64,000 bases of DNA from Candidatus Loosdrechtia aerotolerans (GTDB taxonomy: Bacteria; Planctomycetota; Brocadiia; Brocadiales; Brocadiaceae), in NCBI GenBank assembly GCA_021646405.1, contig SOER01000011.1, positions 1-64,000 on the forward strand. The letters are read 5' to 3'. A program made the position numbers and the translations under genes. Numbering within the stretch: position 1 is the stretch's first letter; each line of letters starts with the position of its first letter. Positions 1 to 64,000 of the stretch are shown piece after piece. Under the pieces are notes generated by a model. The model was given only the letters and a program-made list of their open reading frames with translations. It ran no database searches and was not told the origin of the DNA.

Positions 1-36
1 CTGGCCAAAAGCCGGGAGAGTAGGTCACCGCCGGAT
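1..36 (+). rRNA. rrf: 5S ribosomal RNA, 3' end (partial)
   Basis: The first bases contain the GAGAGTAGG block and a closing CGCCGGAT, which match the 3' arm of bacterial 5S rRNA. A rho-independent terminator follows within 15 bases, as expected at the end of an rRNA operon. The rest of the gene lies outside the window. The exact 3' end is approximate. Confidence 0.8.
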
Positions 37-48
37 TCTTTATCCACA

Positions 49-87
49 AAAAAGCCCTGGTTGCTTATCATGCTGCCAGGGCTTTTT
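49..87 (+). terminator. Rho-independent terminator of the rRNA operon
   Basis: The arm AAAAAGCCCTGG (49-60) pairs with CCAGGGCTTTTT (76-87) around a 15-base loop and ends in a T run. It directly follows the 5S rRNA end and no other gene intervenes. Confidence 0.9.
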
Positions 88-321
88 GTCTTTATTCAGC
101 CCTTACCTTTTCTTCCAAACGAGCTTTTATCATTATTGCTTTTCTTGTTGTAATTTAAGTTCAATTATTTATAATTACAAAAGCTTTTTATCTATTTTTA
201 TAATGATAACAGCGTTGCTTGGCTATTAGCTAATAAGGAAGATGAAAATTCTGATTTAAAACTTCCAGCGTTAGATCTTATCGGTTCTTCATTATATTTT
301 TCTACGTAATAAAAACTAAAA

Positions 322-1560
322 TTGTTTAAAAAACTTTTTTTTATCATTGGTATTTTATTATTATTTTTTTCTCCCATATCCATAGGCTATACACAGCAAT
401 TACCTACGTTTCTTATCCCACCTACAGATTTTAGGGCATTTGATACTCCTAATGATGCCGGTGAATCAATATCGTTAACCTGGTCATCTTCTCCTAGCGA
501 CTCCCCTGATGTTTACTACATAATCTATATCGATAAGAATAAAAACGGCACCTTTGAGAAAGAAGCTGTTCGGATAAAGTCAGATACGAATTATCGAAGC
601 GATGCCCCTGAATTGTTTGGTTATAAAAAAGAAAATAGCAATTATCATTATGTTCATATCTTCCTGAGAAAGGTTTTTAATGGAGAGAAATTCGAGAAGA
701 ATCAGGTCTATTATTTTAAGTTAGCAATGGTGACTGAAGAGAATAAAATCGTTCTGGACACCGTTGCTTCTGCTTCAGCATATAGTAATTGGATCCATAC
801 AAAAAAGATAAATAACTTTGCAATTATGATTATTCTCTCTACTATTATTCTTTATTTTATTGTCCATGCACGGCGGAATCCTAATTTGTTTTTAAGAAAA
901 ATAGGGGGATTGGATGCTGTGGATGAGGCCATAGGCCGTGCTACTGAAATGGGGAAGCCTGTACTTTTTGTTCATGGATTAACTGGCATGGGAAGTATAT
1001 CGACTATCGCGGCGACGAATATCTTAGGAAGGATTGCGCGAAAGATTGCCGATTATGATGCAAATTTGAAGGTTGTTAATAATGATCCTATTGTCATGTC
1101 AGTTAGCCAGGAGGTCGTGAAGGAATCCTATTTGGAGGCCGGCCGTCCTGACGCTTATAATCCGGATAATGTTTTTCTCGTTGCTCCAGAACAATTTCCT
1201 TACGTGGCGGCAGTGGGTGGTATCATGACCCGTGAAAGACCTGCAGCTAATTTTTTCATAGGGTATTTTTATGCAGAAGCACTTATTTTAGCTGAAACAG
1301 GTGCTACTACGGGGGCAATTCAAATTGCCGGTACGGATGCCTATACCCAGTTGCCATTCTTTATTACTACCTGTGATTATACGTTAATTGGGGAAGAGTT
1401 GTATGCTGCCAGTGCATATCTGTCCAGGGAACCTATGCTCATGGGTACGTTAAGGGCACAAGACGTAGGAAAAGGATTAGTCATCGTTATCCTCTTGCTA
1501 GGAACTATGCTGGCTAGTTTTGGATTTAAGTATGTAACGTCCTGGTTCGGATCCTTTTAA
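322..1560 (+). CDS. Exported FN3-like / DUF6754-type membrane protein
   Basis: 412 residues from a TTG start; no ATG offers a better start and the ribosome binding site is weak. Residues 1-24 form a signal peptide. Residues about 33-155 look like a fibronectin-type beta domain (LTWSSSPSDSPDVYYIIY). A membrane helix spans about 165-182 and a second lies near 388-405. The conserved block between them includes FVHGLTGMGSIST and MTRERPAANFF and resembles the uncharacterised DUF6754 family, which I recall from memory. It is the first gene of a four-gene run with the same strand and tight spacing, all membrane proteins. Function is unknown; a multi-subunit envelope complex is an inference from the neighbours. 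Confidence 0.7.
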   Translation: MFKKLFFIIGILLLFFSPISIGYTQQLPTFLIPPTDFRAFDTPNDAGESISLTWSSSPSDSPDVYYIIYIDKNKNGTFEKEAVRIKSDTNYRSDAPELFGYKKENSNYHYVHIFLRKVFNGEKFEKNQVYYFKLAMVTEENKIVLDTVASASAYSNWIHTKKINNFAIMIILSTIILYFIVHARRNPNLFLRKIGGLDAVDEAIGRATEMGKPVLFVHGLTGMGSISTIAATNILGRIARKIADYDANLKVVNNDPIVMSVSQEVVKESYLEAGRPDAYNPDNVFLVAPEQFPYVAAVGGIMTRERPAANFFIGYFYAEALILAETGATTGAIQIAGTDAYTQLPFFITTCDYTLIGEELYAASAYLSREPMLMGTLRAQDVGKGLVIVILLLGTMLASFGFKYVTSWFGSF

Positions 1561-1633
1561 AGCTTATTCTGTCATAAATTGATTTGTATAAATTCAATAT
1601 TTTTGTGGTGAAATTTTTTAGAAAATTATCAAT

Positions 1634-2287
1634 ATGAATTTCCTCAAACGTACTATTCCGTTAATTATTGCTTTTACTATGGGTGTGCTTATGACCCTGC
1701 AGTATTATATTCCCCATAAATTATCACAGGATTTACTAGAAGTGGTAACCAGATGGGATAGAATTATAGCAGGGTTTGCCGTATTTATCGGTGCCTATAG
1801 TTTATTTCATCTCCATTGGACGAGGATTAAAAGGAAGGTAGAAGGCTGGGGGTACAGTGTTTTCGTTTATTTTGGTGCTATCATTACCTTAATTTTCGGT
1901 TTAATAAACGGCGGTAAATTTTTCTGGAATGATAAACAGGAAGGTACGATGTTCGATTGGCTTTATTACTATATCCAAGTGCCGGCAGGAGCTACAATAT
2001 TTTCTATCTTAGCGTTCTTTATCGCTTCTGCTGCTTATCGAACCTTTCGTGCCCGTACCAGGGAATCGACAGTACTGTTAATTGCCGCTGTTATTGTTAT
2101 GCTTGGAAGGGTACCTGTAGGAAATTATATCTCTTTGTATATTCCTGCCATAGCTGATTGGATTATGGCAGTTCCAAACCTTGCCGCAAAACGGGGTATT
2201 CTTTTGGGAGTGAGTTTAGGGGCAGTCGCAACGTCGATAAAAATCATATTTGGTATTGAACGGTCTTATCTTGGCGGAGGTGAATAA
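1634..2287 (+). CDS. Six-helix membrane protein of unknown function
   Basis: 217 residues with about six hydrophobic helices (roughly 8-27, 42-62, 73-93, 112-133, 143-160, 185-207) separated by short basic loops such as HWTRIKRK. I recognise no catalytic motif or named family. The stop codon overlaps the start of the next gene by one base (TAATG), so the two are almost certainly translated from one message. It probably forms the membrane part of the same complex as its neighbours. The start ATG at 1634 has only a poor Shine-Dalgarno match. Confidence 0.75.
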   Translation: MNFLKRTIPLIIAFTMGVLMTLQYYIPHKLSQDLLEVVTRWDRIIAGFAVFIGAYSLFHLHWTRIKRKVEGWGYSVFVYFGAIITLIFGLINGGKFFWNDKQEGTMFDWLYYYIQVPAGATIFSILAFFIASAAYRTFRARTRESTVLLIAAVIVMLGRVPVGNYISLYIPAIADWIMAVPNLAAKRGILLGVSLGAVATSIKIIFGIERSYLGGGE

Positions 2288-3102
2288 TGGAAAGGTTCTT
2301 ACGAATAGACCGCCGTATAATCTTTGCAATCATCGCTGGAGCGGTTATTATTTCTCTCATTTTGCAATTTGAGTTACCAATACCAGGATCAAAACCTGTT
2401 CTGGCTGTTTATAAAAAGATAGAGTCGATACCAGAAAACTCTCATGTTATGATTGCTTTCGATTATGATCCATCATCTAAAGAAGAGCTTCAGCCTATGG
2501 CTGTTGCCTTTCTCCATCACTGCTTTAGTAGAAATTTGAAAGTAATTGCTATGACCCATTACCCTGGTGCGCCAGGTCTTGTAGAGCAAGCCCTGAATGC
2601 CGTTGCCGGTCAGTACGGGAAAGAATACGGTGAAGATTATGCCTTTCTTGGATATAAGCCAGGAGGTGCCTCTCTCATTATCAATATGGGAGAAAATCTT
2701 TATACGGCCTTCCCAAAGGATTTTTACGGAAATGATACTATCGCGTTACCTATATTACAAGGCATTGGTTCATTAAGAGATATCGATTATTTATTTGATC
2801 TTGCAGCAGGTACGACAATAGAGACCTGGATTGTGTATGGAAAAGAAAAATACAGGTTTGAATTTGGGGCAGGGTGCACTGCAGTTATGGGTCCCGATAT
2901 GTATCCATTTCTTCAATCAAACCAGCTTAACGGATTACTTGCCGGTCTTAAAGGAGCTGCGGAGTATGAAGCATTAATAAATAAGAAGGCTTTTGCCGTG
3001 AGCGGAATGCGTTCTCAAAGCGTAATACATGCAATAATTATTCTTTTTGTTCTATTTGGTAATATCATTTACTTTATGTCTCGAAGGACTCGACATGCGT
3101 AA
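2287..3102 (+). CDS. Membrane-anchored protein of unknown function, double-anchored
   Basis: 271 residues. A hydrophobic helix at about 12-28 and another near the C-terminus (about 248-265) bracket a soluble domain of about 215 residues. That domain contains FDYDPSSKEELQPMA and IAMTHYPGAPGLVEQAL, followed by a strand pattern that suggests an alpha/beta fold. No family can be named from the sequence alone. Its first base overlaps the previous stop codon, and its last eight bases overlap the next gene. The tight coupling argues for a fixed stoichiometry with the flanking polytopic proteins. Confidence 0.75.
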   Translation: MERFLRIDRRIIFAIIAGAVIISLILQFELPIPGSKPVLAVYKKIESIPENSHVMIAFDYDPSSKEELQPMAVAFLHHCFSRNLKVIAMTHYPGAPGLVEQALNAVAGQYGKEYGEDYAFLGYKPGGASLIINMGENLYTAFPKDFYGNDTIALPILQGIGSLRDIDYLFDLAAGTTIETWIVYGKEKYRFEFGAGCTAVMGPDMYPFLQSNQLNGLLAGLKGAAEYEALINKKAFAVSGMRSQSVIHAIIILFVLFGNIIYFMSRRTRHA

Positions 3103-3841
3103 GGATACTGACTTTTTTATACTTGTCTTTTCTGTTGGTCTATTCGTCTGCACTAATATTTTCTTGATGGCCTCAGGGAAGCTGCCTATTTCCTTCAATG
3201 GTTTCGGAATCGTTCTTGGTGCAGGTCTTACTTTGGCTATTTATAGTTTCCTTTATAAGGATAATCCGGCATTCAAAATTGCCGAGAATCTTTACGTTGG
3301 TGTTTCTTTGGGCTATACGATCATCATTGTCTGGTTTAACTTTCTAAAGCCTGATCTGTACGACCCGCTCATTGTGCCATTCTTCTCGGAGGCAGCAAAG
3401 ACTCCGCAATATACATTATTAGTTCCTTCCCTGTTAGGCATCTTTATGCTTTTGAGGTTTTCAAGGAATTTAGCCTGGCTAAGCCGTTGGACATTTGCAT
3501 TTGTGGTAGGTCTTGGTGCGGGGATCAGCATTCCTCGGGTTATTTCAGCGTTTATCCTGGAGCAAATAAAACCCTCCTTACGTCCTGCCTTTACTGGTGG
3601 AGAAACCATTCTTTCTAGTATTGATACACTACTTATTCTGTTAGGAGTAACATCAGTACTCATTTATTTTATCTTCTCCCTGGAACATAAGGGTACAATT
3701 GGAAAGGTATCAAAGGTTGGAATATGGTTTTTGATGATTTCTTTCGGTGCTTCCTTTGGCTATACTGTCATGGCAAGGGTATCGTTGTTGATAGGTAGAG
3801 TCCAGTTTTTGCTAAAGGATTGGCTTGGCATCTTACAATAA
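3095..3841 (+). CDS. Seven-helix membrane protein of unknown function
   Basis: 248 residues starting at ATG 3095, where an AAGGA site lies seven bases upstream. An earlier in-frame start at 3047 would overlap the previous gene by 56 bases and is less likely. Seven hydrophobic segments cover nearly the whole chain, with little soluble sequence except the short link before VPFFSEAAKTPQYT. It is the last gene of the 322-3841 operon. No recognisable transporter signature is present, so I leave the function open. Confidence 0.75.
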   Translation: MRKDTDFFILVFSVGLFVCTNIFLMASGKLPISFNGFGIVLGAGLTLAIYSFLYKDNPAFKIAENLYVGVSLGYTIIIVWFNFLKPDLYDPLIVPFFSEAAKTPQYTLLVPSLLGIFMLLRFSRNLAWLSRWTFAFVVGLGAGISIPRVISAFILEQIKPSLRPAFTGGETILSSIDTLLILLGVTSVLIYFIFSLEHKGTIGKVSKVGIWFLMISFGASFGYTVMARVSLLIGRVQFLLKDWLGILQ

Positions 3842-3885
3842 TCTCAAAGGTTGTAATGGCTCCTTAAGGATTAATATCAGAAGTA

Positions 3886-4857
3886 TCAGGTAGGCGTTAT
3901 GAGTTTTGTTTCCTGCTTATGTATGAGCTTATTGACAGCCTCTAAAACAGGTTCTTTAGAATCATGAAACTTGGCAATGGGATTGACAATTGCCAGACCA
4001 CGATAATAGGTAACAAGCCCCTCGGCAATTTCTGTTATAACTTTATTAAAGGTTGTTCGCTTCTTGGCTCTTGCAAGCTTTACTTCCGGGCCTCTATCAC
4101 CTGTAATCGGGATTCTTTCATAACTGCCAAAATCCATCCTTAATATATTAATCATACCACCCTGACCGGACAACTGATTCACAATTTCTGCTGATGGCAG
4201 TGAAGCAATATAAGCTAAAGGATAGGTATAATCTTTATATCCTTCTTTATTTACATAAAAATCATTTCTTATCTCTAGGGATTCAAAATATGCCTGTACT
4301 TTTGCAAAACATTCTTTATTTACCGTTTTTTCATCTATTTCTTTCCTATGTTTGTTGTTTGTTTTTAATCTTCCGAGAATAACAGCAGTTGCAACTGTCT
4401 TATCCTGTTGATATGTTTTAACCTCAATTTGTATATAATCACTACTTACGAATTGCCATAAGAATAGACTACATGTTCTTTCATTATAAAATGCAGAAGC
4501 AGTAAATTTTATGTTCAGGGAGGATATTTCTAATTCTGGAATGAGGATCTCAAGAGGGAGAATGATTTTGGATATAGTCATTGCCCCAGGGACAATGTTC
4601 CCTCTCCGGTGGATAAGATTACTGTCATTTGTTATATCAACAAAACGTTCACCGTACTGTTTAGGAATTCTATATTCGTGCTTGATTAAAAATTTATCCC
4701 ATACCAGCAATTGGTCTCCATGGTAAGGAGTATTCTCCAACATTAAACCAGGATGTGGTGTTTGTGCCTTTGCATCTCTAAAACAGATTTTATCAGTTAA
4801 AAAACCTTCCGTACGTTTTAATGGAATTTGAAATAGAGGAGTTCGCTCTTTACTCAT
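3886..4857 (-). CDS. Hotdog-fold (MaoC/hydratase-like) protein with extra C-terminal domain
   Basis: 323 residues. The segment FVDITNDSNLIHRRGNIVPG at about residues 72-91 fits the MaoC/R-hydratase signature: D78 and H83 have the Asp-x4-His spacing of the catalytic pair. A following strand run (LNIKFTASAFYNERTCSLFL) matches the rest of a hotdog fold. Residues about 180-323 form a second region that I cannot assign; it could be a diverged second hotdog. Known MaoC enzymes hydrate enoyl-CoA or dehydrate hydroxyacyl thioesters, so fatty-acid metabolism is likely. The gene stands alone, convergent with the membrane operon and divergent from the GlmU-like gene. Confidence 0.55.
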   Translation of the reverse strand: MSKERTPLFQIPLKRTEGFLTDKICFRDAKAQTPHPGLMLENTPYHGDQLLVWDKFLIKHEYRIPKQYGERFVDITNDSNLIHRRGNIVPGAMTISKIILPLEILIPELEISSLNIKFTASAFYNERTCSLFLWQFVSSDYIQIEVKTYQQDKTVATAVILGRLKTNNKHRKEIDEKTVNKECFAKVQAYFESLEIRNDFYVNKEGYKDYTYPLAYIASLPSAEIVNQLSGQGGMINILRMDFGSYERIPITGDRGPEVKLARAKKRTTFNKVITEIAEGLVTYYRGLAIVNPIAKFHDSKEPVLEAVNKLIHKQETKLITPT

Positions 4858-5000
4858 GTAAATTGCCGATAATAAAGTTTTCTCTGAAAAATTTTGTTGA
4901 TTGTATTATGTTAATTATCTTAAGTCAAGGATATAAAAATTTTTTCTCATATGGAAAAGAGGATATCGGGTAGCTAAAAATGTTAAAGGCATATGTATAC

Positions 5001-5029
5001 TTGACAAAAGTTGTAAGTCCAAGTATGCT
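5001..5029 (+). promoter_or_regulatory. Sigma-70-type promoter for the GlmU-like/HARP operon
   Basis: TTGACA at 5001-5006 and TATGCT at 5024-5029 are separated by exactly 17 bases. The predicted start of transcription is near 5036, leaving a leader of about 90 bases before the GTG start at 5127. Confidence 0.75.
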
Positions 5030-5126
5030 ACGGACATTTGATAATTTGATAATTATAGTGTTTCCGTGATGAGACCGGACATCACTGAGATATGGAATGC
5101 ATTCGATATTTATAGGAGGTATATAA

Positions 5127-6392
5127 GTGCAACACGTCTGTATTTTTGAAGATTATCATTATTTACAACTCATACCCCTTATATACACAAGGGCTGTTTT
5201 TGAGTTGAGATGTGGTTTGCTTACTTTTTTAGAGAGGATTTGTAAGTATTACTCCGGCGCTACAATTACCCTTTTTTGTAGAGATTATTTATTCAATGTA
5301 TTACAAGAAAAATATCCTTACCGTATAAATTCTCTTTTTGTAACAGATAATACTTATCTCTTTGTAAACGGTCGTGCAATTTTTTCAACCTCTATACCTA
5401 TAGAAGGTGAGGAGGAAATTGGAATTCAGGATAATACGATCATTTATGCTAGATTAAAGGGCGAAAACCTTAAGAAGGTATCTCCTGATACTTTCCTTAC
5501 AAAGAATGGAATCGAATTATTCAAAGGGATTATCCCGGTTGTTAACATTCAGGTACCCATGGTTCACTATTTTTGGGATATTATTAGTCTTAACAGATCA
5601 CAGATAGAAAAGGACTTTATGATATTTGTTAAAGAGGGCTCCATTTCTGGAAGAATATACGACGGGGCTTATTTTATGAATAAGGATAAAATTTTCATTG
5701 GTAGAGATAGCCAAATTAAGCCGGGCTGTGTGCTTGATGCTGAGAACGGGCCAATTTATATAGGTGATCATGTTACGATTGCTCCAAATACAACTATTGA
5801 AGGCCCTGTTTATGTAGGTAATTATTCTACTGTTCAATCAAATTCAAGATTGCGTGGCGGAACAAACGTAGGAGAGTTTTGTAAAATAGGAGGAGAAATC
5901 GTTAATACCATTTTTCATGGTTACAGCAATAAACAGCATGATGGATTTCTCGGTGATTCTTATGTTGGTTTATGGGTAAACATGGGAGCGAGTACAGTAA
6001 ACAGCAACCTACTGAATACGTATGGAAATATAAGGATTCAATTGAGGAACGATACAATAAATACGGGAAAGATGTTTCTAGGTGCAGTGATAGGTGATAA
6101 TACGAAAACGGCAATCAATACAGTGATTATGACCGGCAGTGTTTTTGGTTTCGCTTGTAATATTATTACTTCGACATATCCACCTAAATACCTCCCGTCT
6201 TTCACATGGTGTTCATCAAATGGATTAAAGGTGTATACATTAGAAAAAGCACTACAGGTTGCAAAAATCGTAATGAAAAGGCGTAACAAGGAGATGACCC
6301 AAGCAGAAGAAACTCTTTTTAAATTGGTATTCCGGCTTACAGAGAGTGAGAGGAGTATTTGTAAAGAGGCAATGTATGGAAAAAGATATTAG
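5127..6392 (+). CDS. GlmU-like sugar-1-phosphate nucleotidylyltransferase/acetyltransferase
   Basis: 421 residues from a GTG start preceded by a near-perfect AGGAGGT six bases away. The N-terminal half ([20 protein letters not shown]) resembles the alternative GlmU family described in Bacteroidetes rather than the classical GxGTRM nucleotidyltransferase. The C-terminal half (about 185-370) is a left-handed beta helix of hexapeptide repeats ([22 protein letters not shown]), as in acetyltransferases. The likely role is making UDP-GlcNAc or a related sugar nucleotide for envelope sugars. It overlaps the RNase P gene by 17 bases, so the two are co-transcribed. Confidence 0.75.
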
Positions 6393-6966
6393 GCAGGAAC
6401 GAATTATTATTGATACGAGTATTTTTACTAATCCTGATGTTTATCAGACATTTAGCGTAAATCCAACAGAGGCGCTCCGTACATTTTTAGAAATCCTCGG
6501 AAAAATAGAAGGGCCAACCTTTTATATGCCTCCATCAATTTTTCAGGAACTGCTCAATTTTGTTGAGATTCACGATATTCCTATTGACTGGCAGATTCGA
6601 ATAATCCAGAAACCACCTAAACGTTATGAATTAGTAGTGCCAGCTTTTTTATTATACGAACTTATTGAAGACGTACGCCTTAGGATTGATAAAGGTTTGC
6701 GGGTAGCTGAAGAGGCTGTGAGGAGAACATCACCTGAACCTGAAGCCATAGCCAATTTACGAAAGAAATATCGTGCGGCACTTCGTGAGGGTATTATCGA
6801 TAGTAAGGAGGATGTTGATTTAATACTCTTAGCAAAGGAGATGGATGGTATTGTAATGACTGCTGATTTAGGTATTGTCAAATGGGCTGATAAACTAGGT
6901 ATCAGATATATAGATCCCCGTAAATTACGTGATATCCTGGATAAATTAATGGAGACAACAGATTGA
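6376..6966 (+). CDS. Protein-only RNase P of the HARP family (RNA ligase partner / UPF0278)
   Basis: 196 residues starting at ATG 6376, six bases after AGAGG; an earlier start at 6346 lies deeper in the previous gene. It is a PIN-like nuclease: IIIDTSIF holds D13, and [23 protein letters not shown] holds D142, D146 and D164. The D-x3-D-x17-D spacing matches the catalytic set I recall for Aquifex Aq_880, a minimal RNA-free RNase P. HARPs remove 5' leaders from pre-tRNAs. The family was first named RNA ligase partner because it co-occurs with Pab1020-type RNA ligase, which is encoded next door on the opposite strand. Confidence 0.85.
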
Positions 6967-7020
6967 TACAGGAAAATATTTCTGGTTGGGTTTTATTTCC
7001 ATCCTCATATGAACAGTAAA

Positions 7021-8145
7021 TCAATCTACATGGGATGTACCATCCAGATGTTTTTGGAGAATTTCATATGAGGCATAGCACTTTTTGGCAAATGTAACAT
7101 GCCAGTAAATACCCTTTTTCTCTTGAGATAATATGTCACATTTTACTCTGCATTTATATAAATGATCTATCATACGCTGAATATTTTTCTCTTCATGAAA
7201 ACGCAGTAAAAATTGTTCTTCGATTACTTCTTTTTTTGTTGCCTTATCGACACTCTTATGGAGGGGTTTTAATAACGCATCTCCTAATTGAGTGAAGATC
7301 TCCGGTTCTAAAGTGTGAACATGTTCGTGGATGTACATTGCTGCACGAATAATCCGATGGGTAAAAAAATCAGGTTGCATTTCTGGCAACAGAGGGGCAG
7401 TAACATGGATATCTCGAATACAAGACCCTAGTGTTACATATTTTAAGGTCTTTTCATCAGGATCGGTTGGTTTTATAAGTATTCCTTCGCACCCTGTCTC
7501 ATTGAGTTCTTGAATAATCTTTTTCAGTTTTGAAATATCAGAGGGAGCAAAAAGCCCGAATCTTCTTACTGTAGGCATATTATAAGAATCAAAAATACGG
7601 TACCGTTCTTTAATGGGAAGACTATTCGGTTTGTTCATCATCATTAAATCAAACGTAAAAAAACGGACATCCTCCTTAACATAAGGGAGATGTTCAATAT
7701 TATAAGGATTATCGGGTCCGGCAAATTCACCGCAAATAATCAATTCTGGGTTATCGTTAAATATCTTTTTTATATCCAGGAAGTCAACGATACGGTCAGT
7801 TGAAAAGGGACAAACATAGGCGCCTCGTGAAAAGGCCAGTATGCGTCCTTGAATACAGGCTATTCTTGTATTATAGCCGTCAACCTTCTCCTCAACATAA
7901 AATGGTTTGGTATAAGCTTTACCGATGCCATTTTGAAGGTGCATTATTCTTGCAATGCGGGGGAAATCAAAAAGGATACCATCCGGTGTAACAACAGATC
8001 CTTTTTCCAAAGGGCCAACTTTTTTTGTTACCCTATGAAAACAAATACCATCAAATTCATCCTGAACAACATCATGCCTTTCAACGGATTCCCGCCATAC
8101 AAATTCTGGTATACCAACTTGTTTAACTATTTTATGTATTTGCAT
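7021..8145 (-). CDS. RNA ligase, Pab1020 family
   Basis: 374 residues from ATG 8145; an upstream TTG at 8199 would add 18 residues and cannot be excluded. The covalent nucleotidyltransferase motif KVDGYN is at about residues 87-92, followed by ICGEFAGPDNPY, FFTFDLMMM and EGILIK, which match motifs III to IV of ATP-dependent ligases. The C-terminal part is the extension typical of archaeal-type Pab1020 enzymes, which circularise or join RNA. It converges on the HARP gene with a 54-base gap. Pab1020 ligases are mostly archaeal, so this gene may have an old inter-domain transfer history. Confidence 0.85.
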   Translation of the reverse strand: MQIHKIVKQVGIPEFVWRESVERHDVVQDEFDGICFHRVTKKVGPLEKGSVVTPDGILFDFPRIARIMHLQNGIGKAYTKPFYVEEKVDGYNTRIACIQGRILAFSRGAYVCPFSTDRIVDFLDIKKIFNDNPELIICGEFAGPDNPYNIEHLPYVKEDVRFFTFDLMMMNKPNSLPIKERYRIFDSYNMPTVRRFGLFAPSDISKLKKIIQELNETGCEGILIKPTDPDEKTLKYVTLGSCIRDIHVTAPLLPEMQPDFFTHRIIRAAMYIHEHVHTLEPEIFTQLGDALLKPLHKSVDKATKKEVIEEQFLLRFHEEKNIQRMIDHLYKCRVKCDILSQEKKGIYWHVTFAKKCYASYEILQKHLDGTSHVD

Positions 8146-8199
8146 ATGGAACAATTCTCTATGAGAGTATATAATTCCTGATAATGACCTCTTTGACAA

Positions 8200-8420
8200 A
8201 AGGTTACTGATACTATCTCAAAGTCTTTATCCCTAAATAATTTTTATTTGTTTTCCAATATCCAGGATTATGACCTTTATCTGATGTTACATGAAGTAAT
8301 CTTTTCATTTCAAGCTAAAAACGAGCAAATAAGCTGTCATGCCGTCAATATTATAATAATTCTTCATATAACTTATGAATTTACATGAGGTTAAAATTGA
8401 TATAGGTTTCTTTTTTGGTA
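8200..8420. other. Intergenic region without recognisable content
   Basis: AT-rich spacer between the divergent RNA ligase and DHH phosphoesterase genes. I see no reading frame with coding character, no terminator hairpin and no strong inverted repeat in it. The promoter at 8421-8449 lies immediately downstream. Confidence 0.6.
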
Positions 8421-8449
8421 TTGACTTCAAAAATGTGTAATCGTATAAT
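8421..8449 (+). promoter_or_regulatory. Sigma-70-type promoter for the TrkA-N/DHH gene
   Basis: TTGACT at 8421-8426 and a consensus TATAAT at 8444-8449 are separated by 17 bases. Transcription is predicted to start near 8456, about 50 bases ahead of the ATG at 8507. Confidence 0.8.
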
Positions 8450-8506
8450 AAAATGCCTTGATTTTTTTGAATTAAAATAAGATTCCTTTTAATAAGGTAT
8501 AGTTAG

Positions 8507-9979
8507 ATGTATATAATTCTCGGTTGCGATGATACTGGGTATGCTTTAGCTTTGAGCTTAAAAAGAACTGGAGAGGAAGTACTTGTAATTGATAACAATG
8601 AGGGGGCTTTGCTCAGATTAAAGGAACATAATTTTCAGACAATTCTGGCAGATATCAATACATTAAATTTTGATTCTTTACCAATACAAGATACTATCGC
8701 TTTTATCCTCTTACAAAAAAACTATAAAGATAATCTGTTTTTAGCAAAAGGTATAAAGAGGTTATTTCCTGATAAATTTATATTATCAAGGGCATCTGAA
8801 GAAAAAGAGGCTTCAGAACTATTAGAAAATGGTGTTGATCAGGCAATACAGCCAGGTAAAATTATAACAAATACCATATTAGGTGAACTAGAGACGGCAA
8901 AATTAAAACAATCTGTTTTTCGTTTAGTAAATGTTATTAAAGAGGCTGTTAATAAGGGCTTAGCTATTTTTTTACAAGACAATCCTGATCCGGATGCAAT
9001 TGCAAGTGGGCTTGCGCTTAAGCGTATTGCTGAAAAATACGAAGTTAGATCCAAAATCTATTATGGTGGAAATATTGGTCATCAGCAAAATAAAACATTA
9101 GTAAATTTGTTAGAGACCGATTTTACCCGATTAAAGACGACAGATGAATCACTGGATATAATACATACAGTCGACAAGGTCGCACTCATAGAAGCGTCTA
9201 TCCCTTCAAAAAATAATATACTGCCAGCTAATATAATCCCTAATATTATTATTGATCATCATCAAACAGATTTTAGCCTTGTAAAGGGAGAATTTATTGA
9301 AATATTACCTAAAATTGGTGCTACTTCAACTATTCTCACAAGATATCTGAGACAGCTGGATATTATACCTGATCCCCCTCTTGCAACAGCACTTCGTTAT
9401 GGGATTAGAATTGATACTGGTGGTTTTACAAGAAACACAACGACGGAAGATCTTGACGCCGCTGCTTATTTATCATCACTCGTAGACGTGGGATTGTTAA
9501 ACCAAATTGAGAATCCACCTATGAGTGCAGAAACCATTGATATTATTGGGAGGGCAATAAGGAACCGGGAGGTGAAGGGATCATACCTGATATCTTGTGT
9601 GGAGTTTATAACTGACCGGGATGCCTTACCACAGGCAGCCGAATTATTACTGCAGATGGAAGGGATTTCTACGGTACTTGTTTTTGGGATTGATAAAGAT
9701 AAGGTACAATTATCAGCGCGGAGTATGGATTCGAGGGTTAATCTTGCGCTACTGTTACAAAAGGCATTTGGGTTTATGAATGCTGGTGGACATGCAACTA
9801 TGGCTGCGGGTACTATTGATCTGGGTATTTTTGGAGATGTGACGGATAAAAAATCACTATTAAGAATTACCCTGGATGCAGTACGAAGAAAGTTTTTTTC
9901 TGCAGCAGGAATAGACATAGAAAGAAGAGAGATACCAGATGAGTTAGAATTGATGGTTAATAATAGTATCAGGGATTAA
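8507..9979 (+). CDS. TrkA-N / DHH-DHHA1 phosphoesterase
   Basis: 490 residues. Residues 1-120 form a Rossmann TrkA-N/RCK-like domain (ILGCDDTGYALALSL). Residues about 140-330 are a DHH phosphoesterase with DNPDPDAIAS (D161, D163) and IIDHHQTD (D250-H252). The C-terminus has the DHHA1 glycine block GGHATMAAGTI. DHH/DHHA1 enzymes such as NrnA cleave nanoRNAs, pAp or cyclic dinucleotides with Mn ions. In the first motif the usual metal-binding His is replaced (DNPD), as I recall for TrkA-N-fused archaeal relatives. The nucleotide-binding front end may sense a ligand and control the hydrolase. Confidence 0.85.
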   Translation: MYIILGCDDTGYALALSLKRTGEEVLVIDNNEGALLRLKEHNFQTILADINTLNFDSLPIQDTIAFILLQKNYKDNLFLAKGIKRLFPDKFILSRASEEKEASELLENGVDQAIQPGKIITNTILGELETAKLKQSVFRLVNVIKEAVNKGLAIFLQDNPDPDAIASGLALKRIAEKYEVRSKIYYGGNIGHQQNKTLVNLLETDFTRLKTTDESLDIIHTVDKVALIEASIPSKNNILPANIIPNIIIDHHQTDFSLVKGEFIEILPKIGATSTILTRYLRQLDIIPDPPLATALRYGIRIDTGGFTRNTTTEDLDAAAYLSSLVDVGLLNQIENPPMSAETIDIIGRAIRNREVKGSYLISCVEFITDRDALPQAAELLLQMEGISTVLVFGIDKDKVQLSARSMDSRVNLALLLQKAFGFMNAGGHATMAAGTIDLGIFGDVTDKKSLLRITLDAVRRKFFSAAGIDIERREIPDELELMVNNSIRD

Positions 9980-10022
9980 TCGTAATGATTGTTTCGTAGA
10001 TACGTGAAAAAGGAGAAAAATT

Positions 10023-10766
10023 ATGGGAAAAGGATTTTGGGGTATAGGCTTGATATGTCTTGCGATCTTTTTGTGTTCCTGTACCACTACACGGACAGAA
10101 GTGAGGGAAATGAGAGAGCATGAGTTAAGAGAAGAAAAGGCTGCACCTGTAGAACCAACTCCTGAGGAAGCACCTTCAGTGCCGGGAATACCACCAGAAG
10201 AGATAGCACCTGAGGAGGAACCAGAAGAAATACCGGAGGAGACCCCTGAGGAAGCACCTTCAGTGCCGGAAATACCATCAGAAGAGATAGCACCTGAGGA
10301 GGAATTAAAGGCTGAAGATATAGGGCGTTACTATGAAGAAATGGAATCTATGGACGATCCATCTTTCCAATGTACTACATGCAATGAAGCAGTTGGTGAA
10401 GGACATATTTGTGGTCTTACTACCTATTGTCAGCAATGTTTAGAAGAAGTAGGATCCGGGCATGTTTGTGACTTAACATTCTTTTGTTATGATTGTAAAA
10501 AGGAAGTTGGAGACGGTCATATTTGTGATATTACAACGTTTTGCTTGAATTGTGAAGAAGAGGTTGGGGAAGATCATATTTGTGATGTGACGTACTTTTG
10601 TTATGATTGTGAAAAAGAAGTAGGAGATGAGCATATTTGCGGTGTTACTCAATTCTGTTCTGTATGCAAGGTAGAAGCGGGAGAAGGTCATGTATGCGGA
10701 AAGACTTACTTCTGCTTTGATTGTGAAAAAGAGGCCTCTACGGAGCATCAGCATGAAATTCAATAA
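10023..10766 (+). CDS. Predicted lipoprotein with seven CxxC-HxC repeats
   Basis: 247 residues. The signal sequence ends in a lipobox-like LCSC with C20 as the likely lipidated residue. Residues 40-100 are a Pro/Glu-rich linker containing a recent duplication. From C117 to the end there are seven copies of a 19-residue unit, C-x2-C-x7-H-x-C-x5, starting at residues 117, 136, 155, 174, 193, 212 and 231. The last copy is degenerate (EHQH in place of HxC). Each unit offers three Cys and one His, a plausible zinc or iron site. The protein should sit on the outer face of a membrane. No family is recognised; metal binding is inferred from the ligand pattern only. A strong terminator follows. Confidence 0.75.
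   Translation: MGKGFWGIGLICLAIFLCSCTTTRTEVREMREHELREEKAAPVEPTPEEAPSVPGIPPEEIAPEEEPEEIPEETPEEAPSVPEIPSEEIAPEEELKAEDIGRYYEEMESMDDPSFQCTTCNEAVGEGHICGLTTYCQQCLEEVGSGHVCDLTFFCYDCKKEVGDGHICDITTFCLNCEEEVGEDHICDVTYFCYDCEKEVGDEHICGVTQFCSVCKVEAGEGHVCGKTYFCFDCEKEASTEHQHEIQ
10161..10304 (+). repeat. 60-bp tandem duplication in the lipoprotein linker
   Basis: Bases 10161-10220 recur at 10245-10304 with two mismatches in 60. The offset is 84 bases, so the frame is kept. Both copies encode the Pro/Glu-rich PEEAPSVP...EEIAPEEE segment. The near identity points to a recent duplication by slippage or recombination. Confidence 0.9.
10371..10763 (+). repeat. Seven 57-bp units encoding the CxxC-HxC repeat
   Basis: The coding repeat has a 57-base period and six full units plus a degenerate last one. 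Codons for the Cys and His positions are constant while flanking residues differ between units, so the array is older than the linker duplication just upstream. Confidence 0.85.
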
Positions 10767-10790
10767 AAGCAACTTTATTCGTGAAAGACT

Positions 10791-10823
10791 AAAAAGGGCA
10801 TGTTTTTTAAACATGCCCTTTTT
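10791..10823. terminator. Bidirectional rho-independent terminator
   Basis: A perfect 15-bp inverted repeat (10791-10805 with 10809-10823) around a 3-base loop, with AAAAA at one end and TTTTT at the other, so it can stop transcripts from both directions. It separates the lipoprotein gene from the convergent gene ending at 10840. Confidence 0.92.
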
Positions 10824-10839
10824 ACAGAGTACATTTAGG

Positions 10840-11367
10840 TTATTCGGCTACCTTAATTACATATCTGTTAATGAGGCTTGCCTCTATGCCCACTAACATG
10901 GTTTCAAAGGGTTTAGTACTGTTTTTAGGGAGATCTGGTATAGTAAACACTTCTTTTTTAACTAATACATTACGGTCATCGTACATTTCTAGTATAAATT
11001 TAATAAAGCGATAATTTTTTTGGGATTTATTCGCTATTTTACCAGTAAAAAGTACATTTGAGCCAAATTTTTCAAAACGTATATTTCCTGCGAAAAGTCC
11101 ATTTCCGATTTCTTCAAATCCTTCCATGTGAGGGTATTTTGAAATATCTTCACTAATAAATGTATCCTTTGTTATTCCTGGCAAAGGTTTCTTTTCTAAT
11201 TCGTTCACACGTTTTTCCAAGGCTTCAACTCTGGAAATAAGATTTGAAATAACAATCTCCAGCATATGTATCTTATCTGATGTATCTTGAGCGAATAGAA
11301 TATGCTTATTGATAAGAAGTGTTATGGGAAGTATGAATATAATAAAACTAATAAAGGATTTTCTCAT
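10840..11367 (-). CDS. Exported FxLYD-domain-like protein with short coiled coil
   Basis: 175 residues from ATG 11367. An open frame continues upstream to 11544, but that extension crosses the promoter of the divergent ricT gene, and only the 11367 start gives a clean signal peptide (FISFIIFILPITLLI). After cleavage at about ILFAQ comes a short coiled coil (ISNLISRVEALEKRVNELEKK). A beta domain follows with the FILEMYDDRNVLV pattern of FxLYD domains, which are extracytoplasmic modules of unknown binding role. The gene converges on the repeat lipoprotein. Confidence 0.65.
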   Translation of the reverse strand: MRKSFISFIIFILPITLLINKHILFAQDTSDKIHMLEIVISNLISRVEALEKRVNELEKKPLPGITKDTFISEDISKYPHMEGFEEIGNGLFAGNIRFEKFGSNVLFTGKIANKSQKNYRFIKFILEMYDDRNVLVKKEVFTIPDLPKNSTKPFETMLVGIEASLINRYVIKVAE

Positions 11368-11544
11368 TGCTAACCCCATGATAAAAAATTTGGATAATTT
11401 ATATTGATGAAGAGAGGGGTAATTTATTTTTTGAACCAAAATAACCCTTTCTAAAACATCAAATACTATCATATTTTCCAGGAGTAATGCAAATGTAATT
11501 GGTTGAAAGTTATCAAATACCTTCTGATTAATACATACAATCAC

Positions 11545-11573
11545 TTGACAAAATGTAGTATTCTTGTTACAGT
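11545..11573 (+). promoter_or_regulatory. Sigma-70-type promoter for ricT-metG
   Basis: TTGACA at 11545-11550 and TACAGT at 11568-11573 have 17-base spacing. Transcription should start near 11580, about 40 bases before the ricT ATG. Confidence 0.75.
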
Positions 11574-11621
11574 AAGGTGATATTCCGATAGTATTTATCT
11601 AGATTACTTCGAAAAATCTCC

Positions 11622-12488
11622 ATGCGATATATTGTAACAGTCCGATATGGTATTCTAAAGAACACATCAAATTTTTATACTACTCTTGACTCATATAAAA
11701 AAGGTGATCAGGTTATTGTACGTTCAAACCGTGGTATAGAGTTTGGTGAAGTTATAGCAAGGGTTAGGGATGTGCCTGATGATGCTCTGCTGGAGAATCA
11801 TGGGGAAGTCTTGCGTAAAGCTACTATCGAGGATAAAGAAAAGCAGAGAAAGATAACCGATGAAATAATCCCAATAGAATTTAAGTTTTGCCAAAAAAAA
11901 ATACGAGAGCACAAGCTTCTCATGAAGCTAGCTAGTGTGGAACACTTGTACGGAACGAAGAAGATTATCTTCTATTACCTTGCCAGTGGACGCGTTGATT
12001 TCAGAGAACTTGTAAAGGATTTAGCAAAAGAATATCAGGCACGCATAGAAATGAAGCAGATCGGTGTTCGGGATGAAGCTCGGTTGTTAGCTGATTATGA
12101 ACATTGTGGACGGGAACTATGCTGCCAATCATTCCTCAAGAATCTTGAGCCGGTTACTATGAAAATGGCAAAGAACCAGAAAGCAACACTGGATCCTTCT
12201 AAAATCTCTGGAAGATGCGGTAGACTTATGTGTTGTCTTCGTTATGAAGACAAGGTATATGAAGAATTGAAGCATAAAATACCAAAGAAGGGAACGATTG
12301 TTAAGACAGCAAAGGGTGTTGGAGAGGTTATTGGTCATGACGTGCTGTTGCAGCACGTTGTTGTTGAGCTGGAAAATGGAAGTAAAACTAATATATCAGT
12401 AAAAGATATTACTGATAAGATAAGAGATCCGTTGAAACAAAAAGAGATACCGTGTAATCAAACCTGCGAGAAGGATTGTGACTTTTGA
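11622..12488 (+). CDS. ricT: PSP1 / RicT (YaaT)-family regulatory protein
   Basis: 288 residues. The family core is clear: GIEFGEVI near the N-terminus, then FYYLASGRVDFRELVKDLA, HCGRELCC and SGRCGRLMCCLRYE. These carry the conserved Cys pairs that in the Bacillus RicA-RicF-RicT complex help bind Fe-S clusters. In Bacillus that complex affects RNase Y maturation of mRNA and phosphorelay signalling; in a planctomycete the role is open. The last residues add a further Cys pattern (CNQTCEKDC). The stop codon overlaps the TTG start of metG, a gene pair common in bacteria. Confidence 0.9.
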   Translation: MRYIVTVRYGILKNTSNFYTTLDSYKKGDQVIVRSNRGIEFGEVIARVRDVPDDALLENHGEVLRKATIEDKEKQRKITDEIIPIEFKFCQKKIREHKLLMKLASVEHLYGTKKIIFYYLASGRVDFRELVKDLAKEYQARIEMKQIGVRDEARLLADYEHCGRELCCQSFLKNLEPVTMKMAKNQKATLDPSKISGRCGRLMCCLRYEDKVYEELKHKIPKKGTIVKTAKGVGEVIGHDVLLQHVVVELENGSKTNISVKDITDKIRDPLKQKEIPCNQTCEKDCDF

Positions 12489-14023
12489 ATAAAAATACCT
12501 TTTATCTTACAACGCCTATTTATTATGTTAATGATATACCACACATTGGGCATTCTTATACAACTATTGCTGCTGATGTCCTGGCCCGATATAAAAAAAT
12601 GAGAGGCTTTGACGTTTTCTTTTTAACAGGAACAGATGAACATGGACAAAAAATACAGAAGGCGGCACAGGCATGTAATAAGACCCCTATAGAATTTGTA
12701 AATACGATAGTTGATAAGTTTAAGGTTTTATGGAAAGAACTGAGTATTTCCAATGATGACTTCATAAGGACAACAGATGAACGACACTGTTGTCGTGTGA
12801 AAAGAATCTTTCAACGGATTTACGAGAATGGAGATATTTACTTAGGTGAATATGAAGGATGGTACTGTGTCCCTTGTGAGAGTTTTTGGATTGAATCGCA
12901 GCTTTTTGAAGGTAATAAGTGTCCGGAATGCAGGAGGGTTGTAGAAAGGGTAAAAGAACAAAATTATTTTTTTCGGTTATCAAAATATAAGGATCGCCTT
13001 TTAGAGTATTATGATAAACATCCCTCTTTTATACAACCTGAATCCAGAAGGAATGAATTGTTACAGAGGATTAGATATCAAATCGAGGATATCAGTGTAA
13101 GCCGTTCTGTGGTAGAATGGGGTATTCATGTTCCTATGGACCCACGTCAAACGATTTATGTTTGGATTGATGCACTGTTAAACTATATCACTGCTCTAGG
13201 GTATGATGATAATATGCAAAAGTTTCAAAAATACTGGCCTGCGAGTGTTCACATTATAGGGAAAGAAATTTTGTGGTTTCACGGCGTTATTTGGCCTGCT
13301 ATTCTTATGTCTCTCAGGATTGATTTACCCCATAAAATCTTTGCACATGGATGGTGGACTATTGAGGGACAAAAAATATCAAAATCATTGGGAAATGCAA
13401 TAAACCCTCTCCATATTGTTCGATCATTCGGAAAGGACGCCTATCGGTATTTCTTGCTGAGAGAGGTTCCGTTTGGTTTAGATGGAAATTTTTCCTGCAA
13501 TGCCCTTATCAAGAGAATAAATTCTGATTTGGGAAATGATCTTGGTAATTTACTGCAACGTACCTTAACAATGATTGAAAAATATTTTCATGGAGTTATT
13601 CCTCATATCAATACTGAGGATAATGAATTAAGAGAAGAATCACGAATGACTTACGAAAAAATAGATCGGGAAATGAATGAATTGCAGTTTAGCAGGGCAC
13701 TTGAGATTATCTGGAATTTTGTAGGCTGTGCTAATAAGTTTATAGAAGATAAAAAACCATGGCTCTTAGCTAAAACGGATGGTGTAAGAGAACAGCTTGC
13801 TACTGTTATTGGTTCATTAACTCTGGCGATTAGGGATATCTCCCTTTATATTTATCCATTTATGCCAACAATAGCCATTGAAATCCAACGGCAGCTTGGT
13901 ATTCTAAAAGATGATCAGCCTTTCAATTTAGAATTTCAACAAGGATTCAGGGAAGGTACTGCTGTACAGAAAGGTAAACCCTTATTTCCAAAGGTAGAGT
14001 TCTCAGAGGCTTATAGTAAATAG
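12485..14023 (+). CDS. metG: Methionyl-tRNA synthetase
   Basis: 512 residues from a TTG start that overlaps the ricT stop (TTGA). Class I signatures are HIGH at residues 21-24 and KISKS near residue 298. A zinc knuckle has one Cys pair in CVPCESF and another in CPECRR. It charges tRNA-Met, including the initiator. The length shows that the C-terminal EMAP/OB tRNA-binding extension found in enzymes of about 650 residues is absent, so this is the short form. Confidence 0.95.
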   Translation: MNKNTFYLTTPIYYVNDIPHIGHSYTTIAADVLARYKKMRGFDVFFLTGTDEHGQKIQKAAQACNKTPIEFVNTIVDKFKVLWKELSISNDDFIRTTDERHCCRVKRIFQRIYENGDIYLGEYEGWYCVPCESFWIESQLFEGNKCPECRRVVERVKEQNYFFRLSKYKDRLLEYYDKHPSFIQPESRRNELLQRIRYQIEDISVSRSVVEWGIHVPMDPRQTIYVWIDALLNYITALGYDDNMQKFQKYWPASVHIIGKEILWFHGVIWPAILMSLRIDLPHKIFAHGWWTIEGQKISKSLGNAINPLHIVRSFGKDAYRYFLLREVPFGLDGNFSCNALIKRINSDLGNDLGNLLQRTLTMIEKYFHGVIPHINTEDNELREESRMTYEKIDREMNELQFSRALEIIWNFVGCANKFIEDKKPWLLAKTDGVREQLATVIGSLTLAIRDISLYIYPFMPTIAIEIQRQLGILKDDQPFNLEFQQGFREGTAVQKGKPLFPKVEFSEAYSK

Positions 14024-14092
14024 AGATAAAAATATTTAAATAATGTGCTGAGATGTTTGCGTAATTGTATCGTGAAGTTTGGAGATATATAT

Positions 14093-14530
14093 ATGACAAA
14101 TGCATGGAACAAAATAAAAGAGATTATCAAGAAAGATCCTCGTTATTCTCCAGTAGCGTATCAATTTGTATTCGAAGCGCTTGATTATACTGCAAATATG
14201 CTTGGGAAAAATCAACACAGGTTAACAGACCAGGAACGCCATGTGACTGGGAAACAGCTTATGGAAGGTATCAGGCAGTACGCCTTAAAGCAATTTGGTT
14301 ATATGGTATTAACCGTATTTGAATTATGGGGCATAAAGCAAGATGCAGATTTTGGAAACGTTGTTTTTAATTTAGTTGAAAGCGGCCTTATGGGAAAGAC
14401 GGAATCTGATTCGAAAGATGATTTTAAAAACAGTTATGACTTTAAAAAAGTTTTTGATGAAGAATTTAAATTGGATGGAAAATGTGATATTCAGCTATCA
14501 TTAAATGCTCTGGGTATTAAAAAAAGGTAA
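14093..14530 (+). CDS. Minf_1886-family protein (Planctomycetes/Verrucomicrobia-restricted)
   Basis: 145 residues starting at ATG 14093 with GGAG eight bases upstream. Conserved blocks YQFVFEALDYT, GKQLMEGIRQYALKQFGYM and VFNLVESGLM fit a small family that I recall as restricted to the PVC superphylum (TIGR04138). Its function is not known. It supports the planctomycete assignment. It follows metG by 69 bases and abuts the convergent SUMF1 gene with no spacer. Confidence 0.8.
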   Translation: MTNAWNKIKEIIKKDPRYSPVAYQFVFEALDYTANMLGKNQHRLTDQERHVTGKQLMEGIRQYALKQFGYMVLTVFELWGIKQDADFGNVVFNLVESGLMGKTESDSKDDFKNSYDFKKVFDEEFKLDGKCDIQLSLNALGIKKR

Positions 14531-15181
14531 TTATGTAACGTCTCTAATATCTTTAACGCACCGGAAGCCGACATTGTTATCTCTGCCCTCCGGATAACTG
14601 CAACTTCTATAGGCACTTTTCAGGATAAAATGATGGTTTACCCATGATCCTCCCCTAACAACGCGAAATTTGTTTTCTTCGTACCAATCTTCACACCATT
14701 CCCAAACATTTCCGGCCATATCGAGACAGCCATAAGGACTTGCACCTGCCTGTCGGTTTCCAACAGGTGCAGGGGCACCTGTATTAGGGTCTAAATTGTA
14801 AACGGCCTTCGTACTATCGGGTTGTGTATTTCCCCATGGATATTCTCTCCCATCAACTCCACGTGCTGCTTTTTCCCACTCTACCTCTCTTGGAAGCCGT
14901 TTACCTGCCCACTGTGCATAAGCAACAACATCGTTCCAGCTAATACCTACAACGGGTTGTAATGGTTTATTAAATCGATTATTATTCCAATAAAATGGTT
15001 CCCTTGCTCCCGTGGTTTCGACAAATTTTTTATATTGTGCATTGGTTATTGGATATTTATCAATATAAAAAGCCTCAACATATATAATCTTTCGCTCCTC
15101 TCCCATGATAAAATTACCCTCAGGTACAAGAACCATTTCTGCACCATCTTTTTCATTGATAATACTCTCTGATCTTATCAT
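14531..15181 (-). CDS. SUMF1/formylglycine-generating-enzyme-family protein
   Basis: 216 residues with the full family pattern: MVLVPEGNFIMGEE, EAFYIDKYPITNAQYKKFV, KRLPREVEWEKAARG, YPWGNTQPD, DMAGNVWEWCEDWY, RVVRGGSW and NVGFRCVKD. The fold is shared by enzymes that oxidise a sulfatase Cys to formylglycine and by proteins that hydroxylate or merely bind ligands. No signal peptide is seen and no sulfatase gene is nearby, so the substrate is unclear. It lies 39 bases downstream of the DUF192 gene and is probably co-transcribed with it. Confidence 0.85.
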   Translation of the reverse strand: MIRSESIINEKDGAEMVLVPEGNFIMGEERKIIYVEAFYIDKYPITNAQYKKFVETTGAREPFYWNNNRFNKPLQPVVGISWNDVVAYAQWAGKRLPREVEWEKAARGVDGREYPWGNTQPDSTKAVYNLDPNTGAPAPVGNRQAGASPYGCLDMAGNVWEWCEDWYEENKFRVVRGGSWVNHHFILKSAYRSCSYPEGRDNNVGFRCVKDIRDVT

Positions 15182-15220
15182 AATTATAGTATCCAGGTAT
15201 CTTGGTTAAAACACCGTATA

Positions 15221-15697
15221 TTAATACTCACTTCCCGCCCTCCTCATTGTTGGAATCTTTACTCTATCGCCTTCTCCTACATTATGTGTTTTAAACCATC
15301 CATCCTTCATTTCTAGTGCGTACATAACCTTTTCTTTTGAGATATGGGTATCTAGACTATAAGGTTTCATTGATTCTATTTGGATAATCCTGCCATCGGC
15401 CTTAATAAAGGCTATTGATAAGGGTATGGAAGTATTTTTCATCCAGAATGATAAAACAGTTTCTTTGGGAAAAATGAATAACATACCCTCATTATTTTTT
15501 AATGTCGTTCGGTGCATGAGTCCTCGAGTATGTTCTTCGGGGGTAATTGCTAATTCTACTTCTAATTCAATTCCACCAATACTTATAGGCAATACTTTGT
15601 TTTTCGACCCATTGCCATAACATACCATATTGAAATTGTTATATCCTATATGGATGCTAAGTACAGCTATAAAAAAGATAATCCATTTTTTGCGCAT
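15221..15697 (-). CDS. Exported DUF192 protein
   Basis: 158 residues with an N-terminal signal segment (WIIFFIAVLSIHIG). The DUF192 core is plain: VELAITPEEHTRGLMHRT, NNEGMLFIFPKE, LSFWMKNTSIPLSIAFI and VMYALEMKDGWF. The family is small, exported and of unknown biochemical role. A promoter at 15752-15779 on this strand drives it together with the SUMF1-type gene downstream. Confidence 0.85.
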   Translation of the reverse strand: MRKKWIIFFIAVLSIHIGYNNFNMVCYGNGSKNKVLPISIGGIELEVELAITPEEHTRGLMHRTTLKNNEGMLFIFPKETVLSFWMKNTSIPLSIAFIKADGRIIQIESMKPYSLDTHISKEKVMYALEMKDGWFKTHNVGEGDRVKIPTMRRAGSEY

Positions 15698-15751
15698 TGT
15701 AAATATTCTCTGGATGATTTTTACGGGAGACCTTCTTTATTGTACAGGAAT

Positions 15752-15779
15752 ATTTTACGTGCGCAAAAATTAAAGTCAA
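15752..15779 (-). promoter_or_regulatory. Sigma-70-type promoter for the DUF192/SUMF1 pair
   Basis: On the minus strand TTGACT (15779-15774) and TAAAAT (15757-15752) are 16 bases apart. Predicted transcription start near 15745, about 48 bases before the ATG at 15697. Confidence 0.6.
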
Positions 15780-15793
15780 ACTATTTTCCAAAC

Positions 15794-15822
15794 TTGACTT
15801 ACTTATATGAAAGGGATATAGT
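15794..15822 (+). promoter_or_regulatory. Sigma-70-type promoter giving a near-leaderless tilS transcript
   Basis: TTGACT at 15794-15799 and TATAGT at 15817-15822 have the optimal 17-base spacing. The start of transcription falls at about 15829, only about three bases before the tilS ATG at 15832, and no Shine-Dalgarno sequence is present. Confidence 0.65.
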
Positions 15823-15831
15823 TTTTATAAT

Positions 15832-17280
15832 ATGAAACTAAACAGACTCCCATTTGAGATCTTTAAGATTATAAACAGATATAGCCTTATTAAACTACAT
15901 GATTCAATTGTCATTGGCGTATCTGGTGGACCTGATTCCGTTGCCCTTTTAAAAATACTCCATACTCTTAACATTGTTAAGGACCTTAAGTTACATTTAA
16001 TAGTTGCCCATCTTAACCACCAGCTTCGAGGAAAAGACTCGTCTGATGATGTACGGTTTGTTGAAAACTTATCAAGAGATCTTTCGCTGCCGTTTTTCTC
16101 CAAAAATGTTAATATCCAGGTGCTATCGGATCAGACAAAAAGTTCAATCGAAGAAACAGCCCGCCGAGAAAGATACAAATTTTTCATGGAATTATCTCTG
16201 AAGCATAATGCCATTTCTGTAGCCACCGGGCATAACGCTGATGATAATGTAGAAACGCTTCTTCATCGTATAATCAGAGGGACTGGATTATTAGGGCTTG
16301 GAGGGATACCAATAAAACGTTCATTGAAAGAAGACCCTCCCATCCAACTTATCCGGCCGCTTCTTTTTACATGGAGAAGAGAAATTATTGCATATCTTGA
16401 AAGAGAACAATTCCATTACAGGATAGATAAATCTAATTATGAAACAGGGTATTTCCGGAACAGAATACGGATTGAGTTGATTCCATTGTTAGAGAATAGA
16501 TTTAATCCAAATATCAAAAATACTCTTATACAACTGTGTCAGATCCTGAATGCCAATAATGAATATCTCTCTTCAGAAGCAGAAAAGATATTAACGGATT
16601 GTACCATAGAAAGTACCTCAGATTCATATAGCATTGATGTTAATTTTTTAAGGAAGCAACCAAAAGTATTACAACACGTGGTGCTTCAAAAAATACTGAA
16701 TACAATGAATGTTCCGTTAAAAGAGATTACTTATAAGCATTATACCAGGATACTTAATGAAATAATCAAAATGGGAAAGGGGCGATATTTCCAATTCCCC
16801 GGGAGACTTTATTCGTGGTATGAGCACAGAATACTTTACTTTAGAAAGGGGGCTTTGTTTAAACCTTATAAACCATTAATATCCGGGACTTCTATCCGCA
16901 TACCGGGAGTAACGCCTATTTATCCATTAGGACAAATAGTATCTGAAATTCAGGATGTTCGGGACTTTTCGCTCGAAACATTTAAGAAACATAAGACAGA
17001 ATATGAAGAAGCGTTTGATTTACAGAGCATTATAATGCCTCTTGTCGTAAGATCGCGCAAGAAAGGTGATACGGTTTCTCCTTTAGGGATGGATGGTCAT
17101 AAGAAACTAAAAGACCTGTTTATCGATAAAAAGGTTCCTGTAAACGAACGTGATACCATTCCTGTTGTTGCCATGAGTGATCACCCTATTTGGGTCATTG
17201 GAGTATGTATTGACAGGAGAGTAAAGATTAATCCTAATACAAAAAAGATTGTAAAGTTAACCTTTCAAAAATTTTCCTAA
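15832..17280 (+). CDS. tilS: tRNA(Ile)-lysidine synthase
   Basis: 482 residues. The PP-loop motif SGGPDS is at residues 31-36, followed by VAHLNHQLRGKDS, TGHNADDNVET and HRIIRGTGLLGL, all typical of TilS. The long form is present: a middle helical domain and a C-terminal domain with RSRKKGDTVSPLG and KKLKDLFIDKKVP. The enzyme converts C34 of tRNA-Ile(CAU) to lysidine, changing its decoding from AUG to AUA, and is essential in bacteria that use AUA. It has its own divergent promoter. No upstream in-frame start exists ahead of the motif. Confidence 0.93.
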   Translation: MKLNRLPFEIFKIINRYSLIKLHDSIVIGVSGGPDSVALLKILHTLNIVKDLKLHLIVAHLNHQLRGKDSSDDVRFVENLSRDLSLPFFSKNVNIQVLSDQTKSSIEETARRERYKFFMELSLKHNAISVATGHNADDNVETLLHRIIRGTGLLGLGGIPIKRSLKEDPPIQLIRPLLFTWRREIIAYLEREQFHYRIDKSNYETGYFRNRIRIELIPLLENRFNPNIKNTLIQLCQILNANNEYLSSEAEKILTDCTIESTSDSYSIDVNFLRKQPKVLQHVVLQKILNTMNVPLKEITYKHYTRILNEIIKMGKGRYFQFPGRLYSWYEHRILYFRKGALFKPYKPLISGTSIRIPGVTPIYPLGQIVSEIQDVRDFSLETFKKHKTEYEEAFDLQSIIMPLVVRSRKKGDTVSPLGMDGHKKLKDLFIDKKVPVNERDTIPVVAMSDHPIWVIGVCIDRRVKINPNTKKIVKLTFQKFS

Positions 17281-17334
17281 TTAAGGATTGTACCTTGATG
17301 GTTAGGCAGCTCTATTTTTCTGTAGGATATATTC

Positions 17335-19164
17335 TTATCTGATAATATTTTCAAAATGAGCATTTCCTCTTAAATTTGAGAAATCTGGATTATTTTTTGC
17401 TATATTTTTGTATGCGGGGTTTAATTCAATAGCCTTTGATAATGAATATACGGCATCGTCACCATTTAAAAGTAGTGCCTGTGCACAAGCCTTATTGAAC
17501 CATGCTGCATCGAAATCCGGCTTTATCTGTAAGGCTTTATTATAAACTTCTATTGCCTCTGCATGATTACCCATAGAATCCAGTAAAAGTCCTTTATTGT
17601 TTAAGGCGCCGATAAAATCCGGTTTGAACCGTATTGCGTGATTATAAGCATCTAATGCATCTTCATATTTGCCTAGTTCTTCAAATACATAACCCTTATA
17701 ATTCCATGCCTCAGATATATTACCATTGAGAGTTGTTGCTTTATCAAAGGCGCTTAATGCCTCCTGATATTTTTGTAGTTGTAAGAGAGAAAGCCCCTTA
17801 TTTATCCACGAACTAAAGATATCAGGTTGTATACGTGTTGCTTTATCAAAAGCTTTAACGGCTTCTTCATAATTTTGTAATTGTATAAGAGCAAGCCCTT
17901 TATTATTGAGGGCTTCATGTTTAATTTTTGCCAATCGAGGTATATTTGCTGCCTCTGTATCGGTAATTATTTGCGCTACTTTATCAAAAGACTTAACTGC
18001 TTCTCGAAATTTTCCTAATTGTAGAAGTACCCATCCTTTACTATTCCAAACCTGTGGGTAACTCGGTATTAATTCTATAGCAGTATCAAAAGCTTTTATG
18101 GCTTCTTCATATTTTCCAAGATGGAATAACGCCTGTCCTTTATTTGTAATAGTCTCGTAAGAATCAGGCTGAATTTGCAACGCTTTATTGTAAACTGAAA
18201 TTGCCTCTGTATATTTGCCCAAACGAGATAAAGCCAATCCTTTATTTGCCAATGCTCCGTAAGAGTTTGGTTGTATTTCTATCGCTTTTTCGTAAGTAGC
18301 AAGTGCTTCCTCATATCGTTCCAGGGCATCAAGAGCGAGGCCTTTCCCGTTCCATGCCCCGTATGAATTGGGTTTCAGTTCTATTGCCTTGTTAAAGGCA
18401 TGAATTGCGTCATTGTGATTACCGAGGTCTGCAAGGGTAAAGCCTTTATTGGCCCATGCTGCGTGTTCAGCAGGGCGTATTTCAATAGCCCTGTCATAAG
18501 CCTCAACGGCCTCTCTGTACTTGCGCAATCTTACAAAGCAATTACCCTTATTAATCCAGGCTTCGTAATATTCCGGATTAATTGCTATTGCCTTGTCATA
18601 TGCTTCTATTGCCTCGTTCCTTCTTTCCGGAATCTTTGCTAGTGTCAGACCTTTATTATTCCAGGCTTCATATGCGTCAGGTTTTATTTTTATAATTCTA
18701 TCGTAGGTAGTAATTGCAGAATTGATATCTCCAATATGATCGAGTACATTCCCCTTATTATGTAATGCCATAATATAATCGGGTTTTATTTCCAGAGCTC
18801 TATCAAATGCTTTGATAGCTTCAGCGTACTGGCTTGCATGATCTAATGTCCTTCCTTTCATGTACCAAACCTCATAATTATCGGGCTTATACTGGATTGC
18901 TTTTTCGAATGCTTTAAGGGCATCTGAATATTTATTGAGATAATCAAGTATAATTCCTTTGTTGTACCAAGCCTCAAAGGCATCAGGTTTTAATTGAATG
19001 GCCTTCTCATAAGCCTCCAGAGCTTCCTGATGTTTCTGCTTCCGCACAAGGGTGTTTCCCTTATGAATGGTCGCTTCATAGGTCTCTGCAGCCAGTAACA
19101 ACCCCATTGACCAAGAGAGGGGAATAAAAAAAACAATGCATATATTTATTATTTTTTTTATCAT
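17335..19164 (-). CDS. Exported protein of sixteen tandem TPR repeats
   Basis: 609 residues from ATG 19164, which has AAGGAGG five bases upstream; an in-frame start at 19188 lacks one. A signal peptide (IINICIVFFIPLSWSMGLLLAA) is followed by about sixteen 34-residue TPR units of the type W-x-N-K-G-x-x-L ... EAIxAYDKAIxIKP. One unit (about residue 380) carries a 12-residue insertion. Nothing else is in the protein, so it should be a long superhelical scaffold outside the cytoplasm. Its partner is not indicated by the neighbours, except that the next gene upstream on the same strand also encodes an exported protein. Confidence 0.9.
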   Translation of the reverse strand: MIKKIINICIVFFIPLSWSMGLLLAAETYEATIHKGNTLVRKQKHQEALEAYEKAIQLKPDAFEAWYNKGIILDYLNKYSDALKAFEKAIQYKPDNYEVWYMKGRTLDHASQYAEAIKAFDRALEIKPDYIMALHNKGNVLDHIGDINSAITTYDRIIKIKPDAYEAWNNKGLTLAKIPERRNEAIEAYDKAIAINPEYYEAWINKGNCFVRLRKYREAVEAYDRAIEIRPAEHAAWANKGFTLADLGNHNDAIHAFNKAIELKPNSYGAWNGKGLALDALERYEEALATYEKAIEIQPNSYGALANKGLALSRLGKYTEAISVYNKALQIQPDSYETITNKGQALFHLGKYEEAIKAFDTAIELIPSYPQVWNSKGWVLLQLGKFREAVKSFDKVAQIITDTEAANIPRLAKIKHEALNNKGLALIQLQNYEEAVKAFDKATRIQPDIFSSWINKGLSLLQLQKYQEALSAFDKATTLNGNISEAWNYKGYVFEELGKYEDALDAYNHAIRFKPDFIGALNNKGLLLDSMGNHAEAIEVYNKALQIKPDFDAAWFNKACAQALLLNGDDAVYSLSKAIELNPAYKNIAKNNPDFSNLRGNAHFENIIR

Positions 19165-19245
19165 AACTACCTCCTTTTCCGCTTCCACTTCTTATAAACC
19201 TATGGCAGTTAAAAATAGTATGATAGTACTTCGATTCTGTGATAA

Positions 19246-20658
19246 CTATTTCAAGATGATAATATCGCCATCTTCCAGCACATAGGGAGAATTACCTTTA
19301 CACCATTCCGTTAATTTTCCCGTATAATGAATCGTTTCATTGTCCTGTAATTTTAACATTTTGTTCTTTTTTGACAAACTAACTTTTAATTCTATATATT
19401 TATCTTCCTTTTGCTTTATTCCTATTCGTAAGCCGGATGCGACACTTAAATTCTTATAAACAATCTGCCCTATCCAGCTAACATATTTACCTTGGTATTT
19501 TTTCCACGCTTCTTCCTTTTCACTATCAGTTAACTTACTTTTGTTACTAAAGATAGCATCAATATCTTCAAATGACTCTACGATAAATATCTTTTTAGGC
19601 CCCTGGGAAATAGGCACTACATCGGGACTTTGAGTCAATTTATCGGAACTGAGTGTCTTAGGCGGTGTGTCTTTAATCTCAAGTATATCACCATCCTCCA
19701 GTTTATACGGAAATATCTTTGTTACACGTGTATCGAGTTTTCCTGTGTACGTTACCGTATTGCCGTATTTTACTTTTGAAAAACGTTCTTTATTTGCAGG
19801 ATTTAACTTTACCTCAACACTGGTATCACCATGATTTATACCCATCATCCATCCAGTGACAATCCCCCATCCTATATAATCTACCCTCCCGCTCCACGTA
19901 ACCTTCTTATCCGTGCAACGATGCCATAGGCTTTCTCTCTGTTCATCAGATAGTTCACTCGCTACTCCGAAAATACGGTTAAACTCTTCAAAATTCATAT
20001 TGATAGAGTTATCTGTGGTCCCGGTTATATCAACTCCAAAGCCCGATGCAACAATTTGCTCTCCTCCGACGCTCTGAGATTTTTGGGGTGTTGCTGATAA
20101 TCTATGTTCAGTATTCTTTTCTGAAGAAAGATGGGTTTCTGGAATATCAGGGGTGATTGCCTTGGAAAATAAACGGTCGAATTCCTTCTGATACTTAACC
20201 ACTATCCTTGTCTCATCCGTAAAAATAGCATTATCATGATTAAACTTACTTACATTTTCACTCCAACAGTATGATCCAGTTGTCAGTAACAGAGAATCGA
20301 AAATAGCAAAATTACTATGCATGACACCTTTTTGAATAAGTACCCTGGTGATAAGTTTTTTATTCTTATAAAGGCTCAACAAAGGTTCTTTTTTTAAGGC
20401 TCGTTTTCTGTCAACAACGATTCTGATGTGTACTCCCCGTTCTTGAGCCTGTATAAGTGAATGGAGAATATCACGGGAGGTGACATTTGTGACAGCAATA
20501 TCTATAGATTCTTTTGATTCCTTAATCGCGCGTACGATCTGCTCTCTAATATTGCCGGGGTTGAAATAAGCATCTGCTGAATAAATCTTTTCCTGAACAG
20601 AGAAAAGTAAACTTATCGTCGTTACTATACAGAGCAGTAAAACATTTTTACGATGCAT
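19246..20658 (-). CDS. Exported phospholipase-D-like protein with altered HKD motif and a duplicated C-terminal domain
   Basis: 470 residues. After a signal peptide (about 1-29) comes one PLD-like domain (IREQIVRAIKESKESIDIAV to FDRLFSK, about 35-165). Its HKD motif reads HSNFAIFD: H114 and D121 are kept but the lysine is N116. The canonical GSYCWS...NHDN context is intact. Residues about 235-345 and 365-470 are two diverged copies of one domain, each with FNRIF/IDAIF, LSDEQRE/LTDSEKE, W(S/I)G and YTGKL...LEDGDI blocks, suggestive of an OB-type beta barrel. Single-HKD exported nucleases act as dimers; here activity is doubtful, and nucleic-acid binding is a guess. Confidence 0.75.
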   Translation of the reverse strand: MHRKNVLLLCIVTTISLLFSVQEKIYSADAYFNPGNIREQIVRAIKESKESIDIAVTNVTSRDILHSLIQAQERGVHIRIVVDRKRALKKEPLLSLYKNKKLITRVLIQKGVMHSNFAIFDSLLLTTGSYCWSENVSKFNHDNAIFTDETRIVVKYQKEFDRLFSKAITPDIPETHLSSEKNTEHRLSATPQKSQSVGGEQIVASGFGVDITGTTDNSINMNFEEFNRIFGVASELSDEQRESLWHRCTDKKVTWSGRVDYIGWGIVTGWMMGINHGDTSVEVKLNPANKERFSKVKYGNTVTYTGKLDTRVTKIFPYKLEDGDILEIKDTPPKTLSSDKLTQSPDVVPISQGPKKIFIVESFEDIDAIFSNKSKLTDSEKEEAWKKYQGKYVSWIGQIVYKNLSVASGLRIGIKQKEDKYIELKVSLSKKNKMLKLQDNETIHYTGKLTEWCKGNSPYVLEDGDIIILK

Positions 20659-20997
20659 AATTTTTCCTTTTCATACATTTCCGGGAACAAATATTTACCG
20701 ATTCCTGTTTCACCTGTGTGTCAAATATTTGTCTCGTTTTCAAATTCTCATTTTTTAAGAGGAACCTCCAGCTATTCAACAATGTATCTTATATTCTGGA
20801 TGACTGAATAGGGATAAATTTTGTGGTAAAGTATCTACTAGGTAGCTATATTGCTGTAGCGTATTGAAAGTTTCGTTCCTAATCCCGGGCATTGAATGGT
20901 TACCAGTGGATATGCTTCATACTAAACGTAACAAATTTATTCTATCAATGGCAAGGAATGATTGCAAGTATTATAATAATGTCTTCTTAGTTTTAAT
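20659..20997. other. Intergenic region between divergent PLD-like and HtrA genes
   Basis: About 340 bases with no coding character on either strand and no strong hairpin. The promoter of htrA lies at its right end. I find no confident promoter for the PLD-like gene on the minus strand. Confidence 0.6.
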
Positions 20998-21026
20998 TTG
21001 ACAATAAAATAGTTCTTGAATACAAT
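20998..21026 (+). promoter_or_regulatory. Sigma-70-type promoter of the HtrA gene
   Basis: TTGACA at 20998-21003 and TACAAT at 21021-21026 have 17-base spacing. Transcription should begin near 21033, downstream of the in-frame TTG at 21016, which is therefore not the start codon. Confidence 0.8.
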
Positions 21027-21075
21027 TTCAAATAAGCAAATAGGATTTAAACCTTATATTTTGGAGGAAGCTGCA

Positions 21076-22653
21076 ATGGTTCGTAAATTGGAAAAATTTT
21101 GTCTTCGTCCTCTTCTAGTTTTGGGATTTTGCATTGGAATGGGCGTTCATATACCCCATGGATCAGCGCTTTACGCAGGAGACAGCCAGCTCACGGAATC
21201 AGATGCCGAAGCGCTCTCTACAGCTCTGCATTTTGAACATGTATTTGAAAATGTTGTAAACCAGGTTAAACCCGCTGTTGTTTCCATTACCTCTGTGAAG
21301 ACATTTCAACAAGGTTTTCAAAGACAAAGGCAGATGCCAGATGACCGATTTCACCGTAGGCCAGGGCCTGATAGAGATGAGGAGCCTGATCCGTTTCGGC
21401 AGTTCAGAGATTTTTTCGGAGACGAATTTTTTGACAGGTTTTTCCAACCACAAATTCCTGAAAGGGAGTTTAAAATACAAGGGCTTGGTTCCGGTATAAT
21501 TATTGATAGTGAAAAAGGATATATTTTAACAAATAATCATGTAGTAGAAGATGCTGATGAAATCAAGATTACCCTGGGAGACAGAAGAGAATTTATTGGG
21601 AAAGTTATTGGTACTGATCCGCAAACAGATATCGCAGTTGTAAAGATAGAAAAACCGGAAGGAGAAGAGTTGCCTTTTGTAAACTTTGGTGATTCAGATA
21701 CACTCCGGCCAGGGCAATGGGCAATTGCAATCGGAAGCCCCTTTGGTCTAACCCAAACGGTTTCTATTGGGGTGATTAGTGCTACCGGGAGGACCAATGT
21801 TGGTGTGGCACAATATGAGGATATGATTCAGACGGATGCAGCGATCAATCCCGGTAATAGCGGAGGACCGCTTGTCAATATCCGTGGTGAAGTAGTTGGT
21901 ATTAATACTGCCATATTTACAAGGAGTGGAGGTTACCAGGGTATTGGATTTGCCATACCAGTGAATATGGTAAAAATCATTATGAAGGACCTGATAGAGA
22001 AAGGTAAGGTTACCCGGGGATGGTTAGGTGTTGTTATTCAGGATATCGATCCTTCACTAGCAAAATCATTCAATGTTACCGTAACTGAGGGTGTTCTCGT
22101 AAGTGATGTACAGGAAAATTCTCCGGCAAAGGAAGCTGGTTTTGAACGTGGCGATATTATTATCGAATATGATGGAAAAGCTACTCGGGATGTAAGTCAT
22201 CTCCGTAATATCGTTGCGCAAACAGAGGTTGGTAAAAAGGTGAAGGTTAAGGTGTTGAGAGATGGTAAAGAAAAAGAATTGATTGTTAAAATCAGTGAAC
22301 AACCAGCGGAGCTATTTGCACTGAGACCTGGCGCACCAGGTGGTCCAGGAAGGGAACAAGGAGAAAGGGAACTTGGAATGGTTGTGCAAAATCTCACAAA
22401 GGAGATTGCTGAAAATCTAGGAATAGAAGACAAAAGTGGTGTTATCGTTTCAGGTGTGCAACCTGGAGGCCCTGCAGCTATGGCGGAGATAAGAGAAGGA
22501 GATCTCATTAAAGAGGTAAACAGGAAGAAGGTTAATAATGTGACAGAATTCAGAAAAGCTATAAGTGAGGCGGATAAGGAAAAAGGTATCCTTATGCTCA
22601 TAAAGCGGGGTGAATTTTCTCGTTATGTTATTATAAAAGGGAAAGAAAAATAA
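21076..22653 (+). CDS. DegP/HtrA-family periplasmic serine protease
   Basis: 525 residues from ATG 21076, with GGAGG eight bases upstream; the promoter position rules out the longer frame from 21016. A signal peptide covers about the first 33 residues. The trypsin-like triad is H155 (LTNNHVV), D185 (TDIAVVKI) and S262 (GNSGGPL). Two PDZ domains follow (about 315-405 and 435-520) with the GWLGVVIQD and LGMVVQNL starts. A Phe/Arg/Asp-rich segment (about residues 85-130) lies where DegP has its LA loop. It degrades or refolds misfolded envelope proteins. It is monocistronic, ending at the terminator at 22691. Confidence 0.93.
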   Translation: MVRKLEKFCLRPLLVLGFCIGMGVHIPHGSALYAGDSQLTESDAEALSTALHFEHVFENVVNQVKPAVVSITSVKTFQQGFQRQRQMPDDRFHRRPGPDRDEEPDPFRQFRDFFGDEFFDRFFQPQIPEREFKIQGLGSGIIIDSEKGYILTNNHVVEDADEIKITLGDRREFIGKVIGTDPQTDIAVVKIEKPEGEELPFVNFGDSDTLRPGQWAIAIGSPFGLTQTVSIGVISATGRTNVGVAQYEDMIQTDAAINPGNSGGPLVNIRGEVVGINTAIFTRSGGYQGIGFAIPVNMVKIIMKDLIEKGKVTRGWLGVVIQDIDPSLAKSFNVTVTEGVLVSDVQENSPAKEAGFERGDIIIEYDGKATRDVSHLRNIVAQTEVGKKVKVKVLRDGKEKELIVKISEQPAELFALRPGAPGGPGREQGERELGMVVQNLTKEIAENLGIEDKSGVIVSGVQPGGPAAMAEIREGDLIKEVNRKKVNNVTEFRKAISEADKEKGILMLIKRGEFSRYVIIKGKEK

Positions 22654-22690
22654 CCGTATAACGACATAAATTTTTATATGTAGCATTATA

Positions 22691-22736
22691 AAAAACCCCC
22701 TGGATTGTCTGTTTCATGGACGCCAGGGGTTTTTTA
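22691..22736 (+). terminator. Rho-independent terminator after htrA
   Basis: CCCCTGG (22697-22703) pairs with CCAGGGG (22723-22729), flanked by A5 and T6 runs. It can also serve the convergent nifS gene on the other strand, because the A tract precedes the stem. Confidence 0.88.
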
Positions 22737-22805
22737 TTGTTATTGCAGGAAAAGATTTTCAGAACAGAATGCAATATGGCAAAATTCAATATTATTCTGA
22801 TAATT

Positions 22806-24011
22806 CTATACTATATCCCTTATAGAAACTTCAGAAATTTGTTTTCTCTCCTTTATTTCCCTGCCATAAGGTGATATTTCCCTCAGTCTTTTTATGATAG
22901 GTGGCAAATACTCAATAATATGATCAACATCTTCTGCACTGTTATATCGACTTAAACTTAAACGTACAGAGCCATGTACTGCGGTAAAAGGAACACCCAT
23001 TGCTCTTAGTACATGTGAGGGTTCTAAGGATCCAGAGGTACATGCTGAGCCAGATGAGGCGCAGATTCCTTTTTCATTTAAAAGTAACAATATTGCCTCA
23101 CCTTCCACAAACTCAAAACTCAAATTCGTAGTATTGGGAAGACGGTAATCTTTATGTCCGTTAATCCTGGCATCAGGGGCTCTTTTTAGTATTTCATTTT
23201 CTAGTTTATCCCTTAGTGGCCTTACTTGGGTTTGTTCTTCAGCCATGTGTTTTTTTGCCAGCTCACAGGCCTTACCAAGCCCAATGATTGAGGGTACGTT
23301 TTCCGTTCCGCCACGACGATTTTTCTCCTGATGCCCTCCTATGACAAAGGGGGTAAACGTAATCCCTTTTCTTACAAATAAGGCGCCTACTCCTTTGGGG
23401 GCATGTAGCTTATGTCCGGAGATAGTTAGTAAGTCTATTGTACTTTTTGAGAGATCCAGCGGTATCTTACCTACGGCCTGTACTGCATCAGTATGTAAAA
23501 TAGAACCTTTTTGTTTTACAATGCTACCAATTTCTTCAATCGGGAAAATTACTCCCGTTTCGTTGTTTGCATACATAACTGATACGATCGCCGTATCTTC
23601 TCTTATCGCATCTGCCAATTCTTCTATGTCGAGCATTCCCTTGCTGTTTACACCTAGTTCTGTTACATGGTAACCGTTTTGAACTAAATATTTACATAAA
23701 TTATAGACGGCTGGATGCTCTACCCTTGTCGTTACGATATGTCTTTTCTGCGGATTTGCCCTTAATATTCCCCAGATTGCTGCGTTATCACTCTCTGTAC
23801 CGCAACTGGTGAAGACAATTTCTGAAGGATCTGCCTTAACGAGATCTGCAACTTGCTGCCTCGCAGTATCAATTTTCTTAGCAACCTGTCCGCCAAAAGT
23901 ATGCATGCTAGAAGGGTTTCCATAATATTCAGTAAAATATGGCATCATTGCCTCTACAACTTCAGGTGCAACCATTGTTGTTGCGTTGTTGTCTACGTAT
24001 ACAACCCTCAT
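22806..24011 (-). CDS. nifS: Cysteine desulfurase, NifS type
   Basis: 401 residues, a PLP enzyme that takes sulfur from cysteine for Fe-S cluster assembly. YVDNNATTMVAPEV opens the protein; the PLP lysine is K201 in SGHKLHAPKG and the persulfide cysteine is C324 in SSGSACTSGS. The sequence in front of that cysteine is short, as in the NifS/IscS group rather than SufS. Its start overlaps the nifU stop by four bases (ATGA), so sulfur donor and scaffold are made together. The pair serves general Fe-S needs, since no nitrogenase genes are seen here. Confidence 0.93.
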   Translation of the reverse strand: MRVVYVDNNATTMVAPEVVEAMMPYFTEYYGNPSSMHTFGGQVAKKIDTARQQVADLVKADPSEIVFTSCGTESDNAAIWGILRANPQKRHIVTTRVEHPAVYNLCKYLVQNGYHVTELGVNSKGMLDIEELADAIREDTAIVSVMYANNETGVIFPIEEIGSIVKQKGSILHTDAVQAVGKIPLDLSKSTIDLLTISGHKLHAPKGVGALFVRKGITFTPFVIGGHQEKNRRGGTENVPSIIGLGKACELAKKHMAEEQTQVRPLRDKLENEILKRAPDARINGHKDYRLPNTTNLSFEFVEGEAILLLLNEKGICASSGSACTSGSLEPSHVLRAMGVPFTAVHGSVRLSLSRYNSAEDVDHIIEYLPPIIKRLREISPYGREIKERKQISEVSIRDIV

Positions 24012-24862
24012 GAAGTTACCTCCTCGACGATTAAAGTATCAGTTACAAACTCTCTTAACCTGGCCTCCACGGTGGATTTCAGGGTAACCTTTGAGCTAGG
24101 ACATTCTACACACCCTCCCCGGAAAGAGACCATAACCCGGTCCCCATCTACGTCTATCAATTCGATATCACCACCATCTGCTTGGAGGATTGGCCGGATA
24201 TCTCTTTCAATAGTTTCTTGTACCAGCTTCATTTTTTGGATGTTTGTTAATTTTTTACCTGATTTTTTGGCCTGCATAAACATTGCCTTTTCCTTCTCTT
24301 TTTGCCATATCTCATCCAGGATTGCCTGAATTTGAGGGTGGCATGACCGACAGCCACCACCAGCTTTACAGTAATTGGTTACCTGTTCAATGGTAGTTAG
24401 TTTATGCTCTCTCACTGCATGGGCGATTTTATTGTCTGTTACACCAAAACATTTACAGACAATAGTGCCTTCCTCAATTGGTTTATCTATTTTCTGTCCC
24501 CGGTAATTAGCAATAGCTGCTTCCAATGCTTCACGTCCCATTACAGAACAATGCATTTTTTGCTCAGGGAGTCCATTTAAATATTCAGCAATATCATTAT
24601 CGGTAATCTTTGCAGCTTCATCTATTGTTTTTCCCATAATCATTTCTGTTAAGGCACTTGCAGAGGCAATAGCACTACCGCAACCGAAGGTTTTGAATTT
24701 TACATCAATAATATGACCTGATTTATCCAGTTTTAGCATCAGCTTTAATGCGTCACCGCAGGCTAAGCTACCTACTTCACCTACAGCGTCCGGATTCTCA
24801 ATCTCACCCACATTTCTCGGATGAAAAAAATGGTCTTTAACTTTTTCAGAGTAATCCCACAC
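24008..24862 (-). CDS. nifU: Three-domain NifU Fe-S scaffold protein
   Basis: 284 residues from a GTG start with AAAGGAA eight bases upstream. Residues 1-125 are the IscU-like scaffold with its Cys residues in SLACGDA, FGCGSA and MHCSVMG. Residues about 133-180 are a BFD-like [2Fe-2S] domain (CKCFGVTD, CKAGGGCRSC). Residues about 210-284 are the Nfu-type domain with GGCVECPSS. This full-length architecture is typical of NifU in diazotrophs and of housekeeping versions in several anaerobes. It is transcribed first in the nifU-nifS operon. Confidence 0.93.
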   Translation of the reverse strand: MWDYSEKVKDHFFHPRNVGEIENPDAVGEVGSLACGDALKLMLKLDKSGHIIDVKFKTFGCGSAIASASALTEMIMGKTIDEAAKITDNDIAEYLNGLPEQKMHCSVMGREALEAAIANYRGQKIDKPIEEGTIVCKCFGVTDNKIAHAVREHKLTTIEQVTNYCKAGGGCRSCHPQIQAILDEIWQKEKEKAMFMQAKKSGKKLTNIQKMKLVQETIERDIRPILQADGGDIELIDVDGDRVMVSFRGGCVECPSSKVTLKSTVEARLREFVTDTLIVEEVTS

Positions 24863-24908
24863 TTCTTATTCCTTTCTCATTAAATTACTTATGGTAAGTT
24901 TCATATAT

Positions 24909-24937
24909 AAATATATTCGTTTACCTTTACAATGTCA
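24909..24937 (-). promoter_or_regulatory. Sigma-70-type promoter of nifU-nifS
   Basis: Minus strand TTGACA (24937-24932) and TATATT (24914-24909) with 17-base spacing. Transcription starts near 24902, about 40 bases before the GTG at 24862. I see no obvious IscR or Fur box overlapping it. Confidence 0.75.
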
Positions 24938-25061
24938 AGTCTGCCTATTTCTCTCATAGCGAATAAACCGAAAATCTTACTCATAGAATAAGAAACTGCA
25001 TACCTTTATATGTTCTGCATACCAGCTTGTATTTCCGCTCTTATCCTTCAATAAAGATAGC

Positions 25062-25090
25062 TTGACAATTGTTGATAAGGGACTTATAAT
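25062..25090 (+). promoter_or_regulatory. Consensus sigma-70 promoter of pepA
   Basis: TTGACA at 25062-25067 and TATAAT at 25085-25090 match the consensus at every position with 17-base spacing. The leader would be about 50 bases. It is the strongest promoter read in the window. Confidence 0.9.
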
Positions 25091-25146
25091 CGCAAGGTAC
25101 TGTAAATTTTAGAATTAGAACAAGTATGTAACACTCAGGAAGCCTT

Positions 25147-26685
25147 ATGAATATTACACTTAAAACGGGAATTATAGAAAAAGAATTTGCAGAAATAGTA
25201 GTTTTTTACTTATATGAAGACTTACAGGCCGTAAGCGGTTCGCTTACCTATTGTGATACTATCTTAAACAATACCATATCTGAGTTGTTAAAGAAAAAAG
25301 AATTTATTGCTAAACTTAATAAAACAATTACTCTCCAAACATATGGGAAAATTCCGGCAAGACGCATCATGCTTGTTGGTCTTGGCAAGAAAAAAGATGT
25401 AACTGCAGATACCATAAGACAGGCTGCAGGAACTACGGCTTGTATTGTCCGTGATATGGGTATGAGTAGTGTTACAAGTGTAATGGATTCGATTGAAGTA
25501 GCTACTCCGGATTCAGATAGATGGTATCAAGCTTACATTGAAGGGTGTTTACTTGCCCTTTATAAATTTCAAAAATACAGGCATGTGTCACCTGAGGAAA
25601 AGAAAGAACCCAAAACACTTACCCTTCTGTTTTCTAATAAAGAGGCTTTAAAACCTGCTCAAGGGGGCATTAAGAATGGAAAAATTATTGCAGAGGCTGT
25701 TTGTCTTGCACGTGATTTGGTCAATACACCGTCGCGGGACAAGACCCCGACTATTTTAGCTAACACAGCAAAAAAATTAGCAGCAGACCTAAAGATTCAT
25801 TGCAGGGTATTGTCAATCTCAGAGTTAAAGAAGCTCGGCATGGGTGGTATACTTGGTGTTGCACAGGGAAGTAATCAACCAGCCGTGTTTATAATACTTG
25901 ACTATAATAGCCGTGCTAAAAACCAGGATACAATTGTATTTGTTGGAAAAGGAATTACCTTTGATTCAGGAGGTATTTGTTTAAAGCCAGCGAAAGATAT
26001 GGATCAAATGAAGAGCGACATGTCTGGTGGGGCTGCCGTTATGGGGGCCATTCAGGCAATAGCGAAAATGAAATTACCCCAACGTATTATAGGGTTAATT
26101 CCGTGTGCTGAAAATATGCCCGGTGGTTCTGCAATAAGGCCTGGCGATATTGTAAAATTTCATTCCGGGAAAACTGCAGAGGTGGTAAATACCGATGCGG
26201 AAGGGCGCCTTATTCTTGCAGATGCCTTAGGATATGCTGAGAAGTATAAGCCCAATGCCGTCATTGATCTTGCAACCCTTACCGGAGCTTGTGTAGTAGC
26301 CCTGGGTACGGCTGTTACTGGTATGATGGGAAACAGTGCAGAACTTAAAAAAAGGGTGAAGAGTGTTGGGGAGAAAACATGGGAAAGGGTTTGGGAACTT
26401 CCCCTTTGGGAAGAGTATTATGATCAAATTAAAAGTGATATTGCAGATATCAAAAACTCTGGAGGGCCTCATGCTGGTGCGATAACAGCTGCTTGTTTTT
26501 TAGGTAAATTTACTGAAAAATATCCCTGGGTGCACCTTGATATTGCAGGTACTGCATGGACTGATAAAAATAGTGCCTACATTCAAAAGGGTGCCACAGG
26601 TATCGGTGTCCGGCTACTCGTACAATTGATTCAGGACTGGACTCAATTTCCCCAGAAAGATCCACTTAATAAATCCCCCTCTTAA
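25147..26685 (+). CDS. pepA: Leucyl aminopeptidase (M17 family)
   Basis: 512 residues. The C-terminal catalytic domain has the M17 signature NTDAEGRLILADAL, preceded by FVGKGITFDSGGICLKPA and MKSDMSGGAAV, which hold the two-zinc ligands and catalytic lysines. The N-terminal domain (about 1-165) is diverged, as usual. The enzyme removes N-terminal residues from peptides as a cytoplasmic hexamer; some members also bind DNA. It is alone in its transcript, driven by a consensus promoter. Confidence 0.93.
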   Translation: MNITLKTGIIEKEFAEIVVFYLYEDLQAVSGSLTYCDTILNNTISELLKKKEFIAKLNKTITLQTYGKIPARRIMLVGLGKKKDVTADTIRQAAGTTACIVRDMGMSSVTSVMDSIEVATPDSDRWYQAYIEGCLLALYKFQKYRHVSPEEKKEPKTLTLLFSNKEALKPAQGGIKNGKIIAEAVCLARDLVNTPSRDKTPTILANTAKKLAADLKIHCRVLSISELKKLGMGGILGVAQGSNQPAVFIILDYNSRAKNQDTIVFVGKGITFDSGGICLKPAKDMDQMKSDMSGGAAVMGAIQAIAKMKLPQRIIGLIPCAENMPGGSAIRPGDIVKFHSGKTAEVVNTDAEGRLILADALGYAEKYKPNAVIDLATLTGACVVALGTAVTGMMGNSAELKKRVKSVGEKTWERVWELPLWEEYYDQIKSDIADIKNSGGPHAGAITAACFLGKFTEKYPWVHLDIAGTAWTDKNSAYIQKGATGIGVRLLVQLIQDWTQFPQKDPLNKSPS

Positions 26686-26792
26686 ATGTGTCACAGTACA
26701 GGTACCATAAGTTTTAATACCTATCAGTGAGAAATCTTTTGAGGTTTTTATCATATTCTTGAAATTCATTAATACCCGTATGTATCGTCACA

Positions 26793-29594
26793 ATGGCTAA
26801 AAGAAATACTATTTTGAATAATAATGTTATTACTGTTCGTGGTGCTCGTGAACACAACTTGAAAGGAATTAATATTGATATTCCACGTGATAAACTTATT
26901 GTTATTACAGGTGTGAGTGGTTCAGGAAAATCATCCCTCGCCTTTGATACAATTTATGCAGAAGGGCAGCGTCGGTATATCGAAAGCCTTTCTTCTTATG
27001 CACGGCAATTTTTGGATCAAATACAAAAACCCGATGTGGAGCTTATTGAGGGTCTTCCTCCTACGATTGCAATTGAACAGCGTACCTGCCCACCCAGTCC
27101 GCGATCAACGGTAGCAACAGTCACTGAAATTTATGATTACTTACGTCTCCTTTATGCAAGGGTTGGTACTCCTTATTGTTATCGTTGTAAATGTATCATT
27201 TCACGTCAATCTATTGATCAAATGGTTCAACGAATAATGGAATTCTCCCAGGGGACGAAGATTATGCTTCTTGCACCGCTCATTAAAGGCAAGAAGGGTG
27301 AACATCGGGAGGTATTTCAATCGATGATACAGAAGGGTTTTGTGCGTGCCCGTGTTGACAATACTATTATAGATCTCAAGACGATTCCCAAGCTAGCACG
27401 TTACAAAACACACGAAATTGATGTAATAGTAGATCGGCTTGTTATAAAAGAGGATATTCGGTCACGTCTGTACGATTCTATAGAAATATGTCTCAACTTA
27501 GGTGAAGGAGTTATGTTAGTAAGTCAGGAGCATGAGAAAACGTGGACAGATCATATTTTAAGTGAACGCTATGCTTGTCCGCAGTGTGGAATGGGTTATG
27601 AAGAATTGACACCACGCATGTTTTCGTTTAACAGCCCTTATGGCACGTGTCCGAGTTGTGATGGTCTGGGAAATACGCTTGATTTTGATCCGGAATTAAT
27701 TATTCCCAATAAGCGGTTGAGTATAAAGGATGGAGCGATTGATGCATGGCAGAATTGGGGAGCACTGACACAGAACCATTATGATAACCAGATTAAAGAA
27801 TTTTCCAGAATTTTCCCGGATTCTCTCAATGTACCGTTTTTAAAATTACCGAAGGAGACCATAGATGCCTTACTATTTGGTATGAAAGATTTTGAAGGGG
27901 TAATTCCAAATCTTAAACGTATTTATGAGAAAACGACGAGTGATCGTATTTTAAAACGGCTTTCCGGTTATATGAATTACATGACCTGTACAGCTTGTAA
28001 GGGGGCCCGGTTACGACCCGAATCGCTTTCGGTAAGGATTAATAATAAATCCATTCATGAGATTATGGACTTAACTGCAGAAGAGGTTCTCCATTTTCTA
28101 AAAACGTTAAAATTAGACAGCCAGCAATCGATTGTTGCCAAACAAATCATTAAAGAGATACAAAGCAGGCTTTGCTTTATGATAGATGTCGGATTATATT
28201 ATTTAACTTTAGGGCGCAGCAGTGATACACTTTCTGGTGGTGAAGCACAGAGGACGCAACTTGCCAAACAGGTTGGATCTGGTCTTGTTGGAATTTGTTG
28301 TGTTCTTGATGAACCAACAATAGGACTTCACCCGAGAGATAATGAACGCCTTGTAAAGACGTTACACACGTTACGAGGTAATGGAAATACAGTTATTCTC
28401 GTAGAACATGATGAGCATGTCATCCGCAACTCAGATTATATTATTGATTTGGGACCCGGGGCTGGCGAGCGAGGTGGTAGTGTTGTTGCTCAGGGTACAA
28501 TGAATGAGATTATGAATAACTCTGATTCATTAACCGGGAAATATCTTAAACAGGATCTTAAAATAGAACTTCCTGTTAAGAGAAGAAATATTGAATTGAA
28601 GAATTCTATCGAAATTAGAGGGGCCCGTGCCCATAATTTAAAATCTATAAACGTTAGAATTCCATTAAAAACCTTTTGTTGCGTTACCGGTGTCTCAGGT
28701 TCCGGGAAAAGTACACTTGTTAATGATATTCTTCACCGTTCTCTCGTTAAACTCCTGTATAACAGCCATGAACTCCCTGGAGAACATGATAAAATTCTCG
28801 GCGTTAAGTATATTGATAAAGTTATAGAGATTGATCAATCTCCGATAGGACGTACTCCGCGTTCAAATCCTGCAACCTATACAAAAGCATTTGATTTAAT
28901 CCGTTCTCTCTTTGCCCAGACCCAGGAAGCAAAGATTCGTGGTTATACGGCTGGGAGATACAGTTTTAATATTATCGGTGGAAGATGTGAAGTATGTAAA
29001 GGGCAAGGGATAAAGAAAGTAGAAATGCATTTTTTGCCTGATATGTATATTATCTGCGAGGAATGCGGAGGAAAAAGATATAATAAAGCAACGTTGGAAG
29101 TCACTTATAAAGATAAGAATATATCAGAAGTTCTAGATATGCGTATTGAAGAGGCCTGCCAGTTCTTCAAAAACATTCCAAAAATTGAACGTATTTTAAG
29201 AACGTTGAAGAATGTTGGTTTAGGTTATATTAAATTAGGGCAATCAAGCACTTCTTTATCGGGTGGGGAGTCACAAAGAATTAAACTTGCCGGAGAACTT
29301 TCCCGACAAGCAACGGGAAAAACCCTCTATATTTTAGATGAACCTACAACAGGTCTGCATTTTGCCGATATACAGCATCTTCTCAGGATATTACACCAAC
29401 TTGTTGATTTAGGTAATACCGTTTTAGTGATAGAACATAATCTGGAAGTGATTAAGACATCAGATTATATTATCGATCTGGGGCCAGAGGGCGGTTCTGA
29501 AGGGGGTAGCATTGTGGCTACAGGTACCCCTGAACAAATTACAAAAGTTGAAGCATCTTATACGGGAAGATTCTTAAGAAAGGTATTGTCTTAA
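26793..29594 (+). CDS. uvrA: UvrABC excinuclease subunit A
   Basis: 933 residues with both ABC ATPase halves. The Walker A sequences are [11 protein letters not shown] (about residue 39) and [11 protein letters not shown] (about residue 635). Signature LSGGEAQR and LSGGESQR motifs, and zinc sites CYRCKC, CPQCGMG...CPSCDG and CEVCKG...CEECGG, are all present. UvrA recognises DNA damage with UvrB in nucleotide excision repair. The gene is monocistronic by position; a SOS box is not obvious in the 107-base upstream gap. Confidence 0.96.
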
Positions 29595-29682
29595 ATTTCC
29601 GGAAATACAAAAATTTAATAATGTATAAACACCATACACCCGTTTTTTGCCGGTATATTTAAATATACTGAAAGTTAATTCC

Positions 29683-31350
29683 TTACGTATCGGATGATAC
29701 ACGTAATAATTCATCTAAGGTTGTTTCACCTTTGCGAACCGATTCAAGACCATCTTCCCATAAGGTTTTTGTTCCCATTTTTACGGCTTCTCTCATGATC
29801 TCACTGGAATCTTTACGCGTTAAAATGAGACGCCGTATGGTATCATTAACGTGCAAAAATTCACCGATACACTTCCTTCCCTTAAATCCCAAGTTATTAC
29901 ATGCGTCACAGCCCTTGGGCCTGTAGAGGGGTTCTCCTTCCTCTAATCCTGCTGTATGACGTAAATCTTCACTTGGTATATATGCCTCATGGCATTTTTC
30001 GCAGATCTTCCTCACTAATCGCTGCGCAAGGACACCAATAACACAGGAGGAGATTAAATAATCCTCAATTCCCATGTCCATTAAACGGGTAAAGGCCGAC
30101 GCTGAATCGTTTGTGTGGAGTGTTGAAAAAACAAGGTGTCCTGTCAGGGACGCTTGTATAGCAATAGATGCAGTTTCCCGGTCCCTAATCTCACCAATAA
30201 GAATGACATCGGGATCATGCCTTAACATGGAACGCAACCCGGAGGCAAAAGTTAAGTCAATCTGGGGATTTACCTGTATTTGGTTTACTCCTTCCATGCT
30301 GTATTCTACAGGATCTTCCACCGTTATTATTTTTATCTCCGGTGAAACAATTTCTTTCAGAACAGCGTATAAGGTCGTTGTTTTTCCGCTTCCTGTAGGA
30401 CCTGTTACCAGTACCATACCCTCAGGTTTGTTTATCACACGGCGGAGTTTCTTCAAAAACTCCTGACTGAACCCCAGCGTTTCCAGATCAAGCATAACTG
30501 CTGTCCGGTCTAAGATCCTCATTACCACCCCTTCACCGTGACTCATAGGGATGATCGAGACTCTTAAATCCACCTCTTTTCCTGCAACTTTCATCTTGAT
30601 GCGACCATCCTGAGGCAGCCGTTTTTCTGCTATGTTGAGCTTTGCCATAATTTTAACACGTGAAATAATGGCGTTATAAATCTCTCGGGGTGGTGGTGTT
30701 AGTTCACGTAAGACACCATCTACGCGGTATCGTAGCCGTGTATTTTTCTCAAAAATTTCTAAATGTACGTCGCTTGCCCCTATTTCAATCGCTTTTGTTA
30801 ATATACCATTAACACGACGTATAACAGGCACCTCAGAAGCCATATCCCGGAGCTGCTCTACGTCTTCCATTACTTCTATACTGGAAGTGGCTGCATCCTC
30901 CTCTTCTTCTTTGACGTCACCTTCATAAAGGCTTTCGAGAGAAGCTAAAATATCTTTCTCACATCCAGCAAACACTCTAAGCTGCTTGTTTATCGATAAT
31001 GCAATTGTTTCTATGAGTAATGAATCTTGTGGGTCCGCAAGAGCAATATCTAGTACTCCATCATGTAAATGGAGTGGAAGTACTCGATTTGATATGAGGA
31101 ACACCTTCGGTATGTTTTCTATCAATGGATAGTGATCATCTTTTTTTTTCTCCCAAACCGGGATATGTAACAGCTTACTATAGGAAAGCCGGAGATCTTC
31201 TTCCGAGACGGTTCCTAAATCAATCAGAATACGTCCCAGTTTTTGTCCAGTTCGTTTTTGAACTTCGACGGCACGATCCAAATCAGTCTTTGTTATCTTG
31301 CCAATTTCGAGCAGGATATCACCAAGAGTAGAAGGTAAGGTTTGATTCAT
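29683..31350 (-). CDS. gspE: Type II secretion ATPase GspE
   Basis: 555 residues. An N-terminal MshEN-type domain (about 5-150) is followed by the secretion ATPase core: GPTGSGKTTTL Walker A, ITVEDPVEY Asp box, GEIRDRETASIAIQASLTGH, and the His box LHTNDSASAF. A four-Cys zinc site (CEKCHEAY...CDACNNLG) sits near residue 450, as in GspE and PilB. It powers pseudopilus assembly for protein export across the outer membrane. The start lies seven bases after gspG. GspF, the usual next gene, is not here, because uvrA converges from the other side. Confidence 0.9.
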   Translation of the reverse strand: MNQTLPSTLGDILLEIGKITKTDLDRAVEVQKRTGQKLGRILIDLGTVSEEDLRLSYSKLLHIPVWEKKKDDHYPLIENIPKVFLISNRVLPLHLHDGVLDIALADPQDSLLIETIALSINKQLRVFAGCEKDILASLESLYEGDVKEEEEDAATSSIEVMEDVEQLRDMASEVPVIRRVNGILTKAIEIGASDVHLEIFEKNTRLRYRVDGVLRELTPPPREIYNAIISRVKIMAKLNIAEKRLPQDGRIKMKVAGKEVDLRVSIIPMSHGEGVVMRILDRTAVMLDLETLGFSQEFLKKLRRVINKPEGMVLVTGPTGSGKTTTLYAVLKEIVSPEIKIITVEDPVEYSMEGVNQIQVNPQIDLTFASGLRSMLRHDPDVILIGEIRDRETASIAIQASLTGHLVFSTLHTNDSASAFTRLMDMGIEDYLISSCVIGVLAQRLVRKICEKCHEAYIPSEDLRHTAGLEEGEPLYRPKGCDACNNLGFKGRKCIGEFLHVNDTIRRLILTRKDSSEIMREAVKMGTKTLWEDGLESVRKGETTLDELLRVSSDT

Positions 31351-31357
31351 GGTTGTC

Positions 31358-31795
31358 TCATTCCCAACTTGCTATATCTTTATTTTCGTCTTCTCCGCCT
31401 GGATTATTATCTGCACCATATGAGATGATATCATAGTCCCCATGTTCACCTGGGTATCGATAGACATACATATTTCCCCAGGGGTCTTTCGGGATAAATT
31501 TCTTTTTTAAATATGGGCCTTTCCAATTAGGGATTCCTTGTGGTTGTGTAACTAAGGCTTCCAGACCTTGCTCTTGTGTAGGATACTTTGTTGTATCAAG
31601 TTTATACATTTCCAATGCACTTGAGAATCCTTCTATTTGCTGTTTTGCAACAGTTTGACGTGATTCGCCTACACGGCCAATCATTTTAGGACCAATTAAC
31701 GCTGCAAGCAACCCAATAATAATCATTACAATTAATAGCTCAAGTAAAGTAAAACCACCATTTTTTAGAAATCGTATTATTGGCCTATTTTCCAT
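31358..31795 (-). CDS. gspG: Major pseudopilin GspG
   Basis: 145 residues. The type IV prepilin signal ends GGFTLLELLIVMIIIGLL, with cleavage before Phe and the Glu five residues on. The body has the GspG hallmarks YKLDTTKYPTQEQGLEALV and the C-terminal PWGNMYVYRYPGEHGDYDIISYGADN. It polymerises into the periplasmic pseudopilus of the type II secretion system. It sits between gspH and gspE with gaps of seven bases on both sides. Confidence 0.93.
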   Translation of the reverse strand: MENRPIIRFLKNGGFTLLELLIVMIIIGLLAALIGPKMIGRVGESRQTVAKQQIEGFSSALEMYKLDTTKYPTQEQGLEALVTQPQGIPNWKGPYLKKKFIPKDPWGNMYVYRYPGEHGDYDIISYGADNNPGGEDENKDIASWE

Positions 31796-31802
31796 TTTTG
31801 AA

Positions 31803-32408
31803 TTACTCCGTAAATTTTACTGAATCTTCAATATTAATTGCTATATCTTTTGCCACTGTATCATAATCTTCTTTTTTATCAATAGAGATTATTTTTATTT
31901 CTTCGTCACTGAGCGTGCCGTTTGTTCTCGTATAACGAACCGCCTGATTCATTTCCTCATCAAGCCGGTAATGAATGAGACCCCCTAATGATTCTACCTG
32001 TAATACTCCTGTCGTTTTATCACACATGAACCCTAATTTTTCTTCTCTGGCAGTTCCGTTTGGGTAAAATTCAAAAATCTTTACTTTTTCATCCCGTGCC
32101 TCGATGTTATCGGTAAACATTTCTATTTCAGGGGATAATTTTACTATCTTTTTTTCCTCATTCCAGTAACATCCTTTATTGAGATCAAGTGCTACATATG
32201 CTGTTTCTGCAGTCGACAGGGCTTTAATACGCGCTTCCCTTAGAAAAGATACCAGTTCTGACATTTCTTTTCTAAAGTTTATAGAATGAAAAGAATCTGT
32301 ATATCTAGGTAATATGATACCGGAAACGATACCTATAATTACCAAAACAACAAGTAATTCAAGTATTGTAAATCCATGCTTTTTACGGTATTTTGTTTTA
32401 TCTTGCAT
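31803..32408 (-). CDS. gspH: Minor pseudopilin GspH-like
   Basis: 201 residues with a prepilin leader of about 11 residues and the helix GFTILELLVVLVIIGIVSG. The following region (MSELVSFLREARIKALSTAETAYVALD) fits GspH/FimT-type minor pseudopilins. It leads the three-gene gspH-gspG-gspE operon, divergent from dnaA. The C-terminal part is less conserved, so the exact minor pilin class is less certain than the prepilin assignment. Confidence 0.8.
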   Translation of the reverse strand: MQDKTKYRKKHGFTILELLVVLVIIGIVSGIILPRYTDSFHSINFRKEMSELVSFLREARIKALSTAETAYVALDLNKGCYWNEEKKIVKLSPEIEMFTDNIEARDEKVKIFEFYPNGTAREEKLGFMCDKTTGVLQVESLGGLIHYRLDEEMNQAVRYTRTNGTLSDEEIKIISIDKKEDYDTVAKDIAINIEDSVKFTE

Positions 32409-32542
32409 AGAATTCTAATCAATAGGCCAGTAAAATACAAGTATCTTATGTATAATGATACATCCTTATTCTATGCAACACAATATCATTTAATTGACAA
32501 ATATGTGAAATCTGGCTTACCATCTGCATAATATTTTTTAAT

Positions 32543-32571
32543 TTGACTTCTTATTCCTTTCCTGATATCAT
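32543..32571 (+). promoter_or_regulatory. Sigma-70-type promoter of dnaA
   Basis: TTGACT at 32543-32548 and TATCAT at 32566-32571 are separated by 17 bases. The transcript would start near 32578 with a 110-base leader. No DnaA box overlaps it, which is unusual for an autoregulated dnaA. Confidence 0.65.
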
Positions 32572-32688
32572 CCCAGATTACCAACAGGGTAACGAACAAT
32601 AATAATCAATAGCGATAACAATACCCATTATATTCATAAATGGGCGAAGAGTACCTTACCTTTTTACCGTCGTTTTTGCTTTAAAAAC

Positions 32689-34092
32689 ATGCCTGATAGT
32701 ATCGGACAATCTGTCGTACCAGAAATATCTGCGAAAGGGATAACCATTTCTGATGTTGAGAAAGATTTTATATTGAAGAGTATTCTGTCTGAAATTAAAA
32801 AAGTTGTTACGGCACAACAATTTGACATATGGTTTTCTTGCCTTAAGGTACACGCTATTACAGATAACAGTATAACGTTTGTTACACCAAATGACTTTAT
32901 TAAGGAGTGGCTTTCTGGTAATTATACAGACCTATTTTCTGGTGCTGTGTATAAGGTTTTAAATACCCTGCGCGAAGTGGTTTTTTCTACGGAAAATGAG
33001 ATTTGTGGACAGGCGTTTGCTAATTTTTCTACAGATATTCCTCTTTCGCCGGGTGAAGGTCTTTTTGATGAACCTTATTCAGCCTCGCCAAATAAATATT
33101 ATAGTTTTGGAAACTTTGTAGTTGGATCGTGTAATAGGTTGGCCCATGCTGCGGCTGTTGCTGTTTCTGAATCTCCCGGATACGCATATAATCCCCTTTT
33201 TATTCACGGGATGTCAGGTTTAGGGAAGACGCATCTCCTGCACGCTATAAATAATGTATTATTATCAAGGCGTACATTAAAGACGGTTTATATATCCTGT
33301 GAGCGATTTGTCAACCATTATATTTCTACAATACGGTCAAATAATTGGGATGCTTTCAGGAGATTATACAGGAACGTAGATGTACTTTTAATTGATGATA
33401 TACATTTCTTCGAGAATTCTCAAGGATGTAGAGAGGAATTCTTTCATACATTTAATGCATTGTATAATGCAAGAAAACAGATTGTTATTACAAGTGATTG
33501 TCCACCAGAGTCCATAAATTCTTTAGAAGACAGACTTGTTTCTCGGTTCAAGTGGGGACTCTTGTGTGGTATAGATAAACCAGCCGTAGAAACCCGTATT
33601 GCAATTATAGAAAAGAAGGCGTTATTATGGGGTATTAATCTGTCTTATGAGGCTGCTCTCTATCTCGCAGAAAATGTACCTGATAGTATCCGTGAGCTTG
33701 AGGGAGCTATTGCAAGATTAAGTAAAGAATCGAAAATAACAAAGAATAGTATTACCCTGGAGATGGTGAGAAAGGTTTCCCGTGAAATATCAGGAAGCAA
33801 AAAGGTTGTTAATATAGAAGCGGTTCTTAAGGTTGTTTCGGGCAGATTTAATGTAAGTGTATCAGAGCTTCAGTCGAAATGCAGGGCAAGGAGCCTGACA
33901 TTACCGCGACAGATCGCGATGTATTTATCGAGAAGATTAACAAATATGTCATTAGTGGAAATTGGGGGATACATTGGCGGAAGAGACCACTCTACCGTAA
34001 TTCATGCAGATGAGAAGATAACAAAACTTGCAAGAAAAGATAAAAATCTTCTTTTTATATTACAAAAACTGGAGAATGAATTGCTGAAGTAA
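32689..34092 (+). CDS. dnaA: Chromosomal replication initiator DnaA
   Basis: 467 residues in the usual four-domain order. Domain I (about 25-100) includes QQFDIWFSCLKV. Domain II is short. The AAA+ domain III starts at YSFGNFVVGSCN, with Walker A GMSGLGKTHLL (K180) and Walker B VLLIDDIHF. The domain IV helix-turn-helix carries GGRDHSTVIHA. It opens the replication origin. Neighbouring dnaN, dciA and gyrB mark this as the classical origin-proximal block. Confidence 0.96.
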   Translation: MPDSIGQSVVPEISAKGITISDVEKDFILKSILSEIKKVVTAQQFDIWFSCLKVHAITDNSITFVTPNDFIKEWLSGNYTDLFSGAVYKVLNTLREVVFSTENEICGQAFANFSTDIPLSPGEGLFDEPYSASPNKYYSFGNFVVGSCNRLAHAAAVAVSESPGYAYNPLFIHGMSGLGKTHLLHAINNVLLSRRTLKTVYISCERFVNHYISTIRSNNWDAFRRLYRNVDVLLIDDIHFFENSQGCREEFFHTFNALYNARKQIVITSDCPPESINSLEDRLVSRFKWGLLCGIDKPAVETRIAIIEKKALLWGINLSYEAALYLAENVPDSIRELEGAIARLSKESKITKNSITLEMVRKVSREISGSKKVVNIEAVLKVVSGRFNVSVSELQSKCRARSLTLPRQIAMYLSRRLTNMSLVEIGGYIGGRDHSTVIHADEKITKLARKDKNLLFILQKLENELLK

Positions 34093-34179
34093 TACAAGGA
34101 TGCAAATTCCATACTATTTTACTATGTGGCTTTTTTCAATTTATCGGATGTGAATCGTAATCGTATGAAGGTAGAAAAA

Positions 34180-35294
34180 ATGAATGTAAGCTTTACTGGT
34201 AACGATTTATTTAGAGGATTTAATTTAGTAACTAGTATCATTCCATCTTCATCAGTAAAGAATGTATTACAGGGAATAAAATTGATGGTTCAAGACCAGA
34301 AGGTGGAATTAACGGCAACAGATCTGGAGGTATTGGCCCGGTATATATTGCCTGTAAAAGAGTATACAAATGAAGGTAGTATTGTTTTACCGGCAATACG
34401 TGTTAATAATATTCTTAGGGAATGGGCAGGTAATGATGAAGTATCTATTTCGGTGGGGGAAAGCAATTGTACGATAAGGTCGAAAGGGGGGTATTTTAAA
34501 ATAATCGGTGAGAATCCCGAACAATTCCCTGAGGTTCAGGCAAATAATATTAGAGATTTTATTGAAATAGATAGTGAAACTATTAGTGATATGGTTGGGA
34601 AGGTTATTTACGCTGTATCAACAGTAAAGGCGCGAAGTACGCTATGTGGTATTTTCCTTAGGATAGATAAGGATGATATCAATATGGTCGCTGCAGATGG
34701 TAATAGGTTGGCCAGTGTAAAACGCAAAGTAAATAATGCGGATGATATTTCGGTGGATGGAATTGTTACCGCAAAATGTTTATCATTTTTACAACGATTT
34801 GCATCGGAATGCAAGGGGACGTTAAAGCTTGGCATGAGTGAGTCGCAAATACGTTTTATAAGCGAAAAGGGTGAAGTTATATCACAGTTGATAGATGGTA
34901 AATATCCAAGGTATGAGGAGGTTATTCCAAAAGGAAATGACAAGAAAGCAGAGGTAAATAAAAACGAATTACTTTCTGCAGTAAGAATGGCATCCTTTAT
35001 GACAACTGAGGGGTATCGGGTTGTAAAGTTTGTTCTTAAAAAAGGAAGACTCATGCTTTTATCAAAAACTGCTGATGTTGGGGAGACTGAGTTGGAGATC
35101 CCGGCTACCTATGATGGAGCTGATGTAGAGATATGTTTCAATCCCGATTATGTCCTGGATGTATTAAAGGTTTCTGATAATGAGTCGGTTGTTATAGAGT
35201 TGAATGATGGTGATAGTGCCGCAATATTTCGGCCTGATTACGAACATGTCAATGTTATCATGCCTGTTGAATTAAAGCAGGGGGGAGATTCTCT

Positions 35295-35298
<4 letters not shown>
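34180..35298 (+). CDS. dnaN: DNA polymerase III sliding clamp (beta)
   Basis: 372 residues from ATG 34180, which has AAGG eight bases upstream and gives a typical clamp length. In-frame starts at 34126 (GTG) and 34165 (ATG) are possible but worse placed. Three clamp repeats are visible, with SVKNVLQGIKLMVQDQKVELTATDLEV in the first, AADGNRLASVKRK in the second and the C-terminal INVIMPVELK-like ending as VNVIMPVELKQGG. It tethers polymerase to DNA. Its stop overlaps the GTG start of dciA (GTGA). Confidence 0.95.
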
Positions 35299-38085
<2,787 letters not shown>

Positions 38086-38114
38086 TCTCTTCATATAGGA
38101 GTTACAGTGATTTT

Positions 38115-38606
38115 ATGCAGAAAAAAGAATTAAAACAGATGGAGAATCTCCTTTTAAATAAAAAAAATGTCTTATTGCAAGAAGTTGAGGACCGTTTTAA
38201 AAAATACCGGGATGCTAATAGCGGAAGGTTGACAGATATAGCCGAAATTGCCTCTAGTGTTCTTAATGGTGAATTAGAGATACTTGTTGCAGAAGAGGAT
38301 ATAAGAGAATTAAAGCAGATTGAGGATGCACTTGCCCGGATTAAGGCAGGTCACTATGGAGTTTGTGAGCAGTGTGGTAGACCAATAAAAAAGGCGCGAT
38401 TAAAGGCCATTCCCTTTGCGACACTCTGTGTAAGCTGCAAGGAAGAAGAAGAGAGAGAATGTATTGAAAACACTACTCAAACAAGATATGATTGGGAAGG
38501 TAGTTTGGGGAGAGCGGAGAGCGGTGATGTGGAAATGGAGGAAATGGATAAAAGGTATTTAGGAAATAAGCTTATCGAATTTGAGCGCGATGATAATAAA
38601 AATTAG
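38115..38606 (+). CDS. TraR/DksA-family zinc-finger protein
   Basis: 163 residues if started at ATG 38115; an in-frame TTG at 38082 overlapping the gyrB stop is an alternative. A helical coiled-coil region (about 5-75) precedes the four-Cys zinc finger CEQCGRPIKKARL...CVSCKEEEE (about residues 88-112). Family members insert their coiled coil into the RNA polymerase secondary channel and modulate rRNA and stress promoters. The C-terminal tail of about 50 residues is longer than in short TraR proteins. A strong terminator overlaps the stop codon and ends the dnaA-gyrB block. Confidence 0.85.
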   Translation: MQKKELKQMENLLLNKKNVLLQEVEDRFKKYRDANSGRLTDIAEIASSVLNGELEILVAEEDIRELKQIEDALARIKAGHYGVCEQCGRPIKKARLKAIPFATLCVSCKEEEERECIENTTQTRYDWEGSLGRAESGDVEMEEMDKRYLGNKLIEFERDDNKN

Positions 38607-38641
38607 CCTTGAGAAATGTTTTTTCTCAAGGCTAATTTTTT
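38601..38641 (+). terminator. Rho-independent terminator after the dksA-like gene
   Basis: A perfect 16-bp stem (38601-38616 with 38622-38637) with a 5-base loop, followed by a T run. Its left arm includes the stop codon of the upstream gene. Confidence 0.93.
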
Positions 38642-38706
38642 CCTTTCGCATTGTAATAAAGACTTACTTAATGATACCTCTGTGGGAAGTAAAGGCTATT
38701 TAACGG

Positions 38707-40158
38707 ATGACACTGATTGAGACTTTTTTGAATGTGTGCAAAAAATATGCAAAAAAGACAGCAGTTGTTGATCAAAATGGCTCTGCTACCTATGAGGATA
38801 TATATCAAGAAGCTGTGCACTATGCAATGTTCCTGTTATCGAAGGATGTTGGCAGGCATATTGGGTTACTTCTTCCTAATTCTAAAGAGTTTGTGGTATT
38901 GTTTTTCGGAATATTAATGGCGGGGAAAATTCCTGTTCCATTAAATTACCTATTCTCACCACCACAACTATCATATGTGATTAAGAATGCAGAGATAAAT
39001 GCTATTTTAACACATAGTGCGTTCAAACCACAGGTAGAAAATCAAGTAAGATATATTTTTACTATTGATAAGGAGGTCTCTTATCCAGCGATTGAAGAGA
39101 AAAAGATTGAACGCGGAGACGAAGAAGGACTAGCTGCCATACTCTATACCTCTGGTACTGATATTGCGAATCCAAAAGGTGTTCTGTTAACCCATAGAAA
39201 TTTTCTCAGTAATTTAGATGGATGTACTTCTGCATTTAAATTTTCAGAAGAAGATAAAGTATTAGGTATACTTCCGCTCTTTCATACCTACCCGTTAACT
39301 ACAACATTGATGTTGCCAATTCGTATGGGTGCTACTGTTGTTTATCTTGCTCGTTTTTCCGCTGTAAAGACATTCGAAGCAATTGAGAAACATAAAATTA
39401 CATTAATGGCTGCTATTCCATCTCTGTACAGAGTACTTCTAAAATCCAAAAGGTTAACGGAATATAATTTGAATACATTAAGAATTTGTACATCGGGGGG
39501 AGAGCGACTGCCAAGTGATGTCCTGACAGAATTCAATAAGGCATTTCCTGTCCCTTTAATGGAAGGGTATGGATTAACAGAGGCAACAGCAGTTGTTTCT
39601 GTAAACACTCCGGAGAAGTATAGGCCCGGCAGTATTGGTTTGCCATTAGGAAATGTAGAGGTTAAAATTGTAGATGATGCCGGCCAAAGCCAATCGGTAA
39701 ATAAAGAAGGTGAGATATGGGTAAAGGGACAGAATGTAATGAAGGGATACTACAAGCTTCCTCAAGAAACAGCAGAAACCATCACATCTGATAATTGGCT
39801 TAAGACGGGAGACTACGGTAAGTTATGCCAAGATAGATTCTTATGGTTTACAGGCAGAAAGAAAGACCTGATTATTATTAGCGGGGAAAATGTTTCTCCT
39901 CATGAAATTGAACGTGTCATAAGCGGGTTTGAAAAAGTTAATGAGGTCACTGTTGTTGGCATTTCTGATAGAATTCGTGGAGAGGTTCCAAAGGCATTTA
40001 TCGTCCTGTACGAAGATACAACGTGTAACCAGGAAGAGATCAGGGACTACTGTTCTCAACACTTGCCCCATTATAAGATACCTAAATATATTGAATTTGT
40101 TAAGGAACTGCCGCGAGGTCCTACGGGAAAAATATTGAAAAGGGAATTATTACGATAA
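38707..40158 (+). CDS. Adenylate-forming acyl-CoA/ACP synthetase
   Basis: 483 residues of the AMP-binding superfamily. LYTSGTDIANPKGVLLTH is the phosphate loop, MEGYGLTEATAVVSVN the A5 motif, WLKTGDYGK the A7 motif and GRKKDLIIISGENVSPHEIE the A8 hinge. The catalytic lysine lies in PRGPTGKILKREL. It activates a carboxylic acid as an adenylate and passes it to CoA or a carrier protein. The sequence is close to long-chain fatty-acyl ligases, but the substrate cannot be read from it. It stands between two unrelated genes. Confidence 0.88.
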   Translation: MTLIETFLNVCKKYAKKTAVVDQNGSATYEDIYQEAVHYAMFLLSKDVGRHIGLLLPNSKEFVVLFFGILMAGKIPVPLNYLFSPPQLSYVIKNAEINAILTHSAFKPQVENQVRYIFTIDKEVSYPAIEEKKIERGDEEGLAAILYTSGTDIANPKGVLLTHRNFLSNLDGCTSAFKFSEEDKVLGILPLFHTYPLTTTLMLPIRMGATVVYLARFSAVKTFEAIEKHKITLMAAIPSLYRVLLKSKRLTEYNLNTLRICTSGGERLPSDVLTEFNKAFPVPLMEGYGLTEATAVVSVNTPEKYRPGSIGLPLGNVEVKIVDDAGQSQSVNKEGEIWVKGQNVMKGYYKLPQETAETITSDNWLKTGDYGKLCQDRFLWFTGRKKDLIIISGENVSPHEIERVISGFEKVNEVTVVGISDRIRGEVPKAFIVLYEDTTCNQEEIRDYCSQHLPHYKIPKYIEFVKELPRGPTGKILKRELLR

Positions 40159-40268
40159 ATATGTTACATTGCGAAGATGAGGGCATTTATAAAAACAAGT
40201 TTTCATTATAATGTGGTTATAGGTAATGATGAATTTGTGATAGAAATCTGGTGGAGGAGGCAAAGAAT

Positions 40269-40472
40269 ATGGATCTTTCTGAAGCAATGAATATGGTTGC
40301 AGGAGATGAGCGGGATTTACAAGAGAAATATGCAAAACTGGCAGAACAGGCAGCAGACCCTTTTGTAAAGGCGTTCTTCAAGAGAATTGTTATTGATGCG
40401 AAGAAGCATGAAAAGAAGGTACACAAGAAATATTCAAAACTTTTGGCTGCTTTAAACAAAAAGACATACTAA
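40269..40472 (+). CDS. Small ferritin-like / rubrerythrin-like helical hairpin protein
   Basis: 67 residues from ATG 40269, about nine bases after GGAGGAGG; an in-frame GTG at 40251 is less likely. The whole chain is two helices: DERDLQEKYAKLAEQAADPFVKAFFKRIVIDAKKHEKKVHKKYSKL. The EKYAKLA and DAKKHEKK stretches resemble one half of a rubrerythrin-like diiron four-helix bundle, with Asp replacing the Glu of ExxH. Such half-bundles can work as dimers. Metal binding is an inference. It may be co-transcribed with the acyl ligase 110 bases upstream. Confidence 0.6.
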   Translation: MDLSEAMNMVAGDERDLQEKYAKLAEQAADPFVKAFFKRIVIDAKKHEKKVHKKYSKLLAALNKKTY

Positions 40473-40808
40473 ATCCTGAATTATTGTCAAAAATATAGGA
40501 AATATTTTTTATCCTGGAAACAAAACCTTCCTTTTGAACTGTGTTGTTTATAGTATTTTTATCTTGCATAGCAAAGATTATTATAAATGCTATAAGAACG
40601 CAAAACCTACCAAGCTACCTAAAATTAAAATCACCTCAATAAAACAAACCATAAAAACTAATATGGCAAAATATATAAATCAAGAAAAATAATACAATTA
40701 TGTATGATCGAGAAGTAAATTTTAGTTGAATTTTTTACGTATATATGTTAAATTACAATTTTTAAAGTTATCAAAACTATCTTTTTGATACAGAAATAGA
40801 GAGTTGTT
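40473..40808. other. Intergenic region, AT-rich
   Basis: About 335 very AT-rich bases with no coding frame of note. A weak promoter-like pair, TTGAAT (40726-40731) and TTAAAT (40748-40753), could serve the downstream gene. No hairpin terminator follows the small ferritin-like gene. Confidence 0.5.
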
Positions 40809-40826
40809 GTGGAGGTTAATGAAAAG

Positions 40827-42200
40827 ATGATTAAAGCAGTGGAGGATATTGACTTTGATACGCTATTGGATCCGGAAGCAATATCAAGGGACACTATTAT
40901 TTATATAAGAGAACAGGTTTATAATTCAAGAGAAAACAGGGAAAAATTAGAAAAAAAGATTGAGGACCTCCGTCTTAATATGAAAAAAGAGTATGATAGT
41001 TCTAAGGCGAAGGATTTGATACTTCTTTTAGGAATATGCGAATGGATTATTGGAAACATAAAAGAAGCTTCAGAAATCTTGAAGGAGGTAAAATCCAGGA
41101 AAACAGGATCATATTATCTGGGAAAATGTTATCAGGAGATGGGCGATTACAGTCAATCTCTGGAGTGGTTTGAGAAAGCACAAAAAACAGATACTGAAGA
41201 GTTCGATATTATCATTGATATTGCTGAGACCAAAAGGATGGCGGGAGATATTGAAGGTGCATTGGATATTATCAAAAGACTTTTGCCGTCACATGGGGAT
41301 AGTGCCGAATTGTACTATCAATGGGGGCACTGCTTAGACGACCTGGGAGAATATCAGGAAGCTCATAGTAAGTATGAGCAAGCACTTCAGCTTGATCCAA
41401 ATCATGCAGGGGCTATCTTCCGTACAGCATTTAATTACGATATGGATGGTGAAGATGAAAAGGCTATTGAATATTATGAGAGATGTACTGAACTGAAACC
41501 TACTTACAAAAATGCATTCATAAATTTAGGGATATTGTATGAAGATAAAGGTGCATTTGAAGATGCAGTGTATTGTTTTGAATCGGTTCTAGATGCGGAA
41601 CCAACGAATGAGAGGGCATTGCTTTTCTTAAAGGATGCCAAGTCTTCAGCAGGTATGTATTTTGATGAGGAGATTTCAAAGAAACAAGGGAAAGAAAACG
41701 AGGTATTGAATATTCCTATTTCAGATTTTGAACTTTCAGTAAGAAGTAAAAACTGTCTGGAAAAAATGAATATTCATACATTAAGAGATCTTACCAGAAT
41801 TACTGAGGCCGACCTGCTTTCTTTCAAGAATTTTGGAGAAACATCTCTGAATGAAATTAAATCAATCTTGGTTCAGAAAGGATTACGTTTAGGGCAGGCA
41901 CTTGAGAATGATGAAGCAGAGTTGTTTAGCATAGAAAATAAAGAAGAAAGGGAAAATCCTGCTGAAGCTATTTCAGACATTGGGCTTTCTGCTCGCTGTA
42001 GAAATGCACTTTGGAAGATCGGCGTTGAAGAGGTTGATGATCTCCTGGAAAAAACGGAGATCGAGTTAAGCCAGAATGGTATTAAACAGAATTATATAGA
42101 TGAGATAAAGGATAGCCTTTCTAAGTTTGGTTTAAGCTTAAGATCGGGTGAAAATATTAATGTTGAGGCAGATTTGGAAGAGAGTTCAACCGCCGAATAG
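40827..42200 (+). CDS. TPR protein with two RNA polymerase alpha-CTD modules
   Basis: 457 residues from ATG 40827, chosen because GGAGG lies 11 bases upstream; GTG 40809 would add six. About six TPR units span residues 55-270. Then comes a near-canonical alpha-CTD (about 296-357): ELSVRSKNCLEKMNI keeps the DNA-contacting Arg (R306) and Asn (N309), and NFGETSLNEIK keeps the helix-hairpin-helix Gly. A second, diverged copy (about 380-440, LSARCRNALWKIG, R390 and N393) follows. It lacks any polymerase assembly domain. I recall such TPR-alphaCTD fusions from planctomycetes. It may bind UP-element-like DNA or activators and tie TPR partners to transcription. Confidence 0.85.
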   Translation: MIKAVEDIDFDTLLDPEAISRDTIIYIREQVYNSRENREKLEKKIEDLRLNMKKEYDSSKAKDLILLLGICEWIIGNIKEASEILKEVKSRKTGSYYLGKCYQEMGDYSQSLEWFEKAQKTDTEEFDIIIDIAETKRMAGDIEGALDIIKRLLPSHGDSAELYYQWGHCLDDLGEYQEAHSKYEQALQLDPNHAGAIFRTAFNYDMDGEDEKAIEYYERCTELKPTYKNAFINLGILYEDKGAFEDAVYCFESVLDAEPTNERALLFLKDAKSSAGMYFDEEISKKQGKENEVLNIPISDFELSVRSKNCLEKMNIHTLRDLTRITEADLLSFKNFGETSLNEIKSILVQKGLRLGQALENDEAELFSIENKEERENPAEAISDIGLSARCRNALWKIGVEEVDDLLEKTEIELSQNGIKQNYIDEIKDSLSKFGLSLRSGENINVEADLEESSTAE

Positions 42201-42260
42201 TATATTAAAGCAAAATTTTGAATACCACGATAATCTCAATGAGCGGAGCGACATATATAC

Positions 42261-42851
42261 ATGTTGGATTATATCCGAGGGCAAGTAATCACCAAGTCGC
42301 CTGCTCATCTGGTCTTAGAAGTATCAGGTATCGGTTATCGGCTACACATCCCACTATCTACCTTCGAGAAGATCCCTGACCAGGGTGAAATTGCCATTTT
42401 TACTCATGTATCCGTTAGGGAAGATCAGATAAAGATATTTGGGTTTGCAACAGGAGAAGAGAGGAACTTGTTCCAATTATTGCTATCAGTAAACGGTATA
42501 GGTCCTAACACAGCAATTACAATACTTTCTGGTAGTACGGTAGATATTATTCGCAATTCTATATTATCTGGGGATGCCAAAGCTTTAGAAAGGGTTAAAG
42601 GGGTAGGGAAAAAAACAGCCGAGCGAATCATTCTGGAATTAAAAGGAGTCATGAAAGAGATTACAAAATGTCTGCCATGTGATACGGATATTCAACAAAG
42701 GACGCTTATCTCTGATGCCGTTATGGCACTGATCTCTCTGGGGTATGGGAGACCAATAGCCGAAAAAGCGGTAAGTGAGGCTGTAAAAAAAATGCAAACT
42801 CCTGATGATATTGAAGCACTGGTGCGAGAAGCACTAAAGTACAAAATTTAA
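42261..42851 (+). CDS. ruvA: Holliday junction branch migration protein RuvA
   Basis: 196 residues with the three RuvA domains. The N-terminal OB fold contains MLDYIRGQVI and HVSVREDQIKIFGF. The two helix-hairpin-helix motifs are LLSVNGIGPNTAITIL and LERVKGVGKKTAERIILELK. The C-terminal three-helix domain (DAVMALISLGYGRPIAEKAV) contacts RuvB. It clamps four-way junctions as a tetramer. ruvB follows after 39 bases; ruvC is not adjacent. Confidence 0.95.
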   Translation: MLDYIRGQVITKSPAHLVLEVSGIGYRLHIPLSTFEKIPDQGEIAIFTHVSVREDQIKIFGFATGEERNLFQLLLSVNGIGPNTAITILSGSTVDIIRNSILSGDAKALERVKGVGKKTAERIILELKGVMKEITKCLPCDTDIQQRTLISDAVMALISLGYGRPIAEKAVSEAVKKMQTPDDIEALVREALKYKI

Positions 42852-42890
42852 AACTTCGTATTATTTTAAGCATAGTGGTATAATTTAAGT

Positions 42891-43916
42891 ATGTCAAAAG
42901 AAGATATTTTGTCCTCTGCAACAATTGGTGAAGATAAAAATTTAGATATTACATTAAGACCTAAATGGCTTAATGATTTTATTGGGCAGGATCGTATAAA
43001 AGAGAATTTACGTATTTGTATCGAAGCTGCAAAAAAGAGAGGAGACTCTTTAGATCACGTCCTATTTTCCGGCCCGCCAGGTTTAGGAAAAACTACACTA
43101 TCTCAAATTATCTCGAATGAAATTAATACATCAATTACCACTACCTCGGGTCCTATTCTGGATAAGCCTATGGACCTTGCAGGTGTTTTAACGAATTTAC
43201 AACAAGGGGACATCCTGTTTATTGATGAAATACACAGGCTTAGTCCTGTGGTTGAGGAGTACTTATATTCGGCAATGGAAGATTTTTCCATAGATATTAT
43301 TATTGATCAGGGGCCGAAAGCGAGATCGGTCAAGATTAATTTGCCGAGATTTACACTTGTTGGATCAACGACAAGGGAAGGGCTGCTTACCGCCCCGCTT
43401 CGTTCACGTTTTGGCGTACTGGAGAAACTTGAATTCTACTCCTGGACTGATCTTTATAGGATTGTATGTAATTCTGCCCGCACTCTTTCTATTCAGATTG
43501 ACGAGAAGGGGGCTGAAGTTATAGCAAAACGGTCCCGCGGTACGCCGAGAATAGCGAACAGATTTTTGAGGCGCATTCGGGACGTTGCACAGGTCCGCGG
43601 AAATGACGTCATTAATGAAGAAGTGGCTCTGATGGGGTTAGAAATGCTTGGGGTAGATGAGAATGGTTTGAGCGATATGGACCGTAAGATTTTAGAGACG
43701 GTTATTCGTTATAATGGAGGTCCTGTTGGTCTGAAAACTATTGCAGTCTCGGTGAGTGAAGAAGAGGATACAATAGAAGAGGTTTATGAATCATTCTTAA
43801 TTCAAAAAGGATATTTAGATAGAACACCCCGGGGAAGGGTTGTGACAAAATTGGCTTATGAACATTTAGGGTACCAACACCATACAGAAACAGGATCTCA
43901 GAAAACCATGTTTTAA
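42891..43916 (+). CDS. ruvB: Holliday junction DNA helicase RuvB
   Basis: 341 residues. It shows LRPKWLNDFIGQDRIKENL, Walker A GPPGLGKTTLSQII, Walker B ILFIDEIHRLSP, the sensor region GSTTREGLLTAPLRSRFG and the winged-helix end RTPRGRVVTKLAYEHLG. It is the AAA+ motor that drives branch migration with RuvA. QueH follows after only 14 bases, so the recombination pair and the queuosine genes probably share a message. Confidence 0.96.
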   Translation: MSKEDILSSATIGEDKNLDITLRPKWLNDFIGQDRIKENLRICIEAAKKRGDSLDHVLFSGPPGLGKTTLSQIISNEINTSITTTSGPILDKPMDLAGVLTNLQQGDILFIDEIHRLSPVVEEYLYSAMEDFSIDIIIDQGPKARSVKINLPRFTLVGSTTREGLLTAPLRSRFGVLEKLEFYSWTDLYRIVCNSARTLSIQIDEKGAEVIAKRSRGTPRIANRFLRRIRDVAQVRGNDVINEEVALMGLEMLGVDENGLSDMDRKILETVIRYNGGPVGLKTIAVSVSEEEDTIEEVYESFLIQKGYLDRTPRGRVVTKLAYEHLGYQHHTETGSQKTMF

Positions 43917-43930
43917 GGCCGTTTTTATCT

Positions 43931-44494
43931 ATGAATTTGCTACTTCATATTTGTTGTGCATGCTGTTTATGTGCACCATTAAATGGATTGAGGAAGGAAG
44001 GGTTCCTTGTTACGGGACTTTTTTATAATCCAAATATACATCCACTCCTTGAGTTTAGAAAAAGAATAAAAGCATTACGGGTATTTCAGGAGAGCGATCC
44101 AATTTCAGTGATTTACCATGAAGAGTATGGTGTCCGGGAGTATTTGAGGAACGTTAATTATGAGGCAAATAACCGGTGTTCTGATTGCTATGCGATGCGT
44201 TTAAAATTCACCGCACTCTATGCAAAAAAAAATGGATTTGATGCTTTTACGTCTACGATGCTCTTTAGCACATATCAAGACCATGAACAATTGAAAACAA
44301 TTTCTGAGAATGTATCAAAGGAATACGAGATAGGATTTGTTTATCGTGATTATCGTCATCTTTCAGAGTGCAGCCATGAAATGGCCAAAAAGAAGATGAT
44401 TTACCGGCAGGGGTATTGTGGTTGTATTTTTAGTGAGTACGAGAGGTATAAGGATACTACACGAGAGCTATATAAGGGCAGCGTCAAACGTTAA
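43931..44494 (+). CDS. queH: Epoxyqueuosine reductase QueH
   Basis: 187 residues with the Cys-rich DUF208/QueH pattern: LLLHICCACCLCAPL at the start, ANNRCSDCYAMRL in the middle, FTSTMLFSTYQDHEQLK and a C-terminal YRQGYCGCIFSE. QueH is the non-homologous, cobalamin-independent replacement for QueG in the last step of queuosine synthesis, reducing epoxyqueuosine in tRNA and using Fe-S chemistry. Tgt, an earlier enzyme of the pathway, is two genes downstream, which supports the call. Confidence 0.92.
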   Translation: MNLLLHICCACCLCAPLNGLRKEGFLVTGLFYNPNIHPLLEFRKRIKALRVFQESDPISVIYHEEYGVREYLRNVNYEANNRCSDCYAMRLKFTALYAKKNGFDAFTSTMLFSTYQDHEQLKTISENVSKEYEIGFVYRDYRHLSECSHEMAKKKMIYRQGYCGCIFSEYERYKDTTRELYKGSVKR

Positions 44495-44518
44495 GGTAGA
44501 TAAAAAAATCTAAAGGAT

Positions 44519-45706
44519 ATGTTGAGGGTATTCTTCTTAATGATAACTGCACTAATGACATTTTTATCATCGGGAGTGCCTCTTTCGTGCCAAAGAGGTA
44601 TTCCTGAAGTTCAAGATGGAGTTTATAATTATAAAGACCTGTTGGAGGCAGAACCCTCTATAAGGATACTTATTGCAAAGGATACCCGATATGCTCACTT
44701 AGCGATTCACGGTTATTATCAAATTAGGGATGATCGTAATACGATAGTAGACGAAGGACCTGGGTTACAAAAATCTATGATATCGGTAAAGGATGATTGT
44801 ATTACTGTTGGGAATAGACACTATAAAAATACTGAAATACGGATTTCCAGCTCGCAGCATGGAGATATTGAGGTAAATGATGTACGATACCCTGGTGAAA
44901 TCAGGATATTACGACAGCCGAATAATAAATTCCTGGTAATTGAAGAGGTTGGCCTTGAAAATTATCTTGTGAGTGTTGTAGGGAATGAGATGCCCCATAG
45001 CTGGAATGAAGAGGCCTTGCGTGCTCAAGCAATAACAGCGAGAACATACGCAATGTACAAGAGGAAAGTAAAAGAGGATAACATTTACCATTTAGATATG
45101 CTGGATCTTGCATACCGGGGAATAACCGGGAAGACTTCAAGAATTAGCAGGATTGTACAAGAGACCAGAGGTATAGTTATGGCATATAATTGGAATCTCT
45201 TTCCCGCTTATTTTCACAGTACATGCGGAGGTCATACAGAAGATTGTTATTACGTATTTGGGGAAGATAGTATTCCTCCATTAAAAGGTGTTGTGTGTAA
45301 TTATTGTGAGGACTCGAAATATTTTAATTGGAGCGTGGATATCGATAAATCAGAAATTGAAAAGAAGCTAAAGGACGCAAATATGTATGTCCCGGATATT
45401 CATATGATAAATGGCGTAGATCCCGGAGAGGGCATCCATTGCTCAAAAGTTGAAATAGTTTCCAGTTCTGGAAGCAGAGAAATGCATGCAAATAGCTTTC
45501 GATTGTTGATAGGCCCTTATTATCTCTATAGTACGGCGTTTTATTCGAGGGATAACGGGAAAAGTATAACCTTTTCAGGAAAAGGCTTAGGGCATGGGGT
45601 AGGGCTTTGTCAATATGGTGCTCAAGGAATGGCTAAAAACAGTTTTACGTGCATATCTATTTTGAAATATTATTATCCACAAGTAGAATTGATCCGGGTG
45701 TATTAA
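44519..45706 (+). CDS. Exported SpoIID/LytB-domain protein
   Basis: 395 residues with a signal peptide (VFFLMITALMTFLSSGVPLS). The SpoIID domain runs from VEEVGLENYLVSVVGNEMP-like sequence (LENYLVSVVGNEMPHSW) through LRAQAITARTYAMYK and STCGGHTED to GKGLGHGVGLCQYGAQGMA near the C-terminus. SpoIID is a lytic transglycosylase acting on stem-peptide-free glycan; many non-sporulating bacteria have family members with cell-wall or division roles. The ATG is very close to its AGGA, so the true start could be TTG 44522 or ATG 44540. It is wedged between two queuosine genes. Confidence 0.87.
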   Translation: MLRVFFLMITALMTFLSSGVPLSCQRGIPEVQDGVYNYKDLLEAEPSIRILIAKDTRYAHLAIHGYYQIRDDRNTIVDEGPGLQKSMISVKDDCITVGNRHYKNTEIRISSSQHGDIEVNDVRYPGEIRILRQPNNKFLVIEEVGLENYLVSVVGNEMPHSWNEEALRAQAITARTYAMYKRKVKEDNIYHLDMLDLAYRGITGKTSRISRIVQETRGIVMAYNWNLFPAYFHSTCGGHTEDCYYVFGEDSIPPLKGVVCNYCEDSKYFNWSVDIDKSEIEKKLKDANMYVPDIHMINGVDPGEGIHCSKVEIVSSSGSREMHANSFRLLIGPYYLYSTAFYSRDNGKSITFSGKGLGHGVGLCQYGAQGMAKNSFTCISILKYYYPQVELIRVY

Positions 45707-46831
<1,125 letters not shown>

Positions 46832-46872
46832 CGGTATATTAATTTCTGGTTATATTTTCGGGGAGGGATGCT

Positions 46873-47223
46873 ATGTTTTTTTTATTAGAGGCGGCCGGAA
46901 AGCAATCACCTGGTGGTATGTTATCACTACTGCTTCCGTTTATCCTTATGTTTGTTGTGATGTACTTTTTAATTTTGCGACCACAAAAAAAGAGAGAGAG
47001 AGAACGTAAGGAGTTATTAAGCAGGATTAAAAAGAATGACCGGGTAGTAACGGTTGGAGGAGTTCACGGGGTTATTACATCAGTCAGGGAAAATGAGGTC
47101 ATACTTCGTATAGATGATTCTAAAGATGTGCGGATCAAGGTAGACAGAAGTTCAATCGGTACGGTATTGGAAGTTTCACATAATACTGAAGAACCTAAGG
47201 AAATTGCAAAGGAAAGTAAATAA
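46873..47223 (+). CDS. yajC: Preprotein translocase accessory protein YajC
   Basis: 116 residues: one membrane helix (LLPFILMFVVMYFLILRPQKKR) followed by the SH3-like domain (RIKKNDRVVTVGGVHGVITSV). YajC associates with SecDF in the Sec holotranslocon. The gene has a GGGAGGG site and precedes secDF by about 100 bases. Confidence 0.93.
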   Translation: MFFLLEAAGKQSPGGMLSLLLPFILMFVVMYFLILRPQKKRERERKELLSRIKKNDRVVTVGGVHGVITSVRENEVILRIDDSKDVRIKVDRSSIGTVLEVSHNTEEPKEIAKESK

Positions 47224-47325
47224 TCAGAATTATTCTTATGCATTATTATAGTATATTTATGATGTACATTTATATTAGTAATTTTTTCATAACTAACGGT
47301 AAGGGAGCCCATTGAGGAGGAACAA

Positions 47326-50300
47326 ATGACGAAAAGTTTGAGGTGGAGAATACCTCTGATTGCGGTAGTTGTTGCTATCGCCATAATGATTTTATATCCA
47401 CCATCGGAAAAGATCTTAAAGAGAGAACAAGTGAAAGAGATCGATGGCAGGGTAGTAGATAGAACTACGTTAGAAAAATCGTGGGCGCGGTTTTTTGTAA
47501 CAGATCCTGTTGTCCGAGAGACGGTCGTAAAAGAAGAAGTGGATGGTGATGGTAAAACAATACGCAATAAAATCGTTGAACAGATATCGAAAGGTAAGAT
47601 AAAACTTGGCTTAGATCTCAAAGGTGGCTCCGAGTTGCTCTATAAAGTAAGGGTGGACGAAGAAGAGCGTCCAGGTATTACCAATGAGATTATCGAGGTA
47701 TTGAAAAAGAGAATCGATCCGCAGGGGGTCATGGAGTATAGGATCCAGGAGCAGGGTAGCCGCCGAATACTTATTCAGGTTCCTGGCGCAACGAAAACTG
47801 AGATTGAAAATTTAAAGAATCGAATTACACGGCTTGGTAAACTTGAGTTTCGGCTGGCTGCTAGTCCGGACAGCCCTGAATACAGAGATGCGTTAGAAGG
47901 AAAACAGGTTCCCGGTTACTATAAACACTGGATACGGAAGAGGAAGGGTGAAGAGGGTGATACTGGTAAATGGTTTCTTATTCGCAATAAGATAGCGATT
48001 TCCGGGGAACATCTTTCCCGGATCTATGCCGACCGTAAAGGGGTTGAACCTGTTGTCGGCTTTGAATTTGATGCTATTGGTAAATCGAAATTCGGACAAA
48101 TTACGGAGCGTAACATTGGTAAACCGTTAGCAATTATTTTAGATGGTATCCTTTATTCAGCGCCGGTAATACGTGATCGTATTCCAGGAGCCGGAATTAT
48201 TGAAGGGAATTTTACCCAGGATGAGGTGAATGAGCTCATTGCCATAATGCGGGCGGGAAGTCTGCCTGCAGACCTGGAGTTGGAAATGGAAACCATGGTA
48301 GGACCGAGCCTGGGAAGGGATGCAATTAATAGAGGATTGATAGCAGGTATTATAGGAGGTTCGTTTGCCCTTCTCTTTATTGGGACCTATTATTTAGGAG
48401 TAGGGTGGGTTGCTAACTTTGCAAATCTACTCAACGTATTTCTGGTAGTTGTTATTATGGTGCTTCTCAAGGCTACCCTGACACTTCCGGGTATAGCCGG
48501 TCTTGTACTTATCCTCGGTATGGGAATCGACTCCAATGTGCTCATTTTTGAGAGGATCCGTGAAGAAAGGTCGAAAGGAAAGCCTATTCGTGCCGCTGTT
48601 AAAGCCGGGTATGAAAGGGCTTTTTCTGCAATTTTCGATTCCAATGTTACTACATTCATTACTGGAATAATTCTTGCTGCTATTGGTACCGGTCCGGTAA
48701 AAGGTTTTGCCTGGACCTTAATCCTCGGTATGATCATCAATTTATTTACCGCGATTTTTGTAACGCGGGTACTCTACGATCTGTTCATGGATTTAAGTTG
48801 GTTAAAAAACTTTTCTATGTTCAAGCTTATCGGTATTCCTCGTGTTAAATTCATTGATTATCGGTTTATTATGGCAGCCGTCTCCGGCATTTGTATTATT
48901 ACTGGGATGACGATGTTTGCTCTCCGGGGAAGTAAAAAGTATGATATTGACTTTACCGGTGGAACCCTGGTTCATTTACATCTTGACAATCCGAAGCAAC
49001 CCGGGTTTGTAAGGAACGCGCTTGCCGAGGCTAATTATGAAGAAGCGGAAGTGCAGAGTTTTTGGGCGGAAGAAAATTTAACTCAGTTTATATTAGCGTC
49101 TGATGAATTTGGAATTCGAATAAAAGAATTGAACGATGAAAAAATAAAAGAAAAATTGACAGAAGACATAAAACAGGCTTTAGACAATACAGGTTTGTTT
49201 GCAGGAATTGACTTTATTGAACCTACGGTTTTTAACCTCAAAGTACAAAAACCAATAGAAGAGAAATCTATTCGGGACATGTTCAAACAAGCAGGGTACA
49301 GCGAGGAAGATATCCTGGCACTTATACCTGCCGGCCAGCCTGCAAAAAAATATTCAATGGACATCAGGGGGCCGGATGATGCAAAAAAACATTCACAAAT
49401 TGTTAATGCCGCCGTAGATGGGTTAAAAAACAAGCTCATCTTCCGTACCGTTCATATAACGGTTTCAGATATTACTGAAATGATGTCAACTCAAGATGTA
49501 GGAATGGTATCTCCAAAGCCTTTCATGGATGTAGAATTGAATGAACCCGTAGAGCCAGATCTTCTTAATTATGAGTTAAGCAGAATGGGGTTCCGAGATA
49601 TTACGGTAAAAAGGCAATCGCAGGACTCCGAGAAGACACGTTCAAGGAGTTTAAGAATTGAGGGGTCAAGATCGGTTTTGCAGGATATAAAACAAGCAAT
49701 GAATGAGCAAATTTCCTTACCCAGTATTTCTATTGAAGAAGATACCATTTATCTGGAGTTAAAAGAGGGTATTGGGAAGGAGGATTTTATGGCAATAATT
49801 GCTGGTATTAAACCTGTAAGGAATGTAGTAAAAAATATTTATACACTTGATGCTCCTTCAGAAATATTTGCTGTTCAAATACAGCCTTTGAATGCTGCAA
49901 AAGTACAGGAGAAGATACGAGAGGATATTATTCATAAATTTAGGGATAACTTATATAAGGAGAGAATAGAAGTTTCGTTCGAACCCCTGAAGGATGTTTC
50001 TGAAGGTGCTGAATTAGCAAGTACTACCATCCAAACAACTCCTTCAAAGGTAGAAACAGGCCGGGAGAAAGAAGCGGATCAGGTATTGGTTCGTATGATG
50101 CTATCAAAACCCTTAAAGAAAGAAGCTATTGAGGGTGCATTGGCCTCTGCTGGCTATCCCGGTATTCTTGAAACGGGTTTAGAAGAAGGCCGGGAATATC
50201 AGACGGTTAATCTCGTTCTCGGTACACAAAATGTAGAAACGGTTGAGGAAACGCTACAGAAGGCATTTGAGATACCTCAGCCACTGAAGAGAATTGTAAG

Positions 50301-50901
50301 TATTGGTTCTACCGTTGCGAACGAGATGAAGGGTCGTGCGATACTTGCGGTAATTTTTTCTTGTATTGCTACAATATTTTATGTCTGGTTCCGTTTCGGA
50401 GACTTTAGGTTTGGTTCATCGGCAATTATTACCGTTATTCACGATATCGTGATTACCTTGGGAGCTGTTGCTGTGGCAGATTATCTGTTCGGCAATATGA
50501 AGATTGATAGTGCTATGGTAGCCGCATTTCTTACAGTAATAGGGTATTCTTTAAACGATACCATTGTTATATTCGATAGGATCAGGGAGAATATGGGTGG
50601 GAGAGGTAAGATGCTTACACCTCAGTTGGTTAATGACAGTATTAACCAAACACTGAGCCGTACCCTTTTGACAGGTGTTACAACTATAGGCGTACTATGT
50701 GCCCTGTTTTTCTTTGGTGGGCCTGAAGTCCATGGATTTGCGTTTGTAATGCTCGTTGGTCTTATAGTAGGTACTTATTCTACAATCTTTATTGCATGTC
50801 CCATGCTCCTTAAATGGAGAGGACTTTCTGTAGGAAATAAATCATTACCTTCGCAGAGTCACTCTGTAAAAGGAAGGGAAGCACTCATAAAAACTAGATA
50901 A
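47326..50901 (+). CDS. secDF: SecD-SecF fusion with enlarged periplasmic region
   Basis: 1191 residues. The SecD half has LGLDLKGGSELLYKV, the P1 domain (IEVLKKRIDPQGV) and six membrane helices with GLVLILGMGIDSNVLIFERI. The SecF half starts near residue 510 and shows YDIDFTGGTLVHLHL and SLNDTIVIFDRIREN. Between SecF helix 1 and helix 2 (about residues 535-1000) there are about 470 residues, against roughly 100 in ordinary SecF, with several repeated alpha/beta-like stretches. SecDF uses the proton gradient to pull exported proteins out of SecYEG. The start has a strong GAGGAGG. The large lumenal part must serve something lineage-specific. Confidence 0.92.
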   Translation: MTKSLRWRIPLIAVVVAIAIMILYPPSEKILKREQVKEIDGRVVDRTTLEKSWARFFVTDPVVRETVVKEEVDGDGKTIRNKIVEQISKGKIKLGLDLKGGSELLYKVRVDEEERPGITNEIIEVLKKRIDPQGVMEYRIQEQGSRRILIQVPGATKTEIENLKNRITRLGKLEFRLAASPDSPEYRDALEGKQVPGYYKHWIRKRKGEEGDTGKWFLIRNKIAISGEHLSRIYADRKGVEPVVGFEFDAIGKSKFGQITERNIGKPLAIILDGILYSAPVIRDRIPGAGIIEGNFTQDEVNELIAIMRAGSLPADLELEMETMVGPSLGRDAINRGLIAGIIGGSFALLFIGTYYLGVGWVANFANLLNVFLVVVIMVLLKATLTLPGIAGLVLILGMGIDSNVLIFERIREERSKGKPIRAAVKAGYERAFSAIFDSNVTTFITGIILAAIGTGPVKGFAWTLILGMIINLFTAIFVTRVLYDLFMDLSWLKNFSMFKLIGIPRVKFIDYRFIMAAVSGICIITGMTMFALRGSKKYDIDFTGGTLVHLHLDNPKQPGFVRNALAEANYEEAEVQSFWAEENLTQFILASDEFGIRIKELNDEKIKEKLTEDIKQALDNTGLFAGIDFIEPTVFNLKVQKPIEEKSIRDMFKQAGYSEEDILALIPAGQPAKKYSMDIRGPDDAKKHSQIVNAAVDGLKNKLIFRTVHITVSDITEMMSTQDVGMVSPKPFMDVELNEPVEPDLLNYELSRMGFRDITVKRQSQDSEKTRSRSLRIEGSRSVLQDIKQAMNEQISLPSISIEEDTIYLELKEGIGKEDFMAIIAGIKPVRNVVKNIYTLDAPSEIFAVQIQPLNAAKVQEKIREDIIHKFRDNLYKERIEVSFEPLKDVSEGAELASTTIQTTPSKVETGREKEADQVLVRMMLSKPLKKEAIEGALASAGYPGILETGLEEGREYQTVNLVLGTQNVETVEETLQKAFEIPQPLKRIVSIGSTVANEMKGRAILAVIFSCIATIFYVWFRFGDFRFGSSAIITVIHDIVITLGAVAVADYLFGNMKIDSAMVAAFLTVIGYSLNDTIVIFDRIRENMGGRGKMLTPQLVNDSINQTLSRTLLTGVTTIGVLCALFFFGGPEVHGFAFVMLVGLIVGTYSTIFIACPMLLKWRGLSVGNKSLPSQSHSVKGREALIKTR

Positions 50902-50955
50902 AGCAATTTATTTTATCGTCATCATTCCTATAAACCTTTGAAAGGAATAAAAACG

Positions 50956-51801
50956 ATGAAAAGAGATGTGCAAGTTGGTGTTATTTTAGGGGTAATTATT
51001 TTAGCTATTATTGGTGTTTTTTTGAGTACGAGAACGACCATTAAAGAACCTGTTATTCCTATCCCTGAAATGGAAGAAGATACCCAGGTGGGTGTATTAG
51101 ATATACATGATTTGCCGCAGGATCCTTTCAATGAATCAGGGGATCCATCGGCAAAAGTGGTATCTTCTGCTCAAGATGCAGAGCAAAAGAAACCTGGTCT
51201 GGTAAACACAGAGAACATTGCAGACCAATTGGTTGAAAAACAGGATACAATTATTGAAGGAGAGTGGAAAAAAGCGAAGGATGTAGAGGTAGATGCTGTT
51301 GTAGCTGGAAAGGATAAAATACCAAATACTACAGGAGAGCAAGAGAACTGGATGGGGGTTTCACGGGAAGATATAAGAAAACATTCTGCAAATTTCCAGA
51401 TACACAAGGTTCAATCCAGAGAAGATCTTTGCAAAATAGCAAAAAAATATTACGGAGATGCATCTAAATGGCCGATTATTTATAATTCCAATCGGGATAA
51501 GCTCCAGAACCAGAATGTCATTCAAATTGGAATGGAACTTATTATACCTGAAATAGTTCATCTGAAATCAGAGACAAAAACAATTCCTCCTTCACTTTCA
51601 CAGGTAGTTAAAGTTGAGAAAGATACAAAAACTGCAGGAAGGATACACAAAGTTCAACCAGGCGATTCAATGTATAAATTAGCTGCGAAATATTATAATG
51701 ATGGTACAAAGTGGGATAAGATACTGGACGCAAACAAGAAAGTTCTCAAAAGCCAAAACTATTTGAGAATTGGTCAGGAACTGATTATACCGGAACTTTA
51801 A
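50956..51801 (+). CDS. Membrane-anchored protein with two LysM domains
   Basis: 281 residues from ATG 50956 with AAGGA about 11 bases upstream. One N-terminal helix (VGVILGVIILAIIGVFLS) anchors it. A disordered linker of about 115 residues follows, then two LysM-like modules (about 147-200 and 228-280) of the form HKVQPGDSMYKLAAKYY...LRIGQELIIPE. LysM domains bind GlcNAc-containing glycans such as peptidoglycan, and planctomycetes including anammox bacteria do have peptidoglycan. It follows secDF by 54 bases and is probably co-transcribed with it. Confidence 0.85.
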   Translation: MKRDVQVGVILGVIILAIIGVFLSTRTTIKEPVIPIPEMEEDTQVGVLDIHDLPQDPFNESGDPSAKVVSSAQDAEQKKPGLVNTENIADQLVEKQDTIIEGEWKKAKDVEVDAVVAGKDKIPNTTGEQENWMGVSREDIRKHSANFQIHKVQSREDLCKIAKKYYGDASKWPIIYNSNRDKLQNQNVIQIGMELIIPEIVHLKSETKTIPPSLSQVVKVEKDTKTAGRIHKVQPGDSMYKLAAKYYNDGTKWDKILDANKKVLKSQNYLRIGQELIIPEL

Positions 51802-51821
51802 TACTTAGAAGGAGCATGATT

Positions 51822-52973
51822 ATGATAACGATAAATTTTCCCTTTTGGAAGAGAACCCTCCTTTTCGGTTTAACAATAGTGACTCTTTCGATGTATAGTA
51901 TAGTATACCTTCCTGTTCTCTATGCTCAAAACACGCCAGGTAATTTTCCTCTATACAAATACAATCCTCAGAGAACTGGCATGGTACCTTTTGCAGGTCC
52001 CTCCGGGAACAACGTAAAATGGAGTATTTCTAGTGCTGGAGAGATATGGTCTGCACCTGTAGTGGATGCCGATGGTATTATTTATATAGGGAGTACTGAT
52101 GGTAGTCTCTTGTCTGTAACTCCAGAGGGAAAAGTAAGATGGTCATTTAAAGCAGGTGATGAGATATTTGCCTCTCCTACCGTTGATAATGATGGGATTG
52201 TTTACATAGGAACTATTGATGGAAAACTGTATGCTATTAGTCCTAATGGTAAAATGAAATGGAAATTTCTGACGAAAGGTGCTGTTCATTCATCTGCTGT
52301 TGTTGACGAAAAAGGCAACGTATATTTCGGTTGTTTTGATGGCAATGTTTATGCTGTTGGTGCCAATGGAAAATTTTTATGGAGTTACAATACAGGGGCA
52401 TCTATTATGACCTCCTCTCCCGCAATAGGGCCGGATAATACAATTTATATCGGTTCCTGGGATAAATATTTATATGCGTTAAATCCAGACGGGAGTTTGA
52501 AGTGGCGTTTTGAAACAGAAGGTAAGATAGACGCAACACCAGCTCTTGGCAATGATGCTGTTTATATTGCTGATACGAAAGGAAAACTTTATGCCGTTCG
52601 TTTTGATGGGGCGCTGAAATGGGGAGGCAGTGTTGGAAGCCGTACACACTCTTCCCCTGCCCTTGATGCCGATGAAACAATTTATATAGGAACACAGGAG
52701 GGATACCTCCATGCAATCAGAAAAGATGGTACCTTAAAATGGAAGTTCAAGGCTGGAGATTCAATCACTGCATCGCCTGTAGTTGATGTGAATGGTACTA
52801 TTTATGTAGGTTCCTGGGATGGTAAGGTATATGCTATTAATAACGATGGCTCTCTTAAATGGAGTGCAACTTTTGGTGAACCATTGCTCTCTTCTCCTGC
52901 GATAGATTCTAAAAATACCCTCTATATCGGTTGTGTTGATTGGAAATTTTACGCAGTTGGTCAGGAATTGTAA
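51822..52973 (+). CDS. Exported eight-bladed PQQ-like beta-propeller
   Basis: 383 residues from ATG 51822, seven bases after GGAG; ATG 51816 is too near that site. A signal peptide (LLFGLTIVTLSMYSIVYLPVLYAQ) precedes eight blades of about 40 residues with the pattern SPxxDxxGxIYIGSxDGxLYAI...LKW. There is no quinoprotein active-site disulfide or metal site visible, so a protein-binding propeller of the BamB type is more likely than an alcohol dehydrogenase. It lies between the LysM protein and the heme-type radical SAM gene. Confidence 0.87.
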   Translation: MITINFPFWKRTLLFGLTIVTLSMYSIVYLPVLYAQNTPGNFPLYKYNPQRTGMVPFAGPSGNNVKWSISSAGEIWSAPVVDADGIIYIGSTDGSLLSVTPEGKVRWSFKAGDEIFASPTVDNDGIVYIGTIDGKLYAISPNGKMKWKFLTKGAVHSSAVVDEKGNVYFGCFDGNVYAVGANGKFLWSYNTGASIMTSSPAIGPDNTIYIGSWDKYLYALNPDGSLKWRFETEGKIDATPALGNDAVYIADTKGKLYAVRFDGALKWGGSVGSRTHSSPALDADETIYIGTQEGYLHAIRKDGTLKWKFKAGDSITASPVVDVNGTIYVGSWDGKVYAINNDGSLKWSATFGEPLLSSPAIDSKNTLYIGCVDWKFYAVGQEL

Positions 52974-53117
52974 AATCATTTTACTGAATAATTATCTTGA
53001 GATATGTGAGATTTTGTTATAAGATTTTATGTGTTTATTTCTGTATGTATAGTTGAAGATATACGGGCATTTCCTGTGTATATCTTTTGTCGTATCCTTC
53101 ATTGTAGGAGAGGTAAT

Positions 53118-54341
53118 ATGATTGGCATATCAAAGTTATATTGTGGTACCGTTGAACCTTCTGATGCATTGCGATATGGGAGAGAATCCGGGAAATTACC
53201 ATCACATTTATTACAATTTTCTCAAGACAAAAAACCCGTTGTAGTATGGAATGTGGGACAACGCTGCAACTTAAAATGTATCCATTGCTATTCCCAATCA
53301 AAGGATATTGAGTATCCTAATGAGCTGACCACGCAAGAGGCAAAAGCCATGCTGGATGACCTCGCAAACTATGGAGCACCAGTAATTCTCTTTTCAGGTG
53401 GTGAACCTCTCATGAGGCCGGATCTCCTTGAACTCATTGGATATGCAAAAGAGAGAGGTTTGCGGGCAGTTATTAGTACAAATGGTACCCTGATTACAAA
53501 AGAGAAGGCAGATGAGTTAAAAAAATTTGGCCTCTCTTATGTCGGAATCAGCTTGGATGGTTTGAAAGTAACGAATGACCGTTTTCGCGGCATACCAGGT
53601 GCTTTTGATGCAGCATTAGAGGGTATTCGAAATTGCATGGCCGTAGGCATTAAAGTAGGGCTGCGATTTACTATTAATAAAAGGAATGCCCACGATATTC
53701 CCGGTATCTTTCAACTTATTGAAGAGGAAAATATACCGCGGGTTTGTTTCTACCATCTCGTTTATTCAGGAAGGGGTTCAAACCTGATAGAAGAAGATCT
53801 TTCTCATCAGGAAACCCGGGACGTTGTTGACCTTATTATGGATAAAACGAAGGAAGCGCATGAAAAAGGGAGAAAAATAGAGGTGCTTACTGTAGATAAT
53901 CATGCAGATGGTCCGTATGTATACTTGCGTTTATTAAAGGAAAATCCAAAGAGGGCAGAAGATGTATACGAGCTTCTCCAATGGAATGAAGGAAACAGTT
54001 CAGGTAAGGGGCTTGCTTGTATAAGTTGGGATGGAGAGGTACATGCTGATCAGTTCTGGAGGCACTATTCTTTTGGAAACGTTAGAAAGAGAAGGTTTAG
54101 CGAGATATGGGAGGATGTTTCTCATGAATTGATGGGTAAATTGAAAAATAAAAATCCTTATATTAAAGGACGTTGTGCAAAATGTAAATGGCTCAATATC
54201 TGCGGTGGAAATTTCAGAGCGAGGGCAGAGGCGTATTATGGTGATATGTGGGAACAAGATCCGGCCTGTTACCTTACTGATGAGGAGATAGGTATTGAAA
54301 CCAATTTACCAAACAGAGGAAAACGAAAAGTAGTTGTTTGA
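53118..54341 (+). CDS. ahbC: Radical SAM enzyme of the AhbC/NirJ heme family
   Basis: 407 residues from ATG 53118 with AGGAGAGG upstream; the longer frame from 53031 lacks support. The radical SAM cysteines are C50, C54 and C57 (RCNLKCIHCYS), followed by FSGGEPLMRPD. The C-terminal SPASM-type cluster region has CAKCKWLNICGGNFRARAE. The opening MIGISKLYCGTVEPSDALRYG is, as I recall, typical of AhbC (12,18-didecarboxysiroheme deacetylase), which serves the siroheme route to heme b. NirJ, for heme d1, is the close alternative. Either fits an organism loaded with heme proteins. No partner ahb genes are adjacent. Confidence 0.78.
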   Translation: MIGISKLYCGTVEPSDALRYGRESGKLPSHLLQFSQDKKPVVVWNVGQRCNLKCIHCYSQSKDIEYPNELTTQEAKAMLDDLANYGAPVILFSGGEPLMRPDLLELIGYAKERGLRAVISTNGTLITKEKADELKKFGLSYVGISLDGLKVTNDRFRGIPGAFDAALEGIRNCMAVGIKVGLRFTINKRNAHDIPGIFQLIEEENIPRVCFYHLVYSGRGSNLIEEDLSHQETRDVVDLIMDKTKEAHEKGRKIEVLTVDNHADGPYVYLRLLKENPKRAEDVYELLQWNEGNSSGKGLACISWDGEVHADQFWRHYSFGNVRKRRFSEIWEDVSHELMGKLKNKNPYIKGRCAKCKWLNICGGNFRARAEAYYGDMWEQDPACYLTDEEIGIETNLPNRGKRKVVV

Positions 54342-54459
54342 AATGTAACTCCTTTCCTGTTGGTTAAGATGTCCGGGATATATATCCGGATAAAGAATAG
54401 AATAACGTGCACGTTGTCCTTAATGTCGGAGAGAGATGAAACGCTGGCAAGGTCCCTTT

Positions 54460-55701
54460 TTAAAATCTATAATTAAAATTTATAGCTAGTATGTGTGTTA
54501 ATAAGTCGTAACGTCCGTCAATCGTTTCTCCCGGGATATTTTCTCCTGCTGAATTATCTATTGTTCTGTTTTCGTAAAATACTATACCATAAGCTATGTC
54601 TATCCATTTGTTTAAATTCTTACCCCAACTATATCCAAAACCAGTAAATAGTGCATGTCTGCTGCTTTGGGGGACTGACGGCTCAAAGGTCTCTGCTGGA
54701 ACCGGTGATTCATGGAAGGCATAACCACCTCTCACTCTCAGATTTTCACTGAGAGTATATTCTCCTCCAAGAGCAAATCCCCATGTATTATCCCAATTCC
54801 TTACATCTTCTATATCTCCAAGCGGCGGATCTGTTGTAAATCTCAGGACATCAAATCGTGACCAGTGTGTCCATTGAACATCTGCCTCAATACTCCAGAG
54901 ATTTTTAAACTTGTATGCATAACCTAATGAAAGCATTTCCGGCAGTGTTGCTGTTGTTTTGATTTTTGAATCAAGTGCCGTTACCGGATCACTTAAATTG
55001 GACAATTTTAGATCCCCATCGAAGTCTATGTCTGCCTTGCTTCTGAATGAAAAACCAATACTATGGCTTTGAGAAATAGTATATAATATGCCGATATTAT
55101 ATCCAAAGGCATCACCATGCATATCAAGGTCCCTGAATCCTTCAGGAGGGACACGGCTTTCCAACTCGGTCTCTGCATAGTAGTAATCTAATCCTGCACC
55201 TATTGATAGAAAAGAAAACGGTTTATAGGTAAGTGTGGGATTTATAGTAATAATTTTCAAATCAAAATCTGTGACAACAAACCTGGAGAATCCATCTTCA
55301 TCCCATTTACCGTTAAGGCCGTACGGTGCTGTTACTCCAAGCCCTATGGCTAATGTATCTTTAATAATTGGGCTGGCAAAAAATATGTTTGGTATGGTAT
55401 TTATTGTTGTATCCATATTCTCATCGACACCTTCATTTGCATTGATGCCATGATATTCTACGGTCGGATAGATAAGGCCTGCACCAAGGGAAACCTCTGG
55501 TCGTTGAAGTTGTGTAAGGCCTGCCGGATTAAATGCTATTGCAGAAGCATCATCAGCGCGAGCTAGAAAAGCATTTCCCTGAGCCAATGCTGAAGCACTA
55601 AAGACAGGGTTATGGAGCCCGGAGGCTATTTGCGCTAATGCGTCTGTTGCGTGAAGGGAAAATACGAGAATAAGAATGTAAATAGTGGCTAATATCTTCA
55701 T
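54460..55701 (-). CDS. Outer-membrane FadL/OmpP1-family porin
   Basis: 413 residues with a signal peptide ending at ATDALAQ. The family signature is near the N-terminus: GNAFLARADDASAIAFNPAGLTQL, with the NPAGL motif. The remainder is alternating beta strands and ends in a typical outer-membrane terminal phenylalanine (INFNYRF). FadL proteins pass long-chain fatty acids or other hydrophobic molecules through the outer membrane. It lies 57 bases after the HD-GYP regulator on the same strand and may share its transcript. Confidence 0.88.
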   Translation of the reverse strand: MKILATIYILILVFSLHATDALAQIASGLHNPVFSASALAQGNAFLARADDASAIAFNPAGLTQLQRPEVSLGAGLIYPTVEYHGINANEGVDENMDTTINTIPNIFFASPIIKDTLAIGLGVTAPYGLNGKWDEDGFSRFVVTDFDLKIITINPTLTYKPFSFLSIGAGLDYYYAETELESRVPPEGFRDLDMHGDAFGYNIGILYTISQSHSIGFSFRSKADIDFDGDLKLSNLSDPVTALDSKIKTTATLPEMLSLGYAYKFKNLWSIEADVQWTHWSRFDVLRFTTDPPLGDIEDVRNWDNTWGFALGGEYTLSENLRVRGGYAFHESPVPAETFEPSVPQSSRHALFTGFGYSWGKNLNKWIDIAYGIVFYENRTIDNSAGENIPGETIDGRYDLLTHILAINFNYRF

Positions 55702-55758
55702 CTCTTTTTTGTAATTATATAATGCTATTCTTTGGTTAAGAGATTGCAGAGGATATGT

Positions 55759-56760
55759 TTAAATATGATGATAGTTTTTGTATTTATCAATGATATCAAG
55801 AACCTTTTCAGTTAAATGAGGGGTAAATTGGGTATCTATTCTCTTCGAGATAATATCTAATGCAATTTTGTGCGAATACTTTTTCCGATAATGTCTGTCG
55901 TTCGTTAAGGCGTCATATGCATCGATTATAGAGAATACTGCCGCTTCATAAGGTATTTCAGATCCTTTTAAACCACAAGGATAACCTTCCCCATTATACC
56001 ATTCATGATGGTGACGTACAATTGATAAACCATCTTTTAAAAAATCAATAGGTTCAAGGATTTTGTAACCAATCTCCGGATGATGCTTCATTACTTCGAA
56101 TTCTTCTTTCGAAAGCTTCCCGGGTTTTGTTAATACCTTATCATGTATCCCTATTTTTCCAATATCATGAAGGAATGCTCCGAATCGTAAAATTTCAATC
56201 TGGGATTTACTGAAACCAAGTTCATCTGCAATCAAACAAAATAACCAAGACACCTTTTTTGAATGGGCTGCAGTGTATGAATCTTTGGCATCTATAGCAA
56301 GTAAAAGGGTTTGAGTGGTAGAAATAAAGTTTTTCTGAATATCACTCCTCATCTTATATATTAATGCTTTTGTTTTTGATTGTTCTTTGCGATAATGAAG
56401 AGCTCTTTCTACCGTTGATCGTATTTCTGATAAATTAAAGGGTTTGACAATATAATCAAATGCTCCATTCCGCAGTGCTGTAATTGCAGTTTGTGTAGAA
56501 GGAAAAGCGGTAATTATGACAATAGGAATAGTAGAATGAACCGATTTTACTTCCTTGAGAAAATCCAGACCATTTGATTTCGGCATCCTTATATCGAGAA
56601 AAATCATTTCGGGTTTAACACTCGGAAAACTGCTGATTGCCTCGTCTATAGTCGAGGTAGTAAAAACAGAATATGTATCCTTGAGAGTCATTTTCAATGA
56701 TTCTCTAACACCAAGGTCGTCATCAATGACGAGTATATTTGCTGATTTTTTTTGAATCAT
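55759..56760 (-). CDS. Response regulator with HD-GYP phosphodiesterase output
   Basis: 333 residues from ATG 56760 with AAGGGG eight bases upstream; the longer frame to 56823 lacks a good site. The receiver domain (about 8-122) has the phospho-acceptor Asp in PEMIFLDIRMPKSNG and the lysine in FDYIVKPFN. The HD-GYP domain (about 150-325) has FLHDIGKIGI and NGEGYPCGLKG, so both metal and GYP motifs are intact. It should hydrolyse cyclic di-GMP in response to a kinase signal. No kinase is directly adjacent on this strand. Confidence 0.92.
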   Translation of the reverse strand: MIQKKSANILVIDDDLGVRESLKMTLKDTYSVFTTSTIDEAISSFPSVKPEMIFLDIRMPKSNGLDFLKEVKSVHSTIPIVIITAFPSTQTAITALRNGAFDYIVKPFNLSEIRSTVERALHYRKEQSKTKALIYKMRSDIQKNFISTTQTLLLAIDAKDSYTAAHSKKVSWLFCLIADELGFSKSQIEILRFGAFLHDIGKIGIHDKVLTKPGKLSKEEFEVMKHHPEIGYKILEPIDFLKDGLSIVRHHHEWYNGEGYPCGLKGSEIPYEAAVFSIIDAYDALTNDRHYRKKYSHKIALDIISKRIDTQFTPHLTEKVLDIIDKYKNYHHI

Positions 56761-57263
56761 ATTGTAACCCCTTATGATTTTAGAAAAGAGAACAGGATAA
56801 ATATTATGCATTTTTTGTACCACCTTTGCAAGATCTACCGCAAATATAATTTGTACTATTTTTATAAGTAAATAATTTGCTGAATACTATTAGGAAAAAG
56901 TTAAACTTAATATGCTATTTCGTTTGTTAATCAACTGTTCTTTATTAAACAAAATTGTGCATATTTGCCCAATTTTGAACATTAATTCTTGGTTTTTTGC
57001 TTTAAAAAAAACATATTAAGGTAAAAAAAATTCGACAATTAAGTTTTCTTAGAGGATAAAAAGACTTGTAAATGGATGCTCTTGTGGCTATATTAGGGAC
57101 GAGGTAACAAATATTTTCCGGTTTATATCAGTAAACTAGTGAAGTTTTTTCGGCTTAAAAATACCTAAATTAAATTTTACATCTCTTTATTCGGTTGAGA
57201 ATTTGGTAGGTCTTTTATTCTGTTTGCAGAGTTTGAATCTTCTGGTAATAATGTGTTAATCGT
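56761..57263. other. Long regulatory intergenic region
   Basis: About 500 bases between the divergent HD-GYP and REC-GAF-PAS genes, very AT-rich on the left. No reading frame looks coding. It contains a 28-bp dyad at 56950-56977 and leads into a sigma-54 promoter at 57264. I found no clear sigma-70 promoter for either flanking gene. Confidence 0.6.
56950..56977. promoter_or_regulatory. 28-bp imperfect palindrome, candidate activator site
   Basis: Arms CAAAATTG and CAATTTTG are perfect inverted copies, and the inner part continues as GCA...TGC with mismatches at only two of 14 pairs. The centre is about 300 bases upstream of the sigma-54 promoter, a distance typical for enhancer sites of NtrC-type activators. 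It could equally be an operator for the divergent HD-GYP gene. Confidence 0.5.
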
Positions 57264-57279
57264 TGGCACAAAAGTTGCT
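57264..57279 (+). promoter_or_regulatory. Consensus sigma-54 (-24/-12) promoter
   Basis: TGGCAC (57264-57269), then A and four bases, then TTGCT (57275-57279) fits TGGCAC-R-N4-TTGCW at every defined position. Transcription should start near 57291, leaving a 170-base leader to the ATG at 57464. It is the only such site I noticed in an intergenic region of the window. Confidence 0.75.
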
Positions 57280-57463
57280 CCTTTATTGTTCGCTCCGGTT
57301 CGGGAGTTTTCACAAGATTCTGGGATAGTTACAAAAGTATTGGTTCTTAGGGTGGGGATTTTGTGATGATAATAGAGCTCTTTATTTCAAGATCAATGAT
57401 AAATCGAAGGTGTTATTCCTGTCGAACGTCAGTTTAGCATGTAGCTTTTGGTGAGGAGGGGCT

Positions 57464-58948
57464 ATGTACTCTTTTTTGGTAGTCTCCAATGATAGTTCAA
57501 TGTACAATTTTTTTAAAAGATCCTTAAGTGAAGATTGTATAATTTACCTTGCCAAATCACCTGATGATGCATTACAAATATCCCTGAAAAGAGATATAGA
57601 TATTATCTTTTTGGATATTCTCTTAAACAACAGAGGGGCAAACAAGGTTATAGAAGGGCTCCAGCAGGCTAATAATGACTCTATGGTTATTGCAATCGTT
57701 CCTGAATCTCAGCCAACACTATCCGAGGAAGCTATACGACTGGGTGCTTATGAACTTCTTGAAACACCACTAAAAAAAGAAGCATTACAGCGTATTTCAA
57801 AACGGGTGCTAGAAAATCAGGAACTGAAAAGGGAACTCGGTTTTGTTCAATCACAGATAAAAAGCTTAAAGCCGGAAAATATGAGATTAACAGAACTATC
57901 TTTTCATAAGCAAACGAATATGAGCGACCTGCATTTACCATACAAGGAGATTTTCCAGAAATTCTCAAAGGCATTAACCCAGGTTTATGATCTCGGAAGA
58001 CTTACCGATCTTATTGTAGAGGCACTTGCAGAGTTGTTTAAGGTTGGACGGGTCGTTTGTATCCTTGTTTATAAAGGTGATGATTTCTGTAAACCCTATC
58101 GCTGTCTCGGCTTTGACGAAGCAGTTTTAAGAAATATCCACTTTGCAAGTAACCAGGGCATTATTCACTGGTTATCCAGACATCACCAGATATTGCATAA
58201 GGATGTTATCGAGAGAGAGGCAGCCACAGATCAGTTAAACATGCGTGAGGCAATTCACATCCAAAAGGAACTGAATCTCTTGCAGGCACAATTATGCGTA
58301 CCTATCTTTGCCAGTGGAAATCTTTGCAGTGTAATCACATTAGGGAATAAGATTACGGGAAAGGCATTTTTTGATGAGGATATTGAGTTGCTCTCTATGC
58401 TGTCAGGGTATATTGGTATGGCAATAGAAAATGCCCTGCTGTACCAGGAAGTAAATCACCGGAAGATTCATAATGAGAATGTCCTGGAGAATATTCCCTA
58501 TGGCATAATTTCCATTGACACGAAATATAAGGTAAATACCTTCAACAAAAGTGCTGCAAGGATTCTGCATATTGCGCAGGAAGATGTCCTGGGAAAGGAT
58601 GTTAAGTACGTAGGTTCTGTTTTTGCTGATTTTCTTCTGCGAACGCTCAAAGAGAAAAAGACGTATAGGATGCAAGAGGTTGTTCATCCGGTTAGCCATG
58701 CAACGTATGATGTGAGTACATCGCTATTGTTAGACGGTACCAGAGAACTCGGGGCAATTATGATATTCTCAGATTTAAGTGAAGTTGTAAAATTCGAAAC
58801 AAAAATAAAGGACTTGGAGAAATTGGTGAATAGCTGTCTGGGTGATTCTGAAAATACCGTTTATAGAGATGTAGCGCAGGCGGTTACCAATTTATCGAGG
58901 AGTTGGATCTCTGAACGCCAACGGTTAAACCGAAACCACGAAACATAA
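57464..58948 (+). CDS. Receiver-GAF-PAS regulatory protein without output domain
   Basis: 494 residues with a strong GAGGAGG site. A receiver domain (about 1-120) keeps the acceptor Asp D51 (IIFLDILL). A coiled linker leads to a GAF domain (about 165-330, ending DIELLSMLSGYIGMAIENALLY) and a PAS domain (about 335-445, IPYGIISIDTKYKVNTFNKSAARIL). There is no histidine-kinase, GGDEF or DNA-binding domain after the PAS. It may be a phosphorelay adaptor or sensor that acts through protein contacts. The GAF-PAS part resembles that of the sensor at 62324, suggesting paired evolution. Confidence 0.82.
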   Translation: MYSFLVVSNDSSMYNFFKRSLSEDCIIYLAKSPDDALQISLKRDIDIIFLDILLNNRGANKVIEGLQQANNDSMVIAIVPESQPTLSEEAIRLGAYELLETPLKKEALQRISKRVLENQELKRELGFVQSQIKSLKPENMRLTELSFHKQTNMSDLHLPYKEIFQKFSKALTQVYDLGRLTDLIVEALAELFKVGRVVCILVYKGDDFCKPYRCLGFDEAVLRNIHFASNQGIIHWLSRHHQILHKDVIEREAATDQLNMREAIHIQKELNLLQAQLCVPIFASGNLCSVITLGNKITGKAFFDEDIELLSMLSGYIGMAIENALLYQEVNHRKIHNENVLENIPYGIISIDTKYKVNTFNKSAARILHIAQEDVLGKDVKYVGSVFADFLLRTLKEKKTYRMQEVVHPVSHATYDVSTSLLLDGTRELGAIMIFSDLSEVVKFETKIKDLEKLVNSCLGDSENTVYRDVAQAVTNLSRSWISERQRLNRNHET

Positions 58949-58973
58949 AGTGTTTGTAATCAAATGGGGCAGT

Positions 58974-59213
58974 ATGGAACTGACCCATCAGTTAATGAAA
59001 GAGATCTGTATTTATCCTATCTTTCCCCAATTTTCTTCAGATATATCATATCAGCTTTTTTATACTGCTATTTCTAAAAACAATCCCCTTCTTCTGTACA
59101 CAGATAATGAGATTATTAAATACACTGAAACTCTGCTATGCACTCTCTTTGTGATAAATCATTTACATGTCACAATAAGCGATTCTCAAGGTAATATTTT
59201 TTACATATTGTAA
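58974..59213 (+). CDS. Small protein of unknown function
   Basis: 79 residues from ATG 58974, with GGGG just upstream; an in-frame GTG at 58950 would add eight residues. The sequence (MELTHQLMKEICIYPIF...) has no signal peptide, no Cys pattern and no family I recognise. It lies 25 bases after the REC-GAF-PAS gene and 35 bases before the radical SAM gene, in a run of same-strand genes, which is the main argument that it is real. Confidence 0.5.
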   Translation: MELTHQLMKEICIYPIFPQFSSDISYQLFYTAISKNNPLLLYTDNEIIKYTETLLCTLFVINHLHVTISDSQGNIFYIL

Positions 59214-59248
59214 ATAATTTATGTGATTTTTGAGGACTTAGTATCTTT

Positions 59249-61048
59249 ATGAATAGTACACAAGATATAGATCTTATGTTGTGGAATTCGTTCATGGGGA
59301 AGGCCTACTCGGTTAGTGACTGTTTTAAGGAAAATGGTATTGGAATACTAAGAAGGGCATGTAAGGAATCAGGGTTGAATATTATAATTGAAGACCCTGC
59401 GCAGATTGAATTTTATACATCCTTCACGCATAACAAGCTTATGCAAAGATTATCTGGGCTTTTTGTACAGATTTTTAAAGAAAGAACCGCTGGCGATACT
59501 GTGCTTCTGAGGAAAGAGTGGAATATTCTCCAGGATGAGCTTGCGAAGATTATCAAAGAGAGGATGGAGAAATATATTGATGATTTAGCCCGAAAGATAT
59601 ATGAGAATCAAATAAAGGTACTTGGAATAAAAACCTGGCTTGGTGACAGATTTGTGTATTCTGAAAAGCTTGCCCGCAAAGTAAGTGAACTGAGTCCAAA
59701 TACTGTCATAATTGCTGGTGGGCCGCAAGTTAATCAATTTAAGACCCACGCACTGGAAAAAAGCCCTTTCGATTTTTGTATTGATGTTGAAGGCGAAACA
59801 ACCCTCATACAGATTATTACCATAGTAAAGGAAATGTACTCCCGGAGCTATTCGAAGCGCGAGGTAATAAAAAGAATTACTTCCCTTGCAGAAGAGGATA
59901 AAATTGCAAATCTCATATACAGAGATAGCAACGGAATAGTAAGAGGGACAACTATTAAAAGAATCTCTTTAAACTTAAAATCTTTTCCGTTGTATGAAGA
60001 GGGGGATGGCAAGGTAAATATTGCAGTAATAAACGAATCGTCGGGATGCTATTATGGAAAATGTAATTTCTGTACGCATCCAAACATTACAGGAGGATAT
60101 CAGCCGAGAGATGTAGGTACAACCATTGAAGAAATTAAGAAGACTATTAAAGAGGTAGGTATTGGGCTCTTTCGGTTTGCGGGTTCCGCAACACCGATAT
60201 CACTCAGCAGGAGAATCGCTCGTGCACTATTAGAAGAAGGTGTAATGATAGAGTATTCGATGTTTGTTCGAGTAGAAGTCAATGCACGGGAACGAATGGC
60301 AGAGCTGATTAATTCGTATGAAACGATAATACGTTCCGGGCTCCGGGCCGTTTTTTTAGGTGTCGAGGTGGCGAATGATGAGGTCCTCTCAAAAGTTATG
60401 AACAAAGGCAGTTCTGCAGAAGATGCTTACTATACCATTAAGGCAATAAAACAGGCATCTTACAATCAAAAAAAATATCTTGATGTTGGTGCAAGTTTTA
60501 TTTATCCTTGTCCATTACCCTGTGGGAGCGATATAACTCATGAACAGATTTTGAAAGAGAATTTATACTTACTGCGTACATTAAAAGATGAGAATTATAA
60601 ACCAGATTCTGTTCTGATAACTCCTGGTGCACCCCTGCCAGCGACGAACTGGCAATTAGAACCCGACCGGTTTAGTTTTGAATTACCGGAAGATTATGTC
60701 CAGACGCTTTTACGGTATGAATACGAACTAACAAAAGACCCAAGTACCTGGCCCGAGCTGAATATCTCCTTAAATGGAATAAAGTTTTTAGATATGCTTA
60801 TGATGACTGGAACAATGGAGAAAAAGATCAGAGATATGGGATATACCGTAAATGTTTCTGATGAACATTGCCTGGCGGCAAGAAGTGCCGGTTTCATTGG
60901 CCAAAGGGGTCTGGAGTTGTTTAAAATTAAGAGTGATATGGCCTTACTAACAACAGACTATAGGTTCCTTAAAGACGTTTATCAGAAAATAAACGCATAT
61001 AGCTATAGAGTAGCAGAGAGAAATTCTTTTGACAATTCACATGATTAA
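59249..61048 (+). CDS. B12-binding-type radical SAM protein
   Basis: 599 residues. An N-terminal helical region (about 1-120) precedes a Rossmann-like cobalamin-type domain (IKVLGIKTWLGDRFVYSEKL...NTVIIAGGPQV, FCIDVEGE). The cobalamin His motif DxHxxG is absent, as in most of this class. The radical SAM cluster is C267, C272 and C275 (GCYYGKCNFC), so the first spacing is four, not the usual three, residues. The barrel continues through FRFAGSATPISL and FLGVEVANDEVL. Enzymes of this class methylate or rearrange unreactive carbons. A ketosynthase follows after 23 bases, pointing to acyl-chain chemistry. Confidence 0.85.
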   Translation: MNSTQDIDLMLWNSFMGKAYSVSDCFKENGIGILRRACKESGLNIIIEDPAQIEFYTSFTHNKLMQRLSGLFVQIFKERTAGDTVLLRKEWNILQDELAKIIKERMEKYIDDLARKIYENQIKVLGIKTWLGDRFVYSEKLARKVSELSPNTVIIAGGPQVNQFKTHALEKSPFDFCIDVEGETTLIQIITIVKEMYSRSYSKREVIKRITSLAEEDKIANLIYRDSNGIVRGTTIKRISLNLKSFPLYEEGDGKVNIAVINESSGCYYGKCNFCTHPNITGGYQPRDVGTTIEEIKKTIKEVGIGLFRFAGSATPISLSRRIARALLEEGVMIEYSMFVRVEVNARERMAELINSYETIIRSGLRAVFLGVEVANDEVLSKVMNKGSSAEDAYYTIKAIKQASYNQKKYLDVGASFIYPCPLPCGSDITHEQILKENLYLLRTLKDENYKPDSVLITPGAPLPATNWQLEPDRFSFELPEDYVQTLLRYEYELTKDPSTWPELNISLNGIKFLDMLMMTGTMEKKIRDMGYTVNVSDEHCLAARSAGFIGQRGLELFKIKSDMALLTTDYRFLKDVYQKINAYSYRVAERNSFDNSHD

Positions 61049-61071
61049 GTAGCTCTGAGGAGGAAAATCTT

Positions 61072-62316
61072 ATGATAACAAGACGCGCTGTCATAACTGG
61101 TCTGGGGATATTAGCTCCTAATGGGAACGGAAAAGATGAGTATTGGGATGCGCTTGTTCATGGAATATCAGGTATAAAAAGGATTACCTTCTTTGATCCA
61201 TCTTCTTTGAGTACGCAAATTGCCGGGGAGGTTAAAAATTTTAATCCTTGTGATTATTTTGATTCAAAATTAGTTAAACGTACTGCCCGATTTACGCACC
61301 TTGCTATCGCTGCAGCGAAGATGGCATTACTGGATTCCGGGATTGACTTAAACAAGGAAAACAGAAACAGATGTGGTGTATGTTTTGGAACAACAGTAGG
61401 GGCTGAAAATGATATATATGAACGGCAACACAAGAGATTTTTAGAGCGTGGTCAGAATGGGGTGAGCCGCCTTACTGCTCCTGAATTAACGCCACATGTA
61501 ACAACGGGTTATATTTGTTCTGCGCTGAACATTACTGGCCCAAATTCAACATCATCATCAGGGTGTTCTACCGGCCTTGATGTAATGAATTCCGGCTATA
61601 AAATGATTAAGCAGGGAGAGGTTGATGTGATGGTTGTGGGGAGTTCCGATGCCCCTATTTTCCCCTTTCCCATGTCTACCCTCTGTGTATTGGGGATTCT
61701 CTCAAAGAGAAATAACGAGCCAGAGAAGGCGTCAAGGCCATATGATAAGGATCGTGATGGCATGGTGCTGAGTGAAGGCGGAGCGGCAGTTGTAATTGAA
61801 GAGTTAAATCACGCCCTGAATAGAGGGGCAGATATTTATGCTGAAATCCTGTCGTATGCCTCAACCTGCGAAGCGCAAGAAGTTGTTCAGGCTGATACAA
61901 GTGGACAGGCATTAGTGTCTGCATTAGAACAGGCGTTGGCAAATGGTAAAGTTCTCAAAGAAGAAATAGATTATATCTGCGCTCACGGGAATGCTATTCC
62001 AAACTATGACGTAGCGGAAACCAATGCCTTTAAGACCTTTTTTCGTGATCGTATGTATAAAATTCCGGTAAGCTCTGTCAAATCTATGACAGGGCAATCA
62101 TTTGCTGCAGGAGGCGGTTTTCAGGTAGTGGCAACGTGTCTTAGTTTAAAAAATGCAATTATTCCTCCTACGATTAACCTCGATGTACCCGATCCTTGCT
62201 GCAACCTCGATTATGTACCAAACCGTGCCAGGTATTTTACCATGGATACTGCGTTGATAAACAGCCATAGCGTGGGCGGAACGCATGCTGTTCTCGTCCT
62301 GAGGAAGTATCAGTAG
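61072..62316 (+). CDS. FabF-like beta-ketoacyl synthase with Cys-His-Gln active site
   Basis: 414 residues with a good GAGGAGG site. The thiolase fold is complete and aligns along its length with KAS II: RRAVITGLGILAPNG at the start, nucleophile C165 in SSSGCSTGLD, first His H305 in CAHGNAIPNYD. The second catalytic His of KSMTGH is replaced by Q342 (KSMTGQSFAAGGG). The usual AHGTST is AHGNAI. FabF enzymes elongate acyl-ACP using malonyl-ACP with a Cys-His-His triad. A polar Gln may still support condensation, as Asn does in KAS III, or shift the enzyme to another reaction. It is tightly spaced between the radical SAM and sensor genes. Confidence 0.88.
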   Translation: MITRRAVITGLGILAPNGNGKDEYWDALVHGISGIKRITFFDPSSLSTQIAGEVKNFNPCDYFDSKLVKRTARFTHLAIAAAKMALLDSGIDLNKENRNRCGVCFGTTVGAENDIYERQHKRFLERGQNGVSRLTAPELTPHVTTGYICSALNITGPNSTSSSGCSTGLDVMNSGYKMIKQGEVDVMVVGSSDAPIFPFPMSTLCVLGILSKRNNEPEKASRPYDKDRDGMVLSEGGAAVVIEELNHALNRGADIYAEILSYASTCEAQEVVQADTSGQALVSALEQALANGKVLKEEIDYICAHGNAIPNYDVAETNAFKTFFRDRMYKIPVSSVKSMTGQSFAAGGGFQVVATCLSLKNAIIPPTINLDVPDPCCNLDYVPNRARYFTMDTALINSHSVGGTHAVLVLRKYQ

Positions 62317-62323
62317 GCTGGGT

Positions 62324-64000
62324 ATGTTTTTAAGCCAAATAGAGTTTATTTTTATATCACTACTGCATGCAGGACTTGGATTCTTTGTATTTCTAAAAGA
62401 TCCAAAAAATATAATTAACAAAAGGTTCTGTATCTTTGCTTGTGTTTTTTCTCTATGGATATTTTTTATTTATTTTACGCTTCGTACCACAGATCCTGTA
62501 TCGGCCGTTTTCAGGCTGAGATTGGTTTTTTGTGCGGCTGCTTTTATTCCATCCACTTTTTTCTTTTTTACGTCTGTCTTTCCTGACCGGGTGGAAAAAT
62601 TTACTGATCGGTGTTGCTGTATCTCCTTCTTTGTCATAAGTACCGGTTTGGTATTTTTTTCTTCCTATATTGTTGAATCTTTATCCTTTATACGACAATC
62701 CCCTTATGCCAGATACGGTCCGTTATTCCCCTTGTTTTGGTTTTACTTTATCGTTTGCATGGCGTATTCTCTGTATAACCTTTATAGAAAAAGTGTTCAC
62801 TATCATGGAATAAAGAGATTGCAGATTCAATACCTGTACTTCGGGGTAGCAGTATCTGTGTTTCTTGGGAGCATTACAAATTTTTTTTTACCATTACTAG
62901 GGATATGGCAGGTTGAGAAATTTGTTCCTTTCCAGTCCATTCCTATTCCTGCGGCTGTGGCTTATGCTATTGTAAAATACCACCTTATGGATATTAGTAT
63001 AGTAATTAAGCGGAGCACTACCTATGTAATGTTGTCTATAGCACTGAGTGCAATTTATTTTAGTGTCGGGTTATTTCTTGGAAATATACTTCCCGTCTCA
63101 GATTACAAAAATACCATTACGATTATCATTTCTACAGTAGTAATGGTTTTGACTTTTGTATCCGCTAAAGAATCAATCCAATACATTATTGAAAAGATTC
63201 TATTCCATACGAAATACAGCCATCCGAAAATACTGAGTGATTCTACCGTGATGTTTTCATCCATCTACGATTTGCATGAACTTCTTCGTTATGCAATCCA
63301 GTATTTATATGATTCTGTGGGTATTGAAAAAATATGTATCCTGTTAAAGGATACAGAAACCAGGCATTATAATTTAAAAGCAGCAATAAATTTCTCACCC
63401 GAGGATAATTTGTTTCTTCTGAACCAGGATGTTATTGTTACATGGCTTTGCCGGAATAAAACGGTTCTCTCTAAGGATCAAATGCACCGTTTTGCAAAAG
63501 ATACATTTGAATATTTGCTGGAAGATAGAATGGCATCCCTCAATATCGATAGTTGTATTCCTGTCTTTCAGGAGAATGACCTCTTTGGTATCATTTTTTT
63601 AGGGAAGAAGATAAATAAAAAAATCTTTACCCAGGAGGATATTCAAATGTTTCTCGCCTTTTCTGGTCAGCTGGCTATGGCAGCGAATAATGCCCGTCTC
63701 TATATGGGATTGAAAGAGGCTAAAGTTTACCGGGATAACATCCTTCAAAGTTTGAAAAACGGTGTTATTGTTATTGATAACAAAGGTAATATTACTTTTA
63801 TTAATAGCGAGGCAAGAAAAATCCTTGGATTAAAGGATACCTGTACAACAGAGCTGATATTTAAAGACCTTGGGCAAGACGCTTACAGGGTGATCAGATA
63901 CACGCTGAATAGTGATGTGGAATATCATAATATCGAAATACATATCAGCAAAGGCAAGAAAAAGATGCCTTGTGGTATGACCACGACAAAACTGAAAACA
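62324..64000 (+). CDS. Polytopic sensor protein with GAF and PAS domains (partial, 3' end missing)
   Basis: The frame is open from ATG 62324 to the window edge, 559 codons, eight bases after the ketosynthase stop. The first about 290 residues have eight or nine membrane helices, like the N-terminal region of PrsK-type histidine kinases. A GAF domain (about 315-465, FTQEDIQMFLAFSGQLAMAANNARLY) and a PAS domain (from about 470, LKNGVIVIDNKGNITFINSEARKILG) follow. A kinase core would lie beyond the window and is only expected, not seen. It probably works with the REC-GAF-PAS protein upstream. Confidence 0.8.
   Translation, partial: MFLSQIEFIFISLLHAGLGFFVFLKDPKNIINKRFCIFACVFSLWIFFIYFTLRTTDPVSAVFRLRLVFCAAAFIPSTFFFFTSVFPDRVEKFTDRCCCISFFVISTGLVFFSSYIVESLSFIRQSPYARYGPLFPLFWFYFIVCMAYSLYNLYRKSVHYHGIKRLQIQYLYFGVAVSVFLGSITNFFLPLLGIWQVEKFVPFQSIPIPAAVAYAIVKYHLMDISIVIKRSTTYVMLSIALSAIYFSVGLFLGNILPVSDYKNTITIIISTVVMVLTFVSAKESIQYIIEKILFHTKYSHPKILSDSTVMFSSIYDLHELLRYAIQYLYDSVGIEKICILLKDTETRHYNLKAAINFSPEDNLFLLNQDVIVTWLCRNKTVLSKDQMHRFAKDTFEYLLEDRMASLNIDSCIPVFQENDLFGIIFLGKKINKKIFTQEDIQMFLAFSGQLAMAANNARLYMGLKEAKVYRDNILQSLKNGVIVIDNKGNITFINSEARKILGLKDTCTTELIFKDLGQDAYRVIRYTLNSDVEYHNIEIHISKGKKKMPCGMTTTKLKT

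Follow-up and report, generated by a model that had tools for sequence, protein, structure and literature searches.

Genes for a radical SAM enzyme and a ketosynthase (KS) lie between two-component regulator genes in the anammox bacterium Candidatus Loosdrechtia aerotolerans, and the question raised by this locus is whether enzymes and regulators form one system and, if so, what that system makes and senses. The locus was examined in a stretch of 64,000 nucleotides (contig SOER01000011.1, positions 1 to 64,000), referred to here as the window. A preliminary description had placed five genes, separated by gaps of 7 to 35 bases, behind a sigma-54 promoter, and had proposed a regulated lipid or polyketide modification system with a conceivable link to ladderanes.

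Gene content of the locus

A −24/−12 promoter-like site, TGGCACAAAAGTTGC (57264–57278, forward strand), was found to match all 10 specified bases of the sigma-54 consensus. The pattern TTGGCAC-N5-TTGC has seven perfect matches in the 3.26-Mb genome, and allowing up to one mismatch gave 91 forward and reverse matches, compared with 51 for a reversed-pattern control. A similar, often weaker site is located 5′ of the same regulator gene in most relatives, with 9 or 10 of the 10 bases in six loci (the window among them), about 8 in five further loci that have the GG/GC core, and a still weaker version in one Jettenia locus. The site is absent or doubtful in Kuenenia and in genome G012, and no activator-binding palindrome common to the loci compared was found upstream of the regulator.

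The gene following this site (57464–58948, forward strand) encodes a REC-GAF-PAS regulator, in which the REC switch lysine is Thr. Versions that include a kinase part are encoded in Kuenenia (714–722 aa) and Anammoxibacter (699 aa), and comparison with these indicates that the window's protein is a REC-GAF-PAS-histidine kinase truncated by loss of the kinase part in this lineage. The earlier idea that the enzymes sit between two halves of a phosphorelay was thus right in part.

The genes for a B12-type radical SAM enzyme (59249–61048), a FabF-like KS (61072–62316) and a histidine kinase follow on the same strand, and the Pfam assignments agree with the domains originally named for the regulator and the two enzymes, those of the KS being the N- and C-terminal ketoacyl-synt domains. 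The kinase gene starts at 62324 and runs past the end of the window by 897 bases, to contig position 64897. Its 857-aa product had been described as a polytopic GAF-PAS sensor; these domains were found, but in a complete 7TM-GAF-PAS-HisKA-HATPase kinase (including Pfam HATPase_c), with the 7TM sensor domain occupying residues 1–224 (62324–62995; HisKA_7TM at residues 9–224).

While the promoter-like site and four of the five genes were borne out, an 87-aa ORF (58950–59213, forward strand) previously listed as a small unknown protein is probably not a gene. It has no Pfam match, and in no relative, a genome of the same genus included, does the corresponding spacer contain a counterpart ORF or similar DNA. 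These results also rule out a conserved small protein or an acyl carrier protein (ACP) at this position; the actual ACP is encoded by a separate gene, present only in loci with an extra KS and chain-length-factor (CLF) set. As the ORF lacks counterparts in relatives, the true gap between the regulator and radical SAM genes is about 300 nt, and the close spacing claimed earlier does not hold there.

A divergent gene pair on the reverse strand (54460–56823), absent from the preliminary description, also belongs to the conserved locus. One gene (54460–55701) encodes a FadL/OmpP1-type outer-membrane channel for hydrophobic compounds (Pfam Toluene_X, 242.6 bits). The other (55759–56823), which is kept beside the cluster in relatives, encodes a REC-HD-GYP response regulator (Response_reg, 90.3 bits; HD_5, 103.5 bits) that is a predicted cyclic-di-GMP phosphodiesterase and includes HDIGK and GYP motifs. 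An NtrC-type activator gene is found at the locus in g8, g10, g11 and Anammoxibacter; it was not found in the window's genome, and the window's genus is without it.

Distribution in the Brocadiales

The radical SAM gene was identified in 26 of 62 Brocadiales genomes with the gene order conserved; the order is kept in Brocadiaceae and in one Anammoxibacter genome, where a few genes separate off the kinase gene. The genomes that carry the KS, the radical SAM gene and the kinase gene are nearly the same, and this, together with the conserved order, supports the proposal that the enzymes and regulators form one system. Close homologues of FadL are encoded in 22 of the 62 genomes, mostly at this locus, and all 22 also carry the kinase. 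In the closed genome of K. stuttgartiensis (MBR1; contig of 4,406,153 bp), the radical SAM gene, KS clade, kinase and FadL are all missing, and the locus is also absent from many hzsA-positive genomes.

The radical SAM enzyme and the ketosynthase

The Fe-S cysteines of the radical SAM protein (CX4CX2C; GCYYGKCNFC in the window) are invariant across 13 homologues. The protein scored 34.3 bits against Pfam Radical_SAM (cut-off 29.5) and 30.1 bits against the B12-binding domain, slightly under the cut-off of 32.1. A sequence search of the PDB returned nothing at E 1e-5. However, the AlphaFold model (pLDDT 78.5) matches OxsB, TsrM, MgmA, CysS and TokK along most of its length (VIA-align Z 15–19; rmsd 3.6–4.3 over 371–418 residues), despite sequence identities of 12–16%. 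The cysteine motif, domains and fold match place the protein in the B12-binding radical SAM superfamily. Its score against the ladderane-associated model TIGR04072 was 48.8 bits, and the cut-off of 360 was not reached; another gene, in genome G000, scored 305.5 bits. One relative beyond the Brocadiales was found (36% identity), in another planctomycete, where neither a KS gene nor the locus's two-component genes adjoin it.

The KS belongs to the FabF/KAS II family, retaining catalytic Cys165, His305 and Lys337 and scoring 401.3 bits against NF005589 (cut-off 387), but it is not FabF proper. Its score against the fabF equivalog TIGR03150 (419.2 bits) is under the cut-off of 493.75, and in place of the Cys-His-His triad of FabF the second His is Gln342, with Gln at this position in 12 of 13 aligned homologues and His in G022. 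The malonyl-site and gate residues are also altered (gate sequence HSVGGTH). The KS differs from FabF at several catalytic positions and falls in its own separate clade. Variability is highest at residues 121–140, 181–220 and 261–300, stretches that take in acyl-pocket and gate-loop positions of FabF.

Joint exchange of the KS and the sensor domain

In close relatives, the KS and the 7TM part of the kinase were found to be swapped together in at least four apparent exchanges. Nucleotide identity drops from about 90–98% in the flanks to about 67–83% across the KS and 7TM part in the switch pairs (Jettenia G012 versus G005/G017, Brocadia G020/G022, and G014/G023 in genus g9), and the same drop was seen in G009/G021, with F1 at 93%. 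A switch of the 7TM part was never seen in pairs without a KS switch. Third-position distances in the switch pairs are 0.34–0.46 for the KS and 7TM part and 0.05–0.14 for F1, indicating that whole alleles have been replaced, and KS/7TM alleles are common to different genera. Across the 114 genes in about 300 kb compared between G012 and G005, divergence peaks in the KS, and the KS/7TM block is the sole run of at least four low-identity windows. The background comparison for G020/G022 comprised only 17 comparable genes, as gene order differs.

The KS data reject species groupings backed 99–100% by the kinase part (AU p = 8e-5, 1.6e-4 and 3e-5), for groups that were picked after the identity drops had been seen; in Jettenia, the species clade was not rejected by the 7TM tree alone (p = 0.08). 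A partial Mantel test of KS against 7TM, given F1, the radical SAM N-part and the kinase, gave r = 0.71 (p = 0.0002), and no co-variation of FadL or HD-GYP with the KS was found (p = 0.195 or more). As the KS and 7TM sequences are neighbours on the DNA, one crossover can swap both, and such co-variation counts for less as evidence than it would between distant sequences.

The estimated 3′ breakpoints in four comparisons (kinase residues 209, 211, 216 and 219) are located at the end of the 7TM domain; the 5′ breakpoints vary. In Brocadia, the KS/7TM class tracks the extra CLF-KS-ACP genes (seven with, four without), a match representing at most two independent contrasts, and the radical SAM gene that lies between CLF-KS-ACP and KS/7TM is not switched. 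A Brocadia-class KS/7TM also occurs in the g9 genome G048, on a contig that breaks off at the KS. Joint polymorphism of KS and 7TM within conserved flanks is the pattern that characterises a pherotype locus, and in this respect the locus behaves like ComQXP.

Comparison with known systems

In ComQXPA of Bacillus, the signal-synthesis gene adjoins that for a multi-TM histidine kinase with a highly variable N-terminal membrane domain and a conserved cytoplasmic part, and several types occur among close strains (PMC4008528). The anammox locus is alike in having a synthesis gene beside a multi-TM kinase, a variable membrane part and types among close strains. However, the Com signal is the modified peptide ComX and the output a ComA-type regulator, whereas the anammox locus has no known peptide gene, its variable enzyme is a KS with a radical SAM partner, and its putative outputs are sigma-54 and HD-GYP. 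No ComQ isoprenyl transferase or ComX domain was named by Pfam on the cluster proteins.

In PhcBSRQ of Ralstonia the signal is fatty-acid-derived, its synthase gene adjoins one for a sensor histidine kinase, and strains make one of two signal types (PMC8578825). PhcR, a soluble receiver/histidine-kinase protein with no DNA-binding domain (PMC8578825), resembles by description the anammox REC-GAF-PAS(-HK) regulator. However, PhcB is described as a methyltransferase, neither a KS nor a radical SAM enzyme, and the phc operon has no named sigma-54 activator, FadL or HD-GYP gene (PMC8578825). By analogy, the locus is best read as resembling ComQXP pherotypes or PhcBSR, with different enzymes. Literature searches returned nothing relevant on methyl-branched fatty acids or DSF signalling in anammox bacteria, sigma-54 in Brocadia, or a KS paired with a cobalamin radical SAM enzyme.

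Possible roles of the locus

The association of enzymes and regulators in the earlier proposal of regulated lipid or polyketide modification stands, but co-variation of the KS with the sensor domain favours a pair of product and sensor over simple regulated modification. Judged from the genes and their exchange, the locus most likely specifies a self-made signal and its receptor, a reading with about an even chance of being correct. The KS and B12 radical SAM enzyme would produce a modified acyl molecule, with the extra KS, CLF-like KS and ACP joining its synthesis in part of Brocadia, and the FadL-type channel may provide outer-membrane passage for this hydrophobic, presumably secreted product. 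Either the molecule or its secreted form would be recognised by the 7TM domain. The response regulators acted on by the kinase would be the NtrC-type sigma-54 activator, in genomes that have it, and possibly also the divergent REC-HD-GYP protein, through which cyclic-di-GMP would change. With the sigma-54 promoter, the operon would be under positive feedback, and the product may control cyclic-di-GMP or the operon itself.

The same KS/7TM co-variation would fit membrane-lipid homeostasis, in which the enzymes' product is a minor lipid of the membrane or surface, sensed in the producer by the 7TM kinase, which adjusts synthesis, while phages or habitat act on the lipid to drive diversity and the sensor follows. 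FabF-like chemistry, the FadL neighbour, a membrane-seated 7TM domain and a cluster with no evident secretion gene are consistent with such a role. However, exchange of the KS and sensor alone, while the other genes stay the same, is the pattern known from signal/receptor pairs, and sensing of a cell's own lipid needs no conserved outer-membrane channel; homeostasis is the less likely reading. Much less probable is a block with no functional meaning, imported by chance, which would suppose that divergent tracts enter these genomes often and that sensor domains evolve fast anyway. The KS and 7TM sequences do adjoin, and alleles common to several genera indicate that import happens, but the block is the sole run of its kind in the ~300 kb of one pair, exchange recurs in at least four lineages with mostly the same 3′ limit, and the third-position distances reflect replacement, not fast protein change.

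The chance is similarly small that this is the regulated acyl-modification pathway first proposed, with a kinase responding to an external cue that has nothing to do with the product; the enzymes do lie between two-component genes and the sigma-54 site is conserved, but joint exchange of sensor domain and KS is left unexplained. Synthesis of ladderanes or another core anammox lipid under sigma-54 control is very improbable. The distribution is nearly restricted to anammox bacteria, and the ladderane candidates of K. stuttgartiensis (Kuste2803, Kuste2805 and others) likewise include B12-type radical SAM proteins and FabB/F paralogues whose active sites are altered (PMC2649909). However, these belong to different families, as the locus radical SAM protein is outside TIGR04072 and the KS is in a separate clade, and the suggested ladderane link fails because K. 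stuttgartiensis, which makes ladderanes, is without the locus, as are many hzsA-positive genomes.

The signal/receptor reading, if extended, would make the locus a new class of anammox cell–cell signalling, in which an acyl signal made by an altered KS and a B12 radical SAM enzyme is read by a 7TM kinase and alternative signal/receptor types pass between species as well as genera. Such signalling might set cyclic-di-GMP levels and, through them, influence the formation of granules or biofilms; this extension is proposed tentatively, at a little under an even chance. Both in nature and in wastewater plants, nitrogen loss is driven by anammox bacteria, which grow as granules and are difficult to obtain in pure culture. 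If the proposal is correct, a signal/receptor locus polymorphic across species would offer a testable handle on how these bacteria sense one another, and as mostly the synthase and receptor domain differ within the locus, alleles in public genomes are ready test pairs. Exclusion or coexistence of strains in reactors might find an explanation in such a locus, and a KS/radical SAM route would be an addition to the chemistry known for bacterial signals.

Gene content and conservation of the locus

The 3.26-Mb genome that includes the window (bases 1-64000 of contig C2) carries the hydrazine synthase alpha family, and the organism is therefore an anammox bacterium. The sigma-54 promoter predicted in the preliminary description was confirmed as a perfect site (57264-57278) upstream of a gene for a REC-GAF-PAS protein (57464-58948), which is followed by genes for a radical SAM protein of the B12 type (59249-61048), a FabF-like ketosynthase (KS; 61072-62316) and a histidine kinase (start 62324). 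This last product had been described as a GAF-PAS sensor, and while those domains are present, the gene ends beyond the window at contig position 64897 and in full encodes a 7TM-GAF-PAS-HisKA-HATPase kinase. The small protein proposed between regulator and radical SAM was not retained, as the 87-aa ORF (58950-59213) has no Pfam match, and in the corresponding spacer of relatives there is no similar ORF and no related DNA sequence. The ORF is unlikely to be a gene, making the spacer 300 nt, which may include a separate promoter. Two genes lie upstream in divergent orientation; 55759-56823 encodes a response regulator of the REC-HD-GYP type and 54460-55701 a FadL-type channel. A further radical SAM protein, apparently of the MoaA/SPASM type (53031-54341), is encoded directly upstream of the FadL gene and seemingly does not belong to the conserved locus. 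An ORF near the contig end, outside the window (locus L002, 15014-15868), resembles the reverse transcriptase/maturase of a group II intron and is apparently incomplete.

High-scoring homologues of the radical SAM protein occurred in 26 of 62 Brocadiales genomes, from six genera of the window's family and, as the seventh genus, one Anammoxibacter. In an initial search of 39 genomes, the KS clade (61-86% identity) and the radical SAM were present in the same set of genomes. The kinase likewise follows the radical SAM, except for a diverged Anammoxibacter copy and the fragmentary genome G048, and FadL was confined to genomes that also have the kinase. The gene order, with FadL and HD-GYP divergent from REC-GAF-PAS, radical SAM, KS and kinase, is kept across the loci of the window's family, as the earlier description required, apart from variant arrangements in G008 and at contig ends. 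The search beyond Brocadiales gave a single relative of the radical SAM, 36% identical and encoded in another planctomycete (G362), with none of the remaining genes. A second B12-type radical SAM (467/468 aa, mutually 31% identical), possibly a partner enzyme, adjoins both the Anammoxibacter locus (L039, 6300-7703) and the lone G362 homologue (L111, 12919-14325).

Brocadia, two Kuenenia genomes (one being K. hertensis), genus g8 and Anammoxibacter have a gene for an NtrC-type sigma-54 activator between those for the regulator and the radical SAM protein, and no close homologue of it was found anywhere in the genomes of Jettenia, genus g9 or the window's genus. In Kuenenia and Anammoxibacter, the REC-GAF-PAS protein also has a histidine kinase part, which has been lost in most others, and its REC switch lysine is Thr in the window. 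Two g9 genomes carry a tandem partial second copy of this gene (353, 360 aa) before the full copy (L052, 10922-13596; L046, 5315-8128).

The enzymes

The radical SAM protein has an invariant CX4CX2C motif and a predicted fold like that of other B12 radical SAM enzymes, the nearest solved structures including OxsB, TsrM, MgmA, CysS and TokK. In the Jettenia genome G005, its start region includes stop codons (C2, 749516-750037), and the 5' end is possibly broken or misassembled.

KS forms a clade separate from every other KS in five genomes compared. The active Cys, first His and Lys are retained, and the second His is Gln, except in one allele (G022) that has His. Motifs are also changed (HGNAI for HGTST, RDGM for RDGF, HSVGGTH for the GFGG loop). 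As the altered positions are those for malonyl decarboxylation and the gate in FabF, KS likely performs acyl transfer or an altered condensation. In part of Brocadia and in g8, the operon includes three additional genes, for a CLF-like KS that lacks the catalytic residues, a KS of canonical type and an ACP. Elsewhere in the window's own genome, two long KS-domain ORFs (1363, 2915 aa; C6, 46630-54121) probably represent a modular polyketide synthase.

Polymorphism of KS and the 7TM sensor

An unexpected result was polymorphism of KS and the N-terminal 7TM part of the kinase among near relatives. Between Jettenia genomes G012 and G005, FadL, HD-GYP and the regulator are 96-98% identical and the C-part of the kinase mostly 93-100%, but KS is only 79% and the first 180 kinase residues 67-72% identical. 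Of the 114 genes that could be compared across ~300 kb of this pair, none diverges more than KS, and only the KS/7TM block forms a run of four or more divergent windows. The drop is absent between G005 and Jettenia ecosi (G017), and recurs in Brocadia (G020/G022, where KS again ranks first, with only 17 genes comparable) and g9 (G014/G023, G009/G021). Third codon positions diverge just as strongly, by 0.34-0.46 in KS and 7TM versus 0.05-0.14 in F1, so that whole alleles must have been replaced. KS is most variable at residues 121-140, 181-220 and 261-300, where FabF has acyl-pocket and gate-loop positions.

After control for the distances of F1, the radical SAM N-part and the kinase, those of KS and 7TM are correlated (r = 0.71, p = 0.0002), and neither FadL nor HD-GYP correlates with KS or 7TM. 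FadL of Brocadia G045 and G047 is ~90% identical at both ends and 71% mid-gene, though overall FadL does not co-vary with KS.

Three groupings that have 99-100% support from the kinase part, G012+G005+G017, G014+G023 and G020+G022, are rejected by KS trees (AU p 8e-5, 1.6e-4 and 3e-5, respectively). The 7TM tree rejects the latter two but not the first (p = 0.08). The KS and 7TM trees are largely concordant, placing G023 with G009, the g9 genome G048 within a Brocadia class and, more weakly for 7TM, G001 with G005/G017. In four comparisons, the exchanged tract is estimated to end at kinase residue 209, 211, 216 or 219, the end of the Pfam 7TM domain; other 3' limits are 253 (one comparison) and 144 (both G009 comparisons). 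The 5' limit is variable, lying between residue 251 of the radical SAM protein and residue 111 of KS.

An independent metagenome bin, G044, includes two 3.7-kb contigs (C104 and C105; loci L123 and L124), 100% identical to the G012 allele and 99.97% to the G005 allele, that share start and end points, the pattern that an assembly bubble would give where two alleles have common flanks. G044 is a Brocadia bin, and these Jettenia alleles represent bin contamination, which suggests that both occur together in one community.

The 7 Brocadia genomes that carry the CLF-KS-ACP genes have a KS/7TM class distinct from that of the 4 that do not, even though G022 (with) and G020 (without) are sisters by their kinase part and no switch has affected the radical SAM gene, which lies between the CLF-KS-ACP region and KS/7TM. 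From at most two independent contrasts, the sensor domain is tied to biosynthetic gene content and not just to the adjoining KS.

Possible role of the locus

The link to ladderanes earlier thought conceivable was rejected. Ladderane genes were proposed for K. stuttgartiensis (PMC2649909), and the radical SAM, KS clade, kinase and FadL are all missing from strain MBR1, a genome of one contig (4,406,153 bp) published as closed (PMC5854607). Many hzsA-positive genomes of family f4, probably the Scalinduaceae, likewise lack the locus, and against TIGR04072, the ladderane-associated family with a cut-off of 360, the radical SAM scores 48.8.

In ComQXP pherotypes, variability is centred on the synthase and the membrane part of the kinase (PMC4008528), and here too it is concentrated in KS and the kinase membrane part. 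The gene kinds resemble those of PhcBSRQ, which includes a synthase, a sensor kinase and a receiver/kinase protein without a DNA-binding domain, and uses a fatty-acid-derived signal of two types (PMC8578825). On these likenesses, an acyl-type signal and receptor are proposed, the signal product, secretion and binding being what we infer. KS and the radical SAM protein would make the signal, which would pass via the FadL channel and be recognised by the 7TM kinase; sigma-54 and HD-GYP would be the outputs. The strongest alternative is that the kinase senses a self-made membrane lipid. With no descent from Com or Phc claimed, the locus appears to behave like a pherotype system.
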